From: a virus
IMG/VR virus record: IMGVR_UViG_3300014838_000020
Span: 1-64,000 of that record
DNA length: 64,000 nt
Strand: one strand, 5' to 3'
Positions 1-64,000 of this stretch are shown here, piece by piece (the first letter of the stretch is position 1; the number at the start of each line of letters is the position of its first letter). Below the pieces are notes generated by a model. The model was not told the DNA's origin, searched no databases, and worked only from the letters and a program-made list of their open reading frames with translations. Both the position numbers and the translations under genes were made by a program.

Positions 1-2
1 CC

Positions 3-1562
3 ACTACTTATATGATCCGTATAGCTAGTGTTGTTTGGGTTAATACTGTTCGTTTAGTGAAGCAGAAGAACTGGGTTCCTAAAGTTGTACAAATACAAAC
101 AATCAAAGTATCCAAACTTGTCTCAAAAATAGTTAAACCTGTGCGAATTAATACAATTCGATTGGGTAAGACTATAACCAAAAATGTACGAGCAGTGTTT
201 GTAGAAAAAGCCGGTGAAATTGGCAGAATATTCTACCGAATGATATCTGCAGCAATGGTCTACATTGCTAATACTGGTTCGGGTAACATACAACGAATTA
301 TTGTAATGGTGCAGGTTAATGCTGCTAGAATTAACAAGCAAAAGAATGCAATACTACGAACTGTACAAGTACGAACTGCTCGAATTAGCAAACTGAAGAT
401 TACTTCAATCAAGTTGTTACAAACCAATATTGCTCGAATTAATAAGATAAAGACTTCTACCTTTAGAGTTGTTAAAATTCAGTCAGTCAAATTAGTCAAG
501 TCAGCTAATAAGAATATCCATACTGTCCAAGTACAAGCACTCAAATTACGGAAATCTATTACTAAGAATGTTCATACTGTCTGGGTTAATACTGTTCGAA
601 ATAGCAAGACTGTAACCAAATTTAAGAAACTCGTTCAAATAAATATTGCTAGAATTAATAAACAAAAGAACTGGATTGCTAGATCGGTATTCGTACAAAG
701 CATTAAACAATCTAAGACAAAAAATGCTATTGTTCGTGGAGTAAAGATTTCTTCTGCATTTGCTAGAAAATCAGTTGCCAAATCTGTTAAATCAGTATAT
801 GTACAAAAATCGGGAGAACTCGGTCGAATTTTCTACCGAATTATTGCTACTACCTTTATTCAGAGTACTAAACTTTCTAAATCATTAGTTAAAAGCATTA
901 AAAGCAACTTAATTAGAAGTACCCGACTCAGTAAGACTAAATCTACTAATATTACAACTACTGAAGTTCAAAATGCTCGAATTAATAAGCAAAAACGATG
1001 GAATGCCAAGGTAGATCGAGTACAAAGTGTTAAATTCACCAAGACTAAATCTGCAATTCTCAAAGTTGTAGAAATTTTTGCTAATAGACTTTCAAAGCAA
1101 AAGAATACTACTATAAAATCCACTGCTGTTTCTTCAATGAGATTGAAGAAAAAAGCATCTAAGAGCACCCAAGCTGCACAGATTGTTTCGGCTACTGTTA
1201 CTAGGGCAACCAACAGAGATAGAAGAATTACCTCAGGTCTCACTTACACAATTGCATCAAGTAGATCAGTTACTAGATATCGTCAGTTTAAAGCCGTTAT
1301 GGTTAATGCTTTGAGAACCAACAAAGGTATTAAAAAAGATATTACAGTTTCTAGTACGAATATCTCATCTATTCTCAGAGCGAGTGTTCCTTGGAAATTC
1401 CTAATACAGTTTGTCACAAAGATTGTATCTTCCAAGAGTCAAACTATTGAAAAACCAGGTCATGCTAGACCTGATCCTGATTTCTGGGACCCAAACATGA
1501 TTGATTCATCTACCCCAGGAGTGGATGGTCTAGTTTACGGTAACCCTGACGACGATAGATAA
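3..1562 (+). CDS. Basic 18-residue-repeat protein, 5' end cut by window edge
   Basis: I do not recognise a family. The reading frame is open to the left edge with no stop before the first ATG (position 12), and the residues there already continue the repeat, so the gene probably begins outside the window. Nearly the whole protein is a head-to-tail repeat of exactly 18 residues, roughly [AVI]-[RK]-x-x-K followed by a V-x-[VI] strand; at least 16 units can be laid out. Each unit alternates hydrophobic and polar residues, suggesting beta structure, and the protein is extremely rich in Lys and Arg. A second-order repeat containing GRIFYR occurs near residues 67 and 268. The last ~50 residues are different, acidic and Asp/Pro-rich. 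It precedes a cell-wall hydrolase and a fibre-like gene, so a virion role is inferred from position only. Confidence 0.7.
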   Translation, partial: TTYMIRIASVVWVNTVRLVKQKNWVPKVVQIQTIKVSKLVSKIVKPVRINTIRLGKTITKNVRAVFVEKAGEIGRIFYRMISAAMVYIANTGSGNIQRIIVMVQVNAARINKQKNAILRTVQVRTARISKLKITSIKLLQTNIARINKIKTSTFRVVKIQSVKLVKSANKNIHTVQVQALKLRKSITKNVHTVWVNTVRNSKTVTKFKKLVQINIARINKQKNWIARSVFVQSIKQSKTKNAIVRGVKISSAFARKSVAKSVKSVYVQKSGELGRIFYRIIATTFIQSTKLSKSLVKSIKSNLIRSTRLSKTKSTNITTTEVQNARINKQKRWNAKVDRVQSVKFTKTKSAILKVVEIFANRLSKQKNTTIKSTAVSSMRLKKKASKSTQAAQIVSATVTRATNRDRRITSGLTYTIASSRSVTRYRQFKAVMVNALRTNKGIKKDITVSSTNISSILRASVPWKFLIQFVTKIVSSKSQTIEKPGHARPDPDFWDPNMIDSSTPGVDGLVYGNPDDDR

Positions 1563-1626
1563 CAATTTTATCGAGTCGGGAACTCACACTAGAGAACGTA
1601 AAGAGGATAAAAAAAAGGCAAAAAAA

Positions 1627-2238
1627 ATGACTTGGTACTCAATCTATAATCGAGAAAATGCAGGAGTAGAAGCCCTTAAGCATGGTGAAACTCAAGATGG
1701 TGTTCCTTATGTATGGGGTGGAGAGACTTCAGGTGTAGGTTTTGACTGCTCAGGTCTTACTCAATGGGCTTATACTTCTGTAGGCTTATCTATTCCTCGT
1801 ACAACTCAAGAACAATTTAAAGTATGCCAACTAGATCGTGGTACTCCACTTCTCCCTGGAGACCTTCTTTTCATTGCAGGAGCCGATGGAACTGATACTG
1901 AACCAGGCCATGTAATGATATATCACTCTCCTGGATTAGTATTACAGGCCCCATTTACTGGTGAAGATGTCAATGTCGGTCCTTATGATACTGAAGTATA
2001 TTCATTTTCTACTCGACCAGGTGATCTTTACGGAGCAACAATCCAAGGTCCAACGAGTAAAGACTTAAAAGATAATAAACTTGAACGACTAGCTAGCCCT
2101 GCAGCTGAAACTCTTGCTCTTAAAAATGGTTGGCAAGTTCGAGGGTGGAATGGAAAAAACTTCCCTATTCTTCCTTTACAGGGTATTCCTGCAGGAGTTT
2201 GCAAATATACTTCAGTTGACTTTCGCAAAAAGAAGTAG
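1627..2238 (+). CDS. NlpC/P60-family cell-wall peptidase (endolysin or tail lysin)
   Basis: An NlpC/P60 cysteine peptidase, the family that cuts peptide bonds in bacterial peptidoglycan. The signature is complete: YVWGG at residues 28-32, the catalytic Cys41 in FDCSG, His95 in PGHV, and a polar third residue probably at Gln107. The peptidase core fills about residues 10-135; the remaining ~70 residues may be a binding tail. There is no signal peptide or membrane segment. The ATG has an AAGG ribosome site nine bases upstream; the same frame extends further left but offers no better start codon. It lies between the repeat protein and a fibre-like gene, so it may be virion-attached or may be the lysis enzyme. 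No holin is visible beside it. A second NlpC/P60 domain occurs in the hub protein near 17.2 kb. Confidence 0.88.
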   Translation: MTWYSIYNRENAGVEALKHGETQDGVPYVWGGETSGVGFDCSGLTQWAYTSVGLSIPRTTQEQFKVCQLDRGTPLLPGDLLFIAGADGTDTEPGHVMIYHSPGLVLQAPFTGEDVNVGPYDTEVYSFSTRPGDLYGATIQGPTSKDLKDNKLERLASPAAETLALKNGWQVRGWNGKNFPILPLQGIPAGVCKYTSVDFRKKK

Positions 2239-2247
2239 AAGAAATAA

Positions 2248-3336
2248 ATGGTTAATAGGTTACGTGCAGATTTTCTAACTGGTATCTGTAGTATTACAGC
2301 AGGTAATCCTGCTACTTTAACTACTACAACGGGAATTAATATCAGTATTGGAAGTAATCAATATCTTCCAATTGTTCTAAATCCTGCACCTTTCGATGGA
2401 ATTATAACTAATTCAGAAATTGTTTATACTACGGGAGCATATTCCCCAGGAACCACTAACTTTACTGTAAATAGAGCACAAGAAGGCACAACCAGTCTCG
2501 GATCTCAAACAAATATTCCTTGGATATCAGGGCCAACAGTTCAAGACTTCGGCATTCTTAATGGAATGATTAACGGGGATTTTCCTATACCTACGGCAAG
2601 TGGGCAAGTTTTAGGAGCTACTGCTAGTGGTATTGGAACAGTTGTTTGGATTCCTCCTTATGGAGTTACTGTTTCTGGATCACAAGTATATGGATATTTG
2701 TCTCATGCTACAATTAGTGGTAGTCAAGTAGTTGGTTTTTCGACTCTCGTTAGTGGTTATAATGTATATGGTAACCTCAGTAATGCTACAATCAGTGGAA
2801 GTGATATAGTTGGCCCTATAGCTTTAGTTAATGGATCTACTGCTACTACCCAATCAGCATTAAATGATAGTACCGATGTTTCTACGACTGCCTATACTGA
2901 TGCTGCTGTATTAGTTGAAACAAATAGAGCAGTAACTGAAGAAATAACACTTTCAAATGCTATTAATAGTTATGCCAATACAACATTAACTTTTACTAAT
3001 AAAAGAATTACTAAAAGAGTCTATGGTCCAACTAGTGATGTAACGAGCGCTATACTTACAGACAATTACGATGTATTTTATTTTACTAATGTAGGAGGAA
3101 CAGGACTTATCGAATGTTGGACTGCATCTCCTAATGAAGGAGATGAAATTGACATGTCCTTTACTACATCGGGTGGAACTCATAGTATTTCTTTTAGTAG
3201 CGCTGGTGGGGGAAGTCCAGGATTTGAATCCTCGGGCACGGTCGTACTTCCAACGACAATAAGCACTACACGATTAGATCTACATTTTATATTTAATTCA
3301 GCTACTAGTAACTTCCGTCTTGTCTACAAAGCATAA
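2248..3336 (+). CDS. Tail-fibre-like virion protein
   Basis: A 362-residue protein with the look of a phage fibre or adsorption protein. Residues ~70-80 carry the NRAQEGTT motif common near the start of many fibre proteins. Residues ~145-205 hold a Gly/Ser/Thr-rich repeat in which ATISGS recurs, alternating with V-x-G pairs, typical of beta-rich trimeric shafts. Around residues 210-230 the stretch NDSTDVSTTAYTDAA resembles the segment before C-terminal domains in other fibres. The C-terminal ~100 residues may form a globular binding domain. Its start follows nine bases after the NlpC/P60 gene, implying one transcript. The precise receptor role is inference. Confidence 0.6.
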   Translation: MVNRLRADFLTGICSITAGNPATLTTTTGINISIGSNQYLPIVLNPAPFDGIITNSEIVYTTGAYSPGTTNFTVNRAQEGTTSLGSQTNIPWISGPTVQDFGILNGMINGDFPIPTASGQVLGATASGIGTVVWIPPYGVTVSGSQVYGYLSHATISGSQVVGFSTLVSGYNVYGNLSNATISGSDIVGPIALVNGSTATTQSALNDSTDVSTTAYTDAAVLVETNRAVTEEITLSNAINSYANTTLTFTNKRITKRVYGPTSDVTSAILTDNYDVFYFTNVGGTGLIECWTASPNEGDEIDMSFTTSGGTHSISFSSAGGGSPGFESSGTVVLPTTISTTRLDLHFIFNSATSNFRLVYKA

Positions 3337-3342
3337 GGAAAA

Positions 3343-4218
3343 ATGGCTCGATTAAGACCAGTTCCGCTCTATGCAGACCAATATCCTATTGGTGTAGCTA
3401 TTTTTAATAATGGTGTATTAACTGACCCCGATAGTGAACAAGTATACTTAGAAGTTATTCAGCAAGAAAGTAATACAGTTATTATTCCTAGTGGAACTAT
3501 GGCAACCAGACAGGGTGTTGGTCTTTACAATTATCTATTAGGAAATAATGAAACAACTGTTCCTGGAGTTAACCAAGTAACTTGGACATGGACAGCTTCT
3601 GGTATGCCTATAACCTTTATTGACTATTACTATCAAGCTGATACTCCAATGTACTACTACAGTTCATTAACTGAAAATCAGAGAAATATAGTAGTTAGTA
3701 TAGGTCACAGAATAGATAGATCATTTGATAGTTCATATGGTGGACCATATCTACAGGACCTTCCACAAGCAGGTATGAACATTTATGAAGATATTGCCAT
3801 GGTCTGGACTAATGAAACAATGGACTATGTTAACTATGAATTTCAACCAATTTTTAATCCTGCATGGGGTGTTGGAGTAAACGCTATTGCTCAGATCCCT
3901 CAACAGTATGCAGGAATGGTTAATTCACAGGTTTATGCTCACTTCTTAAAGCACATTGCTCGAAACTACATTGAACAACCAATGCCAGAAAATATGACAG
4001 CAGTTTGGAATAATCGTAGAGATTATTATGAGCGTTGGTGGCGTTTATATGAATTTGATAAAGAAATAGCTGACAAGCAGTTACGTCAGGTTAAGCGTTG
4101 GTATTTGATTGGTTCCAAGAGAGCTATGTTGGTGGCTGGGGGGCTAATTCCAAGGACATTTATTAATCCAGCAAACGGTGGAGCTCACTATGGAACAGCC
4201 AATATAGGTGGGTGGTAG
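3343..4218 (+). CDS. Virion structural protein, probable neck/connector
   Basis: A 291-residue protein that I cannot assign to a named family. The N-terminal ~110 residues are beta-rich and aromatic, as in fibre or neck proteins. From residue ~120 to 265 it is largely helical, with many charged residues and the Trp-rich segment RRDYYERWWRLYEF. It lies between a fibre-like gene and a run of neck/tail-completion candidates, which suggests a head-tail junction or adaptor role; this is position-based inference. The start has an AAGGAAAA ribosome site. Its 3' end overlaps the following homing-endonuclease gene by seven bases, so the endonuclease has inserted exactly at the gene junction without damaging it. 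Confidence 0.5.
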   Translation: MARLRPVPLYADQYPIGVAIFNNGVLTDPDSEQVYLEVIQQESNTVIIPSGTMATRQGVGLYNYLLGNNETTVPGVNQVTWTWTASGMPITFIDYYYQADTPMYYYSSLTENQRNIVVSIGHRIDRSFDSSYGGPYLQDLPQAGMNIYEDIAMVWTNETMDYVNYEFQPIFNPAWGVGVNAIAQIPQQYAGMVNSQVYAHFLKHIARNYIEQPMPENMTAVWNNRRDYYERWWRLYEFDKEIADKQLRQVKRWYLIGSKRAMLVAGGLIPRTFINPANGGAHYGTANIGGW

Positions 4219-5114
4219 AAAATATGGAAAAAGGAGTTTACAAACACACTTTAGAAACTAAAGAGAAATTATCAAAGTTAGCTAAGGGGAGGGTTAGTCC
4301 CCGCAAGGGTGTTCATCTCTCAGACGAGACAAAAGAGAAACTTCGTCAAGCTAATCTTGGTAAAGTTGGTTTAGTTGGTTCTAAAAATCCAATGTATGGT
4401 AAATCAATGTCCGAAGAATCTAAAGAAAAGGCTAGAAAAACTAATGCTTCTAAAGTACGCAATTTTACGTGCACTAGATGTAATGAAATTAAAACTTGTA
4501 ATAATTCTGGAAGACTCCGAAAAACTTGTGATACTTGTTTGAATAAACTTAATCCTTGCATATGTGGCTGCGGTGAATTCGTAAGAGCAGCACACAATAA
4601 TTCTCAACTTATTTCTGGTCATAATACTACTTTAATACCATCTGAAGAAATGAAGCGTCGTGGCCAAAAATCTATAGATTCACGAAGAAAAAATGGAACT
4701 TTATCTCCTTCGCCTGAAACTAGAAAAAAAATCTCAAAATCTGTTATTAAAGCTCATAAAGATGGCAAATTAAAAAATTCTCATGGCATTAGGCATTCTA
4801 AAGGTGAGCTTTCGCTAAAACCATATCTTGAATCATTAGGATATATTCATGAGGGAGACAAAAGTTTACGTATTTCTAATGGTTTCAGAACTAGATACCC
4901 TGATTACTACAATCCAGAAACCAAACAGATAGTTGAATATTTTGGTACCTATTGGCATCGTGATCGAAAATTGCCCAAAGGTAAAAAACACGCAACTGAG
5001 CAAGAAGTAATTAATTGGTACTATAAACAGGGTTGGGAATGTACTGTGGCCTGGGAAGATCAAACTCCTGAAATTATTGAACATCTTCAAGAAATCTCTG
5101 CCGGTAAACTCTAG
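4212..5114 (+). CDS. Homing endonuclease with NUMOD3 motifs, zinc finger and Vsr-like nuclease
   Basis: A free-standing homing endonuclease, a selfish gene that cuts an allele lacking it. Domains in order: two NUMOD3-type DNA-binding motifs (SDETKEKLRQA near residue 37 and MSEESKEKARK near 70), a Cys-rich finger, a CxCGCG...GHN finger (~117-140), another basic helical stretch, then a C-terminal nuclease of Vsr/EDxHD type with PDYYNPETKQIVEYFG and WHRDRKLPKGK. The nuclease is very similar to that of the gene at 27494-28312. It overlaps the upstream gene by seven bases and its stop codon overlaps the GTG start of the next gene, typical of insertion between two essential virion genes. It has little ribosome-site signal. 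Confidence 0.88.
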   Translation: MVENMEKGVYKHTLETKEKLSKLAKGRVSPRKGVHLSDETKEKLRQANLGKVGLVGSKNPMYGKSMSEESKEKARKTNASKVRNFTCTRCNEIKTCNNSGRLRKTCDTCLNKLNPCICGCGEFVRAAHNNSQLISGHNTTLIPSEEMKRRGQKSIDSRRKNGTLSPSPETRKKISKSVIKAHKDGKLKNSHGIRHSKGELSLKPYLESLGYIHEGDKSLRISNGFRTRYPDYYNPETKQIVEYFGTYWHRDRKLPKGKKHATEQEVINWYYKQGWECTVAWEDQTPEIIEHLQEISAGKL

Positions 5115-5449
5115 TGTCAAGATTTGCTGCATCAGAACCTTTAAAAGATCCATCACTTAATAAAGTCGACGATAAGACAACGGATAAGCCATTGAAGCTT
5201 TTTAGTATGTATCGTCGTGGTGACATTTCAGAAGATCATGATGAAAATCAAAGAACAGATCCTGATAAACCACAATTTGATGGTGTAATATTTAGAAGTG
5301 GTAAGTGTGTAATATCGTGGAATACAGAAGCAAAATCAGTAGCTGTCTTTGACAGTTTTGAAGAATTAATGAAAATTCACGGACATAATAAACCTGGAAT
5401 TGACGATAGATATCAATCTGAGATAAAATATTACGATATATCAGAATAA
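5114..5449 (+). CDS. Hypothetical protein in the virion module
   Basis: A 111-residue acidic protein of unknown function starting with GTG that overlaps the stop of the endonuclease gene (TAGTG). It has no recognisable domain. The middle shows a beta pattern (GVIFRSGKCVISWNTEAKS) and the ends are rich in Asp, Glu and Lys. It lies between a probable neck gene and a zinc-binding virion gene, so a small head or neck accessory role is possible. Before the endonuclease arrived, its start was probably close to the GGTGG-rich end of the upstream gene, which could have served as its ribosome site. Confidence 0.6.
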   Translation: MSRFAASEPLKDPSLNKVDDKTTDKPLKLFSMYRRGDISEDHDENQRTDPDKPQFDGVIFRSGKCVISWNTEAKSVAVFDSFEELMKIHGHNKPGIDDRYQSEIKYYDISE

Positions 5450-5454
5450 ATTAG

Positions 5455-6204
5455 ATGCCTAACAATCCTGTCTTTTATCCCCCCTATATAGCTGGTAAAC
5501 CCTCCTATCAACCTGTCACATCACTTACTACACTATCTGGACAAATTGAATCTAATATTTATGTCCAAAAGTACAGAGAACAAAACAGTGAAATCGATCT
5601 ACAGAGATTTCATGATGAGACACTACAAAATTTTGGAGAACAGTGTTTACTAAGATTGCTATGGCGTGCTGAAGACTTTACTGCAAATCTAGTTGGTCGT
5701 TGTATAGTTTGTCAGGATAGTGAAAGTCCCACTAATCCAGATGTTAGTGTTCAACAAAGAGTAGCGAGATCCTATGGACAGTCAGGCAATACCTATTGTC
5801 CTAACTGCTATGGGACTTCATTCAATGGTGGTTTCCAGAATGTCGTATACCAATTATTTATGCTAGCAGCAGATACTCCAGATAAACGTAATAATCAAAT
5901 AGTTGGTCAATTTTGGAATCAAAACCCAAGAGTTCAATTTAGCTGGTACCCACAAATACGACAAGGTGATCTGGTGGCTAGGGTTGAATCGTGGAGTGAA
6001 GACACCCCTACTCTGACTTCTCAGATATTCATTGTATCTAATGTAGAACCTGTTACTGTTCGTACAGGTCCAGGACCATCTGCTGAGTATCCTTATAGAA
6101 CCGGTTCTAATCCATTTCAGAATACTACTAAAATAGTTGCTCAAATTTGTACTTTAGAGAACTTACAGCCAGGACATCCATACTTCTCAGTGCCACTCTC
6201 CTAA
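5455..6204 (+). CDS. Virion protein with CxxC zinc-binding pair, neck candidate
   Basis: A 249-residue protein with two CxxC pairs, CIVC near residue 83 and CPNC near residue 114, that should bind one zinc ion. After the zinc site there is a beta-rich region with Trp and Tyr. I do not recognise a named family. It starts five bases after the upstream stop and ends 20 bases before the HK97-gp10-like gene, in the usual place of head-tail adaptor or neck genes of contractile-tailed phages. That assignment is inferred from order, not from a motif. Confidence 0.5.
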   Translation: MPNNPVFYPPYIAGKPSYQPVTSLTTLSGQIESNIYVQKYREQNSEIDLQRFHDETLQNFGEQCLLRLLWRAEDFTANLVGRCIVCQDSESPTNPDVSVQQRVARSYGQSGNTYCPNCYGTSFNGGFQNVVYQLFMLAADTPDKRNNQIVGQFWNQNPRVQFSWYPQIRQGDLVARVESWSEDTPTLTSQIFIVSNVEPVTVRTGPGPSAEYPYRTGSNPFQNTTKIVAQICTLENLQPGHPYFSVPLS

Positions 6205-6223
6205 CTTCGAAGGAGTAGATGAT

Positions 6224-6739
6224 ATGATTCAACCAATGCCTGATTACGTTACCAGCAAGATTGCTGCAAGAGCCGTTGCTTTAGCAGCTTATCGAGCTCC
6301 TAAAAAGAGTGGTAAAGGTGCATTAAGTTTTCGGCCAGTAAGTTCAAATGGTCAAATAGGAATTTCAGTGCCACCTGAATATGGATATATGATGGCTCTC
6401 GATAGAGGTTATGATCCATATGTAATGTATGGGCTAACTGGAAAAACTATTCCGATTAGAGATGCCAGTGGTCGTATTAACTTTAGAACAGCTTATGGTG
6501 CTAGTGCTCCTGGTAAACGGAAAATTATTAGCAGAAATGCTCAAGGTCACATAACTGAAACAAAAATAATGTGGAAAAATCCTGGTATGCAAGGTATGCA
6601 CTTTATTGAAGATGCTCTGAAACAAGCAGCTATGGAATGGAAAAATGCTGCTGGTCCAGAGGAAATATTAACTATGATTGAATCTACAGGTGCTGCTGGA
6701 GCAGCATTTGTTGAAACACTTAATCAGATGCGCTTTTAG
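6224..6739 (+). CDS. Neck / head-tail completion-like protein
   Basis: A 171-residue protein with helical ends and a beta-rich centre. The layout resembles HK97 gp10-like or tail-completion proteins: an N-terminal helix (TSKIAARAVALAAYRAP), a basic beta region ending in a conserved-looking YGYMMALDRGYDPYVM, then a C-terminal helix that begins with HFIEDALKQAA. Such proteins seal the junction between head and tail. The ATG follows a clear AAGGAG ribosome site. Position between a zinc-binding neck candidate and a tail-terminator candidate supports the call, but the sequence match is only by pattern. Confidence 0.5.
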   Translation: MIQPMPDYVTSKIAARAVALAAYRAPKKSGKGALSFRPVSSNGQIGISVPPEYGYMMALDRGYDPYVMYGLTGKTIPIRDASGRINFRTAYGASAPGKRKIISRNAQGHITETKIMWKNPGMQGMHFIEDALKQAAMEWKNAAGPEEILTMIESTGAAGAAFVETLNQMRF

Positions 6740-6767
6740 GTAGGTAACTAAAATTTATCGAACTGCC

Positions 6768-7406
6768 GTGAAAACGTGTCTCATTGATGCTCTAACAGAG
6801 TATATTAATGTAATGAATCCTGGTTCAGCATTTCCTCAAGGGAATATACCTAGTAACACCACTAATGAATTAACTCCAACTAAGTTCAATATAGAATATC
6901 CATTGGTAGAGGCATCTTGGCCCAGTATATATGTACATTTTACTCCTATAACTACTCAATGGACTGGTTTAGATCCAGACTTCTTTTATGTAGTTAGTGG
7001 CACAGAAATAGTTTGTGACCGACAAATATATTTTGAAGGCTACATAGATTTTCAAATTCTAGCCATGGCTTCAGAGGAAAGAGATAAATTAGCTGACAGT
7101 ATTGAAAATCTCATACTGTTTGATGTACAGTCACCTGGCAGTACAGCTTTTTATAATACTATCTATGCAGACCCAATAGTTGGCATGACTATTCTTGGTT
7201 CTAAAACAAGACCTATTGGTGATACCATTGTTGCTGGAACTCCTTTTTCTGCAGAATTACTTTCATATGAAGCGACTATTAGAGCTCAAGTTGTAGGTCA
7301 GGCTTATGAACCAAAATATGACTATAATCCACCAATTTTAGAAAGCATTGTAGTCAGTGGTATAACAACATACAACACAAATCCATTTGTTTTCACTGTT
7401 CCCTAA
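6768..7406 (+). CDS. Probable tail terminator / tail completion protein
   Basis: A 212-residue protein starting with GTG. It lies directly before the sheath gene, where tail-terminator proteins (lambda gpU or T4 gp15 type) normally sit. The N-terminal helix (CLIDALTEYINVM), followed by a strand-helix core containing EERDKLADSIENLILF and a late beta hairpin, is compatible with that fold, but no diagnostic motif is visible. It is followed by 91 bases without a gene before the sheath, carrying a hairpin and the sheath ribosome site. Confidence 0.45.
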   Translation: MKTCLIDALTEYINVMNPGSAFPQGNIPSNTTNELTPTKFNIEYPLVEASWPSIYVHFTPITTQWTGLDPDFFYVVSGTEIVCDRQIYFEGYIDFQILAMASEERDKLADSIENLILFDVQSPGSTAFYNTIYADPIVGMTILGSKTRPIGDTIVAGTPFSAELLSYEATIRAQVVGQAYEPKYDYNPPILESIVVSGITTYNTNPFVFTVP

Positions 7407-7465
7407 AGAATCTACATTGTTTTCTTCTTTTAATTAGTAAACATTAATAACAATCGCACTAGAAA

Positions 7466-7489
7466 CTGAGAAGGTGTAAGTCCTTTCAG
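7466..7489 (+). promoter_or_regulatory. Hairpin next to the sheath ribosome-binding site
   Basis: CTGA-G-AAGG pairs with CCTT-TCAG around a seven-base loop, leaving one bulged base. The stem ends directly on the AGGAG ribosome site of the sheath gene, so it could expose or hide that site. The pairing is seen in the sequence; the regulatory role is inference. Confidence 0.4.
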
Positions 7490-7497
7490 GAGATTTT

Positions 7498-8949
7498 ATG
7501 AGCCCAATTCCAGGATACCAAAATCCGAATGTTTACGTAGAGCAGGCACCCTCACCTATCATAACGAATGCCGTTCTTAGTGCATCACCAAATATTCTAT
7601 TTTTGGCCTTTTCACCCAATTTACCGACTAGTAATCAAAACGATACCTTCCAATTTACTTCATCTTCTGGTATCCAGACCTTTACTCTAAGTCAGAGTGG
7701 AACAGTTTCTAACTTTGTGCTAACCAATAGTCTAACTGGAGCTCCACTAACTAGTGGAACTAACTACAGTGGGCCAACTACTACGAGTGGAATAACTACG
7801 TTTACCACAATTAGCGGTAGTTCTTTTGTACAGAATAGTACTTACTTGCAGGCTTCCTACACCTTCACTACTGTCGCTCCAGGTTCAGTGTACACATTTA
7901 CGGATTACAATAGTGCAGCCAATACTTTTGGTCAGCCATTCGTTTACAGTGGGTCTACACCAACTATTAACTCACCAGCTTCTTTGGCTGCTTTCCTTGC
8001 ATTCCAGAATGGTGCTCCTCAGGTAACTCTAATGAATATTGTTTCCCAGAGTGGAACAGCAGCTGACTTCCTAACGGCTATTCAATCTTTTACTGGTACA
8101 GATTACTTTGACCTGATCGTTCCACTTGTATTCGATACTGCTTATGATGCTTCATCTACTGGACCTCTATTCAAGGGATTATCACAATTCTTAACTGCTC
8201 AGGCCAATAATGGAATATTCCAAAGGTCATTTATTGGATTAGACAGTTCAGCTGCTGGCTCATCATTGCCAATAACTGTACCAATCAGTATTGCTAACGA
8301 CATGTTTAATCAGAGAGTTAGTGTTTGTAACCTACCGACTATTAACTATAATCCTGGATTTAATAGTTCAACTGGTACGACTACTGGAGTAGTTAGTCTT
8401 AATGGTTACTATGTAGCAGCTGCTTTAGCTGGTTTGTGGGCTTCACAAGCTCCTCAGACACCATTGACTCATCAAACATTACTTGGGTTCTCAAGTCTTT
8501 CTAACCAGTTGACTTCCTCACAGGAAACAACTCTACAGTCTTATGGAGTGTTGGTAGTTGCTCAAAAGCGTAATGGAACTATTTACGTTCGTCATGGTCT
8601 TACTACTAATACTAGTAACTGGCTAACTCAGGAAATTTCAATTAATGCAGTTGGTGACTATGTTGGCAAGAACTTTAAGGAAAACTTTACTAATAGTAAT
8701 CTAATTGGTCAGGCTCTAACTCCATCAGTTATGTCTGCAATTGGTAACTTAACAACCGGCGTTCTGAGTGATCTTAAGACCACTGGTGTCATTCAAGGTT
8801 ATACAGGTATCAACATTGTTCAAGACCCTAATAACCCAACTAGAGTTTTGGTGTCATTCCTGTACTCACCCACTATTCCATTGAATTACATCAATATCAC
8901 TATTGCGATTAACACTGCCAGTGGCGCATTCACGGTAACAGCGGCTTAA
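7498..8949 (+). CDS. Contractile tail sheath protein
   Basis: The sheath forms the outer contractile cylinder of the tail. The 483-residue length fits the family. The N-terminus (IPGYQNPNVYVEQAPSPI) is the usual sheath opening, and the C-terminal half carries the conserved core: YYVAAALAGLWASQAPQTPL, a GVLVVAQKRNGTIYVRHGLTT strand pair, the sheath-handshake region with IGQALTPSVMSAI, and a final IPLNYINITI strand that would interlock with neighbours. Between residues ~45 and 130 is a Ser/Thr/Gly-rich variable domain likely exposed on the tail surface. An AGGAG site precedes the ATG. The tube gene follows 11 bases later, in the same order as in other myoviruses. Confidence 0.92.
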   Translation: MSPIPGYQNPNVYVEQAPSPIITNAVLSASPNILFLAFSPNLPTSNQNDTFQFTSSSGIQTFTLSQSGTVSNFVLTNSLTGAPLTSGTNYSGPTTTSGITTFTTISGSSFVQNSTYLQASYTFTTVAPGSVYTFTDYNSAANTFGQPFVYSGSTPTINSPASLAAFLAFQNGAPQVTLMNIVSQSGTAADFLTAIQSFTGTDYFDLIVPLVFDTAYDASSTGPLFKGLSQFLTAQANNGIFQRSFIGLDSSAAGSSLPITVPISIANDMFNQRVSVCNLPTINYNPGFNSSTGTTTGVVSLNGYYVAAALAGLWASQAPQTPLTHQTLLGFSSLSNQLTSSQETTLQSYGVLVVAQKRNGTIYVRHGLTTNTSNWLTQEISINAVGDYVGKNFKENFTNSNLIGQALTPSVMSAIGNLTTGVLSDLKTTGVIQGYTGINIVQDPNNPTRVLVSFLYSPTIPLNYINITIAINTASGAFTVTAA

Positions 8950-8960
8950 GGATTAAATAA

Positions 8961-9602
8961 ATGACTACTACCAACATTCGCGTAGGTGGAGCTTATACTC
9001 GTTTAACCTGGAACCCAGGTGGGTCATCGACCTCATCAGTTAATTTGGCCTGGGTTGATGTTATTCAGGAATCAGCTCCTCAACCAGTTGCTCAGGCTCA
9101 ACCAATTCAACCAGTTGATAGCGAATACCCAATAGAAATTGCCTTCCCTGGTGCTCTAGAGGCTGGTTCACTTACAGTAACTATTCGTGAACAGTGGAAT
9201 ACTGAAGTATGGAATGCTTTTTATTCAACCTATAATGATATTCCTGCTAACTTTGCTACTAACTCAGATGGAAATAACAAAGTAATTTCTGACTTGCTAG
9301 GTGTCTTTAAAGCACAACTAGCTACTGGTAAAGTCGGTCTATCTAAGATTATTCTTGATCCTACTACTCGTGTTCCAATACGTCGCATTGATTACATTAA
9401 TCCAACAATTGTAAATGTTGCAATTGATGAGACTGTTAACATTGGAACGATGACTTTCCCTAAGTCAGTACAGTTTATGTACACACAGCGTATTGAAAAC
9501 TACGCATTCGCTCCTCCTGGTGCTCCTGCTGCATTGACTACTCTTAATGACCCAGGTTCGCTAATTCCTCCAACAGCTAACCAACCAGGTTCTGTTCTCT
9601 AA
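8961..9602 (+). CDS. Tail tube protein
   Basis: The 213-residue product of the gene directly after the sheath, the standard position for the inner tail-tube subunit that stacks in hexameric rings. It is beta-rich with one central helix (NKVISDLLGVFKAQLATG), as tube proteins are, and has an ITIREQWNTEVW-type strand and a late TFPKSVQFMYTQRI strand. The C-terminal ~30 residues are Pro/Ala-rich. Identification rests mainly on position and overall pattern. Confidence 0.78.
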   Translation: MTTTNIRVGGAYTRLTWNPGGSSTSSVNLAWVDVIQESAPQPVAQAQPIQPVDSEYPIEIAFPGALEAGSLTVTIREQWNTEVWNAFYSTYNDIPANFATNSDGNNKVISDLLGVFKAQLATGKVGLSKIILDPTTRVPIRRIDYINPTIVNVAIDETVNIGTMTFPKSVQFMYTQRIENYAFAPPGAPAALTTLNDPGSLIPPTANQPGSVL

Positions 9603-9652
9603 AGATCTATCAACCAGTTACCTACCAAAGGTACTAAAAAAGGAAATATAAA

Positions 9653-10567
9653 ATGCCATCAAGATACATTCAAGTTTCACTCCAGCCAGGAGTTGGTCAG
9701 GCCATTTTACCTGATCATCGTAAACTTCTACCCGGACAGACTCTTACTATTGACTATGATACGTTCAAAAAGATCACATTACAGGCTCGTCAAAACTTAC
9801 TATCATTCACCCCAGTCAGTGACTCTGTAACAACTGCTAGCGGATTTGTCCCTGCACAGACAGGAACTGGAGTCAACGCTCAGCTAAACATCCAGTCTGC
9901 TCTATACACTGTTAGCGCAACTCCAATTAACTACAATGCTGCAGGATTCTCAGCTCAGGGTTTCACTGATCCTCTTACTAATACTGGTGTTGGTATCAAC
10001 CAGTCTAACTTTGGTTATGCTACTAATAATGACTTCACTGGCCCTGCTGGAGAACGCTATACCTATGTCTTTAATGCTGGTGTAAATATTTCAGGTACTC
10101 AGGTACTAGTCTGGTCTGACAAGAAAAACCGATTTGTTACCAATCAGCGTCCCTCTTATCAGGTAGCCAGGGATGGTCTAGGAACTCAGTACCCCGTTAC
10201 ATTTACTGACAGTACTACTAACCCTACTACAGTTGGTACAGAACAAGGTCAGTTTGCTGGTGTTGCTTTGGTTAACATTCCTAGTGGATACTTTGGTTTT
10301 ATTCAAATTGAGGGATTCTGCCCAGCTGTTACAGTTAGTGGTGCAGTAACCAATGGTGCAACTCTAGCTGTCGGTGGTATCGGTGTAGCTGTATATCAGC
10401 CTTCTGCTCTTACTACCACTACTACCAATGGTATTGTATCTGGATCGGCTCTTTCTAACAACGTATTTGGCACGGCTCTAGTTAGTGGAACTAACTCTAC
10501 AGTTGCTGCTGATATTCGTAGTACTAAGTCTAAGCCGATTTATCAGCGTTTTCTTAACAAGAACTAA
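9653..10567 (+). CDS. Virion protein after tail tube, function unknown
   Basis: A 304-residue Gly/Thr/Asn/Ser-rich beta protein with hardly any Cys or Trp, typical of abundant virion proteins. The N-terminal ~60 residues (YIQVSLQPGVGQAILPDHRK) look like a separate small domain; later segments contain repeated short strands and a Gly-rich loop region. The AAAAAAGGAA ribosome site is strong. It could be a decoration, second tube or sheath-associated protein. It is the last gene before a strong internal promoter, so it may end one transcription unit. Confidence 0.5.
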   Translation: MPSRYIQVSLQPGVGQAILPDHRKLLPGQTLTIDYDTFKKITLQARQNLLSFTPVSDSVTTASGFVPAQTGTGVNAQLNIQSALYTVSATPINYNAAGFSAQGFTDPLTNTGVGINQSNFGYATNNDFTGPAGERYTYVFNAGVNISGTQVLVWSDKKNRFVTNQRPSYQVARDGLGTQYPVTFTDSTTNPTTVGTEQGQFAGVALVNIPSGYFGFIQIEGFCPAVTVSGAVTNGATLAVGGIGVAVYQPSALTTTTTNGIVSGSALSNNVFGTALVSGTNSTVAADIRSTKSKPIYQRFLNKN

Positions 10568-10598
10568 TTAACTTTTAATCAATTAGTCTCTAATTCAT

Positions 10599-10627
10599 TC
10601 GACAATTTAACCAATTTGTGATATAAT
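10599..10627 (+). promoter_or_regulatory. Extended -10 sigma-70-type promoter before tail-chaperone genes
   Basis: TCGACA at 10599-10604, a 17-base spacer and TATAAT at 10622-10627, with a TG one base upstream of the -10 (extended -10). The predicted start of transcription is near 10634, leaving a leader of about 30 bases that contains the AAAGGA ribosome site of the TTG-started gene at 10665. Confidence 0.7.
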
Positions 10628-10664
10628 TTTAGTATAAATATAATTATAATACAAAGGAATAACA

Positions 10665-11129
10665 TTGTCTGATCTGACTTTTGATGATAGGTGGAAGCAA
10701 GACTTTGAGGGTTTACTTTTTTTAGGTAAACTCGAAAAGGAAGTTACTTCTATACCATCACATAAATTTTTAGTTCGTACTTTAACGGTTAACGAACAAC
10801 TAGAGGTTCTTCTCATAACTCAGCCATATGCTGATGGTATTGGCTATGCCAGAGCATATAAAGCAGCCGTAGTAGCTGCTGGACTTGTTAGCATTGATGG
10901 CAAAGAATTAATCCCAACGGATAAAAAAACTGCTGTTCTGCGACAAAAATGGGACTATGTTACCAATGGATGGTATGAACCAGTAATTGATGTTCTTTAC
11001 GAAGAAATTGACCAATTACACGCTCGTATGATTGAAGTATGCCAAGAAGTTGGTGTACTCCCCAAAGATGATGAAGATTTAGCACAAATCTTCGTAGAGA
11101 ACGGTGGTAGTGAAGACCCAAAAGAATAG
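10665..11129 (+). CDS. Tail assembly chaperone, first cistron (gpG-like)
   Basis: A 154-residue mostly helical acidic protein lying between the tail tube and the tape measure, the standard place of tail assembly chaperones, which coat the tape measure while the tail grows. It begins with TTG, preceded by AAAGGA. The N-terminus (LTFDDRWKQDF) with FEGLLFLGKLEKEV and a helix-rich C-terminus fits the group, although sequence similarity in this family is weak. Four bases before its TAG stop is a canonical slippery heptamer (11117-11123), so part of the ribosomes should shift to -1 and make a fusion with the next cistron, as in lambda G/GT. Confidence 0.72.
   Translation: MSDLTFDDRWKQDFEGLLFLGKLEKEVTSIPSHKFLVRTLTVNEQLEVLLITQPYADGIGYARAYKAAVVAAGLVSIDGKELIPTDKKTAVLRQKWDYVTNGWYEPVIDVLYEEIDQLHARMIEVCQEVGVLPKDDEDLAQIFVENGGSEDPKE
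11117..11123 (+). promoter_or_regulatory. Programmed -1 ribosomal frameshift site (CCCAAAA)
   Basis: The heptamer C CCA AAA matches the X XXY YYZ slippery rule with the zero-frame codons CCA and AAA of the upstream cistron. The zero frame stops at TAG 11127-11129. The -1 frame is open across this point (no stop from 11114) and continues directly into the second cistron. The fused product would have 153 + 135 = 288 residues and cover 10665-11530. Confidence 0.85.
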
Positions 11130-11146
11130 AAGTAGACCCTTACGTT

Positions 11147-11530
11147 ATGTACCACGTTAAAGTGGCTCGTGAAAGGGGTCTACTAAATGATAAAAATGGG
11201 AACTTACTCCACGAAAGATTATTGATGCAAGAACTCTTCAATGATAAGGTAAAGGAAGCTAATTCTATTGATGAAGAATTAGAGTCACAACTCTTTCTCC
11301 ACCGTCCTGATATTTGGGAAGGTATTCAAAAAGAACGAGAAGAAGCTAATGCTATGGGTCTCGATAAAATTGTTTATCATCCTGCACCAGAAACAATGGA
11401 AGAATACCTTGAACTTGAAAAGATGTTCGATCAATTTGAAGATATCCAATTTGTTCCCGTTGATTCTGAACAACTACCAGAAGCTACATTCTTTAATGGC
11501 GTACCAATCGAAGAACTCGGTGACAATTAA
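11147..11530 (+). CDS. Tail assembly chaperone, frameshift extension (gpT-like)
   Basis: The second tail-chaperone cistron, 127 residues from its first ATG. It has no convincing ribosome site, and its frame is -1 relative to the upstream cistron and open back to 11114, so it is most probably translated only as the C-terminal part of the frameshift fusion. It is very acidic and helical, with ERGLLNDKNGNLLHERLLMQ and a late NAMGLDKIVYHPAPETMEEY. It stops two bases before the tape-measure gene. In lambda-type systems the extension binds the tail tube while the common part binds the tape measure; that role is inferred from the family. Confidence 0.7.
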   Translation: MYHVKVARERGLLNDKNGNLLHERLLMQELFNDKVKEANSIDEELESQLFLHRPDIWEGIQKEREEANAMGLDKIVYHPAPETMEEYLELEKMFDQFEDIQFVPVDSEQLPEATFFNGVPIEELGDN

Positions 11531-11532
11531 AA

Positions 11533-14133
11533 ATGACTGACAACATTACTGGTTTCGGTAGTGGTGCAGACGAGATCAGTCTTGGGTTAAACCTTAATTC
11601 TAATGTTGGTAGTGTCAAAAATGATTTTGGTGCTGTTGATCAAATATTGCAACAAATGGTCAAAGATCAAGAAACCTTTAATGGCCTTCAAAATGACTCT
11701 TTTGATAAGATAAAAGCAACTGCTCAAGAAATTAGAAATTCTGCTGAACAAGCTCAACAGTTGGTCAGTATTTTTAGAACTCTACGTGGGGAACAAGAGG
11801 GGACTGTTCAAAGTGCCAAGCAATTGGTGACAATTTATCAACAAATGAACAACGAGCTTCAGAAGGCCCAACAGAACCAAGCTAGGCTAGGAATCACCTC
11901 TCCAGGAGCCTCTGTACCGGGCTCTATACCCCCTACAGGCGGTCCTGGACCGATTCCGGGGGTACCTGCCACCCAGACTGGTTCTGGGGGTTCTGGGGGC
12001 ATTAAACCCCCTAATACAAGTGGTGGTGCTGGGTATGCTGACGAACCTGATGACTTCTTTGGCAGAGAAGAGATTAAATCAGGCGGTCGGCGTTCTTCTG
12101 GTCGTAGACCTTCTGATATAGATATAGGAGGAGCGGACCCCTCAGAATATGACGACATAGACCTGACTCCAAGTGGTGTAGTCGGTGGTGGTGGAGGAGG
12201 GATGGCACGCAGAGCAACTGCAAGTGGTGAACATTACAAGCAAATTTCTGACATGTCTTTGGCTCTGTTTCCACAGCAAGGATATTATCGAAACCTTCGT
12301 AGGGCTAGGTGGCTAACTCGTAATGAGGGCAGTACCATTAATAAATTTACTAGTTCTAAAGCTGGCCAAAGAATGGGGATGGCCCTCAATAGACTTGGTG
12401 GTGGCCAAAAGTTAAGAACTAACGAAGGCTACCAATTATTCCCATTTTCTCAAGATGAAAATGGAAACTACGTTGACGATAGTAGTAGTACAGTTTATGG
12501 TCTAAAAAATTCCGAGGGACAATTTTTATCTCAAGGTGGTCCTGGTGTGGAACGACCAAAATGGGCATGGAGCGGTGAAGGAGAAATGCCTCCAATGCCT
12601 GGTCCAGAATCAACTCCTCAACCATTTGATCCTTGGCAACGTCCAAACTTGAATTCCACTGGTGAGGGTGCAGCAAAAATTGCTGGATCGATGTATGCAG
12701 CAAGGATGATTAAAGCTAAGGGTGGAGATCTTTTTAGAGAAGGACAACTCTATACTGGTATTACTGGTGGAACTGGTATTCGTGGTGCATTGGGTTATGA
12801 CGTTGGTGCTCAGGCAACTAGTTGGTTTGGACTTAATCCCTTAGAGTCATATGGACAAGCTAAGCAGATCACCATGCAAAATCTTTCATTAGGTTATCGT
12901 GGTAATTTACTAAATCAGGCTAACTCATTTGGTAACCAGGCTCTGCAAAAGTATGGAGTAGACCCTCAAACATCTATGCAGATGTTTGGACAGATGGTTA
13001 TGCAAGCCGGTGCGTCATTAAATGAACTCAATGCATCTCTAGACACATTAGCACACACTGCGAGTACAACCGACACCAGTTTTTCACAATTACAACAAAG
13101 TGTAATACAGTACTCGCAACTTGGTGCTAGTTTTGGTTTAACTGGTGGACAGAATGCAGCATTTGCTACAGCTGCAGCCCAATATGCTGCTGGACAACCT
13201 GGTTTAGCAGCAACTGGTGCCAACCCTGCAGATATTCTAGACAGTATGATCGGTCAAGCATTAGTTGCCCAACAGATGGGAACAAGTTTTCTTGGATTAC
13301 CTGGTGCTTCTCAAAGTCAAGGAGCCATGGGTGTATTAAGCGGTGAAATAAAAGCAAATCAATCTTTAATTAGTAGAATTGGAATTACCAAAGATAATTA
13401 TCAAAATAGTCAAGTTTTGGAAAATTCATTTCAAAAGTTTAAATTATTGATGTCATCTCTGGGATTAAAGAAGCAAGCAGACATGTCGTATAGTACTTAT
13501 GTTAAATATATACACGATTTGTATGATGGTAAACAAAAACGAGAACTCAACAAAACCTTAACATCTACCTTTGCTAGTGATATAGGTCAAAAACCAGGAG
13601 AAAGTGTAAAACAAGCTATTGCTGGTGCTGTCGCTGCTACTGATTGGTTGGATATAGATGGTAAAAAACTCACAATTTCTGCAATTTCTACTGAAATGCA
13701 GAATCTTGAAACTAAGAATAAGTGGAAAAATATCGGTGTTGATGTTAACGGAAAATTCATGAGTTTAAGTGATATAGAGCAATTACCTACTGGACGCCGT
13801 GAAGCTTTAGAAGCAAGGATTGCTACAGGCGATCAACCTCTTTCTCATATAAATCAGCATGGTAAAAAAATTAAAGGTACTTACGCTAGTGGTACTCTAC
13901 TTGATCTTCAACATGAATCGGCAGAACAGTTTAATAAATTTGGTAGAACACCTAATAGGGCAGCAATGCAAAAAGCTGAGAGAGGTGCTATGCAGATTGA
14001 ACTTGGCCCGAAGGCTCAAAAACTATTTATGCTATTAGAAGACCCTAGTAATCTTAACCGGGATCTTAATAAATGGGCGAAAAAGCACGGATTATCTACC
14101 ACTGAATGGGGCAACCAGAGAACTGGTAACTAA
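11533..14133 (+). CDS. Tape measure protein
   Basis: At 866 residues this is the long protein directly after the tail chaperones, which identifies it as the tape measure that fixes tail length and occupies the tube lumen. Residues ~20-120 are Gln/Ala-rich and heptad-like (coiled coil). Residues ~120-230 are Pro/Gly-rich and disordered. The central part is Gln/Ala/Gly-rich with long helices, for example GASLNELNASLDTLAHTAST. No clear transmembrane segment or peptidoglycan-hydrolase domain was seen, unlike many tape measures; the lysin here is carried by the hub protein instead. It overlaps the next gene by one base (TAATG). Confidence 0.82.
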   Translation: MTDNITGFGSGADEISLGLNLNSNVGSVKNDFGAVDQILQQMVKDQETFNGLQNDSFDKIKATAQEIRNSAEQAQQLVSIFRTLRGEQEGTVQSAKQLVTIYQQMNNELQKAQQNQARLGITSPGASVPGSIPPTGGPGPIPGVPATQTGSGGSGGIKPPNTSGGAGYADEPDDFFGREEIKSGGRRSSGRRPSDIDIGGADPSEYDDIDLTPSGVVGGGGGGMARRATASGEHYKQISDMSLALFPQQGYYRNLRRARWLTRNEGSTINKFTSSKAGQRMGMALNRLGGGQKLRTNEGYQLFPFSQDENGNYVDDSSSTVYGLKNSEGQFLSQGGPGVERPKWAWSGEGEMPPMPGPESTPQPFDPWQRPNLNSTGEGAAKIAGSMYAARMIKAKGGDLFREGQLYTGITGGTGIRGALGYDVGAQATSWFGLNPLESYGQAKQITMQNLSLGYRGNLLNQANSFGNQALQKYGVDPQTSMQMFGQMVMQAGASLNELNASLDTLAHTASTTDTSFSQLQQSVIQYSQLGASFGLTGGQNAAFATAAAQYAAGQPGLAATGANPADILDSMIGQALVAQQMGTSFLGLPGASQSQGAMGVLSGEIKANQSLISRIGITKDNYQNSQVLENSFQKFKLLMSSLGLKKQADMSYSTYVKYIHDLYDGKQKRELNKTLTSTFASDIGQKPGESVKQAIAGAVAATDWLDIDGKKLTISAISTEMQNLETKNKWKNIGVDVNGKFMSLSDIEQLPTGRREALEARIATGDQPLSHINQHGKKIKGTYASGTLLDLQHESAEQFNKFGRTPNRAAMQKAERGAMQIELGPKAQKLFMLLEDPSNLNRDLNKWAKKHGLSTTEWGNQRTGN

Positions 14134-14816
14134 TGACTACCACTGGTTCAATCAACAAAAACTATCGGCATAAAACTGCGTATTTGGCTAATAATCAAAA
14201 AACAATACTTTTAACTTTGCCATTTTCTCCTAATTCACTTGAATGGAGTTATACCTTAAATAAAGTGAGTTATGACACTTATGGGGGTCGTGTAACCCAA
14301 CTTATCTCAGTAAAGATTGATCAAATGTCATTGCAGGCAGATGCTGGTAGTAGACAAAATCTAATGAATATATATACGATTATTAAACAATTGCAGGAAG
14401 ACCAAATTGTTAATCGACTACCTCTCGTTTTAACAGTTCCTGCTGATAGTACTGTAAAGCCAAGTACTCCTATTACTCTCTCTTTATGGTACAGTGACAT
14501 GCAAATCGGATTTGATCCAACAACTGTTACTTACCCTTATATAATAAATTTTAACGTAGCCGATGAAAGTTATCCTAATACTTCTTATAGTAGTTTGAGT
14601 AAGATTATAACTAATGCTGAAATAAAAGGTTTGTTCGCTAAGTCTCCTGGTAATAATGAAATTGACTTTGGTACTACTTCTTCTTTAACGTATGCAGGTC
14701 TACAAAATCTAACTAGTGCTCAGGCTGCTGCTAAGAAGACAGCCACCAAAGGGCTAACCTTCCCTAAAGAAGGCCAAATAATCCCCGATCTTGGTTCAGG
14801 AAGTGTGGTACAATAA
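14133..14816 (+). CDS. Tail/baseplate hub-proximal protein
   Basis: A 227-residue protein following the tape measure. The N-terminal ~150 residues form a compact beta pattern (LLTLPFSPNSLEWSYTLNK, then DTYGGRVTQLISVKIDQMSL) that resembles tail-hub adaptor proteins of LysM-associated type (T4 gp53 or phage-tail 'FxsA' analogues), but I cannot name the family. The C-terminal ~70 residues are Ala/Lys/Gly-rich and flexible. It overlaps its neighbours on both sides by one base in TAATG junctions, implying translational coupling. Confidence 0.5.
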   Translation: MTTTGSINKNYRHKTAYLANNQKTILLTLPFSPNSLEWSYTLNKVSYDTYGGRVTQLISVKIDQMSLQADAGSRQNLMNIYTIIKQLQEDQIVNRLPLVLTVPADSTVKPSTPITLSLWYSDMQIGFDPTTVTYPYIINFNVADESYPNTSYSSLSKIITNAEIKGLFAKSPGNNEIDFGTTSSLTYAGLQNLTSAQAAAKKTATKGLTFPKEGQIIPDLGSGSVVQ

Positions 14817-14980
14817 TGGCTGTTAGCCCTAATGCATCATGTCCAGTTAGTGGACCAATTTATCAAGAAGATTTAGAAATAGCTAATTTAGGGTCTTTTT
14901 CATGGTCAAATTACAATGGTATTGTACATACCTCAACTACTTTAGACATTGAAGATGCTAATGAATGGATACCAGAGTAA
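14816..14980 (+). CDS. Short protein of baseplate module (54 residues)
   Basis: A short reading frame starting in TAATG at the end of the previous gene and ending in TAATG at the start of the next, so it is coupled on both sides. The product (MAVSPNASCPVSGPIYQEDL at its start) is acidic and has no known domain. The perfect tiling between two virion genes argues strongly that it is translated. A possible small baseplate or chaperone protein. Confidence 0.7.
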   Translation: MAVSPNASCPVSGPIYQEDLEIANLGSFSWSNYNGIVHTSTTLDIEDANEWIPE

Positions 14981-15753
14981 TGGCTATCTTTAGTGGGAAT
15001 GGTGTAGGTACAGGTACTCTCAGGAGTAACCCTATCAAGGGTATTTTCAAACCTACAGCTAATGCTCATTTGGCATTAACTGATCGAAATGGTAATTCAC
15101 TGTTAGACACCGATATAGATATATTATCTTTTAGTACTGCTTCCTATACTCAGTATGACCAAGATCAGGTACAGCGTGGTTTAGCGTGGATGCCAATTCG
15201 TCGTTCAGAAATGTTCATAGATTTCAGTATTATTTGGCCATTTATGAGTAAACAACGACCAGATGCATTTGAAGAAATGCAGTCTTTTCAAAATGCTATT
15301 AGAGTGCATCAACAAGAATCTGTTCTTACTAGAGGTTCTCCTTACCCGGCAGTTCTGCATTACTACAACAATAGTAATAACCAGTCCCCAACGATTACTA
15401 ATAATCTTCCGCATCTTGGAAATAGTGCAAATTTAGTAACCGATGTAAAGAATTTAACGAATAATACAAATGCTAACCAATTGCAACCTTTGGTATATCA
15501 AGGATGGATTGATACCTCAAACAAAATATACCAGCGTTTTAAATCATATTTTGTGACATATTATCATATGAATATACTCAATAGTACAGATGATATTAGC
15601 TATGCCAGTACTCTATCTGCATTAGGTCTGGGTGCTACTGCGTCCATAACACCTCCTGCTATTAGCAGCTCATCATTTAATCCAACAGCTATTAATTCAA
15701 ACTATACAGTCGGTCCTGTAGATATTAATCAAATAACGGGAATCATTAATTAA
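14980..15753 (+). CDS. Tail/baseplate structural protein
   Basis: A 257-residue protein. I choose the ATG at 14980 (MAIFSGNG), which overlaps the stop of the small upstream gene, over an in-frame ATG at 14965 that lies inside that gene. The body is beta-rich with the feature AWMPIRRSEMFIDFSIIWPF near residues 65-84, followed by a helix and a long Asn/Thr-rich tail. I do not recognise a family. Its position between the tape-measure side and the hub suggests a baseplate or distal tail role. Confidence 0.55.
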   Translation: MAIFSGNGVGTGTLRSNPIKGIFKPTANAHLALTDRNGNSLLDTDIDILSFSTASYTQYDQDQVQRGLAWMPIRRSEMFIDFSIIWPFMSKQRPDAFEEMQSFQNAIRVHQQESVLTRGSPYPAVLHYYNNSNNQSPTITNNLPHLGNSANLVTDVKNLTNNTNANQLQPLVYQGWIDTSNKIYQRFKSYFVTYYHMNILNSTDDISYASTLSALGLGATASITPPAISSSSFNPTAINSNYTVGPVDINQITGIIN

Positions 15754-15755
15754 CC

Positions 15756-18524
15756 ATGGCTCTCGGTCAGAACGAACAGTTTTTCTATTCCCCAGACGTT
15801 AGAATATTCATTAATAGTCTAACACAGGGTGGTATTATAGAAGTAAGCGATGACTTTATGTCCCTTACTATAGAGCGTAATATCAATGCAGTTAGTACCG
15901 CTAGTATATATTTAGCTAACAATGGTTTTAAATACACTCCAGCATCAAAGAATTTTACAGCAGCTAAGGTGCAGTCACCAGTAATTAATACAATGGATGA
16001 AATAATAATTTTTCTCAAAAAAGAAAGTTATTATCAGTACTTTACTGGATTCGTGATATATGCACCAATAGTTACTTTGATCCCTGAGCCAATCGTAATT
16101 AATTGTAGTTGTACGCTATATAAAGCTCAAAATAGCTATTGGGATGCTGGGGCAATTGAGTATGAAGGTATCATTCCTGGAATTTTACAGAATGCACAAA
16201 TATTCGGTGGTAGCGTACAAAATAATGATGGTGGAGTAGCAACTGGAATAATTAATCTGCTAACGAAAGTAGCTAATTGGACTGCAAAAGATATTCATAT
16301 TGGTGGTATTCCATCCCAATGGGTTAGTTTTGCTACTGATATCTATAAGCAAACTCAGATTACATTAAAAGATGAGAATGCTACAAGTTTCAAAGATATT
16401 ATAAATTATCTAGAAGTAACCGGTGGTGTTTCTAAGTCGGTGTCCTTGGCAACTACAAAAGGTAAAACTGGTATTGGTAATGGTACCGTTGCCTCTCTTG
16501 GGGTTAAGGGTGCTCCAGAAGGTACTGCTATTTTAGGAATTACTAGCGGTGAAACTATAACTGCCACATTTGATACCATATCTGATTTGTCTAATAACTC
16601 TGGTGCTGATGATATTGTAAAAAATCCTAGTGGCATATCGTATTGGGTAGCTGCACCGTTTACTTACTGGGCTAGTAATGTTGGAGATCCAACATCTGCT
16701 AAACAATGGCTACAAGGAGCCGCAAACCCTGATATATACCCTACTGCAGCACAAATTGGTAGAATACTTCTAATAAGTAATACTGTAACCCACAAACACG
16801 TTCAAGTCCATGTTGTGTACGCAACACAACAAAAACTTCTTAATGGTGCTGACATCATTTTATCGGAAGCTGCTTTTACCTATCTAGGTGGAGATCTTTC
16901 TCCTGGTGCTCCTAAGACAATAGATAATATCTCTGTTGATGCTTGGGTAAATGCCACTGATGAAACATTAAAAGGTGGACCAGTTGTTCAAACTGTAGCA
17001 CCTACAAAGTCAGAACAACCAACACCAGATGGTACTTATCCACAGTGGGAATACAATTTACTTAATCCTACATTGATAAATAGTAGTTTATCATCATCAG
17101 CACAGTTACCATCAACTACTAGTACCAAAAAGGGTACTAAAGGACAAGAAGCAGCTGCTTGGGCTGCAACACAGATTGGTGGTACCTACGTTTGGGGTGG
17201 AGGACATGATACAACTGGTGCATCACATGGAAAACCCGGAGATACACAAGATCCAGATTATGCAACTCAACTTGGTTTCGACTGTTCTGGACTCGTAGGT
17301 TGGGCTTGGAGTAAAGCCGGTGTTGATGGACTACTTGGAGATACTGGTGAACAACTTAATTCAAATGTAGGACAGAGAATAGCAGGTTATGGTACTATTG
17401 ATCCAAGTCTTCTAGAGCCTGGTGACCTAATCTTTTATGGTGGAACTGAAGTTCTCCCAGAACATGTTGTAATGTATTACAAGGATGGTTATGTTGTCGA
17501 TGCAGAAGATAGTCAAGATGGTATAGTAAAACAACAGTTCTATAATAGTTCCCAATCATTTCCTATACAGGGAGTTAGAAGACCTTCACCCAGTAAACAA
17601 ATTGTTAATTACTCAATTAATATAGGTGGTGGAGGTACCGCTAGCACTGCAACACCAGCAGGTCTAAGTAAGGCTGGTGGCAATTTTAACTATAACACTA
17701 CTCAAGGGGTAGTTGGCTTTGATGTTAATTCAACAGTCCTAGCTGGTAGTCCACGAGCATTTGTAACTGATGTCCCAGTTCTTTCAACCATTGGTACTTT
17801 ATCTACTATGGGTTTAAGAGAATTCCAGAGTGGACCAGATGGTAGCTTTTTGGCTTGGTATCCTGATTATTTTGGACTATATGGAACTGCTCCAGTACTC
17901 AGTATTTATGATATTGAAATAATTGACTTCAGTATTTATCATGATGACACCCAGTTATATACACATATTGGTGTTAGTGGTGACCCAACTGAAGTTGGTG
18001 ATGTTTCTTTGGTTGACTGGCTGATGACTAATGGGATTATAACAATTGAGAATAATGCTGTTTTAGGATTATTATTTGGTACCGATCCTGCAACCATGCT
18101 TACCTCTATGAATAGCTTGTCATCACAAGGAATTAATATTAATACATTTGCCAAGGAATTCCTAAAGAGATATGGTATGAGACCATATGTTGATTCTGAA
18201 CCAATGATCCGTTCAGAACTGATGGAATTCATGTATGCCTTACAGGAATTCTTATACTTGTGGTCACAGCAATACGCTACCAACGTTACATTCACTTTTA
18301 TGCCTGAACTGTATCCTGGAATGATAGCTAACATCGTTGAGCATGGACTCCAAGTCTATGTCCAATCAGTAAGTCAAAGTTGCTCACGAGATGGAGGGTT
18401 TACAACTAGTGCAGTAGTAACATGTCCAACTAGAATTATTGGTAAAAAGAAAGTTAATGGAAAACTTGTAAACAATGTAGTTCCACTTGACTTTGGATAT
18501 CCTATTCAATTACAAAATGGTTAA
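15756..18524 (+). CDS. Baseplate hub protein with embedded NlpC/P60 lysin domain
   Basis: A 922-residue multidomain protein. Residues 1-140 have the layout of hub proteins of the T4 gp27 / late-control-D type (YSPDVRIFINSLTQGGIIEV, then FTGFVIYAP). Residues ~460-610 are an NlpC/P60 peptidase: YVWGGGHD, Cys510 in FDCSG, and His570 in PEHVVMYY. The C-terminal ~200 residues return to the hub-like beta fold, ending in PTRIIGKKKVNG. A tail-tip peptidase would open the peptidoglycan during DNA entry. The peptidase is thus inserted into, not appended to, the hub. It differs from the stand-alone NlpC/P60 enzyme at 1.6-2.2 kb, so the phage carries two such enzymes. Confidence 0.82.
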   Translation: MALGQNEQFFYSPDVRIFINSLTQGGIIEVSDDFMSLTIERNINAVSTASIYLANNGFKYTPASKNFTAAKVQSPVINTMDEIIIFLKKESYYQYFTGFVIYAPIVTLIPEPIVINCSCTLYKAQNSYWDAGAIEYEGIIPGILQNAQIFGGSVQNNDGGVATGIINLLTKVANWTAKDIHIGGIPSQWVSFATDIYKQTQITLKDENATSFKDIINYLEVTGGVSKSVSLATTKGKTGIGNGTVASLGVKGAPEGTAILGITSGETITATFDTISDLSNNSGADDIVKNPSGISYWVAAPFTYWASNVGDPTSAKQWLQGAANPDIYPTAAQIGRILLISNTVTHKHVQVHVVYATQQKLLNGADIILSEAAFTYLGGDLSPGAPKTIDNISVDAWVNATDETLKGGPVVQTVAPTKSEQPTPDGTYPQWEYNLLNPTLINSSLSSSAQLPSTTSTKKGTKGQEAAAWAATQIGGTYVWGGGHDTTGASHGKPGDTQDPDYATQLGFDCSGLVGWAWSKAGVDGLLGDTGEQLNSNVGQRIAGYGTIDPSLLEPGDLIFYGGTEVLPEHVVMYYKDGYVVDAEDSQDGIVKQQFYNSSQSFPIQGVRRPSPSKQIVNYSINIGGGGTASTATPAGLSKAGGNFNYNTTQGVVGFDVNSTVLAGSPRAFVTDVPVLSTIGTLSTMGLREFQSGPDGSFLAWYPDYFGLYGTAPVLSIYDIEIIDFSIYHDDTQLYTHIGVSGDPTEVGDVSLVDWLMTNGIITIENNAVLGLLFGTDPATMLTSMNSLSSQGININTFAKEFLKRYGMRPYVDSEPMIRSELMEFMYALQEFLYLWSQQYATNVTFTFMPELYPGMIANIVEHGLQVYVQSVSQSCSRDGGFTTSAVVTCPTRIIGKKKVNGKLVNNVVPLDFGYPIQLQNG

Positions 18525-18525
18525 T

Positions 18526-18554
18526 TTGATTAATGTAATGAAATATGGTATAAT
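18526..18554 (+). promoter_or_regulatory. Extended -10 promoter giving a leaderless mRNA
   Basis: TTGATT at 18526-18531, a 17-base spacer and TATAAT at 18549-18554, preceded by TGG (extended -10). The ATG of the next gene is only nine bases downstream of the -10 box and no Shine-Dalgarno site is present, so transcription should start within about three bases of the start codon. Confidence 0.7.
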
Positions 18555-18563
18555 TGATAAATA

Positions 18564-19217
18564 ATGGTTTTAAGTCAAACCTCCCCTCTTGGCAAATTAG
18601 CTGGTGTAACTCGTAGAGTAACATTAATACATGAACCCACCTACTCTACTTCAACAGGTAGTTGGTTAGTTAATGGATTAGATGCTGATAAACAACAGTG
18701 GCAGATCGATCTAACAGTTCTTCCTCCTGGCATTACAAAAGATATGATTAAGGCTGGCCAACAATGGTTCATAGAACGCTCGACTACCTATAATCGTTTA
18801 TTTAAATATGTTGGAGAATTCGTTGTAGAAAATCAACTCAGAATGAGTACTACACTGCCTCTAAGTTCATGGAAATTTCCTTTAAATACATGGAATAATA
18901 TAACTTATAATACATATTTGGTAACTCAATCTGGATCAGCTGGTATTACTATTTATAGTGGTGGTACTTTTTATGTGCCATTCCCTGGATTATACTCCGT
19001 AACTTCATATTTAACGAACTCTGCTGGAACTATTCTTAATCGCGTATATTCTTCTGCATTAGATAGTAATTATCCCACTTCTAATTATACCAATACTGAG
19101 ATTCTCTGCCTAACGAGTGGCAATTTAAGTTTTATAATACAGGGTAATCCTACCGCCAGTGGTCAAATTACTGGTTATGCCTCAATTACCTATGCTGGAC
19201 CGATTATATCCAACTGA
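18564..19217 (+). CDS. Baseplate protein with C1q-like C-terminal domain
   Basis: A 217-residue protein. Residues 1-90 are a small beta domain with Trp residues (QQWQIDLTVLPPGIT). Residues ~95-217 resemble a C1q/TNF-like jelly roll: a Trp/Asn start (LNTWNNITYNTY), then GGTFYVPFPGLYSVTSYL, the usual central strand pair of that fold, and a hydrophobic last strand (GYASITYAGP). Such domains usually make trimers and bind ligands, so a short spike or receptor-binding role is possible. It is the first gene after an extended -10 promoter and is probably translated from a leaderless mRNA. Confidence 0.5.
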   Translation: MVLSQTSPLGKLAGVTRRVTLIHEPTYSTSTGSWLVNGLDADKQQWQIDLTVLPPGITKDMIKAGQQWFIERSTTYNRLFKYVGEFVVENQLRMSTTLPLSSWKFPLNTWNNITYNTYLVTQSGSAGITIYSGGTFYVPFPGLYSVTSYLTNSAGTILNRVYSSALDSNYPTSNYTNTEILCLTSGNLSFIIQGNPTASGQITGYASITYAGPIISN

Positions 19218-19244
19218 AACTTGAATTAGGTACTGAGAGATAAG

Positions 19245-19703
19245 ATGAAGACATTAACTGTGCAGAATGGGGATCTGCAACTCGATAGTTCAGGTAGATT
19301 AACCTTTCAGACGGGTTCCAATAAGTTAGTCCAAGACCTAACTTTATGGCTAGAGGAACCAATCGGTACTGGTTTTACTACGCCTAACTTTGGTAGTATT
19401 CTCCCCAATCTAATTGGACAGGTTTTTACTCCTTATTTATCTGCTCAAATACAAGCTGAAACTTTAAGGATATTTACTCTCTATCAACAGAATCAAATTT
19501 CTGCTCTTAAGAATGCCCAAAATTTGTCACAATTAGGTAATTGGAATAAATCTGAAATTATTAACTCAGTCGATAATATAAGTGTATACCCGGATTCTAA
19601 CCTACCAACAATGATAGATGTAACTGTAGATATTACTACATTGTCCAATACCAGTTTGACCATCAATCTATTTGTCACTTCTAATGGTATACAGGTAAGC
19701 TAA
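19245..19703 (+). CDS. gp25-like baseplate wedge protein
   Basis: A 152-residue protein of the T4 gp25 / P2 gpW type, a wedge component next to the first sheath ring. The family pattern is visible: an N-terminal beta hairpin (LQLDSSGRLTFQTGSNKLVQ), the first helix (VQDLTLWLEEPIG), a second helix around QAETLRIFTLYQQNQ, then C-terminal strands beginning MIDVTVDI. It is followed two bases later by the J-like wedge gene, the same order as in most contractile-tail systems, which strengthens the call. Confidence 0.78.
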   Translation: MKTLTVQNGDLQLDSSGRLTFQTGSNKLVQDLTLWLEEPIGTGFTTPNFGSILPNLIGQVFTPYLSAQIQAETLRIFTLYQQNQISALKNAQNLSQLGNWNKSEIINSVDNISVYPDSNLPTMIDVTVDITTLSNTSLTINLFVTSNGIQVS

Positions 19704-19705
19704 AA

Positions 19706-22282
19706 ATGGCACAGGCAGTTACTATTCTCCAGAGGCTTCTTACAAGCCTCACTGCACAGGATCCTACCTGGGATGTTTCGGTTGGATCGCCTGTATATAA
19801 AATCTTTGAATCATTCGCCAATGAGTTGGCTACAGCAATTAATACAAATACTCTTACTTCATATAGTTTTGACGTAAATAGTAAATCTGGAATTGCTCTG
19901 GATTCCTTCGTTAATATATTTGGAATTAATCGTAGACTTGGTACTAGAGCAGTAGGTTCGGTATCATTCAGTATTAGCTCACCAGCTGCTCAGATTCTTA
20001 CAATTCCTATTGGTACTCAGATCTTTGTGCCTGGATCTCAGTCATTAACTGGAAATAACATCTTCTTTGCCACAGTAGCTACTGCATTTATCGGAATTGG
20101 TCAAACTGAAGTTCAAGTTCCAATCCAAGCTGTTTTACCAGGTAGCTTTAGCAATGTTCAATCACAAACTATTACTTCTGTAACAACTGCCATACTAGGG
20201 AGTCCATCGGTTACAAATTTCAGCCCCACTCAAGGTGGTGCAGATACTGAAACTGATGTACAGTTGCAGACCAGATTTATACAAACTGCTTTTGCTAACA
20301 TTTCTGGAATCGTCAACAAATATGTACAAATGGCTCTACAAGACCCTAATATTACACAGGTCAATGTCGTTGGTGCTCAACAAACTTATACCGAACAGGA
20401 TCAGGTTTGGACAACAATAATTGGTAATAGCACTTTCATTCCAGCATTAAATTTCCAAGCACAATTAATGGCAGTTAGTGGATCAAATAATGCAGTTCTA
20501 ACTAATGGTAGTTTCCCGTCTAATGTATTTGGTGCGACCCAAATAACTCCATCGCCAATTGGATGGTCTGGAACAATTGTTAACAATGGTTCTAATTATG
20601 TGTTAAGCACTACTGTTTCTGGTAATACAGTGTTTAGTGTAGACTATTTGTTTCTTAATCCTCCAACATTTAATGGATCGAGCAACGTATCTGCTGTTGC
20701 TGCCTGGGCAATTGATAGTCTAGCTACGTTAGGTGTTTCAACTACAGCTACTTACTCTGGAACTACCATTTCTGGTGGTGGTCACATCACCTTTAATCAG
20801 CCAACAGGTTTTAATCTAATTGTTTTTAGTGGTGCTGTTAGTGGATGGAACTCTATAACCTCTCAGATACCTGACTCAAAATATACGTATCCAGAAGGTG
20901 GGGAAAGTATAGGTCAGAATTTAGGCTCTATAAGTCAAATTCTACTAACTAATGGACAAGATTATAACTATCCTGCTTCTAGTGGAGTTCCTTTAATTGT
21001 CACTCTAAAACCGAATGTTTTAAATGCTCCTCTAACATATACTGGAGAACTTCTCCAGATGCAATCCGAGTATATACCTATTTCATCAAGAATAGTTAAT
21101 CCTACAATTAATTCAAACTTTGTTGAAGTATTCATTAATGGCAATAATGCAACATCCACTACTTCACAAGTATTAGTTAGTCCAAATGTAGTCTTTACTA
21201 GCGGTATAACTAATGGATTATATAATGCAAATAACTTTAGTTATGCTAATGGACTTAATTGTATATCTGGTTCTACGAATAGTATTGGAGATTACTATAT
21301 TGGATTTGCTAATAAACCAGCAATTAACTGGCCAGCTCAATTAATTTCTGGGAACCAACCTTCTTTTATAAGTTTTGTTAGCATTTCTGGGTTCGCTGGA
21401 GTGACTAATATACCAATTTGTACAGAATTTGTTAACCTAGATCCTCCAAATATAACAGGTATCTCGGGTGCAGTTGGAACAAATATGTTTACAACTAATT
21501 CCAATATTTCTGCGTTATACCTTGGTTTAGTGATATCTGGAACGGGTATAGCAACTACTACTACTTTAAGTGGAATCCCATTCAATACCTACATAACTAG
21601 TCTTGTACCTGGTCTTCCAAACACTATCTATTTGTCAGATTTATTAACATCCAACGTTACTTCTTGTACTGGTACTTTTGTAACAGCTGCATATCCAGTT
21701 TATGATGTTACTAACAATGCAGGCTCCGTATTAGATATGACCGGAATTGCAGTTGTTAGTCATGAACAAGTTGGATATGAATCACAGAGTTATTTCCCGT
21801 GGTCTATCAGTGGTATTAACACTGCTGTTGGAACGATTTTGTATAATTACAATTATGATGTTTCTCAAGTAAATGATATAATTCAGCAATCTAGAGTTGT
21901 TGGGACTAATGTTTTAGTTCGACAAGCTCAGTATTTGAATCTTATTATTAATCTTTCGGTCATATATGTACAAAATGCCAATGTACCTGTTGTGAATTCT
22001 GCTATACAAAATGCTTTAGTACAGTTCTTACAGTCAGTTTCTTATGATCAAGTCATTAGCTTTTCTAGTTTAGCATCAGTGGTTTACGGAGTTGGTGGTG
22101 TGGCTTCTGCTAGAGTTTCTACAATATCAGATAATCTCAATCAATATGGTATTATAAGTGTTCCATTGGATGGAGATTTAACTAATGCTGTACAATACAC
22201 ATCAGATATTTTATTGGCTAATAACCAATTGGCTCAATTATTTAGTGTGAATATAACTACTTTTGGCCTCAACAATTTCTAA
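19706..22282 (+). CDS. Baseplate J-like wedge protein (T4 gp6 / Mu gp47 type)
   Basis: An 858-residue protein. The N-terminal ~220 residues match the baseplate J family: an opening helix (TILQRLLTSLTAQDPTWD), GSPVYKIFESFANELA, then GIALDSFVNIFGINRRLGTRA and the TQGGADTETDVQLQTRF segment, which is the hallmark of the family. The C-terminal ~150 residues (from YNYDVSQVNDIIQQ to the end) complete the core. Between them, residues ~230-690, lies a long Gly/Ser/Thr-rich insert, so the protein is about twice the length of P2 gpJ. It forms the inner baseplate ring. Confidence 0.85.
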   Translation: MAQAVTILQRLLTSLTAQDPTWDVSVGSPVYKIFESFANELATAINTNTLTSYSFDVNSKSGIALDSFVNIFGINRRLGTRAVGSVSFSISSPAAQILTIPIGTQIFVPGSQSLTGNNIFFATVATAFIGIGQTEVQVPIQAVLPGSFSNVQSQTITSVTTAILGSPSVTNFSPTQGGADTETDVQLQTRFIQTAFANISGIVNKYVQMALQDPNITQVNVVGAQQTYTEQDQVWTTIIGNSTFIPALNFQAQLMAVSGSNNAVLTNGSFPSNVFGATQITPSPIGWSGTIVNNGSNYVLSTTVSGNTVFSVDYLFLNPPTFNGSSNVSAVAAWAIDSLATLGVSTTATYSGTTISGGGHITFNQPTGFNLIVFSGAVSGWNSITSQIPDSKYTYPEGGESIGQNLGSISQILLTNGQDYNYPASSGVPLIVTLKPNVLNAPLTYTGELLQMQSEYIPISSRIVNPTINSNFVEVFINGNNATSTTSQVLVSPNVVFTSGITNGLYNANNFSYANGLNCISGSTNSIGDYYIGFANKPAINWPAQLISGNQPSFISFVSISGFAGVTNIPICTEFVNLDPPNITGISGAVGTNMFTTNSNISALYLGLVISGTGIATTTTLSGIPFNTYITSLVPGLPNTIYLSDLLTSNVTSCTGTFVTAAYPVYDVTNNAGSVLDMTGIAVVSHEQVGYESQSYFPWSISGINTAVGTILYNYNYDVSQVNDIIQQSRVVGTNVLVRQAQYLNLIINLSVIYVQNANVPVVNSAIQNALVQFLQSVSYDQVISFSSLASVVYGVGGVASARVSTISDNLNQYGIISVPLDGDLTNAVQYTSDILLANNQLAQLFSVNITTFGLNNF

Positions 22283-22299
22283 ATAAAAATTAAATAACT

Positions 22300-23295
22300 A
22301 TGTCAGTCGTCTATCCTCTAACTCTCCCCCAAACATTACCGTGGAAGGTTCGAAACTTTCCTGATGACGTATACAATTTTAATCCAACTGATAATTTAAC
22401 TCAATTAATGAGCATCGCTCTAGGTGCAGCAGGAACTGGGCAACTAGATCTAATCTACACAGCAGCCCGAATTAATCAAGAGAACCTAGAGTTCTCTGAC
22501 CTAGACAATATTTTGGGACTTCTTTTAAACACTCGAAGATTAGTAACAGAGATGTATAATACTGTTAATAATCCATTCACTGACCAGCTAAGTATTGACA
22601 ATTGGGAAGATGTCATATCAAAAGATTCAGCCTATAGAGAAAGATTAAATGGCGTTGGCAGTTCCTATCTACAAGGGGCTACTCCAACAGGTTTAAGAAA
22701 TATTGCCAATTCTACAAACTCCCTTGAAAATAAGATCATCGAAGTTTGGAATGTAACTACTTCTGGTTTAACAGTTTCTGGTACTAACTACAACACCAGA
22801 GGCTTTGGCGTTAACGAAACTCTTATTGTCCCGTTAGTACCTGATGATCTAACATTTGATAATGACCTAAAACGAGATACACTACAGAGTCTTTACAACT
22901 TAAAACCTGTTGGTAATATAGTTACAATTACCAGTGGTGTAAATCCATATAATGACTTAGATTACATAGTAACATCGGGGAATTCTGAATTTTTCTATCT
23001 AGATCGTCAAGTACTTGCTAATGGGGTTAACACACCATCTTCTGTCTTTAATGCAGGCAATACTGCTGTAAGTAGCAGATATTTTTTGAAAAATAATGTA
23101 AACGTCGAAGTACCACAATTTGCTCATATAGTGACGGAAGAATCAATAACTGATGTAACTCTAAACATTTCAACCGTTGCTGTTATTCCTTTAAGTTCAT
23201 TGTCAAGTACTGGAGAACTACCAGGGTATAGCACTACATTACCTATTGGTAATCCCAGTTTTTCTATAACAGCTACGGTATATGGCAACGCGTAG
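22300..23295 (+). CDS. Baseplate wedge / tail protein following J-like gene
   Basis: A 331-residue protein in the place of P2 gpI or T4 gp7/gp8. The N-terminal half is helical (QLMSIALGAAGTGQLDLIYT, then LDNILGLLLNTRRLV), the C-terminal half beta-rich. No named family is recognised. It likely joins the J-like wedge to fibres. Its last 14 bases overlap the start of a GIY-YIG endonuclease gene, which has inserted at this junction. Confidence 0.5.
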   Translation: MSVVYPLTLPQTLPWKVRNFPDDVYNFNPTDNLTQLMSIALGAAGTGQLDLIYTAARINQENLEFSDLDNILGLLLNTRRLVTEMYNTVNNPFTDQLSIDNWEDVISKDSAYRERLNGVGSSYLQGATPTGLRNIANSTNSLENKIIEVWNVTTSGLTVSGTNYNTRGFGVNETLIVPLVPDDLTFDNDLKRDTLQSLYNLKPVGNIVTITSGVNPYNDLDYIVTSGNSEFFYLDRQVLANGVNTPSSVFNAGNTAVSSRYFLKNNVNVEVPQFAHIVTEESITDVTLNISTVAVIPLSSLSSTGELPGYSTTLPIGNPSFSITATVYGNA

Positions 23296-23884
23296 CATGA
23301 GATACGGCTCTAGAGTACCTAAAATCTATGGTCTATATGATCCTAGAAAGCCTGATGACATTAAATATGTTGGTGTTACAATACAAAATTTAACTGATCG
23401 GCTAAGTAACCATAGACGTAATATTTGGGAAACAAAAAACCCTACTAATAAAGAAAAATGGATTGATAGATTAAAAAGAGAAGGTGTGCAACCGGAAATT
23501 AAACTTCTCGAAGAGTGTGAAACAGTTGAGTTAATGTACGAGCAAGAAATTGTATGGATTCAAAATCTTCGTAAACAAGGTTATAAACTTGCTAATACGA
23601 GTAAGGGAGGAAGAGGGGGTTTTTCCTACCCTAAGAGTGATAAATGGAAACAGTTTATTAAAGAAGATAATATTAGACGTAATTTAGATCCAGAGTACCA
23701 TAAAAAATTATCACAAGCACAGGTAGAATCTTATAAAAATAATCCAGAGCAAAAAGAGAAACAAAGTAGTTCTCAAAAACTCCTGTGGCAAGATCCAGAA
23801 TGGAGGAGTAAAACGATTGCAACGATGAAGAAAAACCGTTCGATCAACCCCACTCTTCATCGTAATAAAAACGGAAACCAATAG
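23282..23884 (+). CDS. GIY-YIG homing endonuclease
   Basis: A free-standing homing endonuclease of the GIY-YIG type. The catalytic domain covers residues ~12-105: YGLYD (GIY position), KYVGVT (YIG position), the catalytic Arg near residue 40 in TDRLSNHRR and the conserved Glu in EQEIVWI near residue 89. Behind it is a basic, helical DNA-binding tail with a Lys/Gln-rich repeat of the type RNLDPEYHKKLSQAQVES and NNPEQKEKQSSSQK. The start overlaps the upstream gene by 14 bases; its stop overlaps the GTG of the next virion gene. It is unrelated in nuclease type to the other three free-standing endonucleases of the window. Confidence 0.87.
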   Translation: MATRSMRYGSRVPKIYGLYDPRKPDDIKYVGVTIQNLTDRLSNHRRNIWETKNPTNKEKWIDRLKREGVQPEIKLLEECETVELMYEQEIVWIQNLRKQGYKLANTSKGGRGGFSYPKSDKWKQFIKEDNIRRNLDPEYHKKLSQAQVESYKNNPEQKEKQSSSQKLLWQDPEWRSKTIATMKKNRSINPTLHRNKNGNQ

Positions 23885-26037
23885 TGGCAATTACCCCTCC
23901 CCAACTCAACCCGCTTTTAACCTTTCCTGACAATTCACAGTTACCGGAAATGTCCGTAGATGGTATCATAATTGATCGTGTATATGGAGCAACTGGTGTA
24001 TTAGACACTATCCAGAGTAAAACAACATCACAGTATCAGGACCCAAATAGCAATCAGATTAATCCACCTGCTCAAATTTCATTACCTAATCAGGGCAACT
24101 CTACAGTTTGGTACAGTTCTTTAGTTGACGATGTTTATAATACTGGGTTTGCATTAGCCTTTCAATTTAGTAGAACTACGTATATAAATTATGTAACTTT
24201 TGATTTACTGAATGTGCCTTGTTCTTGGACACTATTACAAGTTAGTGGTACTTATAGTCCAATAATTGGCGGGAATGTGTTAGCTCAAGGTATAGTAAAT
24301 GGAACTAATAGTCAAGGCTGGATAAATTTTGAAGAGACATTACCAGAAACTTGCTATTTCGATAGCAGTATTAATTTGGTATTAGTTATAACTAAGTTAC
24401 CTACTGGTACTCAATATAATTTCGGTGTGCAAAATTTCTTAACTAAATTAGTAGTTCAGGAAATCTCTGATATCGAAATGAATATTGGTTCTTTTGCTTA
24501 TGACCAATATATTAGCTCTCTAGCCCCTTCTGCATGGTGGAAATTGTCTGATGCAGTTGAAAACTCTCCAACTGCTATTGACTCATCGGGTAATGGGTAT
24601 ATAGGCACCGTCATGAGTGGCGTAACATTCGGTAAGACTGGACCCACTGGTACAGGTGCTGACACAGCGGCGTTATTCAACGGCATTTCGGGTCACATCT
24701 CTACATCATTCCAACCTTCAGGCACTGCATTTAGTCTGACGGTCGCTCTTAACATGAAAAAACCAAGTGGTTCAGAGTTGCTGGTGTCATCATCAGATGA
24801 ACGCTATACTGGCATTGAGATTCTCATTGACGCAAATGGTAATTATCATGTGAAAGTTGGCAATGGAACAACAATGGTGAACTTTATGGGTGCTACGGTT
24901 GTTGCTGACTCAACATGGCACTTCATAACATTTACATACAATGGTTCTATCGTTCGTTCTTATGTTGACTATAATAGTACAGTGGATGGATCTGCAGTGT
25001 TAAGCGGTAGTATTCTGAGTAATCTTTTTAGTATTGTATTGGGCACATATGCACCAGCACCTGGAACTTTTAATTTTTCTGGTACAATGGCACAAGTTGC
25101 GATCTTTAACACTGTTCTTACTACTGCTCAACTCGCTGCATTGAAAAATGCAGTATCTGTAGTTGGACAATATACAATTCCTTCTATGACCACTCAAAAT
25201 AGTTTTGGGTTTATTGAAACCTTTACATCGGTAATATATAATTATGGTAATTTTCAAGTTCCAAATCAAGAAAGTATATACTGGAAGTGTAGTCCTCAAC
25301 CAGTAAAGGATGCAGTAGTTTGGTTTACATTAGATCTTGGACAAACTCAAGTAATCAATAGAATGTATGTCGACCCTTTATATACTGGCTGTTCATTTAA
25401 TTTATATTGGAGTATCGACAATATTAATTGGACTCCTGTTAACCAGGATCTAACATTGCACAAAGGTATGTATTGTTTGAACCCAATTTGCGCCAGGTAT
25501 CTTAAATTAGAATTCTCCCAATTAGTCCCCGAAGTGTATGATCTCCCATTTGATGCTGTTAATAGAGTCGTACAGGTATTCCCAGATTATGTTGATACAT
25601 ATTTCCTTGGATTAGAACAGGCTCTTCTAGATGCACCCGCACAAACTTATAATAACTTAGTTGGTAATAGCCCTAACATACTTTACAATACTTCTCCAAG
25701 CATCTCTAGTAACTATGGAGCCCTAGTTGGTCAATTAACTTCTGATCAATTTGGTGGTTCACCTACAAATCTTGGATTAGCTAATCTGGGGGATAATAGT
25801 TCAAGTTATAGTGTAGTAGATCCTACAGTTTCATATAAAAATCTGCAAGACGTTGCGAATGAAGGAAGTATTTTCTCTAATGTGGGTGATACCCCATTCA
25901 TGAATCGTAGATTCTATCAGTATGGACCTCATACATATAAAGAAGTCTTGATCAATCAAACTTGGCATGAAGCATATTTTGTTGGCATCAAATATCTAAG
26001 TTTTTATAACATAGAACAAATTGGATTCCCACAATAA
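23884..26037 (+). CDS. Large fibre/baseplate protein with inserted LamG-like domain
   Basis: A 717-residue protein starting with GTG. Residues ~207-425 form a concanavalin/LamG-like domain: an AWWKLSDA opening, GADTAALFNGISGHIS, a TWHFITFTYNG strand, and AQVAIFNTVLTTAQLAAL at the end, all landmarks of LamG_3 domains that bind sugars. On both sides are beta-sandwich regions of discoidin (F5/8 C-like) appearance, for example VVWFTLDLGQTQVINRMYV and SFNLYWSIDNINWTPV near residues 475-515. The inserted part is visibly richer in G+C than its surroundings, suggesting acquisition. It is probably a peripheral baseplate or receptor-binding protein; it overlaps the next gene by one base (TAATG). Confidence 0.68.
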   Translation: MAITPPQLNPLLTFPDNSQLPEMSVDGIIIDRVYGATGVLDTIQSKTTSQYQDPNSNQINPPAQISLPNQGNSTVWYSSLVDDVYNTGFALAFQFSRTTYINYVTFDLLNVPCSWTLLQVSGTYSPIIGGNVLAQGIVNGTNSQGWINFEETLPETCYFDSSINLVLVITKLPTGTQYNFGVQNFLTKLVVQEISDIEMNIGSFAYDQYISSLAPSAWWKLSDAVENSPTAIDSSGNGYIGTVMSGVTFGKTGPTGTGADTAALFNGISGHISTSFQPSGTAFSLTVALNMKKPSGSELLVSSSDERYTGIEILIDANGNYHVKVGNGTTMVNFMGATVVADSTWHFITFTYNGSIVRSYVDYNSTVDGSAVLSGSILSNLFSIVLGTYAPAPGTFNFSGTMAQVAIFNTVLTTAQLAALKNAVSVVGQYTIPSMTTQNSFGFIETFTSVIYNYGNFQVPNQESIYWKCSPQPVKDAVVWFTLDLGQTQVINRMYVDPLYTGCSFNLYWSIDNINWTPVNQDLTLHKGMYCLNPICARYLKLEFSQLVPEVYDLPFDAVNRVVQVFPDYVDTYFLGLEQALLDAPAQTYNNLVGNSPNILYNTSPSISSNYGALVGQLTSDQFGGSPTNLGLANLGDNSSSYSVVDPTVSYKNLQDVANEGSIFSNVGDTPFMNRRFYQYGPHTYKEVLINQTWHEAYFVGIKYLSFYNIEQIGFPQ

Positions 26038-27488
26038 TGGCAGTTTTTACTGACTACTTCTTCGCTGTTGGCCCAAATAATAACCAGGCAGTTTCTAATA
26101 CATTAATTAATCCAGCGTCAACGGCCACTTTGGTATCAGGATACGGTGGATATACAGGGAACGCTGGGGATATACTACAAACAAATCAATTGCGTACTAT
26201 ACAAAGTTTTCAAAGTTTTAATGTAGGTAGCATTGCTACTGATTGGCAGAGTTTTTTAAGTTCAACGGTCACTCTTTTGAGGAGCAACTCTCCTGCTCAA
26301 TTGGGACTTACTATTTCTGGTGTTTTCTATACTTCAAACCAGACTAACCCTAATTATGGTATCTATACATTTAGTGGATCGAGCGGGAATAGTTATGTTC
26401 AAACTACTTTAGGTGGTGGTAATAACTTGTTAACTTCTAGTGAGGCAAACTTCACTACGGGAGGATGGTCAGGCAGTAATGTAACTTCTGGCACTAGTGT
26501 TACAATATCTGGATTAACATCAGTCAATATTCCACTTCTTTCTGATGTATCTTATGGCGCATCATTCGGTGAGTTCCCATATGGTACATCAGCACTTGGT
26601 GGTTTGGCCATAGAAGGATTAAACATAAATCAGTATGACTATTTAGTAACTGCTTCTGGCACTGGGACAGTCACTATGACTATTAATTACTCTTCTACTA
26701 GTTATACACAGAAATTTACAATTTCTGGAATCGATAATCTTAATTTTTTAACAAATCAGCCAGATAACACTGATGTAATAAATATATCATTAACAACCAG
26801 TGGGCAAATTACATATTCACAAGCTGGTTTGTTTAATGGATATACTACTTCGTGGGTATCGTCTTTGCTAACGGATAGTATGAGAATTTCTACTGTGGCT
26901 AGGCTTTTTCTTCCTAATACCAGCACTGGCACATATACACTTTCTCTGTATAGTAATGCTGGTGTTTTATTAGCTGATAAGTTTTTCTCTGGGTTGCTAA
27001 CGCAAACATGGATCGACCTTACTGTTGATTATATATTACCTCCCCAAGTTACTAACCAATCGTTTTATGCTGTATTATCTCAAAGTTACTCTACGGAAGT
27101 ATACGAGCTCAGTATGTTTGGGATGTTCTATAATCCACTTTCTTATCAATTTAGTACTGATAACTCTACATGGTATCCGATTACCATCGGCATTAATGAT
27201 GCATTTACTGCAATTACTATTGAACAACCAACTCAAAGTTTTTACTTAAAGGTTACTTTCTTACAGGATTACACAACAATCAATGCAATACAAATTGTAC
27301 CTAAATTTACTCAAACTCCTTTTTATAATTCCACTAATATTAACTTTTTGAGTGACCCAAAAATTAATGAAATCGCTGATAGGATTCCGGTTCAACTACA
27401 ACCATTGTTCCAACCTATATCATTGGACTTTCCATTCATCTACTCACAACAAGAGTTAATGAATATAACATCACCGTTTTTGCTGTAG
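26037..27488 (+). CDS. Fibre/baseplate protein with discoidin-like C-terminal part
   Basis: A 483-residue Ser/Thr/Gly/Asn-rich protein. The first 140 residues and a later stretch (TGTYTLSLYSNAGVLLADKF) are jelly-roll-like. The segment LSYQFSTDNSTWYPITIG near residue 375, followed by FYLKVTFLQDYTTINAIQI, resembles discoidin folds, and the same layout occurs in the upstream 717-residue protein, so the two may be related by duplication. It is the last virion gene of the + strand and is followed by a homing endonuclease gene. Confidence 0.55.
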   Translation: MAVFTDYFFAVGPNNNQAVSNTLINPASTATLVSGYGGYTGNAGDILQTNQLRTIQSFQSFNVGSIATDWQSFLSSTVTLLRSNSPAQLGLTISGVFYTSNQTNPNYGIYTFSGSSGNSYVQTTLGGGNNLLTSSEANFTTGGWSGSNVTSGTSVTISGLTSVNIPLLSDVSYGASFGEFPYGTSALGGLAIEGLNINQYDYLVTASGTGTVTMTINYSSTSYTQKFTISGIDNLNFLTNQPDNTDVINISLTTSGQITYSQAGLFNGYTTSWVSSLLTDSMRISTVARLFLPNTSTGTYTLSLYSNAGVLLADKFFSGLLTQTWIDLTVDYILPPQVTNQSFYAVLSQSYSTEVYELSMFGMFYNPLSYQFSTDNSTWYPITIGINDAFTAITIEQPTQSFYLKVTFLQDYTTINAIQIVPKFTQTPFYNSTNINFLSDPKINEIADRIPVQLQPLFQPISLDFPFIYSQQELMNITSPFLL

Positions 27489-27493
27489 TTAGT

Positions 27494-28312
27494 ATGATTA
27501 AACTCTGTGAATGTGGTCTTTGCAATCTAGAGGTTAAACCCAACAATAGGTTCATTAAAGGACATAATCGTAAAAAGTATTTAGTAAGTAAAAATGAATC
27601 CCTTAGTCAGCGTAGGGAAAAATTAAAGAATCTTGGATCTTTAGAAATAAAAGAAGGGATTAAACTTTGTGCTTGTGGCTGTAATGAAACAGTTAAACTA
27701 GGGAATAAATATATTAATCATCATTCTAATAGGGGAATAATACTATCTAAAAGAAGTAAGGTGATAACACCCAGAATTTGCGTTTGTGGTTGTAACGAAA
27801 CATTTATTTCTAAAAGAAGAGAGACTCAATATAAACGAGGGCATTCTAACAGAGGTTTAAAACACACTCCAGAACAAATTGAAAAAACCCGACAATCTAA
27901 TATAGGCCGTAAACATCCTCCACGCGCTGAAGAGTTTAAGGAAAGAATGTCAAAAACAACAAAACGAGCTTGGGCTGAAGACAGACTCAAAGTATCTGGT
28001 CTTAGATATTCTTCTTATGAAGTATCAGCTGCTCATTACCTTGAACCTCTTGGATTTATAGCTACTTATAAAGATCAAAGACGAGTTGTTTGTACAGATA
28101 GAACTAGAGTTCCTGATTTTATCAATTACGATACCATGCAAATAGTAGAATTATTTGGGGTTTGGTGGCATAGAGATCGTCCTTTGCCTAAAGGAAAATC
28201 TCATGAGACCCATGGATATATCATAAAGCGTTATAAAGAAGTGGGGTATGCTTGTCGAGTAATATGGATTGAAGAAGAATTCGATGATTTTATTAAAGAG
28301 CTAAATAAGTAA
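27494..28312 (+). CDS. Homing endonuclease with three CxC zinc fingers and Vsr-like nuclease
   Basis: A 272-residue free-standing homing endonuclease. Residues 1-120 carry three Cys/His fingers built on the plan CxCGC...GHN or HSN (LCECGLCN near 4, LCACGCNE near 58, ICVCGCNE near 96). A NUMOD3 motif follows (KHTPEQIEKTRQSNIGRKH near 127). The C-terminal ~90 residues are the nuclease, with VPDFINYDTMQIVELFG and WHRDRPLPKGKSH, almost the same as in the gene at 4212-5114. It starts five bases after the last fibre gene and ends ten bases before the oppositely directed sugar cassette. It has no clear ribosome site. Confidence 0.87.
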   Translation: MIKLCECGLCNLEVKPNNRFIKGHNRKKYLVSKNESLSQRREKLKNLGSLEIKEGIKLCACGCNETVKLGNKYINHHSNRGIILSKRSKVITPRICVCGCNETFISKRRETQYKRGHSNRGLKHTPEQIEKTRQSNIGRKHPPRAEEFKERMSKTTKRAWAEDRLKVSGLRYSSYEVSAAHYLEPLGFIATYKDQRRVVCTDRTRVPDFINYDTMQIVELFGVWWHRDRPLPKGKSHETHGYIIKRYKEVGYACRVIWIEEEFDDFIKELNK

Positions 28313-28322
28313 ATATATCATC

Positions 28323-28970
28323 TTAGAGATCTAATACAAATTGCGAATTTCCATAATTTGCCTGGTATTTAGTAATATCTAAGTTTCTAAAGTAGCGTTC
28401 ATTTCTGTTGACGCCATCTTCCTTGTAAATGCTGGGAGGTCTTTCATTTAAATTTACTTCAAAGAGTTCTGGATGGTAAAGAGCATATCCTTTTTGTAGG
28501 GTATTTTCTGCTTTTGTTGCTATTCTCTTAGCACTGTCTAAGTCTTCATAGTCTGTATTTTTCAACTCTAAAATTTCTTCTTTCTTTGACAGCAAGTAAC
28601 TATATTTGTAGGCACAAATATTCATTGTTCCTGGATCAGAATTAAGCATACACACCACATCTGGTTCTCCTGCTGGAATATCATTTACCAGTTTACCAAA
28701 GTTAGGACCTGCTTTACATGTATCATGTAGTAAGAACCAGTAGTCAGATTCTATTTCATTTTCCACGATATCTATTAAAGCAGTATAGTCAAAAGAGTTA
28801 TGTGCTACTCGTGTATGAGTAATTCCTTTGCGAATTTCCCACCATCTTTCGGCGTACCCTCCCTCAAAGATAAAGATATCTTTAGTTTCTACACTTTGAA
28901 GTAGAGAGGGAATAATAACAGGTAAAGTATAAGAACTGAACTTACGTACAGAACTTATTGCTATCTTCAT
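28323..28970 (-). CDS. Glycosyltransferase-like protein, last gene of sugar cassette
   Basis: A 215-residue protein of uncertain family. The N-terminus (MKIAISSVRKFSSYTLPVII) opens like GT-A-fold enzymes, and YWFLLHDTCKAGPNF near residue 80-94 stands where a nucleotide-binding DxD would be (here HDT). It follows the second glycosyltransferase with an ATGA overlap, so it is co-translated. The role is probably in sugar transfer onto virion protein or DNA, but the acceptor is unknown. It converges with the + strand endonuclease gene, leaving ten bases between the stop codons. Confidence 0.5.
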   Translation of the reverse strand: MKIAISSVRKFSSYTLPVIIPSLLQSVETKDIFIFEGGYAERWWEIRKGITHTRVAHNSFDYTALIDIVENEIESDYWFLLHDTCKAGPNFGKLVNDIPAGEPDVVCMLNSDPGTMNICAYKYSYLLSKKEEILELKNTDYEDLDSAKRIATKAENTLQKGYALYHPELFEVNLNERPPSIYKEDGVNRNERYFRNLDITKYQANYGNSQFVLDL

Positions 28971-29821
28971 TTTACTAAACTTGTTAGAATTTCTTTATAA
29001 GAGTCTAAAATATCTGTTGTTTGTAAATAGTCTCTCTGTGTATGGAAAGCATAATGAACGATTAACACATCCCCATAAATAATATTGGGACGATTTAAAC
29101 GTCGTGGAATATCGGAAGAAACTGCAATCTCTTCATTCCAATCTAGTTCAACACCTGCAAGATCTCGTCCAAACCAACAAAGAGAATTGATGGATATTCT
29201 TTCATACTCAGCAAGTACCCATTCAGGGAAACGATAATCGTCTAATGTATTATTAGATAGTTTATCTAGGAAGTTCTTGTGCTTTTTAACAGCCACTTCT
29301 CCATTTTCAACTCCATTAATATTTACACAGTCATATGCAATATTTTCTGCAATATTAAGTGCGCGAATTCTTTGGTGGATATGATCACAGATACTATTAT
29401 TAATAATATTTGGTAGAACAAATAAATATTCAAGATTTTTAATTCGAAAATTCACCATTTTTTCGATAAAGCCTTCTTCGATATAGATGACATCATCATC
29501 TAGTCGAACATAAATTGTACTATGGTCTTTGAATCCTTCCCAAAACTTATTCAGTAACAGAGGATTATGTGACTTGCCTTCGAATTCACGTTCCGGAAGA
29601 GGGAGATGAATTAATCGTTCATCTAGAGTAATTTTATCATACTTTTCCGCTTGTTCATAAAGCCATTTAAGATTTTCTTCATCAGTAGTATTGATACAAA
29701 ATCTAATTTCATCAACATAATCATATTCCCTTAAGATTTGAGGGAGCAGTAATTCCATATACTCTTTTCGACCAGCACCAATAGTGACTACAATCTTATA
29801 TTCCTGTTGCACAGTTATCAT
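28967..29821 (-). CDS. GT-A-type glycosyltransferase
   Basis: A 284-residue protein with a GT-A pattern: an N-terminal KIVVTIGAGRKEYMELLLP strand-helix unit, and YVRLDDDVIYIEEGF near residues 103-117, in which DDD is the expected metal/nucleotide-sugar site. The later IFYG-type region (RRLNRPNIIYGDVLIVHYAF) ends in HYAF, a possible catalytic-base area. There is no signal peptide, so it acts in the cytoplasm. It overlaps both neighbours by four bases (ATGA), placing it in the same operon as the GT75-like mutase and the epimerase. Confidence 0.68.
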   Translation of the reverse strand: MITVQQEYKIVVTIGAGRKEYMELLLPQILREYDYVDEIRFCINTTDEENLKWLYEQAEKYDKITLDERLIHLPLPEREFEGKSHNPLLLNKFWEGFKDHSTIYVRLDDDVIYIEEGFIEKMVNFRIKNLEYLFVLPNIINNSICDHIHQRIRALNIAENIAYDCVNINGVENGEVAVKKHKNFLDKLSNNTLDDYRFPEWVLAEYERISINSLCWFGRDLAGVELDWNEEIAVSSDIPRRLNRPNIIYGDVLIVHYAFHTQRDYLQTTDILDSYKEILTSLVK

Positions 29822-30780
29822 GAAAACAAATCAACCCAAATTAATGCAGCCTCTTTGAACTTCTTAGTGTAACCTTCCGGTTCGCCTTCGATGACATCAG
29901 GTAACTTAGTAATCAATTCTCTATATGTTTCTACTGGAGTTATTTCAGTTAGTTGTATCTTCTGGACTTCTTTCCAGAAATTTTCATTCATTTGAAGTCC
30001 TGGAGCCTGCTTCTTTAGATTGGTATACACATTAGATTGCTTGCGATGTTCAACTGAAGGATAACCTGAACGAACTGCATAGCCTAGATGATCACAAACT
30101 TTTTTCGAAAGTACTCCAGCCCAAATGTCATCATATTGATCAAATCCCCAGTCAGGTCCAAAGATCCCAAAGTACATAATTGGAGTAAGTTCTGCCAACC
30201 ATGCCAAGTTCATTCCACACATTGGGTAAAAGTTATCTTTGGGTATAGTTTGGGTTTCGTAGAATTGAGTTGGTGAAAACCTCAGACCAGGATTATGTAG
30301 ACTAGTAGCGGCATCTAAATCGGGGACGTTACTCCACAGTCCATGACTAATTCCTACTGGAGATTGTTCACGAATGTCATACGGAAATCCGCGAGTGAAC
30401 TCAAATTGATTATTCGAAGGGTACCATCCAAGAGTAGTCTTACTCTCTAGATTTTCAATGTGACCTCGTAAAAAATTGGAACCATCAGGATAGCAATCAT
30501 TATCAAGAGTGTAGATGTGTGTAGCTTGTATTTGCCATGCTTTATAATATCCATAAGACCTACAGGCAGAAGACTGAGTAGGAATAATCCATTCATTCTT
30601 GCCTAAGTCCTTCTTGATATCCTTGTGATCATAAATGTATCCATCGAATCCCTTAGGCATTGTCGGTTTATCACCTATATCTTGAATGATAATTAATTCA
30701 GTAGCCTTTAATTCATCCCACTCTTCTAAAAACTTAAGATGGGGTAAATGATTTGGTATTACAACGATTGGATTAACCAC
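29818..30780 (-). CDS. GT75 / reversibly glycosylated polypeptide-like (UDP-arabinopyranose mutase family)
   Basis: The 320-residue protein carries the main landmarks of the reversibly glycosylated polypeptide family (GT75), known mostly from plants, where it converts UDP-arabinopyranose to UDP-arabinofuranose. Visible are SACRSYGYYKAW (71-82), a TLDNDC nucleotide site (91-96; the usual DDD is DND), TRGFPYDIRE (129-138), whose Arg130 aligns with the autoglycosylated Arg of plant enzymes, SHGLWSNVPDLDAATSL (145-161), FYPMCGMNLAW (184-194) and DQYDDIWAG (214-222). The C-terminus is short. With the upstream epimerase and two glycosyltransferases it could make and use a furanose sugar donor; the substrate is inferred from the family. 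Confidence 0.75.
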   Translation of the reverse strand: MVNPIVVIPNHLPHLKFLEEWDELKATELIIIQDIGDKPTMPKGFDGYIYDHKDIKKDLGKNEWIIPTQSSACRSYGYYKAWQIQATHIYTLDNDCYPDGSNFLRGHIENLESKTTLGWYPSNNQFEFTRGFPYDIREQSPVGISHGLWSNVPDLDAATSLHNPGLRFSPTQFYETQTIPKDNFYPMCGMNLAWLAELTPIMYFGIFGPDWGFDQYDDIWAGVLSKKVCDHLGYAVRSGYPSVEHRKQSNVYTNLKKQAPGLQMNENFWKEVQKIQLTEITPVETYRELITKLPDVIEGEPEGYTKKFKEAALIWVDLFS

Positions 30781-31616
30781 TCTTTTGTCCTCTCTAGTCC
30801 TTCTTGCCAGTTTATCTTAGGTTGCCAACCATTCACTTTACCTACTGCAATATTATCGTTAGCAAAATGTTGAACATCACCAGGAAGCTTTTTACCTTCA
30901 ATGATTCTATCATAATCTAGTGTTTCTAGTAATGTATTAAGAGATAAGATATTCTCTGGGCCACCACCAAAGTCATAATCACTATTCTTATATAACTCGA
31001 AATTTTGAACTTGATCCATTAATAAATCAATATGGTCATCTATGTAAAGAACATCTCTAGTCTGTGTTCCATCTCCAAAAAGAGTAATAGTCTTATTTTG
31101 CACAGAAGCTTTAATAAACCAAGTGAACCATCCCCCATCTTCTGAACCTTCTTGGTTGTGTCCATAAACACTAGAGGGGCGATTAATGATATACTCTAGT
31201 CCGTAAAGTTCGTGATACATCTTAATGTATTGCTCGCCAACTAGTTTAGACAATCCATAAGGAGGAATGATTCCATCCTCTCCAGGATAAACTTTCATGG
31301 AAGAATTAAAAATTACAGGGATATTGTATTGCCTCGCAACTTCACAAACATTAAAGGTTCCTATTGCATTATCAATAAAATCTAATTGGGGATCTCGAAG
31401 TGAAATTTGAGTGGAACAATTAGCTCCGAGATGAACAATCATACAAGGGTGATGTTTTTCTACCGCACTCCTCAGTAAGTAATAATCAGAAGTGGAAGCA
31501 CCATGCTTCTTATCCATGCCTACAACATTAGGTAGTTTGTTAAGAAGATGGCCACCAATAAATCCTGCACTGCCTGTAACCAGGATTTTCTTGTTATATA
31601 ATTTGTCCAAAGTCAT
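30759..31616 (-). CDS. NAD-dependent nucleotide-sugar epimerase/dehydratase
   Basis: A 285-residue short-chain-type (extended SDR) enzyme. Residues 13-21 are the NAD-binding VTGSAGFIG; VHLGANCSTQ near 61-70 is the second NAD loop; the catalytic pair is Tyr120 and Lys124 in YGLSK, with Ser105-Ser106 as the proton-relay serine. NRPSSVYG (about 142-149) and the RDVLYIDD motif near 185-192 are usual for UDP-glucose 4-epimerase relatives. The likely reaction is 4-epimerisation of a UDP sugar, possibly UDP-xylose to UDP-arabinose given the next gene. It overlaps that gene by 22 bases. A perfect promoter lies eight bases upstream of its ATG, with no ribosome site, so the mRNA is probably leaderless. 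Confidence 0.82.
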   Translation of the reverse strand: MTLDKLYNKKILVTGSAGFIGGHLLNKLPNVVGMDKKHGASTSDYYLLRSAVEKHHPCMIVHLGANCSTQISLRDPQLDFIDNAIGTFNVCEVARQYNIPVIFNSSMKVYPGEDGIIPPYGLSKLVGEQYIKMYHELYGLEYIINRPSSVYGHNQEGSEDGGWFTWFIKASVQNKTITLFGDGTQTRDVLYIDDHIDLLMDQVQNFELYKNSDYDFGGGPENILSLNTLLETLDYDRIIEGKKLPGDVQHFANDNIAVGKVNGWQPKINWQEGLERTKEWLIQSL

Positions 31617-31624
31617 AATACTAT

Positions 31625-31653
31625 ATTATACTACATGTAATATACATTGTCAA
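31625..31653 (-). promoter_or_regulatory. Consensus sigma-70 promoter for the sugar cassette, leaderless
   Basis: On the minus strand TTGACA (31648-31653), a 17-base spacer and TATAAT (31625-31630) match the consensus at every position. The epimerase ATG begins at 31616, eight bases past the -10, so transcription should begin at or within one to three bases of the start codon, and no Shine-Dalgarno site exists. Confidence 0.8.
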
Positions 31654-31734
31654 ATAGCTTATCTAGTTAATAGTATGATGGCTTGTCAAAAATGTAGAAT
31701 ATAATGATGAATATTAAAAGAATTACTAAAGTCA

Positions 31735-32478
31735 CTAGTCGCAGCAACTGTAATTTAAGGTCAGTTTGCCATCAACTTCTGTATATTTATTAAAAATTTT
31801 TAATTGTCTTTCTAATTCCTTAATTTCTGATTCTCTTACTATAATTATTTGGTATTTCTTATATTGATTTAAATATTGAACTTTATAAATATTTCCATTA
31901 CATTTACTATCATCATCACCTTTTACTTCTAAAAATACATTAAATTCTGGTAAATAAAAATCAGGTGTATATGTAGTATTTAATTCAGATATTTTAATGC
32001 TATTAGGTTCATATTGGTATAGAATCTGATAGCAGTCACAAAGTTGTGCACATCTAGCTTCAATTTTGCTTCTTGTTTGAATATTTTTATAAACGGTAGG
32101 TATTCCATAGAGTCTACTAACCTTATCCACTGGTCTATTACTAAAAACTCCGTTAGCCCATTCTTCTTTCTTTTTAAGACTTTGTCGTGAGATATATTCA
32201 GGGGTTCTAGATTTTCCAATATTAGCATTCAGTAATATTTTTTTATGCCAATTCGGTAGGATATCTCCTCTATGGTTATGACCATGTATATATTTTGTGG
32301 TAGTATATTGTGAAAATACACTTTCACCGCAACCACAAGCACACAGACCACGATATGGTCGTGTTATAATGCGCCCAGATCCACCTGGACATTGGTTATG
32401 GCCCATTATGTAAACAGTTCTTAAATTTTTAACCGTTAGTTCTTGGCCACATCCACATTTGCATAATCTTGTATTCAT
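31735..32478 (-). CDS. Homing endonuclease with CxCGC fingers and PD-(D/E)XK nuclease
   Basis: A 247-residue protein that begins with two CxCGC...GHN fingers (LCKCGCGQELT near 5, LCACGCGESVF near 45), the same finger type as in the two Vsr-type endonucleases on the + strand. A basic linker (KIEARCAQL) and a PD-(D/E)XK nuclease core follow, with YTPDFYLP near residue 175 and FLEVKG near 187. The finger module is thus joined to a different nuclease. It begins in the stop codon of a small zinc-ribbon gene (TAATG), just downstream of the terminase gene. It ends 81 bases before the -35 box of the sugar-cassette promoter. Confidence 0.82.
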   Translation of the reverse strand: MNTRLCKCGCGQELTVKNLRTVYIMGHNQCPGGSGRIITRPYRGLCACGCGESVFSQYTTTKYIHGHNHRGDILPNWHKKILLNANIGKSRTPEYISRQSLKKKEEWANGVFSNRPVDKVSRLYGIPTVYKNIQTRSKIEARCAQLCDCYQILYQYEPNSIKISELNTTYTPDFYLPEFNVFLEVKGDDDSKCNGNIYKVQYLNQYKKYQIIIVRESEIKELERQLKIFNKYTEVDGKLTLNYSCCD

Positions 32479-32618
32479 TACATATCACAACAGCTATCAC
32501 GGTACCCGCAGGTAGGACATTTGTAATGAGCGTGCTCTTGTAGCATCTTTCTGTCGCAGTAAGGACATACTAAATTTGGGGCTAAAGGGTTATGAGTCTT
32601 TTTAGATTCCTCGTCCAC
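32478..32618 (-). CDS. Small zinc-ribbon protein (46 residues) overlapping terminase end
   Basis: A short reading frame starting with GTG inside the last codons of the terminase gene and ending in TAATG with the endonuclease gene. It encodes two CxxC knuckles, CPYC and CPTC, 13 residues apart, followed by SCCDM at the end, a rubredoxin-like or ribbon zinc site. The spacing of knuckles and the tiling with neighbours make translation likely. The function is unknown; it may bind nucleic acid or a protein partner during packaging. Confidence 0.65.
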   Translation of the reverse strand: MDEESKKTHNPLAPNLVCPYCDRKMLQEHAHYKCPTCGYRDSCCDM

Positions 32619-35367
32619 GTCTGCCTCTAGCTGGATCGTGACCTTGATTATTGTAACTTCTCCAAGTGCTAGAGAATGACTTTAGTTTCTCCCTACCTGA
32701 CATTTGGCCAACACCCGCTAGTTCACTCGGAGTGTGACTATGGTATCCACCCATAGCTGCTACTCCAAGAGTGGTCTTTCCTAGTCTGTCTCGTAGTTCT
32801 AGCTTATGGAAATTATTCTCTAGAAGATTATCGACACAGTGCATTATGCAGTCAGCAAGATCTTCTGTACGGACTGGACCGAAACTCATCTTCTGAACTT
32901 TTCCATTCTTAAGTTGTAAAAATTTTAGTTCTTGCTCTAGAAGGCATGTTTGTTCATCCCCAAATTGATCTTTAAAAGAATGCACCCAATTCATACCAAT
33001 CGCAGATTTAAACCGCTCACATCTCTGCATATTACTTTGTAGCGAAGCCTTCTCTTCCAGAATCATAGCCCTGTGTGCTGGACGCATTGCCCTAATTCGT
33101 TTCTTTAGACTATCGACCGTAACGAAACTACCGTATTGGTCAAAGGTAAATTTACGTATTGACCTAAATCTATCGAGAACATCAATCAGATCATCTTCAA
33201 TCATGGCATAGTCGATTTGGTGTTCTGGAAAATCTTCGGGTTTATAACAATTAATATGGTCAATGATAACATGTGTCCAGGTTTCATTATTCTCTGGATC
33301 ATAAATTTCTTCAGCATGAGCTACCATTACAGCAAAGTTATTGTTGTTCTTGCTGGGGTCAGCATGGCCATAATATATATAACCAAGTTTGCCTTGGTCC
33401 TGTGGAGTTAGAACACGCTCTATACCAGTGCTATCTTTAAATGAACTAAATATTCTTTCAACAATTCTTGGGTTCAAGAATGCATCAGTTACTTTAGCCC
33501 ATTGACTTAAGTTCTCAACCCTGAATGTTTCTGGATCTCGCTGTTCCAGTGCTTTCATTTTAGCATCATATAACTGCGGAACCTGTCTTCTAGTGAAAGG
33601 CATTCCTTCACATGCCTCTACATTATCCCAGTCTTCATAAGGGTCCCAACTAGCTAGTTGAATTGTTAACATCGTGGGAAATTCTGGATTACCTGCTTTA
33701 TCAATTTTAATACTATTTTTGTATAGTTCGTGAGCTTTGCCTACTTCGGTGTTATGACTGAACATACCATCGGCGAGTAATGTTTTCGTAGATGTACCAA
33801 GTGCTACAACATCACGATTCCCGGAATCCACAATTGATTCAACAGTAACATACTTAGAAGTTTTATCATAAATTCTTGTACCGTATAATCGGCTAGTAAA
33901 TTTAGCTAATAAACGTCGTGGGCGAATTGATCCAAGTAATTTCATTTTTTCTGATGGACCACCATTAATGGTAATATCAATGCAGTCTCTACCTTTTTCT
34001 TTAATATGAGTACAAAGATCATATCCACGCTCAAGTAGTATTTTAATTAGATTATCTAGTACTGGACCGGGGTTCTGGGCAATACCCAGTTGTCCTTGCT
34101 TAGAATAGGAACCTTCGCCATCATACATACCTGATAAATAGCCTGCATCATATGATTTATCGGTTTCCCAGGTGTCAATGTAACGAATCCTATCACCTTG
34201 CTTGAGGTTTTTGGTCTTAACCCATTTTAGTTCAGGGGAACCAGAGGTTCTTGTTAACCAAAGATGATCCCCAGTGCAAACTACCTCTGGACCATTTGTT
34301 TTTAACTTAAGCGTTGGTGCATTGATGATTGATGTTTCTGTAACGACTGCTTGACGCCAACTTCTGCCGTTGCCCTTACCACCTGGAGCATACTCATCGA
34401 ATCCTACTAATTTATCTCCAACTTTAAGAGACCCTACTGGTGCCCATGTGAGATCTTCTAAAAGAACTGGTGTTTCTGGCACAAGGCAATATGGTGATGT
34501 AGGAATAAAAATTAAGGCATCTTCACCAAACTGCATTAGTGCTGGGTTGATAGCAGCATATACAGCATGTGATGTTCTTGGTCCATCAGTTCCATCAACC
34601 ATGTGGGCAAACTCATCGTATACAACACTGAATACAGTCTTACCACGAGAGGCAGGAGCATTGGAACTAGCTACGTTTCCTCTAATAGAAGCAATTAGTC
34701 TTTGATTTTCTATACCTCTAGCATTTAGAGAAGCAATTTGACGTTTATCGGCTGGTGTTGTTAAAGCAAAAGAATAATCTCTAAGGTCAGCAATGTATGG
34801 CGCAAAGCATTTAGAGTTACTTATGAGGTTAATAAGGTCAGCAAACTGTAGCTCTTTAGCCTGTTTTTCTGCGGTTGCAATACAGGTTATTACGATACTT
34901 TTACCTCTAGCGACACCATAATATTCCTGTGGATCATCAAGAAGAATTAGTTTCCACAATTGATAAGCTAGAAGAATTGCCCCTAGGTGGTTCTTTCCAC
35001 CTCGTCGTCCAATAATTGCAATGATTTCTCCAAAATGGTCATAACCATTGGCTTTTAGCCACTCAACTCTCTTCCAAATATCTGGGTTAATCCCTTTAAC
35101 TATTTCATCAGAGGGATTGAACATTTCAGCCCATTCATTGATGACCCTGAGATCATACTCAGTCATGTTCTCTGTTTCAAGACACATCAATCTTAGTAAA
35201 GTTTTTTGTCTAGGGTATAACCTATCAGCTCCCAAGAAAGAAGGATGTTCAGCAAATTCTACAATAGAGGGTAAACGAACGTCCTCAGAGAGAGCGCCCT
35301 TCATCATCTCTAAAGGGTTTGTAATATTAGCTAGAGATTTTTTGTTTCTCTGATCAAATGATGCCAT
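32602..35367 (-). CDS. terL: Terminase large subunit interrupted by an intein
   Basis: The DNA-packaging motor and nuclease. The ATPase part has a Walker A at residues 119-126 (IGRRGGKN) and a Walker B ending in Asp251-Glu252 (VVYDEFAH). Residue 293 is followed by an intein (Cys294 to Asn539) placed right after the conserved TSPY motif. After the intein Thr540 continues the ATPase. The nuclease part is recognised by YYGHADPSKNNNNF, KFTFDQYG and the late DLADCIMHCVDNLL. Without the intein the protein has 675 residues. The ATG is nine bases downstream of a small upstream gene. Capsid and portal genes are not adjacent, which is unusual for many phages but common in larger ones. Confidence 0.9.
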   Translation of the reverse strand: MASFDQRNKKSLANITNPLEMMKGALSEDVRLPSIVEFAEHPSFLGADRLYPRQKTLLRLMCLETENMTEYDLRVINEWAEMFNPSDEIVKGINPDIWKRVEWLKANGYDHFGEIIAIIGRRGGKNHLGAILLAYQLWKLILLDDPQEYYGVARGKSIVITCIATAEKQAKELQFADLINLISNSKCFAPYIADLRDYSFALTTPADKRQIASLNARGIENQRLIASIRGNVASSNAPASRGKTVFSVVYDEFAHMVDGTDGPRTSHAVYAAINPALMQFGEDALIFIPTSPYCLVPETPVLLEDLTWAPVGSLKVGDKLVGFDEYAPGGKGNGRSWRQAVVTETSIINAPTLKLKTNGPEVVCTGDHLWLTRTSGSPELKWVKTKNLKQGDRIRYIDTWETDKSYDAGYLSGMYDGEGSYSKQGQLGIAQNPGPVLDNLIKILLERGYDLCTHIKEKGRDCIDITINGGPSEKMKLLGSIRPRRLLAKFTSRLYGTRIYDKTSKYVTVESIVDSGNRDVVALGTSTKTLLADGMFSHNTEVGKAHELYKNSIKIDKAGNPEFPTMLTIQLASWDPYEDWDNVEACEGMPFTRRQVPQLYDAKMKALEQRDPETFRVENLSQWAKVTDAFLNPRIVERIFSSFKDSTGIERVLTPQDQGKLGYIYYGHADPSKNNNNFAVMVAHAEEIYDPENNETWTHVIIDHINCYKPEDFPEHQIDYAMIEDDLIDVLDRFRSIRKFTFDQYGSFVTVDSLKKRIRAMRPAHRAMILEEKASLQSNMQRCERFKSAIGMNWVHSFKDQFGDEQTCLLEQELKFLQLKNGKVQKMSFGPVRTEDLADCIMHCVDNLLENNFHKLELRDRLGKTTLGVAAMGGYHSHTPSELAGVGQMSGREKLKSFSSTWRSYNNQGHDPARGRRGRGI
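33751..34488 (-). mobile_element. Intein in terminase with degenerate LAGLIDADG region
   Basis: A 246-residue protein-splicing element. Block A begins at Cys294 (CLVPETPVLL). Block B holds the T-x-x-H motif in CTGDHLW. A single LAGLIDADG-like motif is visible (YLSGMYDGEGSY near 410-421). Block F (VTVESIVDSGNRDVVALGT) and the end LLADGMFSHN followed by Thr as the downstream nucleophile complete it. It is shorter than standard LAGLIDADG inteins and only one clear motif is present, so the homing nuclease may be reduced. Splicing residues look intact, so the terminase should still be functional. Confidence 0.85.
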
Positions 35368-35376
35368 AGTATATAA

Positions 35377-35577
35377 CTAGAGATTTCTACCCTGTTTATG
35401 CAGTGCTAATACTCTTTTCAAATTTTCTGTAGTTTCTATATCTTCAAAAGGAATAGAACCAGTAACTGGTTTCTTCTTTAGTTCCTTTAAAGTCTCTGTT
35501 AAATATCTGCAATGTCCGCACGCCACCCCAGTACAGGGTCCTATTACCCTAGGTTTAGAACTAGCTTCAAATTCCAT
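35377..35577 (-). CDS. Small Cys-containing hypothetical protein
   Basis: A 66-residue protein with CTGVACGHC (three Cys and one His) near residue 15, a possible small metal site, followed by a charged helix. Function unknown. It sits ten bases before the terminase gene and starts in the stop codon of the gene upstream (TAATG), so the two are co-translated. It might be a packaging accessory. Confidence 0.6.
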   Translation of the reverse strand: MEFEASSKPRVIGPCTGVACGHCRYLTETLKELKKKPVTGSIPFEDIETTENLKRVLALHKQGRNL

Positions 35578-35900
35578 TAAGGCTTTGCTCCAGGTGTGAG
35601 AATTCTAATCGTCATAATACGGTCTGCTACGGGTGGATTGCTAAAGTAAACATGAGTAACTATATCTACAAAACTACCATTAACCAATGTATCTAATTGC
35701 AATATAGCGCCATAAATTTGAAAGTAGACTCCGTAATCTCCAACTTTTAGAGAATTATCAACTAACGTCTGGAGAGGGAGTGGGTCAGTCCAAGGTGTAG
35801 GATCATTTTTACCTGGTGTAATATTAGTCGGTAACTGTTCACAGTCCTGACTTTGATAGGTATAACCAGTTAGATCGAGGTCGTTAAATAATGCAATCAT
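35577..35900 (-). CDS. Hypothetical protein
   Basis: A 107-residue protein with no recognised domain. The pattern is beta-rich in the C-terminal half (GVYFQIYGAILQLDTLV and VADRIMTIRILT). It overlaps the upstream gene by four bases (ATGA). Position in the terminase operon suggests a head or packaging role, but nothing in the sequence proves this. Confidence 0.55.
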   Translation of the reverse strand: MIALFNDLDLTGYTYQSQDCEQLPTNITPGKNDPTPWTDPLPLQTLVDNSLKVGDYGVYFQIYGAILQLDTLVNGSFVDIVTHVYFSNPPVADRIMTIRILTPGAKP

Positions 35901-36253
35901 GTTCCAACTTTTTCACCACGTAAAGCCCATAGTTTCCACTCACCCAGGTTAGGAAATGGTGGTTCAGGCCTATCATCCCAAATAAACTCACCATATTCTC
36001 CTACTGGATAATGATCTTTACAATGGAAACAGTAAGTTGCTCCATAGAAGTGAATGTCCCTCGCGTAAGTTTCAGCAATATCTTGACCCATTTTAGTTAC
36101 TTTCCAACACCTAGTGTGAAAATAACTACGTCTAATGGGACGGACAAAACCCTTTGCTCTTTCTTCTTCACTTAAAATTAGATAACATGCCTGTTGACCG
36201 TCATCTTTGATGACATCTAAACAGGGATCATTTCTATCAGTAGTTAGTCCCAT
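35897..36253 (-). CDS. Zinc-binding hypothetical protein
   Basis: A 118-residue protein with Cys and His pairs suited to one zinc ion: YFHTRCW near residue 44-50, then YCFHC near 74-78, followed by HYPVGEYGEFIW. Small proteins of this layout are frequent beside terminase genes in phages, but I know no assigned function. It overlaps its neighbours by one to four bases. Confidence 0.55.
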   Translation of the reverse strand: MGLTTDRNDPCLDVIKDDGQQACYLILSEEERAKGFVRPIRRSYFHTRCWKVTKMGQDIAETYARDIHFYGATYCFHCKDHYPVGEYGEFIWDDRPEPPFPNLGEWKLWALRGEKVGT

Positions 36254-37107
36254 TAGCCGTGAAGGTGACTTTCCATAGCGCGGAAGGCTGACTCTGCTTC
36301 GGATTTACTAGCATGAGTACTAAGCGTTTTGCCAGTTTTTTTAGACCATATCTCCCATTTTCCAGTTTTTGCATTATGACGAATGTACTTAAACTTAGCA
36401 ACTTTTGGATCTAATGCAGAACCAATTCGATACTTACTAGCTAATACTGCTAATGATGCTGCCTCTCCAAGTTCAGAAGCTAAACCAGCACCACCTTCTA
36501 GTTCACCAGCAGCAGCTGGAGCCTTTGATGGACTAGGACCAGGGCCACCTGGTTCTTCATCTGGTGAATTATTACGATTTGATTGGGAACCATTATTACT
36601 GGATTCACCAGTTGTTGGAGTGGGATCTACATCACCATATAAAGTACTAACGGCAGTCTTATAGGAATGCTTATGACCTAGTGCACTTGGGAAATTAGAA
36701 TGTTCTTGGTTATGTAATTTAACATTTTCTTCATGATCACGTATTAAATCATTATCCATTGCATGCTCTGTCATTAGATGATCGGCAAGTTTAAATGGAC
36801 TATCTGTACTAGCAGCTTTACTAACTGCTGGGGTACTAGAACGTTCTTGTTGGGGTACTTTAGGAGCAATCAATTGGCCTTGTCCACTAACTCCACTACC
36901 ATTCATATCGCTCTCTCCATTTGAAGAATCATAATCAATAGTAGGGGCCTGACTAGATTGTGGAGGTAAACTAGATGTGGGGGATTGTCCTTGCTGCGAT
37001 ACATCAGTTGGAGGTAACTGAGTTACACCTAGTCTTTCATTCCACAAGTATTCATCAATAGTATTGAGAGGGGTTACCTCTGATTGGCGAGCAACTTTGC
37101 GAGTCAT
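36253..37107 (-). CDS. Hypothetical low-complexity protein with C-terminal Lys/Trp domain
   Basis: A 284-residue protein. Residues ~25-230 are low-complexity (Ser, Pro, Gln, Gly, Asn) with an internal helical stretch containing many His and Asp (HLMTEHAMDNDLIRDHEEN). The last ~60 residues form a compact basic domain, VAKFKYIRHNAKTGKWEIWS through SEAESAFRAME, that looks like a small nucleic-acid-binding or beta-beta-alpha unit. No family is recognised. It may be a scaffold or minor head protein judging by its disordered middle and its location near the terminase. Confidence 0.5.
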   Translation of the reverse strand: MTRKVARQSEVTPLNTIDEYLWNERLGVTQLPPTDVSQQGQSPTSSLPPQSSQAPTIDYDSSNGESDMNGSGVSGQGQLIAPKVPQQERSSTPAVSKAASTDSPFKLADHLMTEHAMDNDLIRDHEENVKLHNQEHSNFPSALGHKHSYKTAVSTLYGDVDPTPTTGESSNNGSQSNRNNSPDEEPGGPGPSPSKAPAAAGELEGGAGLASELGEAASLAVLASKYRIGSALDPKVAKFKYIRHNAKTGKWEIWSKKTGKTLSTHASKSEAESAFRAMESHLHG

Positions 37108-37108
37108 T

Positions 37109-37276
37109 TTAATCCGTTCCGTATTGTATGGGTAGTTCTAGCAAAGCTGATTCAACTTCGCCACCTGTGATATATCGGTAAATTTCTCCACGTTTATGTC
37201 GATTTTCGAATGCTTCGTTATTTACTTTTCTCACAACTTCTATTGCTGATGCTAATGAAATCAATTGTTCTGTCAT
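37109..37276 (-). CDS. Short hypothetical protein (55 residues)
   Basis: A short reading frame filling the gap between two genes: its stop is one base before the start of the next gene and its start four bases after the previous stop. The product begins MTEQLISLASAIEVVRKV and is a charged helix followed by a GGEVE turn. Tiling and helical composition support translation; no function is visible. Confidence 0.6.
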   Translation of the reverse strand: MTEQLISLASAIEVVRKVNNEAFENRHKRGEIYRYITGGEVESALLELPIQYGTD

Positions 37277-37280
37277 TTCA

Positions 37281-37778
37281 TTACGCTTTCAGTTTGGGAG
37301 GTGGAACATACTTACCGGCTTTTTTGAGGAGATCTTTTTGTTCCTCATAAATTTCATCAGCTATACCAGCACCAACCGCAAATCGAGCTAATTCAGGGTC
37401 CCATTCATTTAGTCTACGGACTACTGTAATTTCAGGAGGATTGGGCCTTTTACTCAGACCAGACTTAATCCAGTCTACCTGTACAACAAAACCCAATTCA
37501 CGGAATTTCTCTTCAGATTCTTTCTTCATTTCACTAAGGTTATGGAATGTAGCTTGTCTTGATCCATATTTAGTTTGTAGGTGTTCCAATAGTTTTTTAA
37601 TTGCGACGAGCTCGTATTCGTTAACTTCAACAGCCTCATTATCCTCATTCATCACCCTAGAGCGTTCAGCATTAAAGGCTTTGAGTTGAGCTTCCTGTGC
37701 AGGAGTTAACTTTGGAAGCTTAGAAGGGTCCATCCCTTCTTGCATAGTTGTAGGATCTTTTGGGTTAATCAGTGGCAT
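37281..37778 (-). CDS. Hypothetical protein
   Basis: A 165-residue charged, mostly helical protein (LTPAQEAQLKAFNAERSRVM; VAIKKLLEHLQTKYG). The middle has a beta hairpin with VQVDWIKSGL and a PPEITVVRR strand. The ends are Pro-rich. No family recognised. It is in the terminase-side operon, separated by only four bases from the next small gene. Confidence 0.5.
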   Translation of the reverse strand: MPLINPKDPTTMQEGMDPSKLPKLTPAQEAQLKAFNAERSRVMNEDNEAVEVNEYELVAIKKLLEHLQTKYGSRQATFHNLSEMKKESEEKFRELGFVVQVDWIKSGLSKRPNPPEITVVRRLNEWDPELARFAVGAGIADEIYEEQKDLLKKAGKYVPPPKLKA

Positions 37779-37797
37779 TATCGCTTATAATCTTTCT

Positions 37798-38433
37798 TTA
37801 TTTATCGCTATCTTGTAATACATCTGCACAGTCACTGCAAACATTACCCCAATGAGGGTGCTTATTCTTAGCATTTACTTTCTTTATGTTTCCACCACAC
37901 CGGTTGCACTCTTCAGGTACTGGGTGAGGGTCACCTCTTCCTTTTTGGTATGTAGGAGTATTACTAGATTGAGAGTCAAAATAAGTAAATTTACCTGCAG
38001 GATTTCCATAAGAAGAGAAAATTTTATGAGAGTTTTTTTCAAGTTTTGAATGCTTATAAGCTTCACAAGTTGTAGAGTCTTTACACTTTCTAAACCAAGG
38101 TAGTTTGTCCAATGGCTCGTACCTACCGGTAATAAACTCTTCATATTCGTTGGGATTCATGTTACTAACGACTTCACTGCGTGTAGAATTGAGAGTCTTC
38201 TTGGGCATATCTTGACCTAAATCAAGGTCTCTTTTGTGCATTTCTCTACCACAATTTTTACAAATGCCACTCTTGCATTCCTTACAATAATGGTCAGGAT
38301 CATCAGTGACAAAGCTAACTACCTCTGTATCTCGTCCAGCACCATGAGGTTGTCTAAAAGTAGAACCAGTATCCAGGTTTAGGACATCGCCAACTAGACC
38401 TTTAAATGACTTGGTGGTGGGGATATCGACCAT
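37798..38433 (-). CDS. Hypothetical protein with two zinc ribbons
   Basis: A 211-residue protein with two Cys clusters: HYCKECKSGICKNCGRE (residues ~48-64) and, at the C-terminus, ECNRCGG with VCSDCAD (near residue 176 and 199). A conserved-looking FRKCKDSTTCEAYKH is in the middle. It is probably a structural zinc protein that binds nucleic acid or another protein. No weak promoter or strong ribosome site precedes it. Confidence 0.55.
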   Translation of the reverse strand: MVDIPTTKSFKGLVGDVLNLDTGSTFRQPHGAGRDTEVVSFVTDDPDHYCKECKSGICKNCGREMHKRDLDLGQDMPKKTLNSTRSEVVSNMNPNEYEEFITGRYEPLDKLPWFRKCKDSTTCEAYKHSKLEKNSHKIFSSYGNPAGKFTYFDSQSSNTPTYQKGRGDPHPVPEECNRCGGNIKKVNAKNKHPHWGNVCSDCADVLQDSDK

Positions 38434-38475
38434 ATTTGCGTACTTTTCTAGGGATTTACAATTACTAGTGCGAAT

Positions 38476-39156
38476 TTAATCTCGAACTAAGGAATAATTC
38501 TTTGAAATAGCAGGGTCAATAGCAATCATTACTTCTAGCTTTTCCCTAAAAATTGCTATGATTTCGTCTTCGTCATAGCCTCTAAGAGGTACTTCTTCCC
38601 TAGCAATGCCACGATATATTGTAATTGACGAAGGGCTCTGGGCTTCAATCCTTATAATATCCAGATCCGGTTGATCATCGTCATTCATTTTAATACTAAT
38701 TCCCAACCCTGAAAATGTAGTTAGATACAAGGTTTTCGTGTATTCTAAGGTATCAAAAAGTTCGTGGACAGTCTCAATGATCTTTCTCCAACTTACTAAA
38801 TCTGCCGACATAGAATTTACCGTTAAGATTTGACCTGTCTTTTTATCTACAACCAAATTAAGAGTAGATGAAAAATTCTTTAATATTTCATTAACTACTA
38901 CTACAAGCGTAGGATTACTTAGTGTTGTAATTAAGGTAGCGTTTAAAGATAATTTTTGTAAAAAATATATCATACTTATTTTAGAATCAAAGTAATATTT
39001 TGCATTTTCTAATTTTAGAAAAGAATCTTCACCTAAAAACCCGAATCTCAGTTTTTCATCCTTAACAGGAATAATATACTCTTCGGTTGTAAAACTATCT
39101 AGAACATTCTCAGTCGTGCACTCATACGCATAAGCATTTATATTTAACTTAACCAT
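38476..39156 (-). CDS. Hypothetical protein
   Basis: A 226-residue protein with alternating beta strands and helices and no recognisable motif. The central segment NPTLVVVVNEILKNF and the late EEVPLRGYDEDEIIAIFREK suggest a compact alpha/beta domain. The start overlaps the upstream gene by eight bases. Nothing seen permits assignment. Confidence 0.5.
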   Translation of the reverse strand: MVKLNINAYAYECTTENVLDSFTTEEYIIPVKDEKLRFGFLGEDSFLKLENAKYYFDSKISMIYFLQKLSLNATLITTLSNPTLVVVVNEILKNFSSTLNLVVDKKTGQILTVNSMSADLVSWRKIIETVHELFDTLEYTKTLYLTTFSGLGISIKMNDDDQPDLDIIRIEAQSPSSITIYRGIAREEVPLRGYDEDEIIAIFREKLEVMIAIDPAISKNYSLVRD

Positions 39157-39364
39157 TGTACTCTTCCTTCTCGTCGGTAATATTTAGGATATTGCATAGC
39201 TCTTGGCGGAATACTTCAAAGGCTTCATCGAGAAGAAACATTGCACTAACTGGAGCGTTTATTATGTCATAATCCGAAATAAAAAATGTACAGCTATATC
39301 CTCTATTTAGTAGATCTGGTTCAATCGTTATGGTGCTATTGCCTATACTTAGTTGTTTGTCCAT
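39149..39364 (-). CDS. Short hypothetical protein
   Basis: A 71-residue acidic protein, beta-rich in the first half (NSTITIEPDLL) and helical in the second (LLDEAFEVFRQELCNIL). Overlaps upstream by 16 bases and downstream by eight bases. Function unknown. Confidence 0.5.
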   Translation of the reverse strand: MDKQLSIGNSTITIEPDLLNRGYSCTFFISDYDIINAPVSAMFLLDEAFEVFRQELCNILNITDEKEEYNG

Positions 39365-40074
39365 TTTTCCTCTTCTTCATCATATTCTGATCCATCACTC
39401 AATTCTATCACACTTTCGTTATCTCGTTGGTACTCTGCGATCTTATCATATAGTTTTCTTTGTAATTCCTGAGGGATGATCTCTCTAATTGCCTGAATAA
39501 TAAGATTAAGTTCATGGAAAACACTGTCCTGCGAAACGTCCTTCTTTTCTTGTTCCTCTAATTTTGTTAGCATCTCTTGAGCATAAATAATCTGAGCCAT
39601 GTTAGGAGCTATATCATTATTAACAATAGCAGCAAAACCTTTGTCACGTATTACCTGGAAGAACGCTTCGGCTGTCATGAAGTCTTCACCCTTTAGTAGG
39701 GTTTTGCCTTTCTTGATCGCCTTTTGCTCAATAATCTCTCTTACACGATTCTTATCTTGCGGAAGATGACTTCTGGCATGGTCACGAATATCATCTACAT
39801 TTATGAATTGTTCTTCTGTTCTGCCTAATTCAAGTTCAAGTAATCTAACATTCTTTTGTATTTCAACATACGTTTTTGGTGTTAATATTAGAGTATCTAT
39901 TAATGATCGAAATGATTCTATAGAATTACAGATTTTACATGCTTTACTAGGTTTATAGGAATATTTGATACCATCAATAGTTTCAGTTAATAGTTCTTCA
40001 GTAGAAACATTATATAACTTAGTTAGTTTATTATTCTCTTCTTTAAAAGCTGGTAAGTTATCTTTTTCTTCCAT
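39349..40074 (-). CDS. DNA-binding-like protein with CxxC...HxxxH site (small-terminase candidate)
   Basis: A 241-residue protein. Residues ~46-110 contain CKIC, two helices suited to a helix-turn-helix, and DHARSHL at the end, the layout C-x2-C ... H-x3-H in which a zinc ion ties an HTH together. Proteins of this pattern are found in phages as DNA-binding proteins and sometimes small terminase subunits. The C-terminal half is a long amphipathic helix and an acidic tail ending in EEEEKW. The location upstream of the large terminase in the same direction is compatible with a small terminase role, but this remains a guess. Confidence 0.45.
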   Translation of the reverse strand: MEEKDNLPAFKEENNKLTKLYNVSTEELLTETIDGIKYSYKPSKACKICNSIESFRSLIDTLILTPKTYVEIQKNVRLLELELGRTEEQFINVDDIRDHARSHLPQDKNRVREIIEQKAIKKGKTLLKGEDFMTAEAFFQVIRDKGFAAIVNNDIAPNMAQIIYAQEMLTKLEEQEKKDVSQDSVFHELNLIIQAIREIIPQELQRKLYDKIAEYQRDNESVIELSDGSEYDEEEEKWTNN

Positions 40075-40427
40075 TATTCAGTCCTCTTATGGGGCTTCTT
40101 ATCTAATTCATAGTTATAGTGACGCCAATATTCACCATGACGTATATCATCATCCCATCCACCATTTTTAGATTGAATTTCACGACGATATCTGCGTTCT
40201 AATTGCGTTGGTGATAAGAAATCCTTCAACTCAGAATGTTTAGTGATTCCTTTTCTAGAGTTTATGAGGATTCGATCACCTATAAATTCTAATTTGGAAT
40301 TAAAAGAAAAAATGTTCCATTTATCTGGTAGATCTTCCTTAGTTATCTCTAAGGAATCTAGAAGTTCCTGTATTTTAGGATGTTCTGGTTTCTCTACTGG
40401 TTTTCTAACTGGATTGTCTTCAGCCAT
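40074..40427 (-). CDS. Hypothetical protein
   Basis: A 117-residue basic protein. N-terminal Pro/Lys-rich segment, then a helix (PKIQELLDSLEITKEDLP), and a C-terminal Arg/Tyr-rich stretch (TQLERRYRREIQS; RHGEYWRHYNYEL). It overlaps both neighbours by one base. No family recognised. Confidence 0.5.
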   Translation of the reverse strand: MAEDNPVRKPVEKPEHPKIQELLDSLEITKEDLPDKWNIFSFNSKLEFIGDRILINSRKGITKHSELKDFLSPTQLERRYRREIQSKNGGWDDDIRHGEYWRHYNYELDKKPHKRTE

Positions 40428-40900
40428 TATAGATATTCCTCCCCGGTAGTATCAAACCCTAAAAGCTCATTGTAGTAATCTGCCAAAATCTTTAGTCCTT
40501 GGCGCTTTAGGAACCCAACCTGAGAAGAATACTTATTAAAACCCATGAGTTGAGCAGCTTCAATTTCTCTTCGATTCTCTAAACATATAAGAGTTATTGC
40601 TTCTTTTTGTGCATCAGATAAAAGTTGAAAACTAACTTTAAGATCAAAATCTAATAGATTAATAGTTATTTTATTAGGAAGTGCTAATTCAGGATTACCT
40701 TTTACCTCATAAACCCTCTGCCACTCCTTGAAGTTTCTTAAGATTTTTTCCATAAGGAACCAACTAATATAGCCAATAGGAAATCCCTGTCTCCTAGTTT
40801 TTCTTGGCGTAGGAACGCTGGTGCTTTCTGGATTGGTAATGTTATTTGGCTCGACGGTATGATCTAGAAGTAATGAGTTTCTCTGATTCTTTAATTCCAT
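40427..40900 (-). CDS. Sigma-region-4-like helix-turn-helix protein
   Basis: A 157-residue protein whose C-terminal ~55 residues follow the layout of sigma factor region 4: LSDAQKEAITLICLEN, then the recognition unit REIEAAQLMGFNKYSSQV, and a basic end KRQGLKILADYY. The N-terminal half has no clear region 2, so it may be a transcription regulator or a partial sigma-like factor that redirects host polymerase to late genes. It lies in the terminase-side operon. The call is by pattern; a plain HTH protein is the alternative. Confidence 0.45.
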   Translation of the reverse strand: MELKNQRNSLLLDHTVEPNNITNPESTSVPTPRKTRRQGFPIGYISWFLMEKILRNFKEWQRVYEVKGNPELALPNKITINLLDFDLKVSFQLLSDAQKEAITLICLENRREIEAAQLMGFNKYSSQVGFLKRQGLKILADYYNELLGFDTTGEEYL

Positions 40901-41399
40901 CTAATTTAGAGCTAATCATCTTCCAAGCACTGAAAGAAACAAAGTATTCTAACCTCTGTTGACTAGTAGCAATCTTTGCTTTGGCTGTTCGGTCACCAGC
41001 AGTTCCAGATATTGCAGAGCGATATGATTCATAGAAGACCTTTTCATAGTTATAGTAACTAAATTGAGCCCGAAGATACCGCTTGGTAACTTCTGCGTCT
41101 AATGACATAATAACACTTCTAAGATTCAAGGATAGGCGATCAGCTTCTTGATCTGTTAACTCCTCTGAGTTGAACCTTGCTATAATGTTTTCAGCTGGCT
41201 GTAGATACTCATGCGAGAAGTTCTCGACAATTTCCTCAATTGATTTTAGGATTTCTAGCTCTTCTGGATGGGATTCCCAGGTAAATTCTCTCTTTACCCA
41301 ATCCTGTAACTCATTTTTACGGACTTCATCAACGGATTGGGGTTTCCCCATCCCTTCCAGTCCTTTAATGAACTCTAACTTTGTATCCCTTATGACCAT
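40842..41399 (-). CDS. Hypothetical helical protein
   Basis: A 185-residue highly charged, almost fully helical protein (PEELEILKSIEEIVENFSHE; ADRLSLNLRSVIMSLDAEV). It overlaps the sigma-like gene by 59 bases, the largest overlap in this region, which suggests tight coupling. No family is recognised. Confidence 0.5.
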   Translation of the reverse strand: MVIRDTKLEFIKGLEGMGKPQSVDEVRKNELQDWVKREFTWESHPEELEILKSIEEIVENFSHEYLQPAENIIARFNSEELTDQEADRLSLNLRSVIMSLDAEVTKRYLRAQFSYYNYEKVFYESYRSAISGTAGDRTAKAKIATSQQRLEYFVSFSAWKMISSKLDGIKESEKLITSRSYRRAK

Positions 41400-41408
41400 A
41401 TTGTTATT

Positions 41409-41618
41409 TTACTTCTTACCTTTACCAGTTAGTTTATCTCTGTCAGCTTGACGACGCTCCCGTTGTGCTTCGTAGCGAGCATCTTCTGCATCATTATCAT
41501 ATTGAATTAATTCTCTACATTCTTGTACAAATTTAGAATAATCAACTGGATCTAAAAGGATACTATTGTCTTCCGTTTCAAATAGATAATCCTGATATTT
41601 ATAAGTCATTTTTGACAT
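41409..41618 (-). CDS. Short hypothetical protein, first gene of its operon
   Basis: A 69-residue charged protein with an Arg/Glu/Asp-rich helix at the C-terminus (DARYEAQRERRQADRDKL). Strong AAAGGAG ribosome site and a consensus promoter 30-60 bases upstream mark it as the first gene of the terminase-side transcription unit. Function unknown. Confidence 0.6.
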   Translation of the reverse strand: MSKMTYKYQDYLFETEDNSILLDPVDYSKFVQECRELIQYDNDAEDARYEAQRERRQADRDKLTGKGKK

Positions 41619-41647
41619 ATTATTTGCTCCTTTTATATAGTATTACT

Positions 41648-41676
41648 ATTGTAACATTTATTACACTAATTGTCAA
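41648..41676 (-). promoter_or_regulatory. Consensus promoter for the terminase-side operon
   Basis: TTGACA at 41671-41676, a 17-base spacer and TACAAT at 41648-41653 with an upstream TG (extended -10), reading leftward. The first gene starts about 30 bases further on and has its own AAAGGAG ribosome site, so this transcript has a normal leader. Confidence 0.75.
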
Positions 41677-41680
41677 GTTA

Positions 41681-42202
41681 TTAGGGGGTTTTCCAGTTGT
41701 TTACCTCATGGGCAACTATACCTATGGCTGCTGCGTCAAATGGATCTGGAGGTAAACCAACAAATTGTTCTAATTTTGGGTGTCTAATTAGAAGTTCTTC
41801 CTTAATCTCTTTTTTGCTAACACTCTTAGTTCTACCGAGTAGTTGGGAATGCCAATAGTTAGGCGTTAAACTATTATAGAGTAGTCCCTTTTGGAAAGTA
41901 ATAACCTTAAGAGTAATACATACTGCCTGTACTAACTCTCTTTGATTCATTCCCCCAAAACCAGGAGGTGTTTCCCATACTATATGAGTTACTTTATTCT
42001 TAGTAATAATGTCTTCAAACTGTGGTAATATCTCTTGAATTAAAGTATCCATATCTCCATTGAAAGAACCTTTATTTTCTTTAGTCCTAGAAGGAATTCC
42101 TTTTACAGTAAATAACTTTTTGGGCTCTCCATTGATGACAATAGCACCACCAATATTGACTGATCCAGGATCTAAAGCAAATATTACTTGACGTTTATTC
42201 AT
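41681..42202 (-). CDS. RuvC-like Holliday junction resolvase
   Basis: A 173-residue nuclease of RuvC/RNase H fold. Acidic residues in the right places: Asp11 in FALDPGSVNIG, Glu77 in VWETPP, and Asp153/Asp156 in PPDPFDAAAIG. Such enzymes cut four-way junctions formed during recombination and replication, clearing DNA before packaging. The size is that of the bacterial enzyme. It is the last gene of the replication operon; its gene overlaps the upstream Cys-rich gene by four bases. Confidence 0.75.
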   Translation of the reverse strand: MNKRQVIFALDPGSVNIGGAIVINGEPKKLFTVKGIPSRTKENKGSFNGDMDTLIQEILPQFEDIITKNKVTHIVWETPPGFGGMNQRELVQAVCITLKVITFQKGLLYNSLTPNYWHSQLLGRTKSVSKKEIKEELLIRHPKLEQFVGLPPDPFDAAAIGIVAHEVNNWKTP

Positions 42203-42456
42203 TGAGAGGCCAGCCTTTCAGATTTTGCTTTAGCCCATGTATACCGAGTTGCCCATGCTTCGCAATCCCAAGGTTCATGACCTCCGTGACAATCGTGAGG
42301 ACACCATGCAATGCCATCTTCTTCAATATCTGGTTCAGGACACGGAGTTTGACATATACAGTGACAGCAGCATCCACATTTGTAGCCACATGATGGGCAA
42401 TAAGGAGAGCCATAATATTTTGGCATTGGTACTGGAACGTCTGGTTCTTTACTCAT
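42199..42456 (-). CDS. Cys-rich protein, probably multi-zinc
   Basis: An 85-residue protein with 12 Cys, clustered as YCPSCGYKCGCCCHCICQTPC (residues ~19-39) and WCPHDCHGG (~51-59), ending in a charged helix. This Cys density is unusual. It likely binds two or more zinc ions. I prefer this frame to the overlapping frame at 42195-42413, because it starts with ATG, has a Cys/His pattern and overlaps its neighbours in the usual ATGA way. No known function. Confidence 0.6.
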   Translation of the reverse strand: MSKEPDVPVPMPKYYGSPYCPSCGYKCGCCCHCICQTPCPEPDIEEDGIAWCPHDCHGGHEPWDCEAWATRYTWAKAKSERLASQ

Positions 42457-43198
42457 TATAAAACTTACAAATATGTCTAGCCGGACAAGTCATATATCTC
42501 TTCTCACTTCTGTCACCACAGCATCTCTTTAATTCTTTAGTATCGCCAGTACTAATAGCTACCTTCACTCTATCCCACCTGTCATATAGATCATTAAGTG
42601 CTTTATCATCTTTTTCTACGACAATCTCATAAAGATTATGAGGATAGGCTTTTTCAATGTATAAAAGAATCATCTTCTCTGGTGCGCCTGGGCATAGATC
42701 CTGATATAATCTTAGTTGCATCGAATAATTATATCTTTCCTCAGGTTTTCTACTAGTTGATTTGATATCGACTAAGTATTCTTCCCCATTTGGAAGACGC
42801 AATTTTAGAATATCAACTGTTCCAGAGATCATTCGTTTTTTGTCAATGAATTTTACTTCTACATCATCCATTTTGCAAAATCCAAGTTGGACTAATACAC
42901 TTTCTATTACAGCATGAAGTGCAGAACCAATTTGCATCGTTAGCTTTGACGTTGGAGATAATCTTTCATTCTCTAAAAGATCATGAAACTTCGGATGGAA
43001 CTTATAGTAAAGCTGGTATTCTCCTAGTTCAGTATCACTAGATGGGTGAAACATTCCGTCGAATATTCGCTCTTTGTTAATGACACGAATAGAGTATTCT
43101 TCCAAAAAAGAGTTATCTTTAATTAATGCCTCTTCCAGGAAAGGAATTATAACTTCCTTCTTAGCAAAGGAGGCTAGTGATCTGTCTAAGAAACTCAT
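42449..43198 (-). CDS. PD-(D/E)XK nuclease, RecB/Cas4-like
   Basis: A 249-residue nuclease with the RecB-family signature: His95 in GSALHAVIE, Asp129 in SGTVDIL, Asp144 and Lys146 in LVDIKST, and Gln161 in SMQLRLY. Four Cys near the C-terminus (226, 227, 238, 244) in CCGDRSEKRYMTCPARHIC may, with an upstream Cys such as 108, hold an iron-sulfur cluster as in Cas4 and AddB. In a phage, such enzymes process DNA ends for recombination. No CRISPR array or cas1/cas2 gene is nearby, so this is not a CRISPR component. Confidence 0.75.
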   Translation of the reverse strand: MSFLDRSLASFAKKEVIIPFLEEALIKDNSFLEEYSIRVINKERIFDGMFHPSSDTELGEYQLYYKFHPKFHDLLENERLSPTSKLTMQIGSALHAVIESVLVQLGFCKMDDVEVKFIDKKRMISGTVDILKLRLPNGEEYLVDIKSTSRKPEERYNYSMQLRLYQDLCPGAPEKMILLYIEKAYPHNLYEIVVEKDDKALNDLYDRWDRVKVAISTGDTKELKRCCGDRSEKRYMTCPARHICKFYNE

Positions 43199-43341
43199 TA
43201 GAAACCCTCAAATCCATGTGTCCACCTATAACTCTTGATTTTTGTTTTTCCACATCGTATACAGCGTTTTGTGATAGTAAACTTCTGGTTTACTGTCGGA
43301 GATGCTTCAACAAAACGCATTTTATGAAAACAGATACTCAT
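43198..43341 (-). CDS. Small CxxC protein (47 residues)
   Basis: A short reading frame joined to both neighbours by TAATG overlaps. The product begins MSICFHKMRF and contains KRCIRCGKT near residue 26-34, one CxxC knuckle with an additional Cys4 and His6 as possible ligands. It lies between two nucleases. Translation is strongly supported by the coupled start and stop codons; function unknown. Confidence 0.65.
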   Translation of the reverse strand: MSICFHKMRFVEASPTVNQKFTITKRCIRCGKTKIKSYRWTHGFEGF

Positions 43342-43748
43342 TATTTTGCCCTCTCGATTAAGTTAAGTAAGTCACTATTTCTAATTACTACTAAATCTTC
43401 TTCAATATCTAAATCACGAGGGTCTAGATTAACATAGCCTCCCCATTTTGTTTTGAACTCTGTTGGTCCATAAAACCTGATTGCCAGGGCCGGAATCATT
43501 TTGTGACTCCGAACCCCAGCAATCTGTTCAACCTCTCTCCATAACTTTTTTGTTATAGAGAAAGATTCTCTTTGAGTTGATTTACATTCAAACAAAAATA
43601 GTTGTTCTTCATGAGAAGATATAGGTTGTAAATCTCCTTTTTCATCCCTAGCTCCAGAAGCACTAGTCTTGCGGAGATTAGGGAAATAATTTGCTATATC
43701 GTTCTCATGACGATCAGACATCATTTGCTTTTTAGTTCTGCTCATCAT
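43341..43748 (-). CDS. PD-(D/E)XK endonuclease, Hjc-like
   Basis: A nuclease of about 135 residues. I prefer the start at 43748 to the longer reading frame from 43811, since the upstream 63 bases belong to another small gene in a different frame. The nuclease core shows Glu15 in RHENDIANYF, Asp39 in KGDL and Glu54-x-Lys56 in FLFECKST, the plan of archaeal Holliday junction resolvase Hjc and related endonucleases. It could serve recombination or packaging together with the RuvC-like enzyme, or act against host DNA. Confidence 0.68.
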   Translation of the reverse strand: MMSRTKKQMMSDRHENDIANYFPNLRKTSASGARDEKGDLQPISSHEEQLFLFECKSTQRESFSITKKLWREVEQIAGVRSHKMIPALAIRFYGPTEFKTKWGGYVNLDPRDLDIEEDLVVIRNSDLLNLIERAK

Positions 43749-43878
43749 TCTCATTAAAGTTGACATTGGATAGTGGACTAGACAATCTAGTAAATTGGCC
43801 TTCATCTTCACTGAATGACTTCATCAAATCATCCACTAGTTCCTGAGGGAAAATAATATCCTTAGTTGCATTCTTCAT
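43732..43878 (-). CDS. Short acidic protein (48 residues)
   Basis: A short reading frame starting with ATG and AAAGGAT ribosome site and overlapping the start of the nuclease gene. The product begins MKNATKDIIFPQELVDDL and ends Asn/Glu-rich. It lies between RecA and the Hjc-like nuclease. It forces the nuclease start to be moved downstream. Function unknown. Confidence 0.6.
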   Translation of the reverse strand: MKNATKDIIFPQELVDDLMKSFSEDEGQFTRLSSPLSNVNFNENDEQN

Positions 43879-43917
43879 TTTTGTTTATCCTTTATATATA
43901 TTGTTTGTTGTTACTAT

Positions 43918-45042
43918 TTAAAGATCGGGGTCATTAATATCTGGCCCATCGAAAAGCTTCTTACCAAATTCACTGTCTAATTCTTCTTCTATGTCCCTAT
44001 CTCTCTTCCTTCCTTGCTTGATAGCAGACCTTACATCTGCCAGTAACTCTTCCTTACGATTAGATTCTACCACAACCTTCAGTAGTTTGTCAGCACCTTG
44101 CTCCTTAAATTCTTTCCAAGAGAACCATGATCCGGCCTTCTTTACGACACCCAGTAAAATACTTATCCTATAGAGGTCGCCATCGAAGTCTATACCAACA
44201 TGGTCAAGGTACTGGCTTGTCTGGTTATAAAAATCTGTCCATCCTTGAATTAGGGGTGGACCATAAGAATTCTTGAGTGTCTTAATCATAATGGGAAATC
44301 CTACCTGCAAATCTTCACCATTCACCTTGTCAAAATATTTCTCTGTGCCTGGTCGAAGATACAAGACCACACTCATTTGATGCTTTACAGCGTGTCCTCC
44401 CGGTCTAACTAGTTGGTGGTAACCAGTTATGTCATCCCTCAACTGATTAATCATAAATATGGTCACATCAAATAGATCAGCCAATGGACCATTGGTTTGA
44501 ACACATCGTTTCATTACCGAGGCATTCCCACCAATTTTATCTTTTTTATCGGTTAGCTCTTGTTGAGAGTGAATAGTACCAGCAGCTCCAATGGAATCCC
44601 ACGCAATAGCACAGAACATATCGGACTTAATCATTCTAGTCATAATGTCCGTACCTGATTCAGCATCAGCTGGTTGGATAACTATCAGATTTTGGTCAAC
44701 AACAAACCCTAGTTTTTCAGCCCATTCCTTGTTGAAACGATGTTCGATATCAATGTAGCCTACTAACCTCTCTCCCTTGTAATAATCATAGCAGTCTTTA
44801 AGAGCAAGAACCGCCATAGTACTTTTACCACTATGTTCTTTACCAAAAATTTCGATTAGTTTACCCTCCGGCCAACCACCAATACCAAGAATATAGTCAA
44901 GGGTAGGAGAAAAGGTAGGAATAGCCTTTACATAATCGTAATCATCTCCCAATGATGCGACTGGCTTATGGGAACCTCTAGGAGTGAAATCCTTATTAAT
45001 TTCATCAATTAATTTAGTTAGTAGTTGTTTTTGATTTGCCAT
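43918..45042 (-). CDS. recA: RecA/UvsX-like recombinase
   Basis: A strand-exchange ATPase of 374 residues. I choose the ATG at 45042 with AAAGGAGAG upstream; the longer frame to 45111 runs through another small gene. Walker A is at residues 67-74 (GKEHSGKS), Walker B follows at CAIAWDSIGA, with a RecA-type loop 2 in GYHQLVRPGGHAVKHQ and the allosteric INQLRDD. The C-terminal ~90 residues are charged and include a Lys/Arg/Glu-rich tail. It should drive recombination-dependent replication and repair with the SSB and resolvases next to it. Confidence 0.88.
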   Translation of the reverse strand: MANQKQLLTKLIDEINKDFTPRGSHKPVASLGDDYDYVKAIPTFSPTLDYILGIGGWPEGKLIEIFGKEHSGKSTMAVLALKDCYDYYKGERLVGYIDIEHRFNKEWAEKLGFVVDQNLIVIQPADAESGTDIMTRMIKSDMFCAIAWDSIGAAGTIHSQQELTDKKDKIGGNASVMKRCVQTNGPLADLFDVTIFMINQLRDDITGYHQLVRPGGHAVKHQMSVVLYLRPGTEKYFDKVNGEDLQVGFPIMIKTLKNSYGPPLIQGWTDFYNQTSQYLDHVGIDFDGDLYRISILLGVVKKAGSWFSWKEFKEQGADKLLKVVVESNRKEELLADVRSAIKQGRKRDRDIEEELDSEFGKKLFDGPDINDPDL

Positions 45043-45151
45043 TTTGTTTCTTTGTCTCTCCTTTAGAGATATGCTCTTGTCTATCTTTAATAAATGCACT
45101 GGGACTGCCAAAGGTTCTTTGACAAATCGCGCAAAAGTGACTGTTCTTCAT
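45014..45151 (-). CDS. Small zinc-finger-like protein (45 residues)
   Basis: A short reading frame upstream of recA, overlapping the RecA start by about 29 bases. It starts with ATG after GGAGTAAGG and encodes CAICQRTF near residue 7-14 and a His at 27, a zinc-finger-like half, followed by a Lys/Gln-rich tail. It is the first gene after its promoter. Function unknown. Confidence 0.6.
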   Translation of the reverse strand: MKNSHFCAICQRTFGSPSAFIKDRQEHISKGETKKQNGKSKTTTN

Positions 45152-45165
45152 TTTTCCTTACTCCT

Positions 45166-45195
45166 AGTATACTATAGTTATACGGTACTTGGCAA
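45166..45195 (-). promoter_or_regulatory. Promoter before the recA operon
   Basis: TTGCCA at 45190-45195, 18-base spacer and TATACT at 45166-45171 reading leftward, located just after the polymerase stop codon. It precedes the GGAGTAAGG ribosome site of the first small gene by only a few bases. Confidence 0.6.
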
Positions 45196-45197
45196 CC

Positions 45198-48100
45198 TTA
45201 TCCATTATTTTTCAACAGATCGAGTCTCCAAATATTTTGGAGAGATAAGCCACTACTTAATTTTTCCACTTTGATAAGAACCGGAGTTCCTTGTTCTAAT
45301 TTATCTTCAACCATTTTGAAGACAGATGGGAATACTACAATTTGTAGTGTGTTTACACTACTGATTTCTCCATCTTCATCTGTCTCTTCAATAAACAGAC
45401 TGTCATCCTCCGGTAGATCCAACACAATCTGTGCCATCTTTTGACCAGGGTTTTTGCCCTTCTTGGTAACTAATGGTTTTATACTAGATAATAGACCACC
45501 AACAATGACTTTCTCTCCGGTTATCATATAATCTTCACCAGCAAAGGTTGTCTCTTTTCTAATAAGATCTGTGTAACCCTGTAATGGATTAATACTTACT
45601 AGAGAACCCAAGTTTGCTAATTCATTAGATGCTCTATTATCAAGATTTAGTTCTACTTTTAGACACTTAATTTTTGAAAGTGATCCATGACATAGTTCAC
45701 ATTCAATTTTATGAGGCCTTTCATAATCAGATGCTGCTACAAGACCTTCCTTAGCTATAATGAAATCGAGTAGAGAATTAGCTGTGGTCCCACTTAACGA
45801 ATCGAATGTACCAACAGATATCATTGAATACACTGCTCGTTTATTAATTCTAGTTTTAGATTTTTCTATTTTATCTACAAAATCACCCATAGAACTAAAT
45901 GGCTGTAACTGTTCTATTTTTTCTGAAGTAACTCCAGAAATAAACTTAATTGATTCTAAACCATATCGAATTGAATTACTCTTAGTAAGAGTAAACTTTC
46001 CTCCAGACTCATTAATATCTGGACCCAATACTGAGATACCCAATCTCCTAGCTTCTTTTGTATATAGTGGAGCCATTTTTGGATTTGTCCTAAAAAGTGC
46101 TGTCATATACTCATGAGGATAGTGCGTCTTTAGATAGGCACTCCAATACGTAATCATTGAATAACCAAGGGCATGACTCAGGTTAAAAGCATATTGTCCA
46201 AACTTTTCCATCTCATCAAATATACTATTCGCTAGATCGGCGTTTGTTCCGTTCGCTACAGATTTAGTTACGAAATTCGTTCGTTCGTCTTTCATCTTAT
46301 CTGCTTGAGACTTACCAATGATCTTACGTAGTTTATCTGCTTCCTGTAGGGAGTAGCCAGCAATTTCTACCGCTATCTTCATGGCCTGTTCCTGATATAC
46401 CAGAGTACCTAAAGTGTCACCAAGTATTGCTTTTAATTTTGGATGTTTATAAGTTACAGGAACTTTTTTATCACGCTTCTGAAGATATAACTCAAGATAA
46501 TTCAATCCGGTTTTCTCATCAATAGTTCTAGAAATACCTGGACGACATACGGAAAGCAGAGCAGCCAGTTCATCAATACTTTGTGGCTTAAATCTCTTAG
46601 AAAGACGAGATAAGTTTGAGGTTTCCAATTGGAACACCCCTAGATTATTACCACTAGAGATATCATCCCAAACTTGTTGATCCTCATAATACTTTTCCCA
46701 ATTATTTGACCAATCATAGAAATGATCTAAAACATCACCATGACGTTCTTTGATAAGTCTCATTGTTTCAGTAAGAGTAGAGAGAGTTCTGATACCCAAT
46801 AGGTCAATCTTTACAAATCCAAGATCTTCCACACCATGCATATCAAACTGGGTACTGATTTCTTCTTCACCCTTTTCTGCCTTAAACCTCAATGGCAGTT
46901 TACCAATTAAACTATCCTTGCTGACAACCATACCTCCAGCATGAACACCATGATGTCTCAGATGTCCCACTGTTTTAGGCAACAGCTCAAATAGTTTTGG
47001 ATATTTAACAGTCCAAGGACCAAATTCCATAGAGTAATGATCTAGTACTTGTTGCCATTCTAGATCTTTTAATAGTACCCCATCAATGTTATTTTCATTT
47101 ATGACTTTTGACATCTTATTAGCATCAGCAATCGGGATATCTAATCCTCTACAAAGATCTTTAATAGCCTGCTTATGAGCCATAGTATTAAAACTTCCAA
47201 TACTCGCTACAGAATTTTTACCGTATTTCGTTTCAAGATATTCTTTAACGAGATACCTTTGATCTTTAGGGACATCAATGTCGATATCTGGTAATGATAC
47301 TCTTCCCACATCGAGGAACCTTTCAAAGTACAGACCATGCTTGATTGCATCTACTTCTACAATTCCTAATGCTTTAGCAACGATTGATCCAGCAACACTT
47401 CCTCGTGCAGGCCCAATTAGAATGTCATTATTTTTTGACCATTCAATAATATCTTGAACAATTAGAAAATAGCCTTGAAAACCATGATCAATAATTACAC
47501 CGGTCTCATACAGAATTCTGTTCCAATATAGTTCAACTTCATCTGATGGAATATAAGGTTTAATCTTAAGGTTGAAACCTACCTCTATATTTCTTCGAAG
47601 AACTTCAGCGTCCATTTCTTTGTCATTATAGAATAATGGCATACCATGTTGACGAGGGATATTAGCATTACACTTTTCAGCTATTAATCCAGTATTCTTA
47701 ATGGCCTCATCTACAACATCATCTGGTAGATAATTAAGGCGTTGACGACTTTCTTGTTCAGAAAGCATTCCGAGTTGATTTTCTCCATATTGAAACCTAG
47801 TACTGTCATTCATGGTTTTACCCATCTGCACAGCCGTCAGGCATTCGTGTAAATACCAGTCATCTGGATTTGTATAGTGAGAATCATTAACGACTATTAA
47901 TGGAATCGATAATCTCTTAGCTAATGCAACAGATTCTTTATTCCATCTTTCTTGAGTTTCATCCTGGTATGTATGCAGTTCTAGATAGAATCGATCACCA
48001 AAGATAGCCTGTAACCTCGATGCATTTAATAATGCCTCTTGTGGATTAGTTAGAATATCCTTACCGATCCAACCTCCCATACACCCGCCATCGACTATTA

Positions 48101-48491
48101 GTCCTTCATTATATTTTTCGAGAAGTTCCCAGTCAATTCTAGGATCATAATATTTACCTTCTAAATAAGCCAAACTACTTAGAGCCCATAGATTTTCTAG
48201 ACCTTTATCGTTCATGGCTACAATAACCATGTGACCAGTTGATTGTCCACGCTTTTTAGTTTTATCTCTATCAAAACGGTCTTCACACATATATGCTTCA
48301 ATACCATAGATTGGTTTGATGTCATATTGCTTTGCGTATTTTTCGAGTTCTAGATGACCACCAACTTCACCGTGGTCAGTTAAAGCTACTGCTGAATAGT
48401 TTAATTCTTTTGCTCTCTTGACGATATCTTCAACATAAGAAATGCCATCCAAGGGGCTGTATTCACTATGATTGTGCAGCGATGCCCACAT
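45198..48491 (-). CDS. dnaE: DNA polymerase III alpha subunit (DnaE type)
   Basis: A family C replicative polymerase of 1097 residues. The N-terminal PHP domain begins at residue 1 with HNHSEYSPLDG and continues with ALTDHGEVGGHLE, YGIEAYM and DSHYTNPDD, so its metal-binding residues look intact and it could provide proofreading. The polymerase core holds Asp402 and Asp404 in PDIDIDV and the palm and fingers with KEYLETKYG and HHGVHAGG. C-terminal parts carry a helix-hairpin-helix region (KSKTRINKRAVYSMI) and an OB-like end. No separate epsilon or beta-clamp gene is in the window, so host factors may be used. It lies between the recA operon and a 31-residue gene. Confidence 0.93.
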   Translation of the reverse strand: MWASLHNHSEYSPLDGISYVEDIVKRAKELNYSAVALTDHGEVGGHLELEKYAKQYDIKPIYGIEAYMCEDRFDRDKTKKRGQSTGHMVIVAMNDKGLENLWALSSLAYLEGKYYDPRIDWELLEKYNEGLIVDGGCMGGWIGKDILTNPQEALLNASRLQAIFGDRFYLELHTYQDETQERWNKESVALAKRLSIPLIVVNDSHYTNPDDWYLHECLTAVQMGKTMNDSTRFQYGENQLGMLSEQESRQRLNYLPDDVVDEAIKNTGLIAEKCNANIPRQHGMPLFYNDKEMDAEVLRRNIEVGFNLKIKPYIPSDEVELYWNRILYETGVIIDHGFQGYFLIVQDIIEWSKNNDILIGPARGSVAGSIVAKALGIVEVDAIKHGLYFERFLDVGRVSLPDIDIDVPKDQRYLVKEYLETKYGKNSVASIGSFNTMAHKQAIKDLCRGLDIPIADANKMSKVINENNIDGVLLKDLEWQQVLDHYSMEFGPWTVKYPKLFELLPKTVGHLRHHGVHAGGMVVSKDSLIGKLPLRFKAEKGEEEISTQFDMHGVEDLGFVKIDLLGIRTLSTLTETMRLIKERHGDVLDHFYDWSNNWEKYYEDQQVWDDISSGNNLGVFQLETSNLSRLSKRFKPQSIDELAALLSVCRPGISRTIDEKTGLNYLELYLQKRDKKVPVTYKHPKLKAILGDTLGTLVYQEQAMKIAVEIAGYSLQEADKLRKIIGKSQADKMKDERTNFVTKSVANGTNADLANSIFDEMEKFGQYAFNLSHALGYSMITYWSAYLKTHYPHEYMTALFRTNPKMAPLYTKEARRLGISVLGPDINESGGKFTLTKSNSIRYGLESIKFISGVTSEKIEQLQPFSSMGDFVDKIEKSKTRINKRAVYSMISVGTFDSLSGTTANSLLDFIIAKEGLVAASDYERPHKIECELCHGSLSKIKCLKVELNLDNRASNELANLGSLVSINPLQGYTDLIRKETTFAGEDYMITGEKVIVGGLLSSIKPLVTKKGKNPGQKMAQIVLDLPEDDSLFIEETDEDGEISSVNTLQIVVFPSVFKMVEDKLEQGTPVLIKVEKLSSGLSLQNIWRLDLLKNNG

Positions 48492-48511
48492 CTTCTACTC
48501 CTTTACCTTTA

Positions 48512-48607
48512 TTAAACAAATCCTTCTCCAACATTATCGATTTCATAATGCTTATCTTCCCATTTGCGAAGATCTTCTCGAAGTTCTCCCCATCTAGTAT
48601 CTGTCAT
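48512..48607 (-). CDS. Short protein (31 residues) before polymerase gene
   Basis: A short frame with a strong AAGGAG ribosome site six bases from its ATG. The product begins MTDTRWGELREDLRKWEDK, an acidic amphipathic helix. The strong site just before the polymerase gene suggests it is truly translated, or that it sets the initiation rate of the polymerase by coupling. Function unknown. Confidence 0.5.
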   Translation of the reverse strand: MTDTRWGELREDLRKWEDKHYEIDNVGEGFV

Positions 48608-48627
48608 AATTCTCCTTATTGAGATAT

Positions 48628-48661
48628 GAGAACCCCAGGGATTTTACCCCCTGGGGAACTC
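48628..48661 (-). terminator. Strong hairpin between SSB and polymerase genes
   Basis: CCCCAGGG pairs perfectly with CCCTGGGG around an eight-base loop (core 48633-48656); GAG/CTC extends the stem past two mismatched pairs. A run of T does not follow on the minus strand, so it is not a textbook terminator. It may stabilise SSB mRNA or attenuate transcription into the polymerase gene. Confidence 0.45.
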
Positions 48662-48678
48662 TCTCTTTGTATTTGTAT

Positions 48679-49572
48679 TTAAACGTTTAATTCAGACTTA
48701 AGTTTTTCTCCATAAGTATCTTCACCAATAGTTACATCATCCTCATACTCATCGTCATCTTCCCATGAGTTGGAAACAGAACTCGTAGAAGAAGTATTTG
48801 AAGTAGTATTTGAAGGCTTTTGTCCATCCTTTACAGGCTCAATCCCATGAAGGTAGCGGTCATAATATTCCTGACTGCCCATTCTCCTAAGAAGACCCTC
48901 AATGTCTGGAAGGTACTGATTGTACTTACCAAGATCATCAATGGCTTTTCCATAAGCTGGAATAACTGAGTAAGTAGTTTGAGTACCCTTACCCATACGA
49001 ATAATTTCAAAATCACGGTCAGGCAAACTAAGTCCCTGATCATCCATTCTACTGGAATGGGTAGCAATTTGTCCCCAGAAGCGAATACCCTGGTTAATAA
49101 TTGCTACGTATGGAGCCTTAGCATCTTTGCCGTCTAGTTCATACTCGACAATAGCATCTCGATGTTCTGGATATCTATTCTCATCAGAACCAGCCATGAC
49201 TCGAACATTACGTCCTGTCTCTTCATCCTTAGTGAACTTTGGTTCTCGCAGAACTACAACACCATAACCAACTTCTCGGCGCATAGTCTCTGGAGTTTGC
49301 TTTGAACCAAAAGGACGAGCACACAGTTCGCACTCTTGACCGAAGTTTTCTCGACAGACATAGCTTCGCTTTTTGCCATCGTGAGATTGGACAAATTCGT
49401 GGATATCTACAAAGATGATATCGTCTGCTGGAGTAAGGAACCTTACCACCTTTGCTTCGATATCTCCCCATGAGAGAAACTTGGTGGTTAATCCTTTTGA
49501 ATAATCTCTATTCTGGTTGTTCAACTTTGCCATAGCATCGTTTACTACACCCATGCCTCTTTTAAGTGACAT
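48679..49572 (-). CDS. Single-stranded DNA-binding protein, T4 gp32-like
   Basis: A 297-residue ssDNA-binding protein. I choose the ATG at 49572 with AAAGG upstream; the longer frame would run into the hairpin leader. Residues 1-25 are basic, an N-terminal cooperativity segment. His58 or His64 with Cys73, Cys81 and Cys84 (CELC) reproduce the zinc site of T4 gp32. The C-terminal ~60 residues are Ser/Thr-rich then strongly acidic (WEDDDEYEDDVTIGED), the tail used by such proteins to dock partners. It should coat single strands for the polymerase, primase/helicase and RecA encoded around it. The gene has its own promoter and a leader with three hairpins. Confidence 0.82.
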   Translation of the reverse strand: MSLKRGMGVVNDAMAKLNNQNRDYSKGLTTKFLSWGDIEAKVVRFLTPADDIIFVDIHEFVQSHDGKKRSYVCRENFGQECELCARPFGSKQTPETMRREVGYGVVVLREPKFTKDEETGRNVRVMAGSDENRYPEHRDAIVEYELDGKDAKAPYVAIINQGIRFWGQIATHSSRMDDQGLSLPDRDFEIIRMGKGTQTTYSVIPAYGKAIDDLGKYNQYLPDIEGLLRRMGSQEYYDRYLHGIEPVKDGQKPSNTTSNTSSTSSVSNSWEDDDEYEDDVTIGEDTYGEKLKSELNV

Positions 49573-49591
49573 TTTTGTTACCTTTCTTTTA

Positions 49592-49656
49592 ACTATCATA
49601 TTTGATAGTATCTTTATCTCCATTTGGAGAATTGTGTGATGAGCGGTTTGCTCACC
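49592..49656 (-). promoter_or_regulatory. Three hairpins in the SSB leader
   Basis: Three successive stem-loops precede the SSB ribosome site: 49638-49656 (seven pairs, one of them G-U in RNA), 49617-49630 (five pairs) and 49592-49609 (ACTATC with GATAGT, six pairs). The last sits directly upstream of the AAAGG site. T4 gp32 represses its own translation through a structured leader, so a similar feedback is possible here; this is inference. Confidence 0.5.
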
Positions 49657-49666
49657 ATCTAGTTCA

Positions 49667-49695
49667 ATAGTACCGTAGTATTACTAGTTTGTCAA
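49667..49695 (-). promoter_or_regulatory. Promoter for SSB gene
   Basis: TTGACA at 49690-49695, a 17-base spacer and TACTAT at 49667-49672, reading leftward. The transcript would start near 49660 and have a leader of about 88 bases, enough to hold the three hairpins before the SSB start. Confidence 0.72.
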
Positions 49696-49712
49696 GTACC
49701 TTATTAGAAAAT

Positions 49713-49961
49713 CTAAACATCTGTATACATTGGATCGAGCATTGTAACTCGTTGTCCGGCATCGGTTTCCCAAATCATCGTATAGTTTTTACCATCACCT
49801 AAAGGTCGGGTAACAGAAGTTACTGTCCATATTTTGCGACACTTCTTGCATTCCCAAGTACTCCCTATATCAACTATTCTAGTTCTGCGAGAAACACCGG
49901 GAATTTTACAGTGATGAGGTTTCCTTTTTTTTGGCTTCAGACATCTTCTTTTTAGTCTCAT
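49713..49961 (-). CDS. Zinc-ribbon protein whose frame breaks at an A8 run
   Basis: An 82-residue basic protein containing HHCKIPGV (near residue 16) and WECKKCRKIW (near 36), a zinc-binding pair. The ATG at 49961 has no ribosome site. A GTG at 49980, preceded by AGAGG, opens a frame encoding a NUMOD3-like segment (SDETKKKMSEAKK) that reaches the A8 run (49925-49932) and then ends; deletion of one A would join it to this frame as a protein of about 88 residues. Either the true gene starts at the GTG and the sequence carries an indel, or slippage is used. The native function is unknown. Confidence 0.55.
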   Translation of the reverse strand: MRLKRRCLKPKKRKPHHCKIPGVSRRTRIVDIGSTWECKKCRKIWTVTSVTRPLGDGKNYTMIWETDAGQRVTMLDPMYTDV

Positions 49962-49980
49962 CGGAATGTTTTCTAACCAC
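49906..49980 (-). other. GTG-started 24-codon frame carrying a NUMOD3-like motif
   Basis: Reads VRKHSDETKKKMSEAKK and ends after the A8 run. The motif resembles NUMOD3 motifs of the homing endonucleases in this window. Its AGAGG ribosome site is well placed, five to eight bases from GTG. It probably represents the true N-terminus of the zinc-ribbon gene that follows. Confidence 0.5.
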
Positions 49981-49984
49981 CTAT

Positions 49985-50989
49985 TTACCTCTTTTTATAG
50001 TAGCCAAAACTATACTCTAAATATCCCAATGATTCCGGAATAAAATCTAATGAAGCTGGGTCTTCTCCGTCAGGGGTAGTTATAGCTCTTACCCTCGTAT
50101 AATCCTTTAATCCGTCTAAAATGACATTACAACCATTTTGTCCTGCACTATCTCCATCGAAAAATACGCTAACATTATCAAATCTTCTTAAAAGGATTAA
50201 TTGTTCTTTTGAGACAGATGCACCGAACGAGGCTACTACATCGTTGATACCTCTGGACTTTAACACTAGAACACTCATTGGGCTTTCGACAACATAACAG
50301 TGATTATTATCAACAATATTATTAAGATTATACAACGAATACTTACGAGGGAAACCCCTCGTATTTCTATATTTTGCCACATTTTGGGTATCATCTAATC
50401 TCCTTGATACCCATCCTACTAGATCATTATCAATAAAATGGGGTAGTACATTACGTTGTACTTTTATGATTTCTTTAGATTTATCTCGTTCATATCCTGG
50501 ATCTAATATACCAGTTTTCATTTCTTTTTGAACCTCATATGAAACTCCACGCTCTAATAAATACTCAGATGGTTGAATCCATTCATCTAAGATTCTCTCT
50601 GAATATCGTGGAATTAATAGTTCTTTTGGTAAACCTTTATCTTTTAATAATTTATCTAATTTAACTATAAATTGTTCAACCGGAATTGGTTGTAATGCTT
50701 CCGAATAGTTTTTAATCTTGTTAATAGCATCATTTTTAGAAAGATCTAGAACATTTTGAACAAGCCATATAATTGTTCCACCACCGCAGGTAAAACAATT
50801 GAATAAAAGTGTATCTTTATTCAGACTTGCAGAAGGATTTTGATCACCATGAGCATGAAGCCCAAAATTTAGTGTACAAGAGTGTAAAATCTCATTATTA
50901 TTAATCTGTAGATTTTTGGCACCCAATAGATCTTCTAATAGATTTTCAACATCTAAACCTGGGAATACATCATTTAAATAATTATTCAT
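49985..50989 (-). CDS. DnaG-type primase
   Basis: A 334-residue primase. N-terminal zinc-finger region: Cys38, His47 and the Cys65/Cys68 pair (CFTCGGG) with GDQNPSASL between. TOPRIM core: Glu235 in YVVESPMSVL and DGD at 278-280 in FFDGDSAGQNG. The C-terminus ends soon after, so there is no DnaB-interacting domain of the E. coli type. It lies next to the DnaB-like helicase (six bases apart), making a compact primosome set. Confidence 0.85.
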   Translation of the reverse strand: MNNYLNDVFPGLDVENLLEDLLGAKNLQINNNEILHSCTLNFGLHAHGDQNPSASLNKDTLLFNCFTCGGGTIIWLVQNVLDLSKNDAINKIKNYSEALQPIPVEQFIVKLDKLLKDKGLPKELLIPRYSERILDEWIQPSEYLLERGVSYEVQKEMKTGILDPGYERDKSKEIIKVQRNVLPHFIDNDLVGWVSRRLDDTQNVAKYRNTRGFPRKYSLYNLNNIVDNNHCYVVESPMSVLVLKSRGINDVVASFGASVSKEQLILLRRFDNVSVFFDGDSAGQNGCNVILDGLKDYTRVRAITTPDGEDPASLDFIPESLGYLEYSFGYYKKR

Positions 50990-50994
50990 ATTTA

Positions 50995-52305
50995 TTAATC
51001 TCCCACCGTATCTCCAACTGTATCTGCATCCAGATCTAATTCTTTAATTACTTCAATAGATGATTTGTCGTCCATGACATACTCCATTAGATAAGATTTT
51101 AAACTACTTCGTCTAGATTTTAGAATTTCAAATACTTTAACTTCTTGTTTCATCATTTCTTGAGTGGCAGAAATACCTATAGCCATACTAACATTTTGTT
51201 CAATCTGTGAAGACAAAGCAATATGCTGCAGTCCACCACGTTGATTCTTCTTATTTTGTGAATCTCTGTTGAATTGAACGAGCCAAATACTTGCTAGATT
51301 CATTTCCTTATTAATTCTAGTGATATCAACGATGAGTTCACCCATCTGTGCTGTCTGGGCATTATTGTTGCCTCTATAACTACCCTCTGGGGTTAACCAA
51401 CTTAACTGGTCACCTATTACTAATTCTGCACCCCAAAGTTTTGCTCTACTATATAGATCTTGTACGGTTCGTTCAGATGCATGAGAAGGAGTATCGATAA
51501 GTAGGTTATCACCAAATGATTCAATCTCTGTCCGAGCACTTTTAAGTTGCTCTAACTCTAGAGAGTTTAGCTCTCCTCTTTCATATTTGGAAAAACTAAC
51601 ACCACTTACTAGACAGTCCAACCGCTTTAGTTCCAGCTCTTTATCGAGCTCAAGATTCAACAGATAAACTTTTGTACCACGGCGAGCAGCTTCTAGAGCT
51701 AACTTTGCACCAGTTAAGGATTTACCAATTCCAGTGTAACCAACAATTACTGCTAGTTCCCCTGGATGAATACCATATAGTTGGTCATTAATTAGATCCC
51801 AACCGAAATAAATGCCCTTACGTTTTTTTGATTTTTCTAAATCAATTGTAGAATCAATATACTCATCTACTCTATGTTGGAATCTATCTTTATATACTTC
51901 AATACGTTCTCTAGTTGAAGTATCTTCTTGAACTTTAGATAATCTTGATATAGCAATATTAATTGCTTTTTCTGGATCATCATCTAAAGCATCAGCTGAT
52001 TCCAAAAGAATTTTTTGTACGTTGGCTCTACGATATTTCTCTAACAGATCATTAGTAATAATATGAACCAGATATTCTTCATCAGGCCATCCAGTAGTAT
52101 TAAAATAACTTTCAAACTTTATTTTCAAAAGATTTTCAGTTGGTGCTGTTTTAAATTCTGATTTAATTAAGTAATCTAAAGCAAATTTGTATATTTCTCT
52201 AATAGAATTATCGAAAAAATGCTCAGATCTTACACCTTTATCCCACAGATACTGTAGGTCGTTAATATTGACAAAATTCCTAATTGCTGTATATTCTAAA
52301 TCCAT
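50995..52305 (-). CDS. DnaB-like replicative helicase
   Basis: A 436-residue hexameric-helicase-type ATPase. Residues ~1-130 resemble the N-terminal helical domain of DnaB. The RecA-like core starts at ~165 with YFGWDLINDQLYGIHPGELAVI, Walker A GYTGIGKS (189-196), Walker B VIGDQLSWL, and a late QIEQNVSMAIGI region. The C-terminus carries a duplicated TVGD. It unwinds DNA ahead of the polymerase with the loader encoded nearby. Confidence 0.85.
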   Translation of the reverse strand: MDLEYTAIRNFVNINDLQYLWDKGVRSEHFFDNSIREIYKFALDYLIKSEFKTAPTENLLKIKFESYFNTTGWPDEEYLVHIITNDLLEKYRRANVQKILLESADALDDDPEKAINIAISRLSKVQEDTSTRERIEVYKDRFQHRVDEYIDSTIDLEKSKKRKGIYFGWDLINDQLYGIHPGELAVIVGYTGIGKSLTGAKLALEAARRGTKVYLLNLELDKELELKRLDCLVSGVSFSKYERGELNSLELEQLKSARTEIESFGDNLLIDTPSHASERTVQDLYSRAKLWGAELVIGDQLSWLTPEGSYRGNNNAQTAQMGELIVDITRINKEMNLASIWLVQFNRDSQNKKNQRGGLQHIALSSQIEQNVSMAIGISATQEMMKQEVKVFEILKSRRSSLKSYLMEYVMDDKSSIEVIKELDLDADTVGDTVGD

Positions 52306-52328
52306 TAAGTTTAAACTCCGTTTAACTG

Positions 52329-52529
52329 TTATAGATCATTGTGATCGACGACGGGAATTGCTTCTAGTATCATAATACAATCATTAATCGTATCTTTGTG
52401 TTCACCATCGAGAACTTCTAGAACTACCTTACCAAACGGTGAATCATCAAATTTCGAAGAAGGCATTTCCATCTTCTTAAATAGTTTTAGCGCTGCTATT
52501 GCAACACTTTTCTCAATTAACTCACTCAT
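52329..52529 (-). CDS. Short hypothetical protein
   Basis: A 66-residue helical protein (LIEKSVAIAALKLFKKMEM; DTINDCIMILEAIPV) with no recognised domain. It sits between loader and helicase genes, so a small replication accessory is possible. Confidence 0.55.
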   Translation of the reverse strand: MSELIEKSVAIAALKLFKKMEMPSSKFDDSPFGKVVLEVLDGEHKDTINDCIMILEAIPVVDHNDL

Positions 52530-52549
52530 GACTTCCTTCTTTCGTTTGT

Positions 52550-53344
52550 TTAATATATTTTTCTAATTTTTTGTTCTTTAATTTCAGCTAGAACTCTTGT
52601 TCTCGCCTGCTCTCGGTAGTCAACACCGATGGTCTCTTTCAGAATCATTCGTTCTTTCAATAGAGAGAATATAGCAGATCCGTAGCCTTCATTCAACTCA
52701 TCTTTGGTAAGATTTGTTGTCATAAACGTTGATCGACTGTCCAAAGCTCTTTGACGAAGAACATGGTCAAAAGTTGCCTCGGAAAGATTTGATTTGGCTA
52801 TAAATTCTTTCCCAACATCATCAAGAATGAATACATCTGCTTTAATGACGTTATCTTCAAATCTATCTCGATCGGTATTGTTACCCCAACCTCTAGTGAA
52901 CTCATCAATCATCTGAGTGAATGTAGCAAAGTATACAGAGTAACCTAATTTAACTAACTCTTTTGCCGTTAGAGCAGCCAATAGAGTCTTACCAGTTCCC
53001 CATGAACCATAATACAAAATACCAATACCATTTTTTACCATAGCCTTATGTTGATTCAAATAAGTCTCTGCTACTGCTAACGCTTTTGGGTCACCATGAT
53101 AGTCAGACCAGTCGAGTCTTTGATAGGTTTGACCTATACCAGCGTTTAGATAGTGTTTATAAAGTTGAAGTTGTTGTTTGCATTCTCCACAGCAGTTATC
53201 AGACTTTGGACCATCGCACGTAGGACAACCACGTTTAGCGAATTTAGATAAATTAGGATTCCTGTGTGATAGAAATTCTATTACATTATCTGATAAGAAC
53301 TCGTAAGTTAAATCCTTATAATCATTTTCCCATGAGATTAACAA
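52550..53344 (-). CDS. DnaC/IstB-type AAA+ helicase loader
   Basis: A 264-residue AAA+ ATPase. The N-terminal part holds a zinc site (CPTC near residue 40 and CCGEC near 51). Walker A is GSWGTGKT (113-120), Walker B VFILDDVGKE (171-180), and the sensor regions include TNLTKDEL. This is the layout of DnaC and DnaI loaders, which place DnaB-type helicases on DNA. The zinc finger is similar to that of Bacillus DnaI. It overlaps the upstream gene by 23 bases. Confidence 0.8.
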   Translation of the reverse strand: MLISWENDYKDLTYEFLSDNVIEFLSHRNPNLSKFAKRGCPTCDGPKSDNCCGECKQQLQLYKHYLNAGIGQTYQRLDWSDYHGDPKALAVAETYLNQHKAMVKNGIGILYYGSWGTGKTLLAALTAKELVKLGYSVYFATFTQMIDEFTRGWGNNTDRDRFEDNVIKADVFILDDVGKEFIAKSNLSEATFDHVLRQRALDSRSTFMTTNLTKDELNEGYGSAIFSLLKERMILKETIGVDYREQARTRVLAEIKEQKIRKIY

Positions 53345-53756
53345 AATCTTCTCCGTCTAAAGTTCCAGTAGCCGTTGATGGCTTATTCTTTTTATTGCGT
53401 TCTTCCCACAGTGCATTAAATAAAATGTCCTGTATCCACTTAGCTCCCTTTGAAAATCCAGTAGCTGTAATAATATTACCATTAATATTACCCTTGAACT
53501 TATCAAACAGGACATCAATTATTTCAGGTGCATCTACTCCATATCGAGCCATAAAACCTTTGATACAAGAAGTCTCTTTATCCCACTCGATAATGTAAGG
53601 GATATTATGTGTTTCTTCAAATCTCTTTGCAAAATATACTAAGAGATCTCTAGGTTTTGTTAAATCTAATTTACGTTCAGTAGAGGTTTCAACAATGGTA
53701 GGTTCGGCTTTTTCATTGTCACTATTATCGTTCTGTATCTCCCATGATTCTGGCAT
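53322..53756 (-). CDS. Hypothetical replication-module protein
   Basis: A protein of 144 residues when started at the ATG at 53756 (AGGG upstream); the longer frame starts inside another gene. No recognised domain. The N-terminal ~40 residues are acidic and flexible; the rest is a compact helical domain (LLVYFAKRFEETHN, then KFKGNINGNIITATGF). It lies directly upstream of the loader and may act in helicase loading or DNA binding. Confidence 0.5.
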   Translation of the reverse strand: MPESWEIQNDNSDNEKAEPTIVETSTERKLDLTKPRDLLVYFAKRFEETHNIPYIIEWDKETSCIKGFMARYGVDAPEIIDVLFDKFKGNINGNIITATGFSKGAKWIQDILFNALWEERNKKNKPSTATGTLDGEDFVNLMGK

Positions 53757-54147
53757 TCTTATTTTCCCTATCTTCTTTAAGTGACTTATTGAAAGCGTAA
53801 GAAACATTAGCAAAGTTTTTAACTTTGTTTTCTATTTCCTCTGCCTCATCCTTGTTCAAATCCTTGATTGATGTACCTGTTGGTGAAATTAATGTAATGC
53901 TCTCTTTAGAGATTAGATGAAAAGAATAATCATGTTCTACATCCCCATCATTTTCAGCTCCCCATACCTGTACCCAATATTCATCCAATCCAGCTAAAAA
54001 ACCTGAGATAGCATAACCATCTGCAATGATCTGAATTTTTTGTCGCTTCATAGCCCAAAGAGAAAGATTTCTTTCGAACATATCTTCCGATTCTTGAGCT
54101 AATCTTTGATGAATTCCCATTGTTGCTGTTGTTACTGTTTCTGACAT
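53725..54147 (-). CDS. Hfq/Sm-like RNA-binding protein
   Basis: A 140-residue protein. Residues ~24-90 reproduce the Sm fold layout of Hfq with the same spacing: an N-terminal helix (FERNLSLWAMKR), an Sm1 motif with DG-x4-G-x5-D (Gly44, Gly49, Asp55), then a longer loop, and an Sm2 motif K-x2-I-x2-I-x-P (Lys81, Ile84, Pro89). Residues beyond ~100 are charged and helical. The usual Hfq His after Lys is Glu here. Hfq helps small RNAs pair with mRNAs, so the phage may regulate RNA. No database comparison was possible. It starts the replication module after a probable terminator and has the AAAGGAAAA ribosome site. Confidence 0.58.
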   Translation of the reverse strand: MSETVTTATMGIHQRLAQESEDMFERNLSLWAMKRQKIQIIADGYAISGFLAGLDEYWVQVWGAENDGDVEHDYSFHLISKESITLISPTGTSIKDLNKDEAEEIENKVKNFANVSYAFNKSLKEDRENKNARIMGDTER

Positions 54148-54164
54148 ATTTTCCTTTACTTGTT

Positions 54165-54189
54165 AAAAACTAATCTTGACATTCAAGAT
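54165..54189 (-). terminator. Possible intrinsic terminator
   Basis: On the minus strand ATCTTGA, loop ATG, TCAAGAT (54173-54189) forms a seven-pair stem and is followed by TTAG and a run of T (54165-54169). It overlaps the end of the 52-residue gene and lies between the SLOG/LuxC/LuxE side and the Hfq-like gene. The stem is A+T-rich and short-looped, so termination is probably partial. Confidence 0.45.
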
Positions 54190-54328
54190 CAATGTAATTT
54201 GTTAGAAAGAAATTAACTACTTCCATTGGATCTTTATCGGCCCAACTTTCTAGTTCACTTATATAGCCACATGCCATATGGAATAGCTTCTTGTAATCGT
54301 ATGTAGCTTCTGCTACGTCAGCACTCAT
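54170..54328 (-). CDS. Short hypothetical protein (52 residues)
   Basis: A short acidic protein in the gap between SLOG and the Hfq-like gene, with a good AGGAG ribosome site (ATG at 54328). The product begins MSADVAEATYDYKKLFHMAC and is helical. Translation is supported by the ribosome site and reading-frame composition; function unknown. Confidence 0.6.
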   Translation of the reverse strand: MSADVAEATYDYKKLFHMACGYISELESWADKDPMEVVNFFLTNYIDLECQD

Positions 54329-54360
54329 TTAATACTTCTCCTCGTACTACTAATCTCTTA

Positions 54361-54777
54361 TTATTTAGTATACACTACTTCATCATCGGAGTCAAGTACC
54401 CCGGCCTCTCGAAAATCTATTTTTGCTTGGATTAAATGGCCTTTCATGTTCTTAGTTCCATACCCTCCAGGGAATAGTATAGCGTAATCAATTCCTGATT
54501 TGATCATTTCTTCATTACGTACATTGCCCCCAGCCTTACCGTACTTAGACCAGTTAGCCGGATGCGGTTCTACTGTAAAGTTATTATATGTAGCCCACAT
54601 TGCAGCTATTCGATCAACCCCACCGGCATCTCCATGAACAACAGTTATTCCTGCATCCGTTTCTTCCCAAGTTTCTTGTTCTTCACTCCACTCGTTAACG
54701 AACCATTCAGTTAATGTCTGTTCAATAAATCTATAAGCGTAAAAATCTCTTCCACCGGCAACTAATAATCTAAACAT
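54361..54777 (-). CDS. SLOG-family nucleotide-binding protein (DUF2493-like)
   Basis: A 138-residue Rossmann-type protein. The N-terminus LLVAGGRDF and the later VVHGDAGGVDRIAAMWA are the signature of the SLOG/YpsA-like family known to bind nucleotides or nucleotide-derived signals. The end GKAGGNVRNEEMI with FPGGYGTKNM completes the fold. Many phages carry such genes; proposed roles include sensing ADP-ribose-type or cyclic nucleotides. It follows the LuxC-like gene by nine bases, so it may share its regulation. Confidence 0.75.
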   Translation of the reverse strand: MFRLLVAGGRDFYAYRFIEQTLTEWFVNEWSEEQETWEETDAGITVVHGDAGGVDRIAAMWATYNNFTVEPHPANWSKYGKAGGNVRNEEMIKSGIDYAILFPGGYGTKNMKGHLIQAKIDFREAGVLDSDDEVVYTK

Positions 54778-54786
54778 TTTACTCCT

Positions 54787-55818
54787 TTACATATCATTAA
54801 AGATATCAAAATCCGATTGCTCATCTACAGAGTCCCAAAAATCTAGGGAATGCATTGAACCAATATTGCAAATTCTACTGGGCATGTTAAATTCTACCAT
54901 AGAAACTACCTCTTGATCACATGGATCTACAGCAATTGTCGAAGTGTCATTTCTTAACATGCTGATTAGTTCGTTAGCATCATTTATAGACTTTGCTATA
55001 TATATTCTTATATCTCCGTAAAGATTATTGATTTGAAAAGAGTTAACACCTTTTATAACATGAAGATAACGAGATATTTTTTCTTTAGTAATAAATCGTA
55101 TTAGATTTGCTTGCTGTACAAAATTTAGTTTTGATCGAAATTCTTCTATTTGTTCTCCATAGACTGAACTGTATATATCACTAATTTTAGTTAGAATTTC
55201 TTGATTTGGTTCCCCAATAAATATATAGAATTTAGGAGATAATGAACCAAGCCCATAAAAATTGAAGAAATCAAAACAAATGTTATCAATTAATGTATCT
55301 GTTATAGAGTTACTATTGACTACTCCAAAGGATAGTTTATCTTCATGAGTGTGAATTCTACGATGCTTAGTTGCTAATGTCTTATAATATTCTATAGTTT
55401 CATAATTACCAAAAACTATAATATCTGTTGCATTATCAATTGTATTTCTCCAACTAGAAGATAACTCTACTTCTTGATCAGTGCCTATGTGTACACTAGT
55501 TTTAATTTCATAAGTATTATGATTTTTAATAATATTTTCTATAATTAAAGCTTCATCCAATGATGATGGCTTTATGTCTATAGTATCTGCACCACTAAGT
55601 TGCAGTGCCAAAAATACACTTTTAGAAATTGTTAGTGGTGTACCATCTGATCCTATTAGTACTATTTTTCGTTTGGTTTTATTATTATGCTGATTAAAGT
55701 AAGGTGGTATAAAACTATTACTAATTAATCGTTCATAATCACTTTCTAAAAATTCACCAAATTGACTTAAAATTGATGAAAGATTATTATCATTATTAAT
55801 ATAATAATTATTATTCAT
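54787..55818 (-). CDS. LuxC-like acyl-CoA reductase homologue, Cys to Ser at active site
   Basis: A 343-residue protein matching the LuxC acyl-CoA reductase layout. VLIGSDGTPLTISKSVFLAL and IDIKPSSLDEA (53-90) correspond to the nucleotide-binding opening, DIIVFGNYETIEYY (132-145) and KLSFGVVNSNSI (161-172) to the next conserved blocks, and NFYGLGSLSPKFYIF (186-200) to the catalytic-site block, where LuxC has Cys but this protein has Ser192. LuxC normally reduces activated fatty acids to aldehydes with NADPH. The change, plus an Asn-rich start, suggests altered chemistry. It follows a LuxE-like gene by seven bases, as in lux operons. Family assignment is by pattern only. Confidence 0.58.
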   Translation of the reverse strand: MNNNYYINNDNNLSSILSQFGEFLESDYERLISNSFIPPYFNQHNNKTKRKIVLIGSDGTPLTISKSVFLALQLSGADTIDIKPSSLDEALIIENIIKNHNTYEIKTSVHIGTDQEVELSSSWRNTIDNATDIIVFGNYETIEYYKTLATKHRRIHTHEDKLSFGVVNSNSITDTLIDNICFDFFNFYGLGSLSPKFYIFIGEPNQEILTKISDIYSSVYGEQIEEFRSKLNFVQQANLIRFITKEKISRYLHVIKGVNSFQINNLYGDIRIYIAKSINDANELISMLRNDTSTIAVDPCDQEVVSMVEFNMPSRICNIGSMHSLDFWDSVDEQSDFDIFNDM

Positions 55819-55825
55819 ATTAATC

Positions 55826-56854
55826 TTACTTTGGCTTAATACCAGTTTTGATTATTTCATCAGATCGTCTGGTTATTTGTACTGTGCTATTACTATACTG
55901 AATGCCTAAATCATCACTAATTATGAATGGACAACTCCATACATTAGCTATATCAATAAAAGCTAAATTACCTTCAACTCCAGGTTCACATTCTTCTCCT
56001 GTAGTGGGATCTAGTACTCGTACAGAAATAGTAGGTGGCACATAATATGTGAGATTATCTCCCCATCTAAATAATTGACTTGATAGTTCAGTATTATAGT
56101 ATATCTGAATTACATCATTTGTAGGAGTATTGAAGTATTTTTTTAGCCAATCATTTAATTCAAAAAGAGTTAAATCCATCTTTGATAACTCATAGTAATC
56201 CCCAAATTGAAGAATCATTGATGTACCAGAAGTTATATCTATAATAGGATTAGAAGTTAAAGTATCTAGTGTTAACTTAAATTGATAAAATTGATTTGGT
56301 GTACCTACAATCATTAGTGGTTCATCTGATATTAAACTCTTAGAAGATGTAAATGCTTCTACCGCCTTAGGATCAGTTGGATTTACAGTCTCATAGATTC
56401 CACGAGAACCATATATTAAGAATAAATATTCCCAGATATATGATAAGAGAGAATTAGGTTTTTTATCATCGAGAAAAACAATTCTATTAGAATTACTAAT
56501 ACTTATTACACTAAAATTAAAATTACTAGTTATTGATGCTCTAAGAAATTCAGTATCTCTTAACACATGATGCTTTGGTTTATTACTCTGTGAAATGAAT
56601 TCAATTTCATTAGTAGGATCAAACCCATTAAAGTTATTTAACTGCAATTTTCTCTTAGAAAACTCATAAGAAGGTACTAATGGTATTTTACGCCAATCAT
56701 CTAATTTACCAATAGAATATTTTTTATAGTTCTTATTATGTAAACGATGTAAATCATAGAGATCTAAGGCTATATCACCAAAATTAAATTTGTCTGGATT
56801 TTTGATATACTCTTTTGTATTATTTAGTATACTATTTATTTTATCGATTTTCAT
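55826..56854 (-). CDS. LuxE-like acyl-protein synthetase homologue, catalytic Cys lost
   Basis: A 342-residue protein of the LuxE/PaaK acyl-activating group. The N-terminal block WRKIPLVPSYEFSKRKL (54-70) is as in LuxE; where LuxE has SSGT this protein has SQSN (88-91), followed by KHHVLRDTEFLRAS. The block PLMIVGTPNQFYQFKL (179-194) and the C-terminal blocks PPTISVRVLDPTTGEECEPG (273-292), EGNLAFIDIAN and SDDLGI (313-318) match closely. LuxE ends in a Gly-Cys motif that carries the acyl group; here the end is TGIKPK and no Cys is present. It could activate or hold acyl groups differently. It is translated with an ATGA overlap with the exonuclease. Confidence 0.6.
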   Translation of the reverse strand: MKIDKINSILNNTKEYIKNPDKFNFGDIALDLYDLHRLHNKNYKKYSIGKLDDWRKIPLVPSYEFSKRKLQLNNFNGFDPTNEIEFISQSNKPKHHVLRDTEFLRASITSNFNFSVISISNSNRIVFLDDKKPNSLLSYIWEYLFLIYGSRGIYETVNPTDPKAVEAFTSSKSLISDEPLMIVGTPNQFYQFKLTLDTLTSNPIIDITSGTSMILQFGDYYELSKMDLTLFELNDWLKKYFNTPTNDVIQIYYNTELSSQLFRWGDNLTYYVPPTISVRVLDPTTGEECEPGVEGNLAFIDIANVWSCPFIISDDLGIQYSNSTVQITRRSDEIIKTGIKPK

Positions 56855-57804
56855 TGAAGTCTCTTACCAATATTAAATTTGTACCATAACAGCAAATTTT
56901 GCCAATCCTGTAATATTGTATGAAACTCTAATTGATTTAATAACTCTTTGAACTGGGGAGCCTTAAAGTCATCAGGCATAGTAGGATCAAACTTTAGATC
57001 TTCCATACTAACCGATGGGAACTCCTCTTGGTTATCTAGTTTGATTAGTTTATAAGCTAGCTCAACACTATTCTTTTGAGTTTTTATATACTCATCATTA
57101 GCTAATACATTATCAAGTGAACCATAGGTTTCCATTAAACCAGCAGCTTTAACTGGTCCAATATTTTTAGCACCAGCAATTCCGTCTGATTTATCGCCCA
57201 TTAAACTCCATAATTCTGGTAATTGTTCTGGAGTTAAATTATATTTACTAATAACAGCATCATAATCAATTATCTCTTCTTTAATATTTTTACTAAGACC
57301 CAAAGAAGGTTTCAAAACTGTAACATTGGGTCGTATAAGTTGTAACATATCATGATCCAAAGAAACTATTATTACTTCATCGAACTCATCTGCAAAATCA
57401 ATTGAGATTTTTGCAATTATATCATCTGCTTCTACACCACTGAACATCCTTTGGCATATATTTGCAGCATCCATCAAAGAATATACCATATCTCTTTGAG
57501 GAGAAAACTCATCTGGATAATCTGGATCGTTCTTTAAATTATCTTTTAATTTTTGTTGTCGTCTACGTTCACGATTAGCTTTATATTCTGGATATAAATC
57601 CCTTCGTTTTTGAGATCTACCTTTATCAAAGGCTACAATCATATGAGTTGGTTCTAAGCGTTTAGTTAAATAACTTATAGTATTTAGAAAACCATAAACA
57701 CCCCAAGTTGGTTCGTTTTTGGAGTTACGAAGATCATGTACACGTAATGACGTGTAGGCTCTCAGCAACAATGAAGTGCCATCTAGAATTAATAGCTTTT
57801 TAAT
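56851..57804 (-). CDS. 5'-3' exonuclease (T4 RNase H / Pol I 5'-nuclease type), AUU start
   Basis: A flap-type 5' nuclease of about 317 residues. The family needs the N-terminal Asp of LDGTSLL, which lies upstream of the first conventional start codon (TTG at 57771). In frame, the only upstream candidate near the promoter is ATT at 57804, giving IKKLLILDGTSLLLRAY. Other landmarks are ILQ-type acidic residues EADD (near 128), SLDHDMLQL and a GDKSDGIAGAKNIGPVKA helix-hairpin-helix. It removes RNA primers and flaps. It shares an operon with the LuxE-like, LuxC-like and SLOG genes. Confidence 0.8.
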   Translation of the reverse strand: MKKLLILDGTSLLLRAYTSLRVHDLRNSKNEPTWGVYGFLNTISYLTKRLEPTHMIVAFDKGRSQKRRDLYPEYKANRERRRQQKLKDNLKNDPDYPDEFSPQRDMVYSLMDAANICQRMFSGVEADDIIAKISIDFADEFDEVIIVSLDHDMLQLIRPNVTVLKPSLGLSKNIKEEIIDYDAVISKYNLTPEQLPELWSLMGDKSDGIAGAKNIGPVKAAGLMETYGSLDNVLANDEYIKTQKNSVELAYKLIKLDNQEEFPSVSMEDLKFDPTMPDDFKAPQFKELLNQLEFHTILQDWQNLLLWYKFNIGKRLQ

Positions 57805-57815
57805 AGTTAATATAT

Positions 57816-57844
57816 AGTATATAACATTTATGTTACTTTGTCAA
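57816..57844 (-). promoter_or_regulatory. Consensus promoter for exonuclease-LuxE-LuxC operon
   Basis: TTGACA at 57839-57844, 17-base spacer and TATACT at 57816-57821, reading leftward. The first codon (ATT, 57804) begins eleven bases past the -10 box, so the leader has only about four to five bases and no ribosome site. Confidence 0.75.
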
Positions 57845-57856
57845 ATTAGCTAATAT

Positions 57857-58093
57857 TTACTGTTCTGCAGGTAACATTCCTTTGGCCCTTTTGCCTGGTA
57901 CTGGTGTCGCATGGCATTTATGTTCAACAGCAGATACGGGGATGGGAGATATGTAAACGAACTCACACTCTGCACATTTCCACTTTTTTGCGGTTTTTGA
58001 GACAACCTTCTTTTTTTCGGCATTATCCTTCACCTCTGGTAAGGGTTCCAATTTACTTTCTGTTTCTTCAATTACTGGTTTATCTGCGTTCAT
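57857..58093 (-). CDS. Zinc-ribbon-like small protein
   Basis: A 78-residue protein. Residues 1-37 are acidic then Lys-rich; CAEC near 40 and HKC near 58 could form a zinc site (WKCAECEFVYIS, EHKCHATPVPGKR). It overlaps the upstream gene by one base (TAATG). Unknown function; Lys-rich ends suggest nucleic-acid contact. Confidence 0.55.
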   Translation of the reverse strand: MNADKPVIEETESKLEPLPEVKDNAEKKKVVSKTAKKWKCAECEFVYISPIPVSAVEHKCHATPVPGKRAKGMLPAEQ

Positions 58094-58467
58094 TATTTAT
58101 TCCTTTTCCCACTTTTAACATCCTCTTTATAGCGCCTTACTGCGGATTTTTGCATTAATTTCCTATACTTTAGATCATCTGAATGAAGTCCGTGTCCAGA
58201 AACCCAACCGCATACTTGACATCCATTGCCCTTCTCACCCTGATGTTTATGGGGAATATGCTGCGTTCCAGTTTTCATCCATTTATCACGTCCCTGACTG
58301 CCGTGACGTTGATAGTTCTTATCGTGTTCAGTGCAATAATCAGTCAAACAAGGGAATCCACAGAAATCGTAGTGGTCGTCCCCATAACCCGAAGTAAGAA
58401 CAAATGACAGTTCATTATTTGCGTTAAGAGTTTTATCGCAGGCATCACATTTTTTTTGTTCACTCAT
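58093..58467 (-). CDS. Cys/His-rich protein with several zinc sites
   Basis: A 124-residue protein with CDACDK at the N-terminus, FCGFPC and YCTEHDK near 36-48, and CQVCGW near residue 83. This is a possible LIM- or HNH-like arrangement: many His residues (TQHIPHKHQGEKG) and a basic end (KYRKLMQKSAVRRYK). I do not assign it as a nuclease because a clear catalytic HNH pattern is not seen. It overlaps neighbours by one base. Confidence 0.5.
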   Translation of the reverse strand: MSEQKKCDACDKTLNANNELSFVLTSGYGDDHYDFCGFPCLTDYCTEHDKNYQRHGSQGRDKWMKTGTQHIPHKHQGEKGNGCQVCGWVSGHGLHSDDLKYRKLMQKSAVRRYKEDVKSGKRNK

Positions 58468-58631
58468 TATTCTGCCTCATCTTCTGGAGTGGCTACCGTT
58501 GTAAAACTATTATCACAATAGAGATTTTCATCTCTACCTTGCCAGCCCCAATGTATCCATTTCCCATATGACTTCATAATAGGAACATGACAGATTTGAC
58601 ATTCTTTAACTTCCAAGTTACTCACTCTCAT
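58467..58631 (-). CDS. Small CxxC protein
   Basis: A 54-residue protein starting at the ATG at 58631 (GAGGAG upstream), preferred over the longer frame from 58655. It contains ECQICHVPIM near 10-19, one CxxC with nearby His, and a second Cys (YCDNSF). It is coupled to the upstream gene by TAATG. Function unknown. Confidence 0.6.
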   Translation of the reverse strand: MRVSNLEVKECQICHVPIMKSYGKWIHWGWQGRDENLYCDNSFTTVATPEDEAE

Positions 58632-59296
58632 TACTCTTCTCCTCGGTGGTCCCAATGGGGTCTGTATTTGCTAAATGGATCACTCTTCTTAACCTTCTTC
58701 TTAGTTGACTTTCTAGGCTTCACTAATGGTACTTCATGAGCCCACGGCTTCTTGCTATTGTCTATCCTAGCAGCTTTCTCTTTCTTATTCAAGACATACC
58801 ACGTCTTTTTATGGACTAGGGTAGAAAATGAATCAAACCTTAGAGTCAGTATAGCATGCTGAGAGTTGTCGATGATATTTTTTCTGTGAAGACTTGCAGC
58901 CATTTCTCGAAAATCAGCAATGCAGTACATTCTAGCGAATGATTTGCCTACTCTTAGTGGTTCAATAGAACTACCATCACTGTAGTTAAAATTCTTACGG
59001 TAATGGTGAGCCATAAATGCAGCATAAGATAAATCAAAGAACTGTGCAGCCATATATGCACTAAACCTAGGTAGATTCTCTAAGTCATCTTGACTATAGG
59101 GAGTTTTTTCTATTTCATCTAAGAATAGGACCCAATTATTGGGATACTTATTACAGTTAGGATTTAATGGATTAGTATTAGGATCATCAGAGTAGAGGCC
59201 ATCATATTTAGGGGCAGCAAGAAATCCTCCACCAGTAGTTGGTGGAGTATCCGTATCTTGATTACCATATATCTGACGATATTTTCTACTATTCAA
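58631..59296 (-). CDS. Hypothetical protein
   Basis: A 221-residue protein with no recognised family. The N-terminal ~55 residues are Asp/Asn/Thr-rich and disordered; the middle is helical with FDLSYAAFMAHHYRKNF and ARMYCIADFREMAASLH; the C-terminus is strongly Lys-rich (KPRKSTKKKVKK). The overall look is of a nucleic-acid-binding protein with a disordered start. Starts 2 bases upstream of the next gene. Confidence 0.5.
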   Translation of the reverse strand: MNSRKYRQIYGNQDTDTPPTTGGGFLAAPKYDGLYSDDPNTNPLNPNCNKYPNNWVLFLDEIEKTPYSQDDLENLPRFSAYMAAQFFDLSYAAFMAHHYRKNFNYSDGSSIEPLRVGKSFARMYCIADFREMAASLHRKNIIDNSQHAILTLRFDSFSTLVHKKTWYVLNKKEKAARIDNSKKPWAHEVPLVKPRKSTKKKVKKSDPFSKYRPHWDHRGEE

Positions 59297-59298
59297 AA

Positions 59299-59544
59299 CT
59301 AGTGTTTTTCTTCCAGTTTCAAAACTGCATTCAGTGTTTCAGCAAGTATCTTAGTATCTTCCTGAGTGCGACCATCAACTGATGAAATACACCAAGTACG
59401 GTCGTATTCATTATCGAAAAGATACAGCCGATGCTTATCTGCCATCCAGTGAAGGTCTTGCGGAACGTCAGCCCATGCGTATTCAGCAGTATCGCTTCCT
59501 CCCCAATAACTCTTTTCAATTTTCCATTTCAACGGTTCTATCAT
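59299..59544 (-). CDS. Short hypothetical protein
   Basis: An 81-residue acidic alpha/beta protein with several Trp (MIEPLKWKIEKSYW at the start). No domain recognised. It is tightly placed between two genes; the function is unknown. Confidence 0.5.
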   Translation of the reverse strand: MIEPLKWKIEKSYWGGSDTAEYAWADVPQDLHWMADKHRLYLFDNEYDRTWCISSVDGRTQEDTKILAETLNAVLKLEEKH

Positions 59545-60240
59545 TTAATTCTCCAAATCTCTAATATATATAGCACTTGTTCTCTTAGATTCAACAGAAC
59601 TTAGGAATACATCTTCACTAAGAATATTTCCCTTTACCATCTCTGCTTCGAGAAACTTCTCATTTACTTCATAGGTAGTAGTAATAACTTCATCCATTTT
59701 ACCATCAGGAGTTGTTGTTTCAACCGTAGTAGTAATAACATTAGTTACACTACTAAATTGATCGCCAGTTAATCTCTTCTTAAGACGATCTATATCGATG
59801 GTGAGTTTTCCACCCCTAATTTCTTTAGAAATCTTAAGTTTATGCTTCTGACTAACTAGTTCGCCGGAAGTTCTATCTGGTTCGATTTGATCTAGAGAGA
59901 TTATATCTTTGGCAAATGTTTTAAGAGTCTCTTCTCGTGATGATAAAATATCATTTACCTTACGAACTGCCAGTAACTCTTCAACTAGAGTGTCTATTTC
60001 AAATTGAGATAAATGTCTAATGTGTGTATCAGTAAATCCTAGTTGATCATCCAAATTATCGATTGCTTCTTGAACTTCAACCATAGTATCTATATCTAGA
60101 TTCACAAACTGTCTCTTAACAGAAGCTCTAGTTGGTAAAACTTCGATTTTTCCATCCCAATTTTCAATAGCTGATTCATAATCTTTTTGTAACTGTTCAA
60201 TCGCTGCAGCATCAAATACTTGATCGTTATTTTTACTCAT
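59545..60240 (-). CDS. Hypothetical protein
   Basis: A 231-residue mostly helical protein with heptad-like stretches (QEAIDNLDDQLGFTDTHIRH; VEELLAVRKVNDILSSREET) and a Thr-rich C-terminal strand region. Strong AAAGGAG ribosome site. It may be a structural or regulatory coiled-coil protein; no family recognised. Confidence 0.5.
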   Translation of the reverse strand: MSKNNDQVFDAAAIEQLQKDYESAIENWDGKIEVLPTRASVKRQFVNLDIDTMVEVQEAIDNLDDQLGFTDTHIRHLSQFEIDTLVEELLAVRKVNDILSSREETLKTFAKDIISLDQIEPDRTSGELVSQKHKLKISKEIRGGKLTIDIDRLKKRLTGDQFSSVTNVITTTVETTTPDGKMDEVITTTYEVNEKFLEAEMVKGNILSEDVFLSSVESKRTSAIYIRDLEN

Positions 60241-60251
60241 TTGTATCTCCT

Positions 60252-60422
60252 TTATCTATCTGTATATTTTGTAAAATACAGTATACATCCACATATCCAC
60301 GTTATTCCTAGTGCAATATATTCTGCGACTAAATTAGGCTTTTTACTGTTTATTCCTTCAAGCAGGAACCCGAGACCACCACAGCTTATTAACCAAATAA
60401 AGTATCTTTGATAATGACTCAT
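60252..60422 (-). CDS. Small two-helix membrane protein (56 residues)
   Basis: A short reading frame coupled to the upstream gene. The product has two hydrophobic segments of membrane length, FIWLISCGGLGFLLEGI and YIALGITWICGCILYF, separated by a short Lys/Asn loop. It could be a small phage membrane protein, such as an antiholin- or exclusion-type factor, but no direct evidence supports this. Confidence 0.6.
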   Translation of the reverse strand: MSHYQRYFIWLISCGGLGFLLEGINSKKPNLVAEYIALGITWICGCILYFTKYTDR

Positions 60423-60423
60423 A

Positions 60424-60633
60424 TTAATTTATCTTCTTTCCAACTGGAGCCAAAGTTTTTGGCTCTCCTTCTAGATCTGTGTAATAGGTAGCTTTTGAAA
60501 TAGTATCACCTTTATATAATACCATAGCCCATGAAGGACGTAATTCAGTAACAACACCAAATTCTACTTCATCTAATTCTTTATTAGGAAAGTATGTAAC
60601 CCTTTGTCCAACTTTACAGTTATCTTTATTCAT
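60424..60633 (-). CDS. Small hypothetical protein
   Basis: A 69-residue protein started at the ATG at 60633 (TAGGAGA upstream) rather than the longer frame to 60699. The sequence is beta-rich (CKVGQRVTYFPNKELDEVEF, VTELRPSWAMVLYKG), resembling SH3-like or nucleic-acid-binding small domains. Function unknown. Confidence 0.55.
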   Translation of the reverse strand: MNKDNCKVGQRVTYFPNKELDEVEFGVVTELRPSWAMVLYKGDTISKATYYTDLEGEPKTLAPVGKKIN

Positions 60634-60848
60634 TCTCCTAAATACTTCCTTTCGTTCTTTTTTGGCATTAGAAATGCTCGACAAGTACAATATCCCCAAA
60701 GATCGGCTCGTTTAAATATTTTATTACTAAAGTTATAATAACCACACTTACCATGGGGATTATATGAAGGATGCTTATACTTAGCATGTCCACAATAATC
60801 ACAGAGTATTAACTGTCGTTTACGATACCACTGTCTAGGAGTTCTCAT
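60630..60848 (-). CDS. Zinc-ribbon small protein
   Basis: A 72-residue basic protein with CDYCGHAKYKHP near 16-27 and CGYYNF, YCTCRAF further on, likely to bind zinc through four Cys or His. Arg/Lys-rich at both ends. It overlaps both neighbours by 4 and 14 bases. Function unknown. Confidence 0.55.
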   Translation of the reverse strand: MRTPRQWYRKRQLILCDYCGHAKYKHPSYNPHGKCGYYNFSNKIFKRADLWGYCTCRAFLMPKKNERKYLGE

Positions 60849-61023
60849 TATTTTCCTTTTTAATTACTTCTAATGTATTTATAAGTTTATCTATCATAAA
60901 ATTTTCAAGTACAATTTCATTACCAGGATCTCCCCAACAAGAAGAACATCGTGAATGAACCGGATCATCTGGTCGAATTATAACGCCATCTTTAAGGCGA
61001 GCATATTCATAAATATTATTCAT
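60835..61023 (-). CDS. Small zinc-binding protein
   Basis: A 62-residue protein started at the ATG at 61023 (GAAGGA upstream). It contains CSSC near residue 26 and a helical C-terminal half (IDKLINTLEVIKKE). It overlaps its neighbour by eight bases. Function unknown. Confidence 0.5.
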   Translation of the reverse strand: MNNIYEYARLKDGVIIRPDDPVHSRCSSCWGDPGNEIVLENFMIDKLINTLEVIKKENNENS

Positions 61024-61453
61024 TTTCTTTTCCTTCATTAATTAGTTTACCATCTAAATGTCTAATTTCATGTAAAGCTACTCTTGCTTCAAAATCATGG
61101 AATATTTCATGATGTTCATTGCCTTCAATATCCTGATAGGATATAACTACTTCTTCAATAGAAGGGCGTATGTAGCCTTTCTTACCGTATTCGATAGAAA
61201 GACAGCCTTCTAATGCGTAGGTAATACTTCCTCGTTGATCAATAATAGTAGGATTAACTAAGAAATTATCTCCTACTAGACAGGCTCTAACGTTTTGGCC
61301 TAATTGATTAGCAGCAATACCTACTGCATTATATTCTTGCATCACTTCTGTTAGTGTTTGATGAACATGTGGTAAACCACCGAATTCGTCTATGTGTAAT
61401 TCTGGTACTGGAACATTAAGAGATGGATCTGGATATTGAACTATATCAGTCAT
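61016..61453 (-). CDS. def: Peptide deformylase
   Basis: A 145-residue metallo-enzyme that removes the formyl group from the N-terminal methionine of new proteins. All three motifs are present: GIAANQ (45-50), EGCLS with the metal ligand Cys84, and HEIRH with His128, Glu129 and His132. The C-terminus is short, as in phage enzymes. Phage deformylases may speed protein maturation in the infected cell. It overlaps the RNA-ligase gene by four bases. Confidence 0.9.
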   Translation of the reverse strand: MTDIVQYPDPSLNVPVPELHIDEFGGLPHVHQTLTEVMQEYNAVGIAANQLGQNVRACLVGDNFLVNPTIIDQRGSITYALEGCLSIEYGKKGYIRPSIEEVVISYQDIEGNEHHEIFHDFEARVALHEIRHLDGKLINEGKENE

Positions 61454-62553
61454 GGATATCTCAATTCAGGTTTTAATAAAGTCCAAGCTTTATTATCTAT
61501 TGGTTTATTATCTAATAGAAAAAATACTAAAGCAGATGAAATTTCAGGATGACTCATAATATCAAGCGCAGCATCTTTTCGAGACTTACCTTCTTGTTTA
61601 GCAGCTAGATTTTTTGCAGCATCACAAATTTTTTGGTGTTTTTGTGTTAGTCCATTAACTATCTCTTTTATAAAATCATGTAGTTCATCAGGTAGATCTT
61701 GAATCAATTCATCTAATGACATACCGGCAGATAATGCCTCCCAAATAGTTACTGTAGATAATCCTGTTGCCAGTTTATGTAACCTCACATATTCAGAGAA
61801 TTTAGCTTTAACTCTAGTAGAGGGTTCAGTTAATACTTCAGGAATAAACCTAACTACATATCCTTCAAATTCAACTTCTCCATCTTTACTGATTACTTCA
61901 TTCAATTTTTCAAGATCATTGAGCCCTTCAAACTTTAAAGCTTTACGACCATTATATTGCACTTCAACATCTGCACCTGTTGCAATATCAATTGCTCCAA
62001 GATAAATAAGTTCTTCTTTGTCATATGGAATTACTATTCTATTCCATGGAGCAACATATTCAAATAAAACTGTTATTTCACCTATATTTTCTAAATCAAT
62101 AAGATCCATATAGTTATTATTTAATAACCATAGTTTTGCCATCTTTGCTTGCTCAGATTCAAATGAACCTCTTGTTGCAAATTGCACTCCCTCATTATCA
62201 AAGTACATAATTACTAATGAGCCATCTACTTTTTCGGTTATTTCTACATCTAATCCAATAGGTAGTGGCCCCATAGTTGAACCTTCTTGATGTTCAGACA
62301 TATTAGCAAATTTAGGAAATGGACGAGCTATAATATATGGATCATTATCAGGACTTTCTGAAATAATTAGTCCACGAGAGGCTTTAATTTCTTTATTCCA
62401 CACTTTAGAATACTGAGCTCTATCAGTATAATTAAGTAAGTGAAAATTATTATTAGAATTAACCTTAACTGCAATCAAACCTTCTTTAATAGCTTTAAGA
62501 ATAGTTGCTTTATTAAACTGTGAATATAAACGTGTTGGTATTCTTTTATTCAT
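61450..62553 (-). CDS. Rnl1-type RNA ligase
   Basis: A 367-residue RNA ligase related to T4 Rnl1. The nucleotidyl-transferase Lys is Lys108 in EKVDGSL; further motifs include RGLIIS (60-65), EYVAPWNRIVIPY, EGYVVRF and VKAKFSEYVRLHK. The C-terminal domain of about 100 residues is helical. T4 Rnl1 repairs tRNA anticodon breaks made by host defence; no polynucleotide kinase or tRNA gene is seen in this window, so the partner is unknown. Its AGAGGAG ribosome site belongs to an 18-base tandem repeat. Confidence 0.87.
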   Translation of the reverse strand: MNKRIPTRLYSQFNKATILKAIKEGLIAVKVNSNNNFHLLNYTDRAQYSKVWNKEIKASRGLIISESPDNDPYIIARPFPKFANMSEHQEGSTMGPLPIGLDVEITEKVDGSLVIMYFDNEGVQFATRGSFESEQAKMAKLWLLNNNYMDLIDLENIGEITVLFEYVAPWNRIVIPYDKEELIYLGAIDIATGADVEVQYNGRKALKFEGLNDLEKLNEVISKDGEVEFEGYVVRFIPEVLTEPSTRVKAKFSEYVRLHKLATGLSTVTIWEALSAGMSLDELIQDLPDELHDFIKEIVNGLTQKHQKICDAAKNLAAKQEGKSRKDAALDIMSHPEISSALVFFLLDNKPIDNKAWTLLKPELRYP

Positions 62554-62714
62554 TATTTTATCTCCTCTATATATTTTATCTCCTCTATATATTTTATCTC
62601 CTCTCTATCAAGTGCTTTCAATAACTTTTCGCTCCATTTAGTTAATTCTTTTTTAAATTTACGAGAATGCCTATCACAAAGACAGTATTCTCTATTTAAA
62701 GTATGCAATTTCAT
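62553..62714 (-). CDS. Small Lys-rich protein with YIEEIK repeats
   Basis: A 53-residue protein started at the ATG at 62714 (AAGGAG upstream). It contains one CxCDRH element (REYCLCDRHSRKF) and ends in a six-residue repeat encoded by the 18-base tandem repeat. Its stop overlaps the ligase ATG. Function unknown; length may vary through repeat gain or loss. Confidence 0.6.
   Translation of the reverse strand: MKLHTLNREYCLCDRHSRKFKKELTKWSEKLLKALDREEIKYIEEIKYIEEIK
62555..62604 (-). repeat. 18-base tandem repeat with embedded ribosome site
   Basis: Two full 18-base units and 14 bases of a third, each reading (minus strand) ATATAGAGGAGATAAAAT. The units encode the C-terminal KYIEEI repeats of the upstream small gene and the leftmost one supplies the AGGAG ribosome site of the RNA-ligase gene. 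Confidence 0.85.
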
Positions 62715-62716
62715 TA

Positions 62717-62941
62717 TTACTCCTTCCCTGTTATAAAACGCCATATTTCTAAAGCGTTCTCATCGGGTTCTTTTCCATTATTATGTTGTTTAAACCATTC
62801 AGGATAATCATTAGTAAAGAGTTCTTGTTCTTCATCAAGTTCTTTCTGGGATATCCAGTGTCCACTTTTACACGTTGAACAATCATAGTTTTTAACATGA
62901 TGTACTGAACAAATCGAAATCCAAACTTTATCTTCAGTCAT
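62717..62941 (-). CDS. Small zinc-binding hypothetical protein
   Basis: A 74-residue acidic protein with ICSVHHVKNYDCSTCKSGH near residues 10-28, a likely Cys/His zinc site. The rest is helical and acidic. It overlaps the upstream gene by one base. Function unknown. Confidence 0.55.
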   Translation of the reverse strand: MTEDKVWISICSVHHVKNYDCSTCKSGHWISQKELDEEQELFTNDYPEWFKQHNNGKEPDENALEIWRFITGKE

Positions 62942-63114
62942 TATTCTACTTCTTTACTCGGCAACTGATAGGATTTATCACCAACTACTTCGTAGGGGTT
63001 CTTACACATACTACAAATATAACTGGTAACTTTTCGTCCAAATTCATTTAGAGTTCGTATGATTTCAGGCTTCTCCATACTTTCACACCATGGACATCCG
63101 ACTCTTACACTCAT
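62941..63114 (-). CDS. Small CxxC/CxxC protein
   Basis: A 57-residue protein started at the ATG at 63114 (AAAGGAAG upstream). CPWC near residue 7 and CSMC near residue 36 form a two-knuckle zinc ribbon. Function unknown. Confidence 0.6.
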   Translation of the reverse strand: MSVRVGCPWCESMEKPEIIRTLNEFGRKVTSYICSMCKNPYEVVGDKSYQLPSKEVE

Positions 63115-63124
63115 ATCACTTCCT

Positions 63125-63349
63125 TTATATATGGGGATCAAGAGGACCATCCCAGTCCACTCTATAGTTAAATCCGTAGTCTTCATCTGGTCCTAGACGT
63201 TCTGACATAACAATACGAGCAAGTGTTTCTGGCGACAGATGGCCATTCTCGTCAAGTTCATATTCCCATGTTGAAACAATATCTTCATTATTTGGACGCA
63301 AAGCATCATCGGGTACATCTACTATTACTTTATAAGTAAATCTTTGCAT
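63125..63349 (-). CDS. Small acidic hypothetical protein
   Basis: A 74-residue acidic beta-rich protein (FTYKVIVDVPDDALRP; GFNYRVDWDGP). No family recognised. It is 10 bases from the next gene. Confidence 0.55.
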   Translation of the reverse strand: MQRFTYKVIVDVPDDALRPNNEDIVSTWEYELDENGHLSPETLARIVMSERLGPDEDYGFNYRVDWDGPLDPHI

Positions 63350-63553
63350 TTAATTTCCTCTCGAACTATTATTAAAACGATTATTTGCTTTTTTCTTCTG
63401 TATAATTATTTCATTCATAACTAAAAATAATGCAAATCCACATACTGCTATTACTAATTCACTACCAATGTGGAATAGAAAGTAGTATAATACTCCAAAA
63501 AACATTATTGATACTCCACAATTTCTCCAAAACTGCATTGTACGTAATTTCAT
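63350..63553 (-). CDS. Small two-helix membrane protein
   Basis: A 67-residue protein with two transmembrane segments, GVSIMFFGVLYYFLFHIG and ELVIAVCGFALFLVMNEI, then a Lys/Asn-rich cytoplasmic tail. The plan is similar to the 56-residue membrane protein at 60.3 kb. Role unknown. Confidence 0.65.
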   Translation of the reverse strand: MKLRTMQFWRNCGVSIMFFGVLYYFLFHIGSELVIAVCGFALFLVMNEIIIQKKKANNRFNNSSRGN

Positions 63554-63789
63554 TCTTTCTCCTTTAGTTGTCGTTCTAACTCTTCAATTCTATCTGCTGC
63601 TTCATGAGCATCTTTATAACTACCAACTGCTAATGCCATATAACCATCACTAGCTAGGAATGGACCACAATCCCGTAGTCGTTCAACTAATGGTCTTGCT
63701 AATCGTTCTTTTTCTTCTTGTTGTTGCCTTTGTAACCACTTTTCGTTGTCTGCATCGCGTTTAGCTTGTCGTTCTTCGAGTGTACTCAT
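63550..63789 (-). CDS. Hypothetical coiled-coil protein
   Basis: A 79-residue protein with two charged helices: one at the N-terminus (EERQAKRDADNEKWLQRQQQ) and one at the C-terminus (DAHEAADRIEELERQLKE), separated by a hydrophobic segment (GPFLASDGYMALAVG). It overlaps both neighbours by three to four bases. Function unknown. Confidence 0.55.
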   Translation of the reverse strand: MSTLEERQAKRDADNEKWLQRQQQEEKERLARPLVERLRDCGPFLASDGYMALAVGSYKDAHEAADRIEELERQLKEKE

Positions 63790-63998
63790 AGTTTACTCAT
63801 TACATTATTAGTAATTTCACTTAATTCATCCATTATTACTTCATATGCTTCATCTTCAATATCTAATTTATGTTTAAGTATAGTTCCTGTCATTTGTCCT
63901 AATGCAAGAACTAAATGTTCAATCTTATTTTGCATTTCTGCACTAACACTAGGTTCTATGTTTATTGGTTTACTGTACTGGTGTCCATATTTTTTTGC
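63786..63998 (-). CDS. Hypothetical protein, 5' end outside window
   Basis: A frame open from the right edge to a TGA that overlaps the next ATG (ATGA). It encodes at least 70 residues of an acidic, mostly helical protein (EHLVLALGQMTGTILKHKL; EAYEVIMDELSEITN). The start lies beyond the window. Function unknown. Confidence 0.6.
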   Translation of the reverse strand, partial: AKKYGHQYSKPINIEPSVSAEMQNKIEHLVLALGQMTGTILKHKLDIEDEAYEVIMDELSEITNNVMSKL

Positions 63999-64000
63999 AA

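Follow-up and report, generated by a model that had tools for sequence, protein, structure and literature searches.

A phage LuxE-LuxC pair as the probable remnant of a 7-deazaguanine pathway

LuxE and LuxC normally act on fatty acids, and their function is not obvious when a LuxE-LuxC-like pair turns up in a phage operon. The pair lies in the window, a 64,000-nt stretch of viral DNA (positions 1-64,000 of IMG/VR record IMGVR_UViG_3300014838_000020), and an earlier note on this sequence had read it as a repurposed carboxylate-handling pair with new chemistry. The protein families and the phage operon setting of that reading are borne out by our analysis; new chemistry is not supported and appears unlikely. 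We propose instead that the pair is probably what remains of the reductase half of a phage 7-deazaguanine pathway, likely kept in a non-catalytic capacity, and that the intact route would lead from 7-carboxy-7-deazaguanine (CDG) to preQ1.

Identity and active sites of the window pair

The two genes are adjacent on the minus strand, at the positions first reported for them, and encode a LuxE-like protein of 342 aa (55826..56854 (-)), assigned by family match and motif inspection, and a compact LuxC-like protein of 343 aa (54787..55818 (-)), assigned by its relatives, an HMM and an AlphaFold model. A 5'-3' exonuclease gene (56851..57771 (-)) precedes them. A 4-bp overlap joins its stop to the LuxE start, and the following gaps, between LuxE and LuxC and between LuxC and a SLOG/YAcAr (PF10686) gene (54361..54777 (-)), measure 7 and 9 bp, so that these genes form one operon. 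Its order continues with a conserved downstream neighbour, a phage Hfq-like gene (PF23874; 53725..54147 (-)), followed by a small protein, the DnaC-like helicase loader that served as the anchor for finding relatives (52550..53344 (-)), DnaB, primase and DnaE.

The window LuxE matches PF04443 above the curated cut-off in a profile search (4.2e-10) and the PDB LuxE chain 7xc6_E (2.5e-9), and a bacterial-LuxE HMM scores it at 106 bits, with 200 shuffles reaching at most 2.4. The window LuxC on its own falls below the PF05893 cut-off (0.091, a marginal result of a single-sequence profile search), so that the profile check proposed earlier succeeds for LuxE but not for LuxC alone; the LuxC of relative L087 matches the same family at 1.1e-6, and a bacterial LuxC HMM gives the window protein 15.7 bits, with 0.3 for the best shuffle. 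Structure prediction, also proposed earlier, agrees with the assignment: the AlphaFold model, computed from an alignment of phage rows only (mean pLDDT 80), has as its top PDB match the LuxC chain 7xc6_A of the Photobacterium LuxC-LuxE complex (Foldseek, E 4.6e-10, prob 1.00; 350,542 chains). In an alignment scan of bacterial LuxE loci, LuxC followed LuxE in 37/37. Given this gene order, the L087 match, the predicted fold and the 28 related contigs described below, we consider the placement of 54787-55818 in the LuxC family secure.

Both proteins have lost key residues. In LuxE, the P-loop position reads SQSN (residues 88-91; codons at 56582..56593 (-)) instead of the SSGTT of intact LuxE, the GG[WF]K motif (GGFK in bacterial LuxE) is gone, and the C-terminus reads TGIKPK, where relatives have EKGCSLTY, so that GC has become GI and the acyl-carrying Cys is lost. 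The TE, SDDLG and R motifs, ANL positions that contact the adenylate, are retained. In LuxC, Ser192 (codon 55243..55245 (-)) aligns with the catalytic Cys column, which holds Cys in all pathway-positive relatives, and the GNVP motif, which intact phage copies have as SVP, is gone as well. Of the columns in which at least 90% of bacterial rows agree, the window proteins match 37/103 (LuxE) and 21/97 (LuxC). The earlier note had correctly read Ser192, SQSN and the missing C-terminal Cys, but overlooked the loss of GNVP and the absence of about 130 N-terminal residues, which, like WHHDG, all phage LuxCs of this group lack in comparison with bacterial LuxC. From these residues, both window proteins are predicted to be catalytically dead.

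The intact operon in related phages

Neither tblastn against isolated phages nor short-peptide scans of viral contigs returned close relatives of the LuxE/LuxC pair. DnaE scans retrieved distant phages only and put the window phage in the neighbourhood of Bixzunavirus and Rhodococcus phage E3 (about 34% identity), in which an aminotransferase fills the corresponding slot and LuxE/LuxC are lacking. An alignment search with DnaC yielded 28 close relatives (L087-L113 and L131; 61-69% DnaC identity), all of them carrying the compact LuxC. The relatives are metagenomic contigs, many near-identical and most incomplete, and the 10 with and 18 without the pathway are counts of contigs rather than of independent events. 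Distinct LuxC alleles number 6 with the pathway and 11 without it, the window being included in the 11.

Ten contigs share the order DpdA, exonuclease, LuxE, LuxC, aminotransferase, QueD, QueE, FolE, dCTP-deaminase-like, Hfq-like, small protein and DnaC, and an eleventh (L178) runs from DpdA through exonuclease and LuxE to LuxC, where the contig ends. The exonuclease thus lies between DpdA and LuxE in pathway-positive relatives, and the window SLOG gene occupies the place of their aminotransferase-QueD-QueE-FolE-dCTP deaminase-like genes. FolE, QueD, QueE and the class-III aminotransferase were assigned by Pfam/NCBIfam profiles. The DpdA-like protein is divergent and is not matched by the Pfam TGT model PF01702; a tblastn hit (2e-6) connects it to an annotated DNA guanine transglycosylase of a phage, and its AlphaFold model has TGTs as top PDB matches, with DpdA 7ui4 further down the list. 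Its gene occurs in exactly the 10 intact-operon contigs. QueD and the aminotransferase with its PLP lysine coincide with it, being found in 10 contigs each, as do FolE in 11 (including that of L112), and LuxE in the 10 intact contigs plus the window and L112.

The enzymes of the intact operon retain their active-site motifs in every distinct version: SSGTT, GGWK, SE, TEDxG and KGC in LuxE (the SSGT P-loop in 6/6 pathway relatives), GCLSPK and SVP in LuxC, LGKA with the PLP lysine in the aminotransferase, CxxxHGH in QueD, the three-Cys motif in QueE, and CEHH and HLC in FolE. Two genes of the canonical pathway are missing: neither QueC (PF06508) nor QueF (PF14489) was detected in any of 32 records (0/32 each), and both models do score in control genomes. 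In every intact operon seen, the gene after FolE is dCTP-deaminase/dUTPase-like (L177:13865-14425 and equivalents). In different pathway-positive phages, DpdA adjoins one to several Amidoligase_2-like genes, a methyltransferase-like gene or a GNAT acetyltransferase gene (L177:2009-4644, L178:2047-4632, L183:4236-5165, L185:1095-5177, L186:4433-5092).

Profile and alignment scans of the 75 kb window record (G000) found no aminotransferase, QueD, FolE or DpdA, and QueE is missing from the window operon. The record is probably a fragment, the longest relatives measuring about 132 kb.

LuxC in phages that lack the pathway

Save for one FolE, pathway genes are missing from 18/28 contigs, and LuxC is kept in all 18 as well as in the window. 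LuxE and the aminotransferase are both gone in 17 of these relatives. L112 is the only one that also has LuxE, in broken form, together with an orphan FolE: its LuxE (L112:101-1126) contains a TAG and has lost every motif, its LuxC carries Thr at the catalytic column, and FolE lies at 2281-2811. L112 thus appears to represent an intermediate stage of pathway loss.

The catalytic Cys is present in 6/6 LuxC alleles with the pathway versus 2/11 without it (hypergeometric one-sided 0.0023, ignoring kinship), and the SVP motif in 6/6 versus 0/11. In the LuxC tree, L112 groups with pathway-positive L113 (support 100/100), while the window groups weakly with L087/L102 (80/80) on a long branch (1.54), which suggests that the pathway was lost separately in different lineages. 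The closest pathway-less LuxC pairs differ at dN of about 0.19-0.30, with synonymous change close to saturation. Pathway-less LuxCs, mostly with a decayed active site, are therefore under purifying selection, and they change faster than the DnaC of the same phages. Conservation in the absence of the pathway, combined with this faster change, points to LuxC having been retained for a purpose distinct from its former catalysis.

Could LuxE and LuxC nevertheless be non-functional after pathway loss and simply on their way out? The motif-less, TAG-containing LuxE of L112, a split LuxC in L098, the long window branch and the disappearance of LuxE and the aminotransferase from 17 relatives would all be expected under pure decay, and the earlier note had held that relatives with an intact Cys would mark the window copy as decayed. 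Such relatives do exist, and the copy appears to derive from an intact enzyme; however, the catalytically altered LuxCs remain intact under purifying selection, which argues against simple decay. With LuxC present in the window and in each of the 18 relatives that lack the pathway, dN far under the saturated synonymous change, and both window reading frames open over 342-343 codons with tight junctions, we regard pure decay as unlikely. The selection estimate concerns the LuxC family, the sole other dead LuxE (L112) being truncated by a stop; for the window LuxE, the only indications of retention are its intact reading frame and the kept adenylate-contact residues. At least one of the two proteins seems to have been retained in a different function. 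The split LuxC (L098:4247-5379) lies in two frames and has near-identical intact sisters, which leaves an error or a real break as its origin.

A putative route from CDG to preQ1 and the role of the dead pair

In the canonical pathway, FolE, QueD and QueE convert GTP to CDG, QueC converts CDG to preQ0 and QueF reduces preQ0 to preQ1 (PMC6884629, PMC13329287, PMC13279940). The intact relatives share FolE, QueD, QueE and DpdA with the described phage systems for 7-deazaguanine DNA modification (FolE-QueD-QueE-QueC, DpdA, QueF or ArcS; Hutinet 2019, PMC6884629), but LuxE, LuxC and the aminotransferase stand in the place of QueC and QueF, and the window phage differs from these systems in having no Que/DpdA genes. 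Since the intact operon encodes an acid-activating ligase, an acyl reductase and a transaminase where QueC and QueF would be expected, we read it as a route from CDG to preQ1 that would bypass both enzymes. FolE, QueD and QueE would make CDG; LuxE would activate its carboxylate with ATP to CDG-AMP and then carry it as a LuxE-bound thioester; LuxC would reduce the thioester to the aldehyde, 7-formyl-7-deazaguanine; the class-III aminotransferase, from a family that acts on semialdehydes, would convert the aldehyde to preQ1 (7-aminomethyl-7-deazaguanine); and DpdA would exchange guanine in DNA for preQ1. We infer the CDG specificity of LuxE and LuxC from their membership in the operon. ATP-dependent activation of the CDG carboxylate has a precedent in QueC (PMC13279940), and the expected product, preQ1, is already known in phage DNA (PMC6884629). 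Among annotated proteins, the closest to the DpdA-like protein belongs to Flavobacterium phage immuto (FolE, QueD, QueE, DpdA, QueF), whose DpdA operon points to preQ1 since it includes QueF; immuto, however, uses this known nitrile reductase and has no LuxE, LuxC or aminotransferase. A primary-amine product would also fit the amidoligase, methyltransferase-like or acetyltransferase genes beside DpdA, whose enzymes could further modify a primary amine within DNA. As a counterpoint, QueC and QueF could be supplied by the host.

The same DpdA-adjacent genes, found in several relatives, and the classical role of LuxE and LuxC as fatty-acid enzymes would equally suit a scheme in which LuxE, LuxC and the aminotransferase make another amine, from a fatty or amino acid, for attachment to 7-deazaguanine, with CDG used otherwise. 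We consider this improbable, as the phage pathway without QueC and without these three enzymes would end at CDG, and the three are exactly the set needed to turn an acid into an aldehyde and then an amine. The proposal that Ser192 confers a new acyl-O-serine chemistry on the window protein can be set aside as very improbable: Ser is a conservative replacement for Cys and occurs in 5/11 pathway-less alleles, but Ser192 is not conserved among related phages, the same column holding Thr in 3 alleles, Cys in 2 and Arg in 1, which argues against a conserved Ser nucleophile, and the P-loop required for adenylation is gone from the window LuxE, while most phages with a Ser-LuxC have no LuxE partner.

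On the remnant reading, the window lineage would have lost FolE, QueD, QueE, the aminotransferase and DpdA along with the catalytic residues of LuxE and LuxC, and would have retained both intact reading frames, most likely for a binding or scaffolding role; the present role of the pair is thus probably non-catalytic, perhaps ligand-binding. The partners within the intact operon distinguish it from the bacterial LuxC-LuxE pairs (PDB 7xc6; Bacillus, Desulfosporosinus and Burkholderiales pairs), which have the same families, fold and, in the loci found, LuxE-then-LuxC order: the P-loop, the LuxE GC Cys and the LuxC Cys are shared, but the phage genes are accompanied by an aminotransferase and 7-deazaguanine genes, and the window copies appear catalytically dead.

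In the open-access literature, where absence is no proof, we found neither phage LuxE/LuxC nor LuxE/LuxC alongside 7-deazaguanine genes, and no formation of preQ1 through a transaminase. If true, the proposed route would be a second natural way to preQ1, in which an acid is activated, reduced and transaminated rather than a nitrile being formed and reduced, and luminescence-type enzymes would be able to act on a modified DNA base. The phages moreover retain, next to their replication genes, metabolic enzymes that have lost their catalytic residues yet evolve under purifying selection, so that the ligands of these proteins become of interest. Type IV CBASS uses CDG for modifying its own proteins. 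A more speculative extension, to which we give little credence at present, is that dead subunits (LuxC; LuxE and LuxC; possibly the Lys-less aminotransferase of Bixzunavirus/E3) have repeatedly been kept as non-enzymatic ligand binders, for instance as CDG decoys, after loss of a full QueC/QueF-independent route.

The class-III 'aminotransferase' of Bixzunavirus and Rhodococcus phage E3 belongs to the same Pfam family and sits in the same slot upstream of Hfq-like/DnaC, adjoining the exonuclease in E3, but neither phage has LuxE/LuxC. The PLP lysine is replaced by Gly or Pro in 13/13 distinct Bixzunavirus, E3 and related sequences (L014:3854-5050, L015:4080-5123, L020, L023, L030, L031, L036, L040, L041, L042, L044, L047, L114), which public records call aminotransferase, a name also borne by phage family phrog_2736. 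Descent of these pseudo-aminotransferases from the pathway enzyme is unsupported by the tree, where they have long branches, do not group with that enzyme and have no resolved origin.

Elsewhere in the window, a terminase-like protein (32602-35367 (-)) contains an interrupting stretch with a weak match to an intein splicing domain (E 0.0067), and an RNA ligase/tail-fibre attachment family protein (phrog_562, 2.8e-62) is encoded at 61450-62553 (-). Genes for several putative glycosyltransferase-like proteins and for an NAD-dependent epimerase occur at 28323-31616 (-) and, in the rest of the contig, at L010:3881-8256. The latter part also encodes a WhiB homologue (L010:11086-11373; contig 73585-73872), which suggests an actinobacterial host for the window phage.
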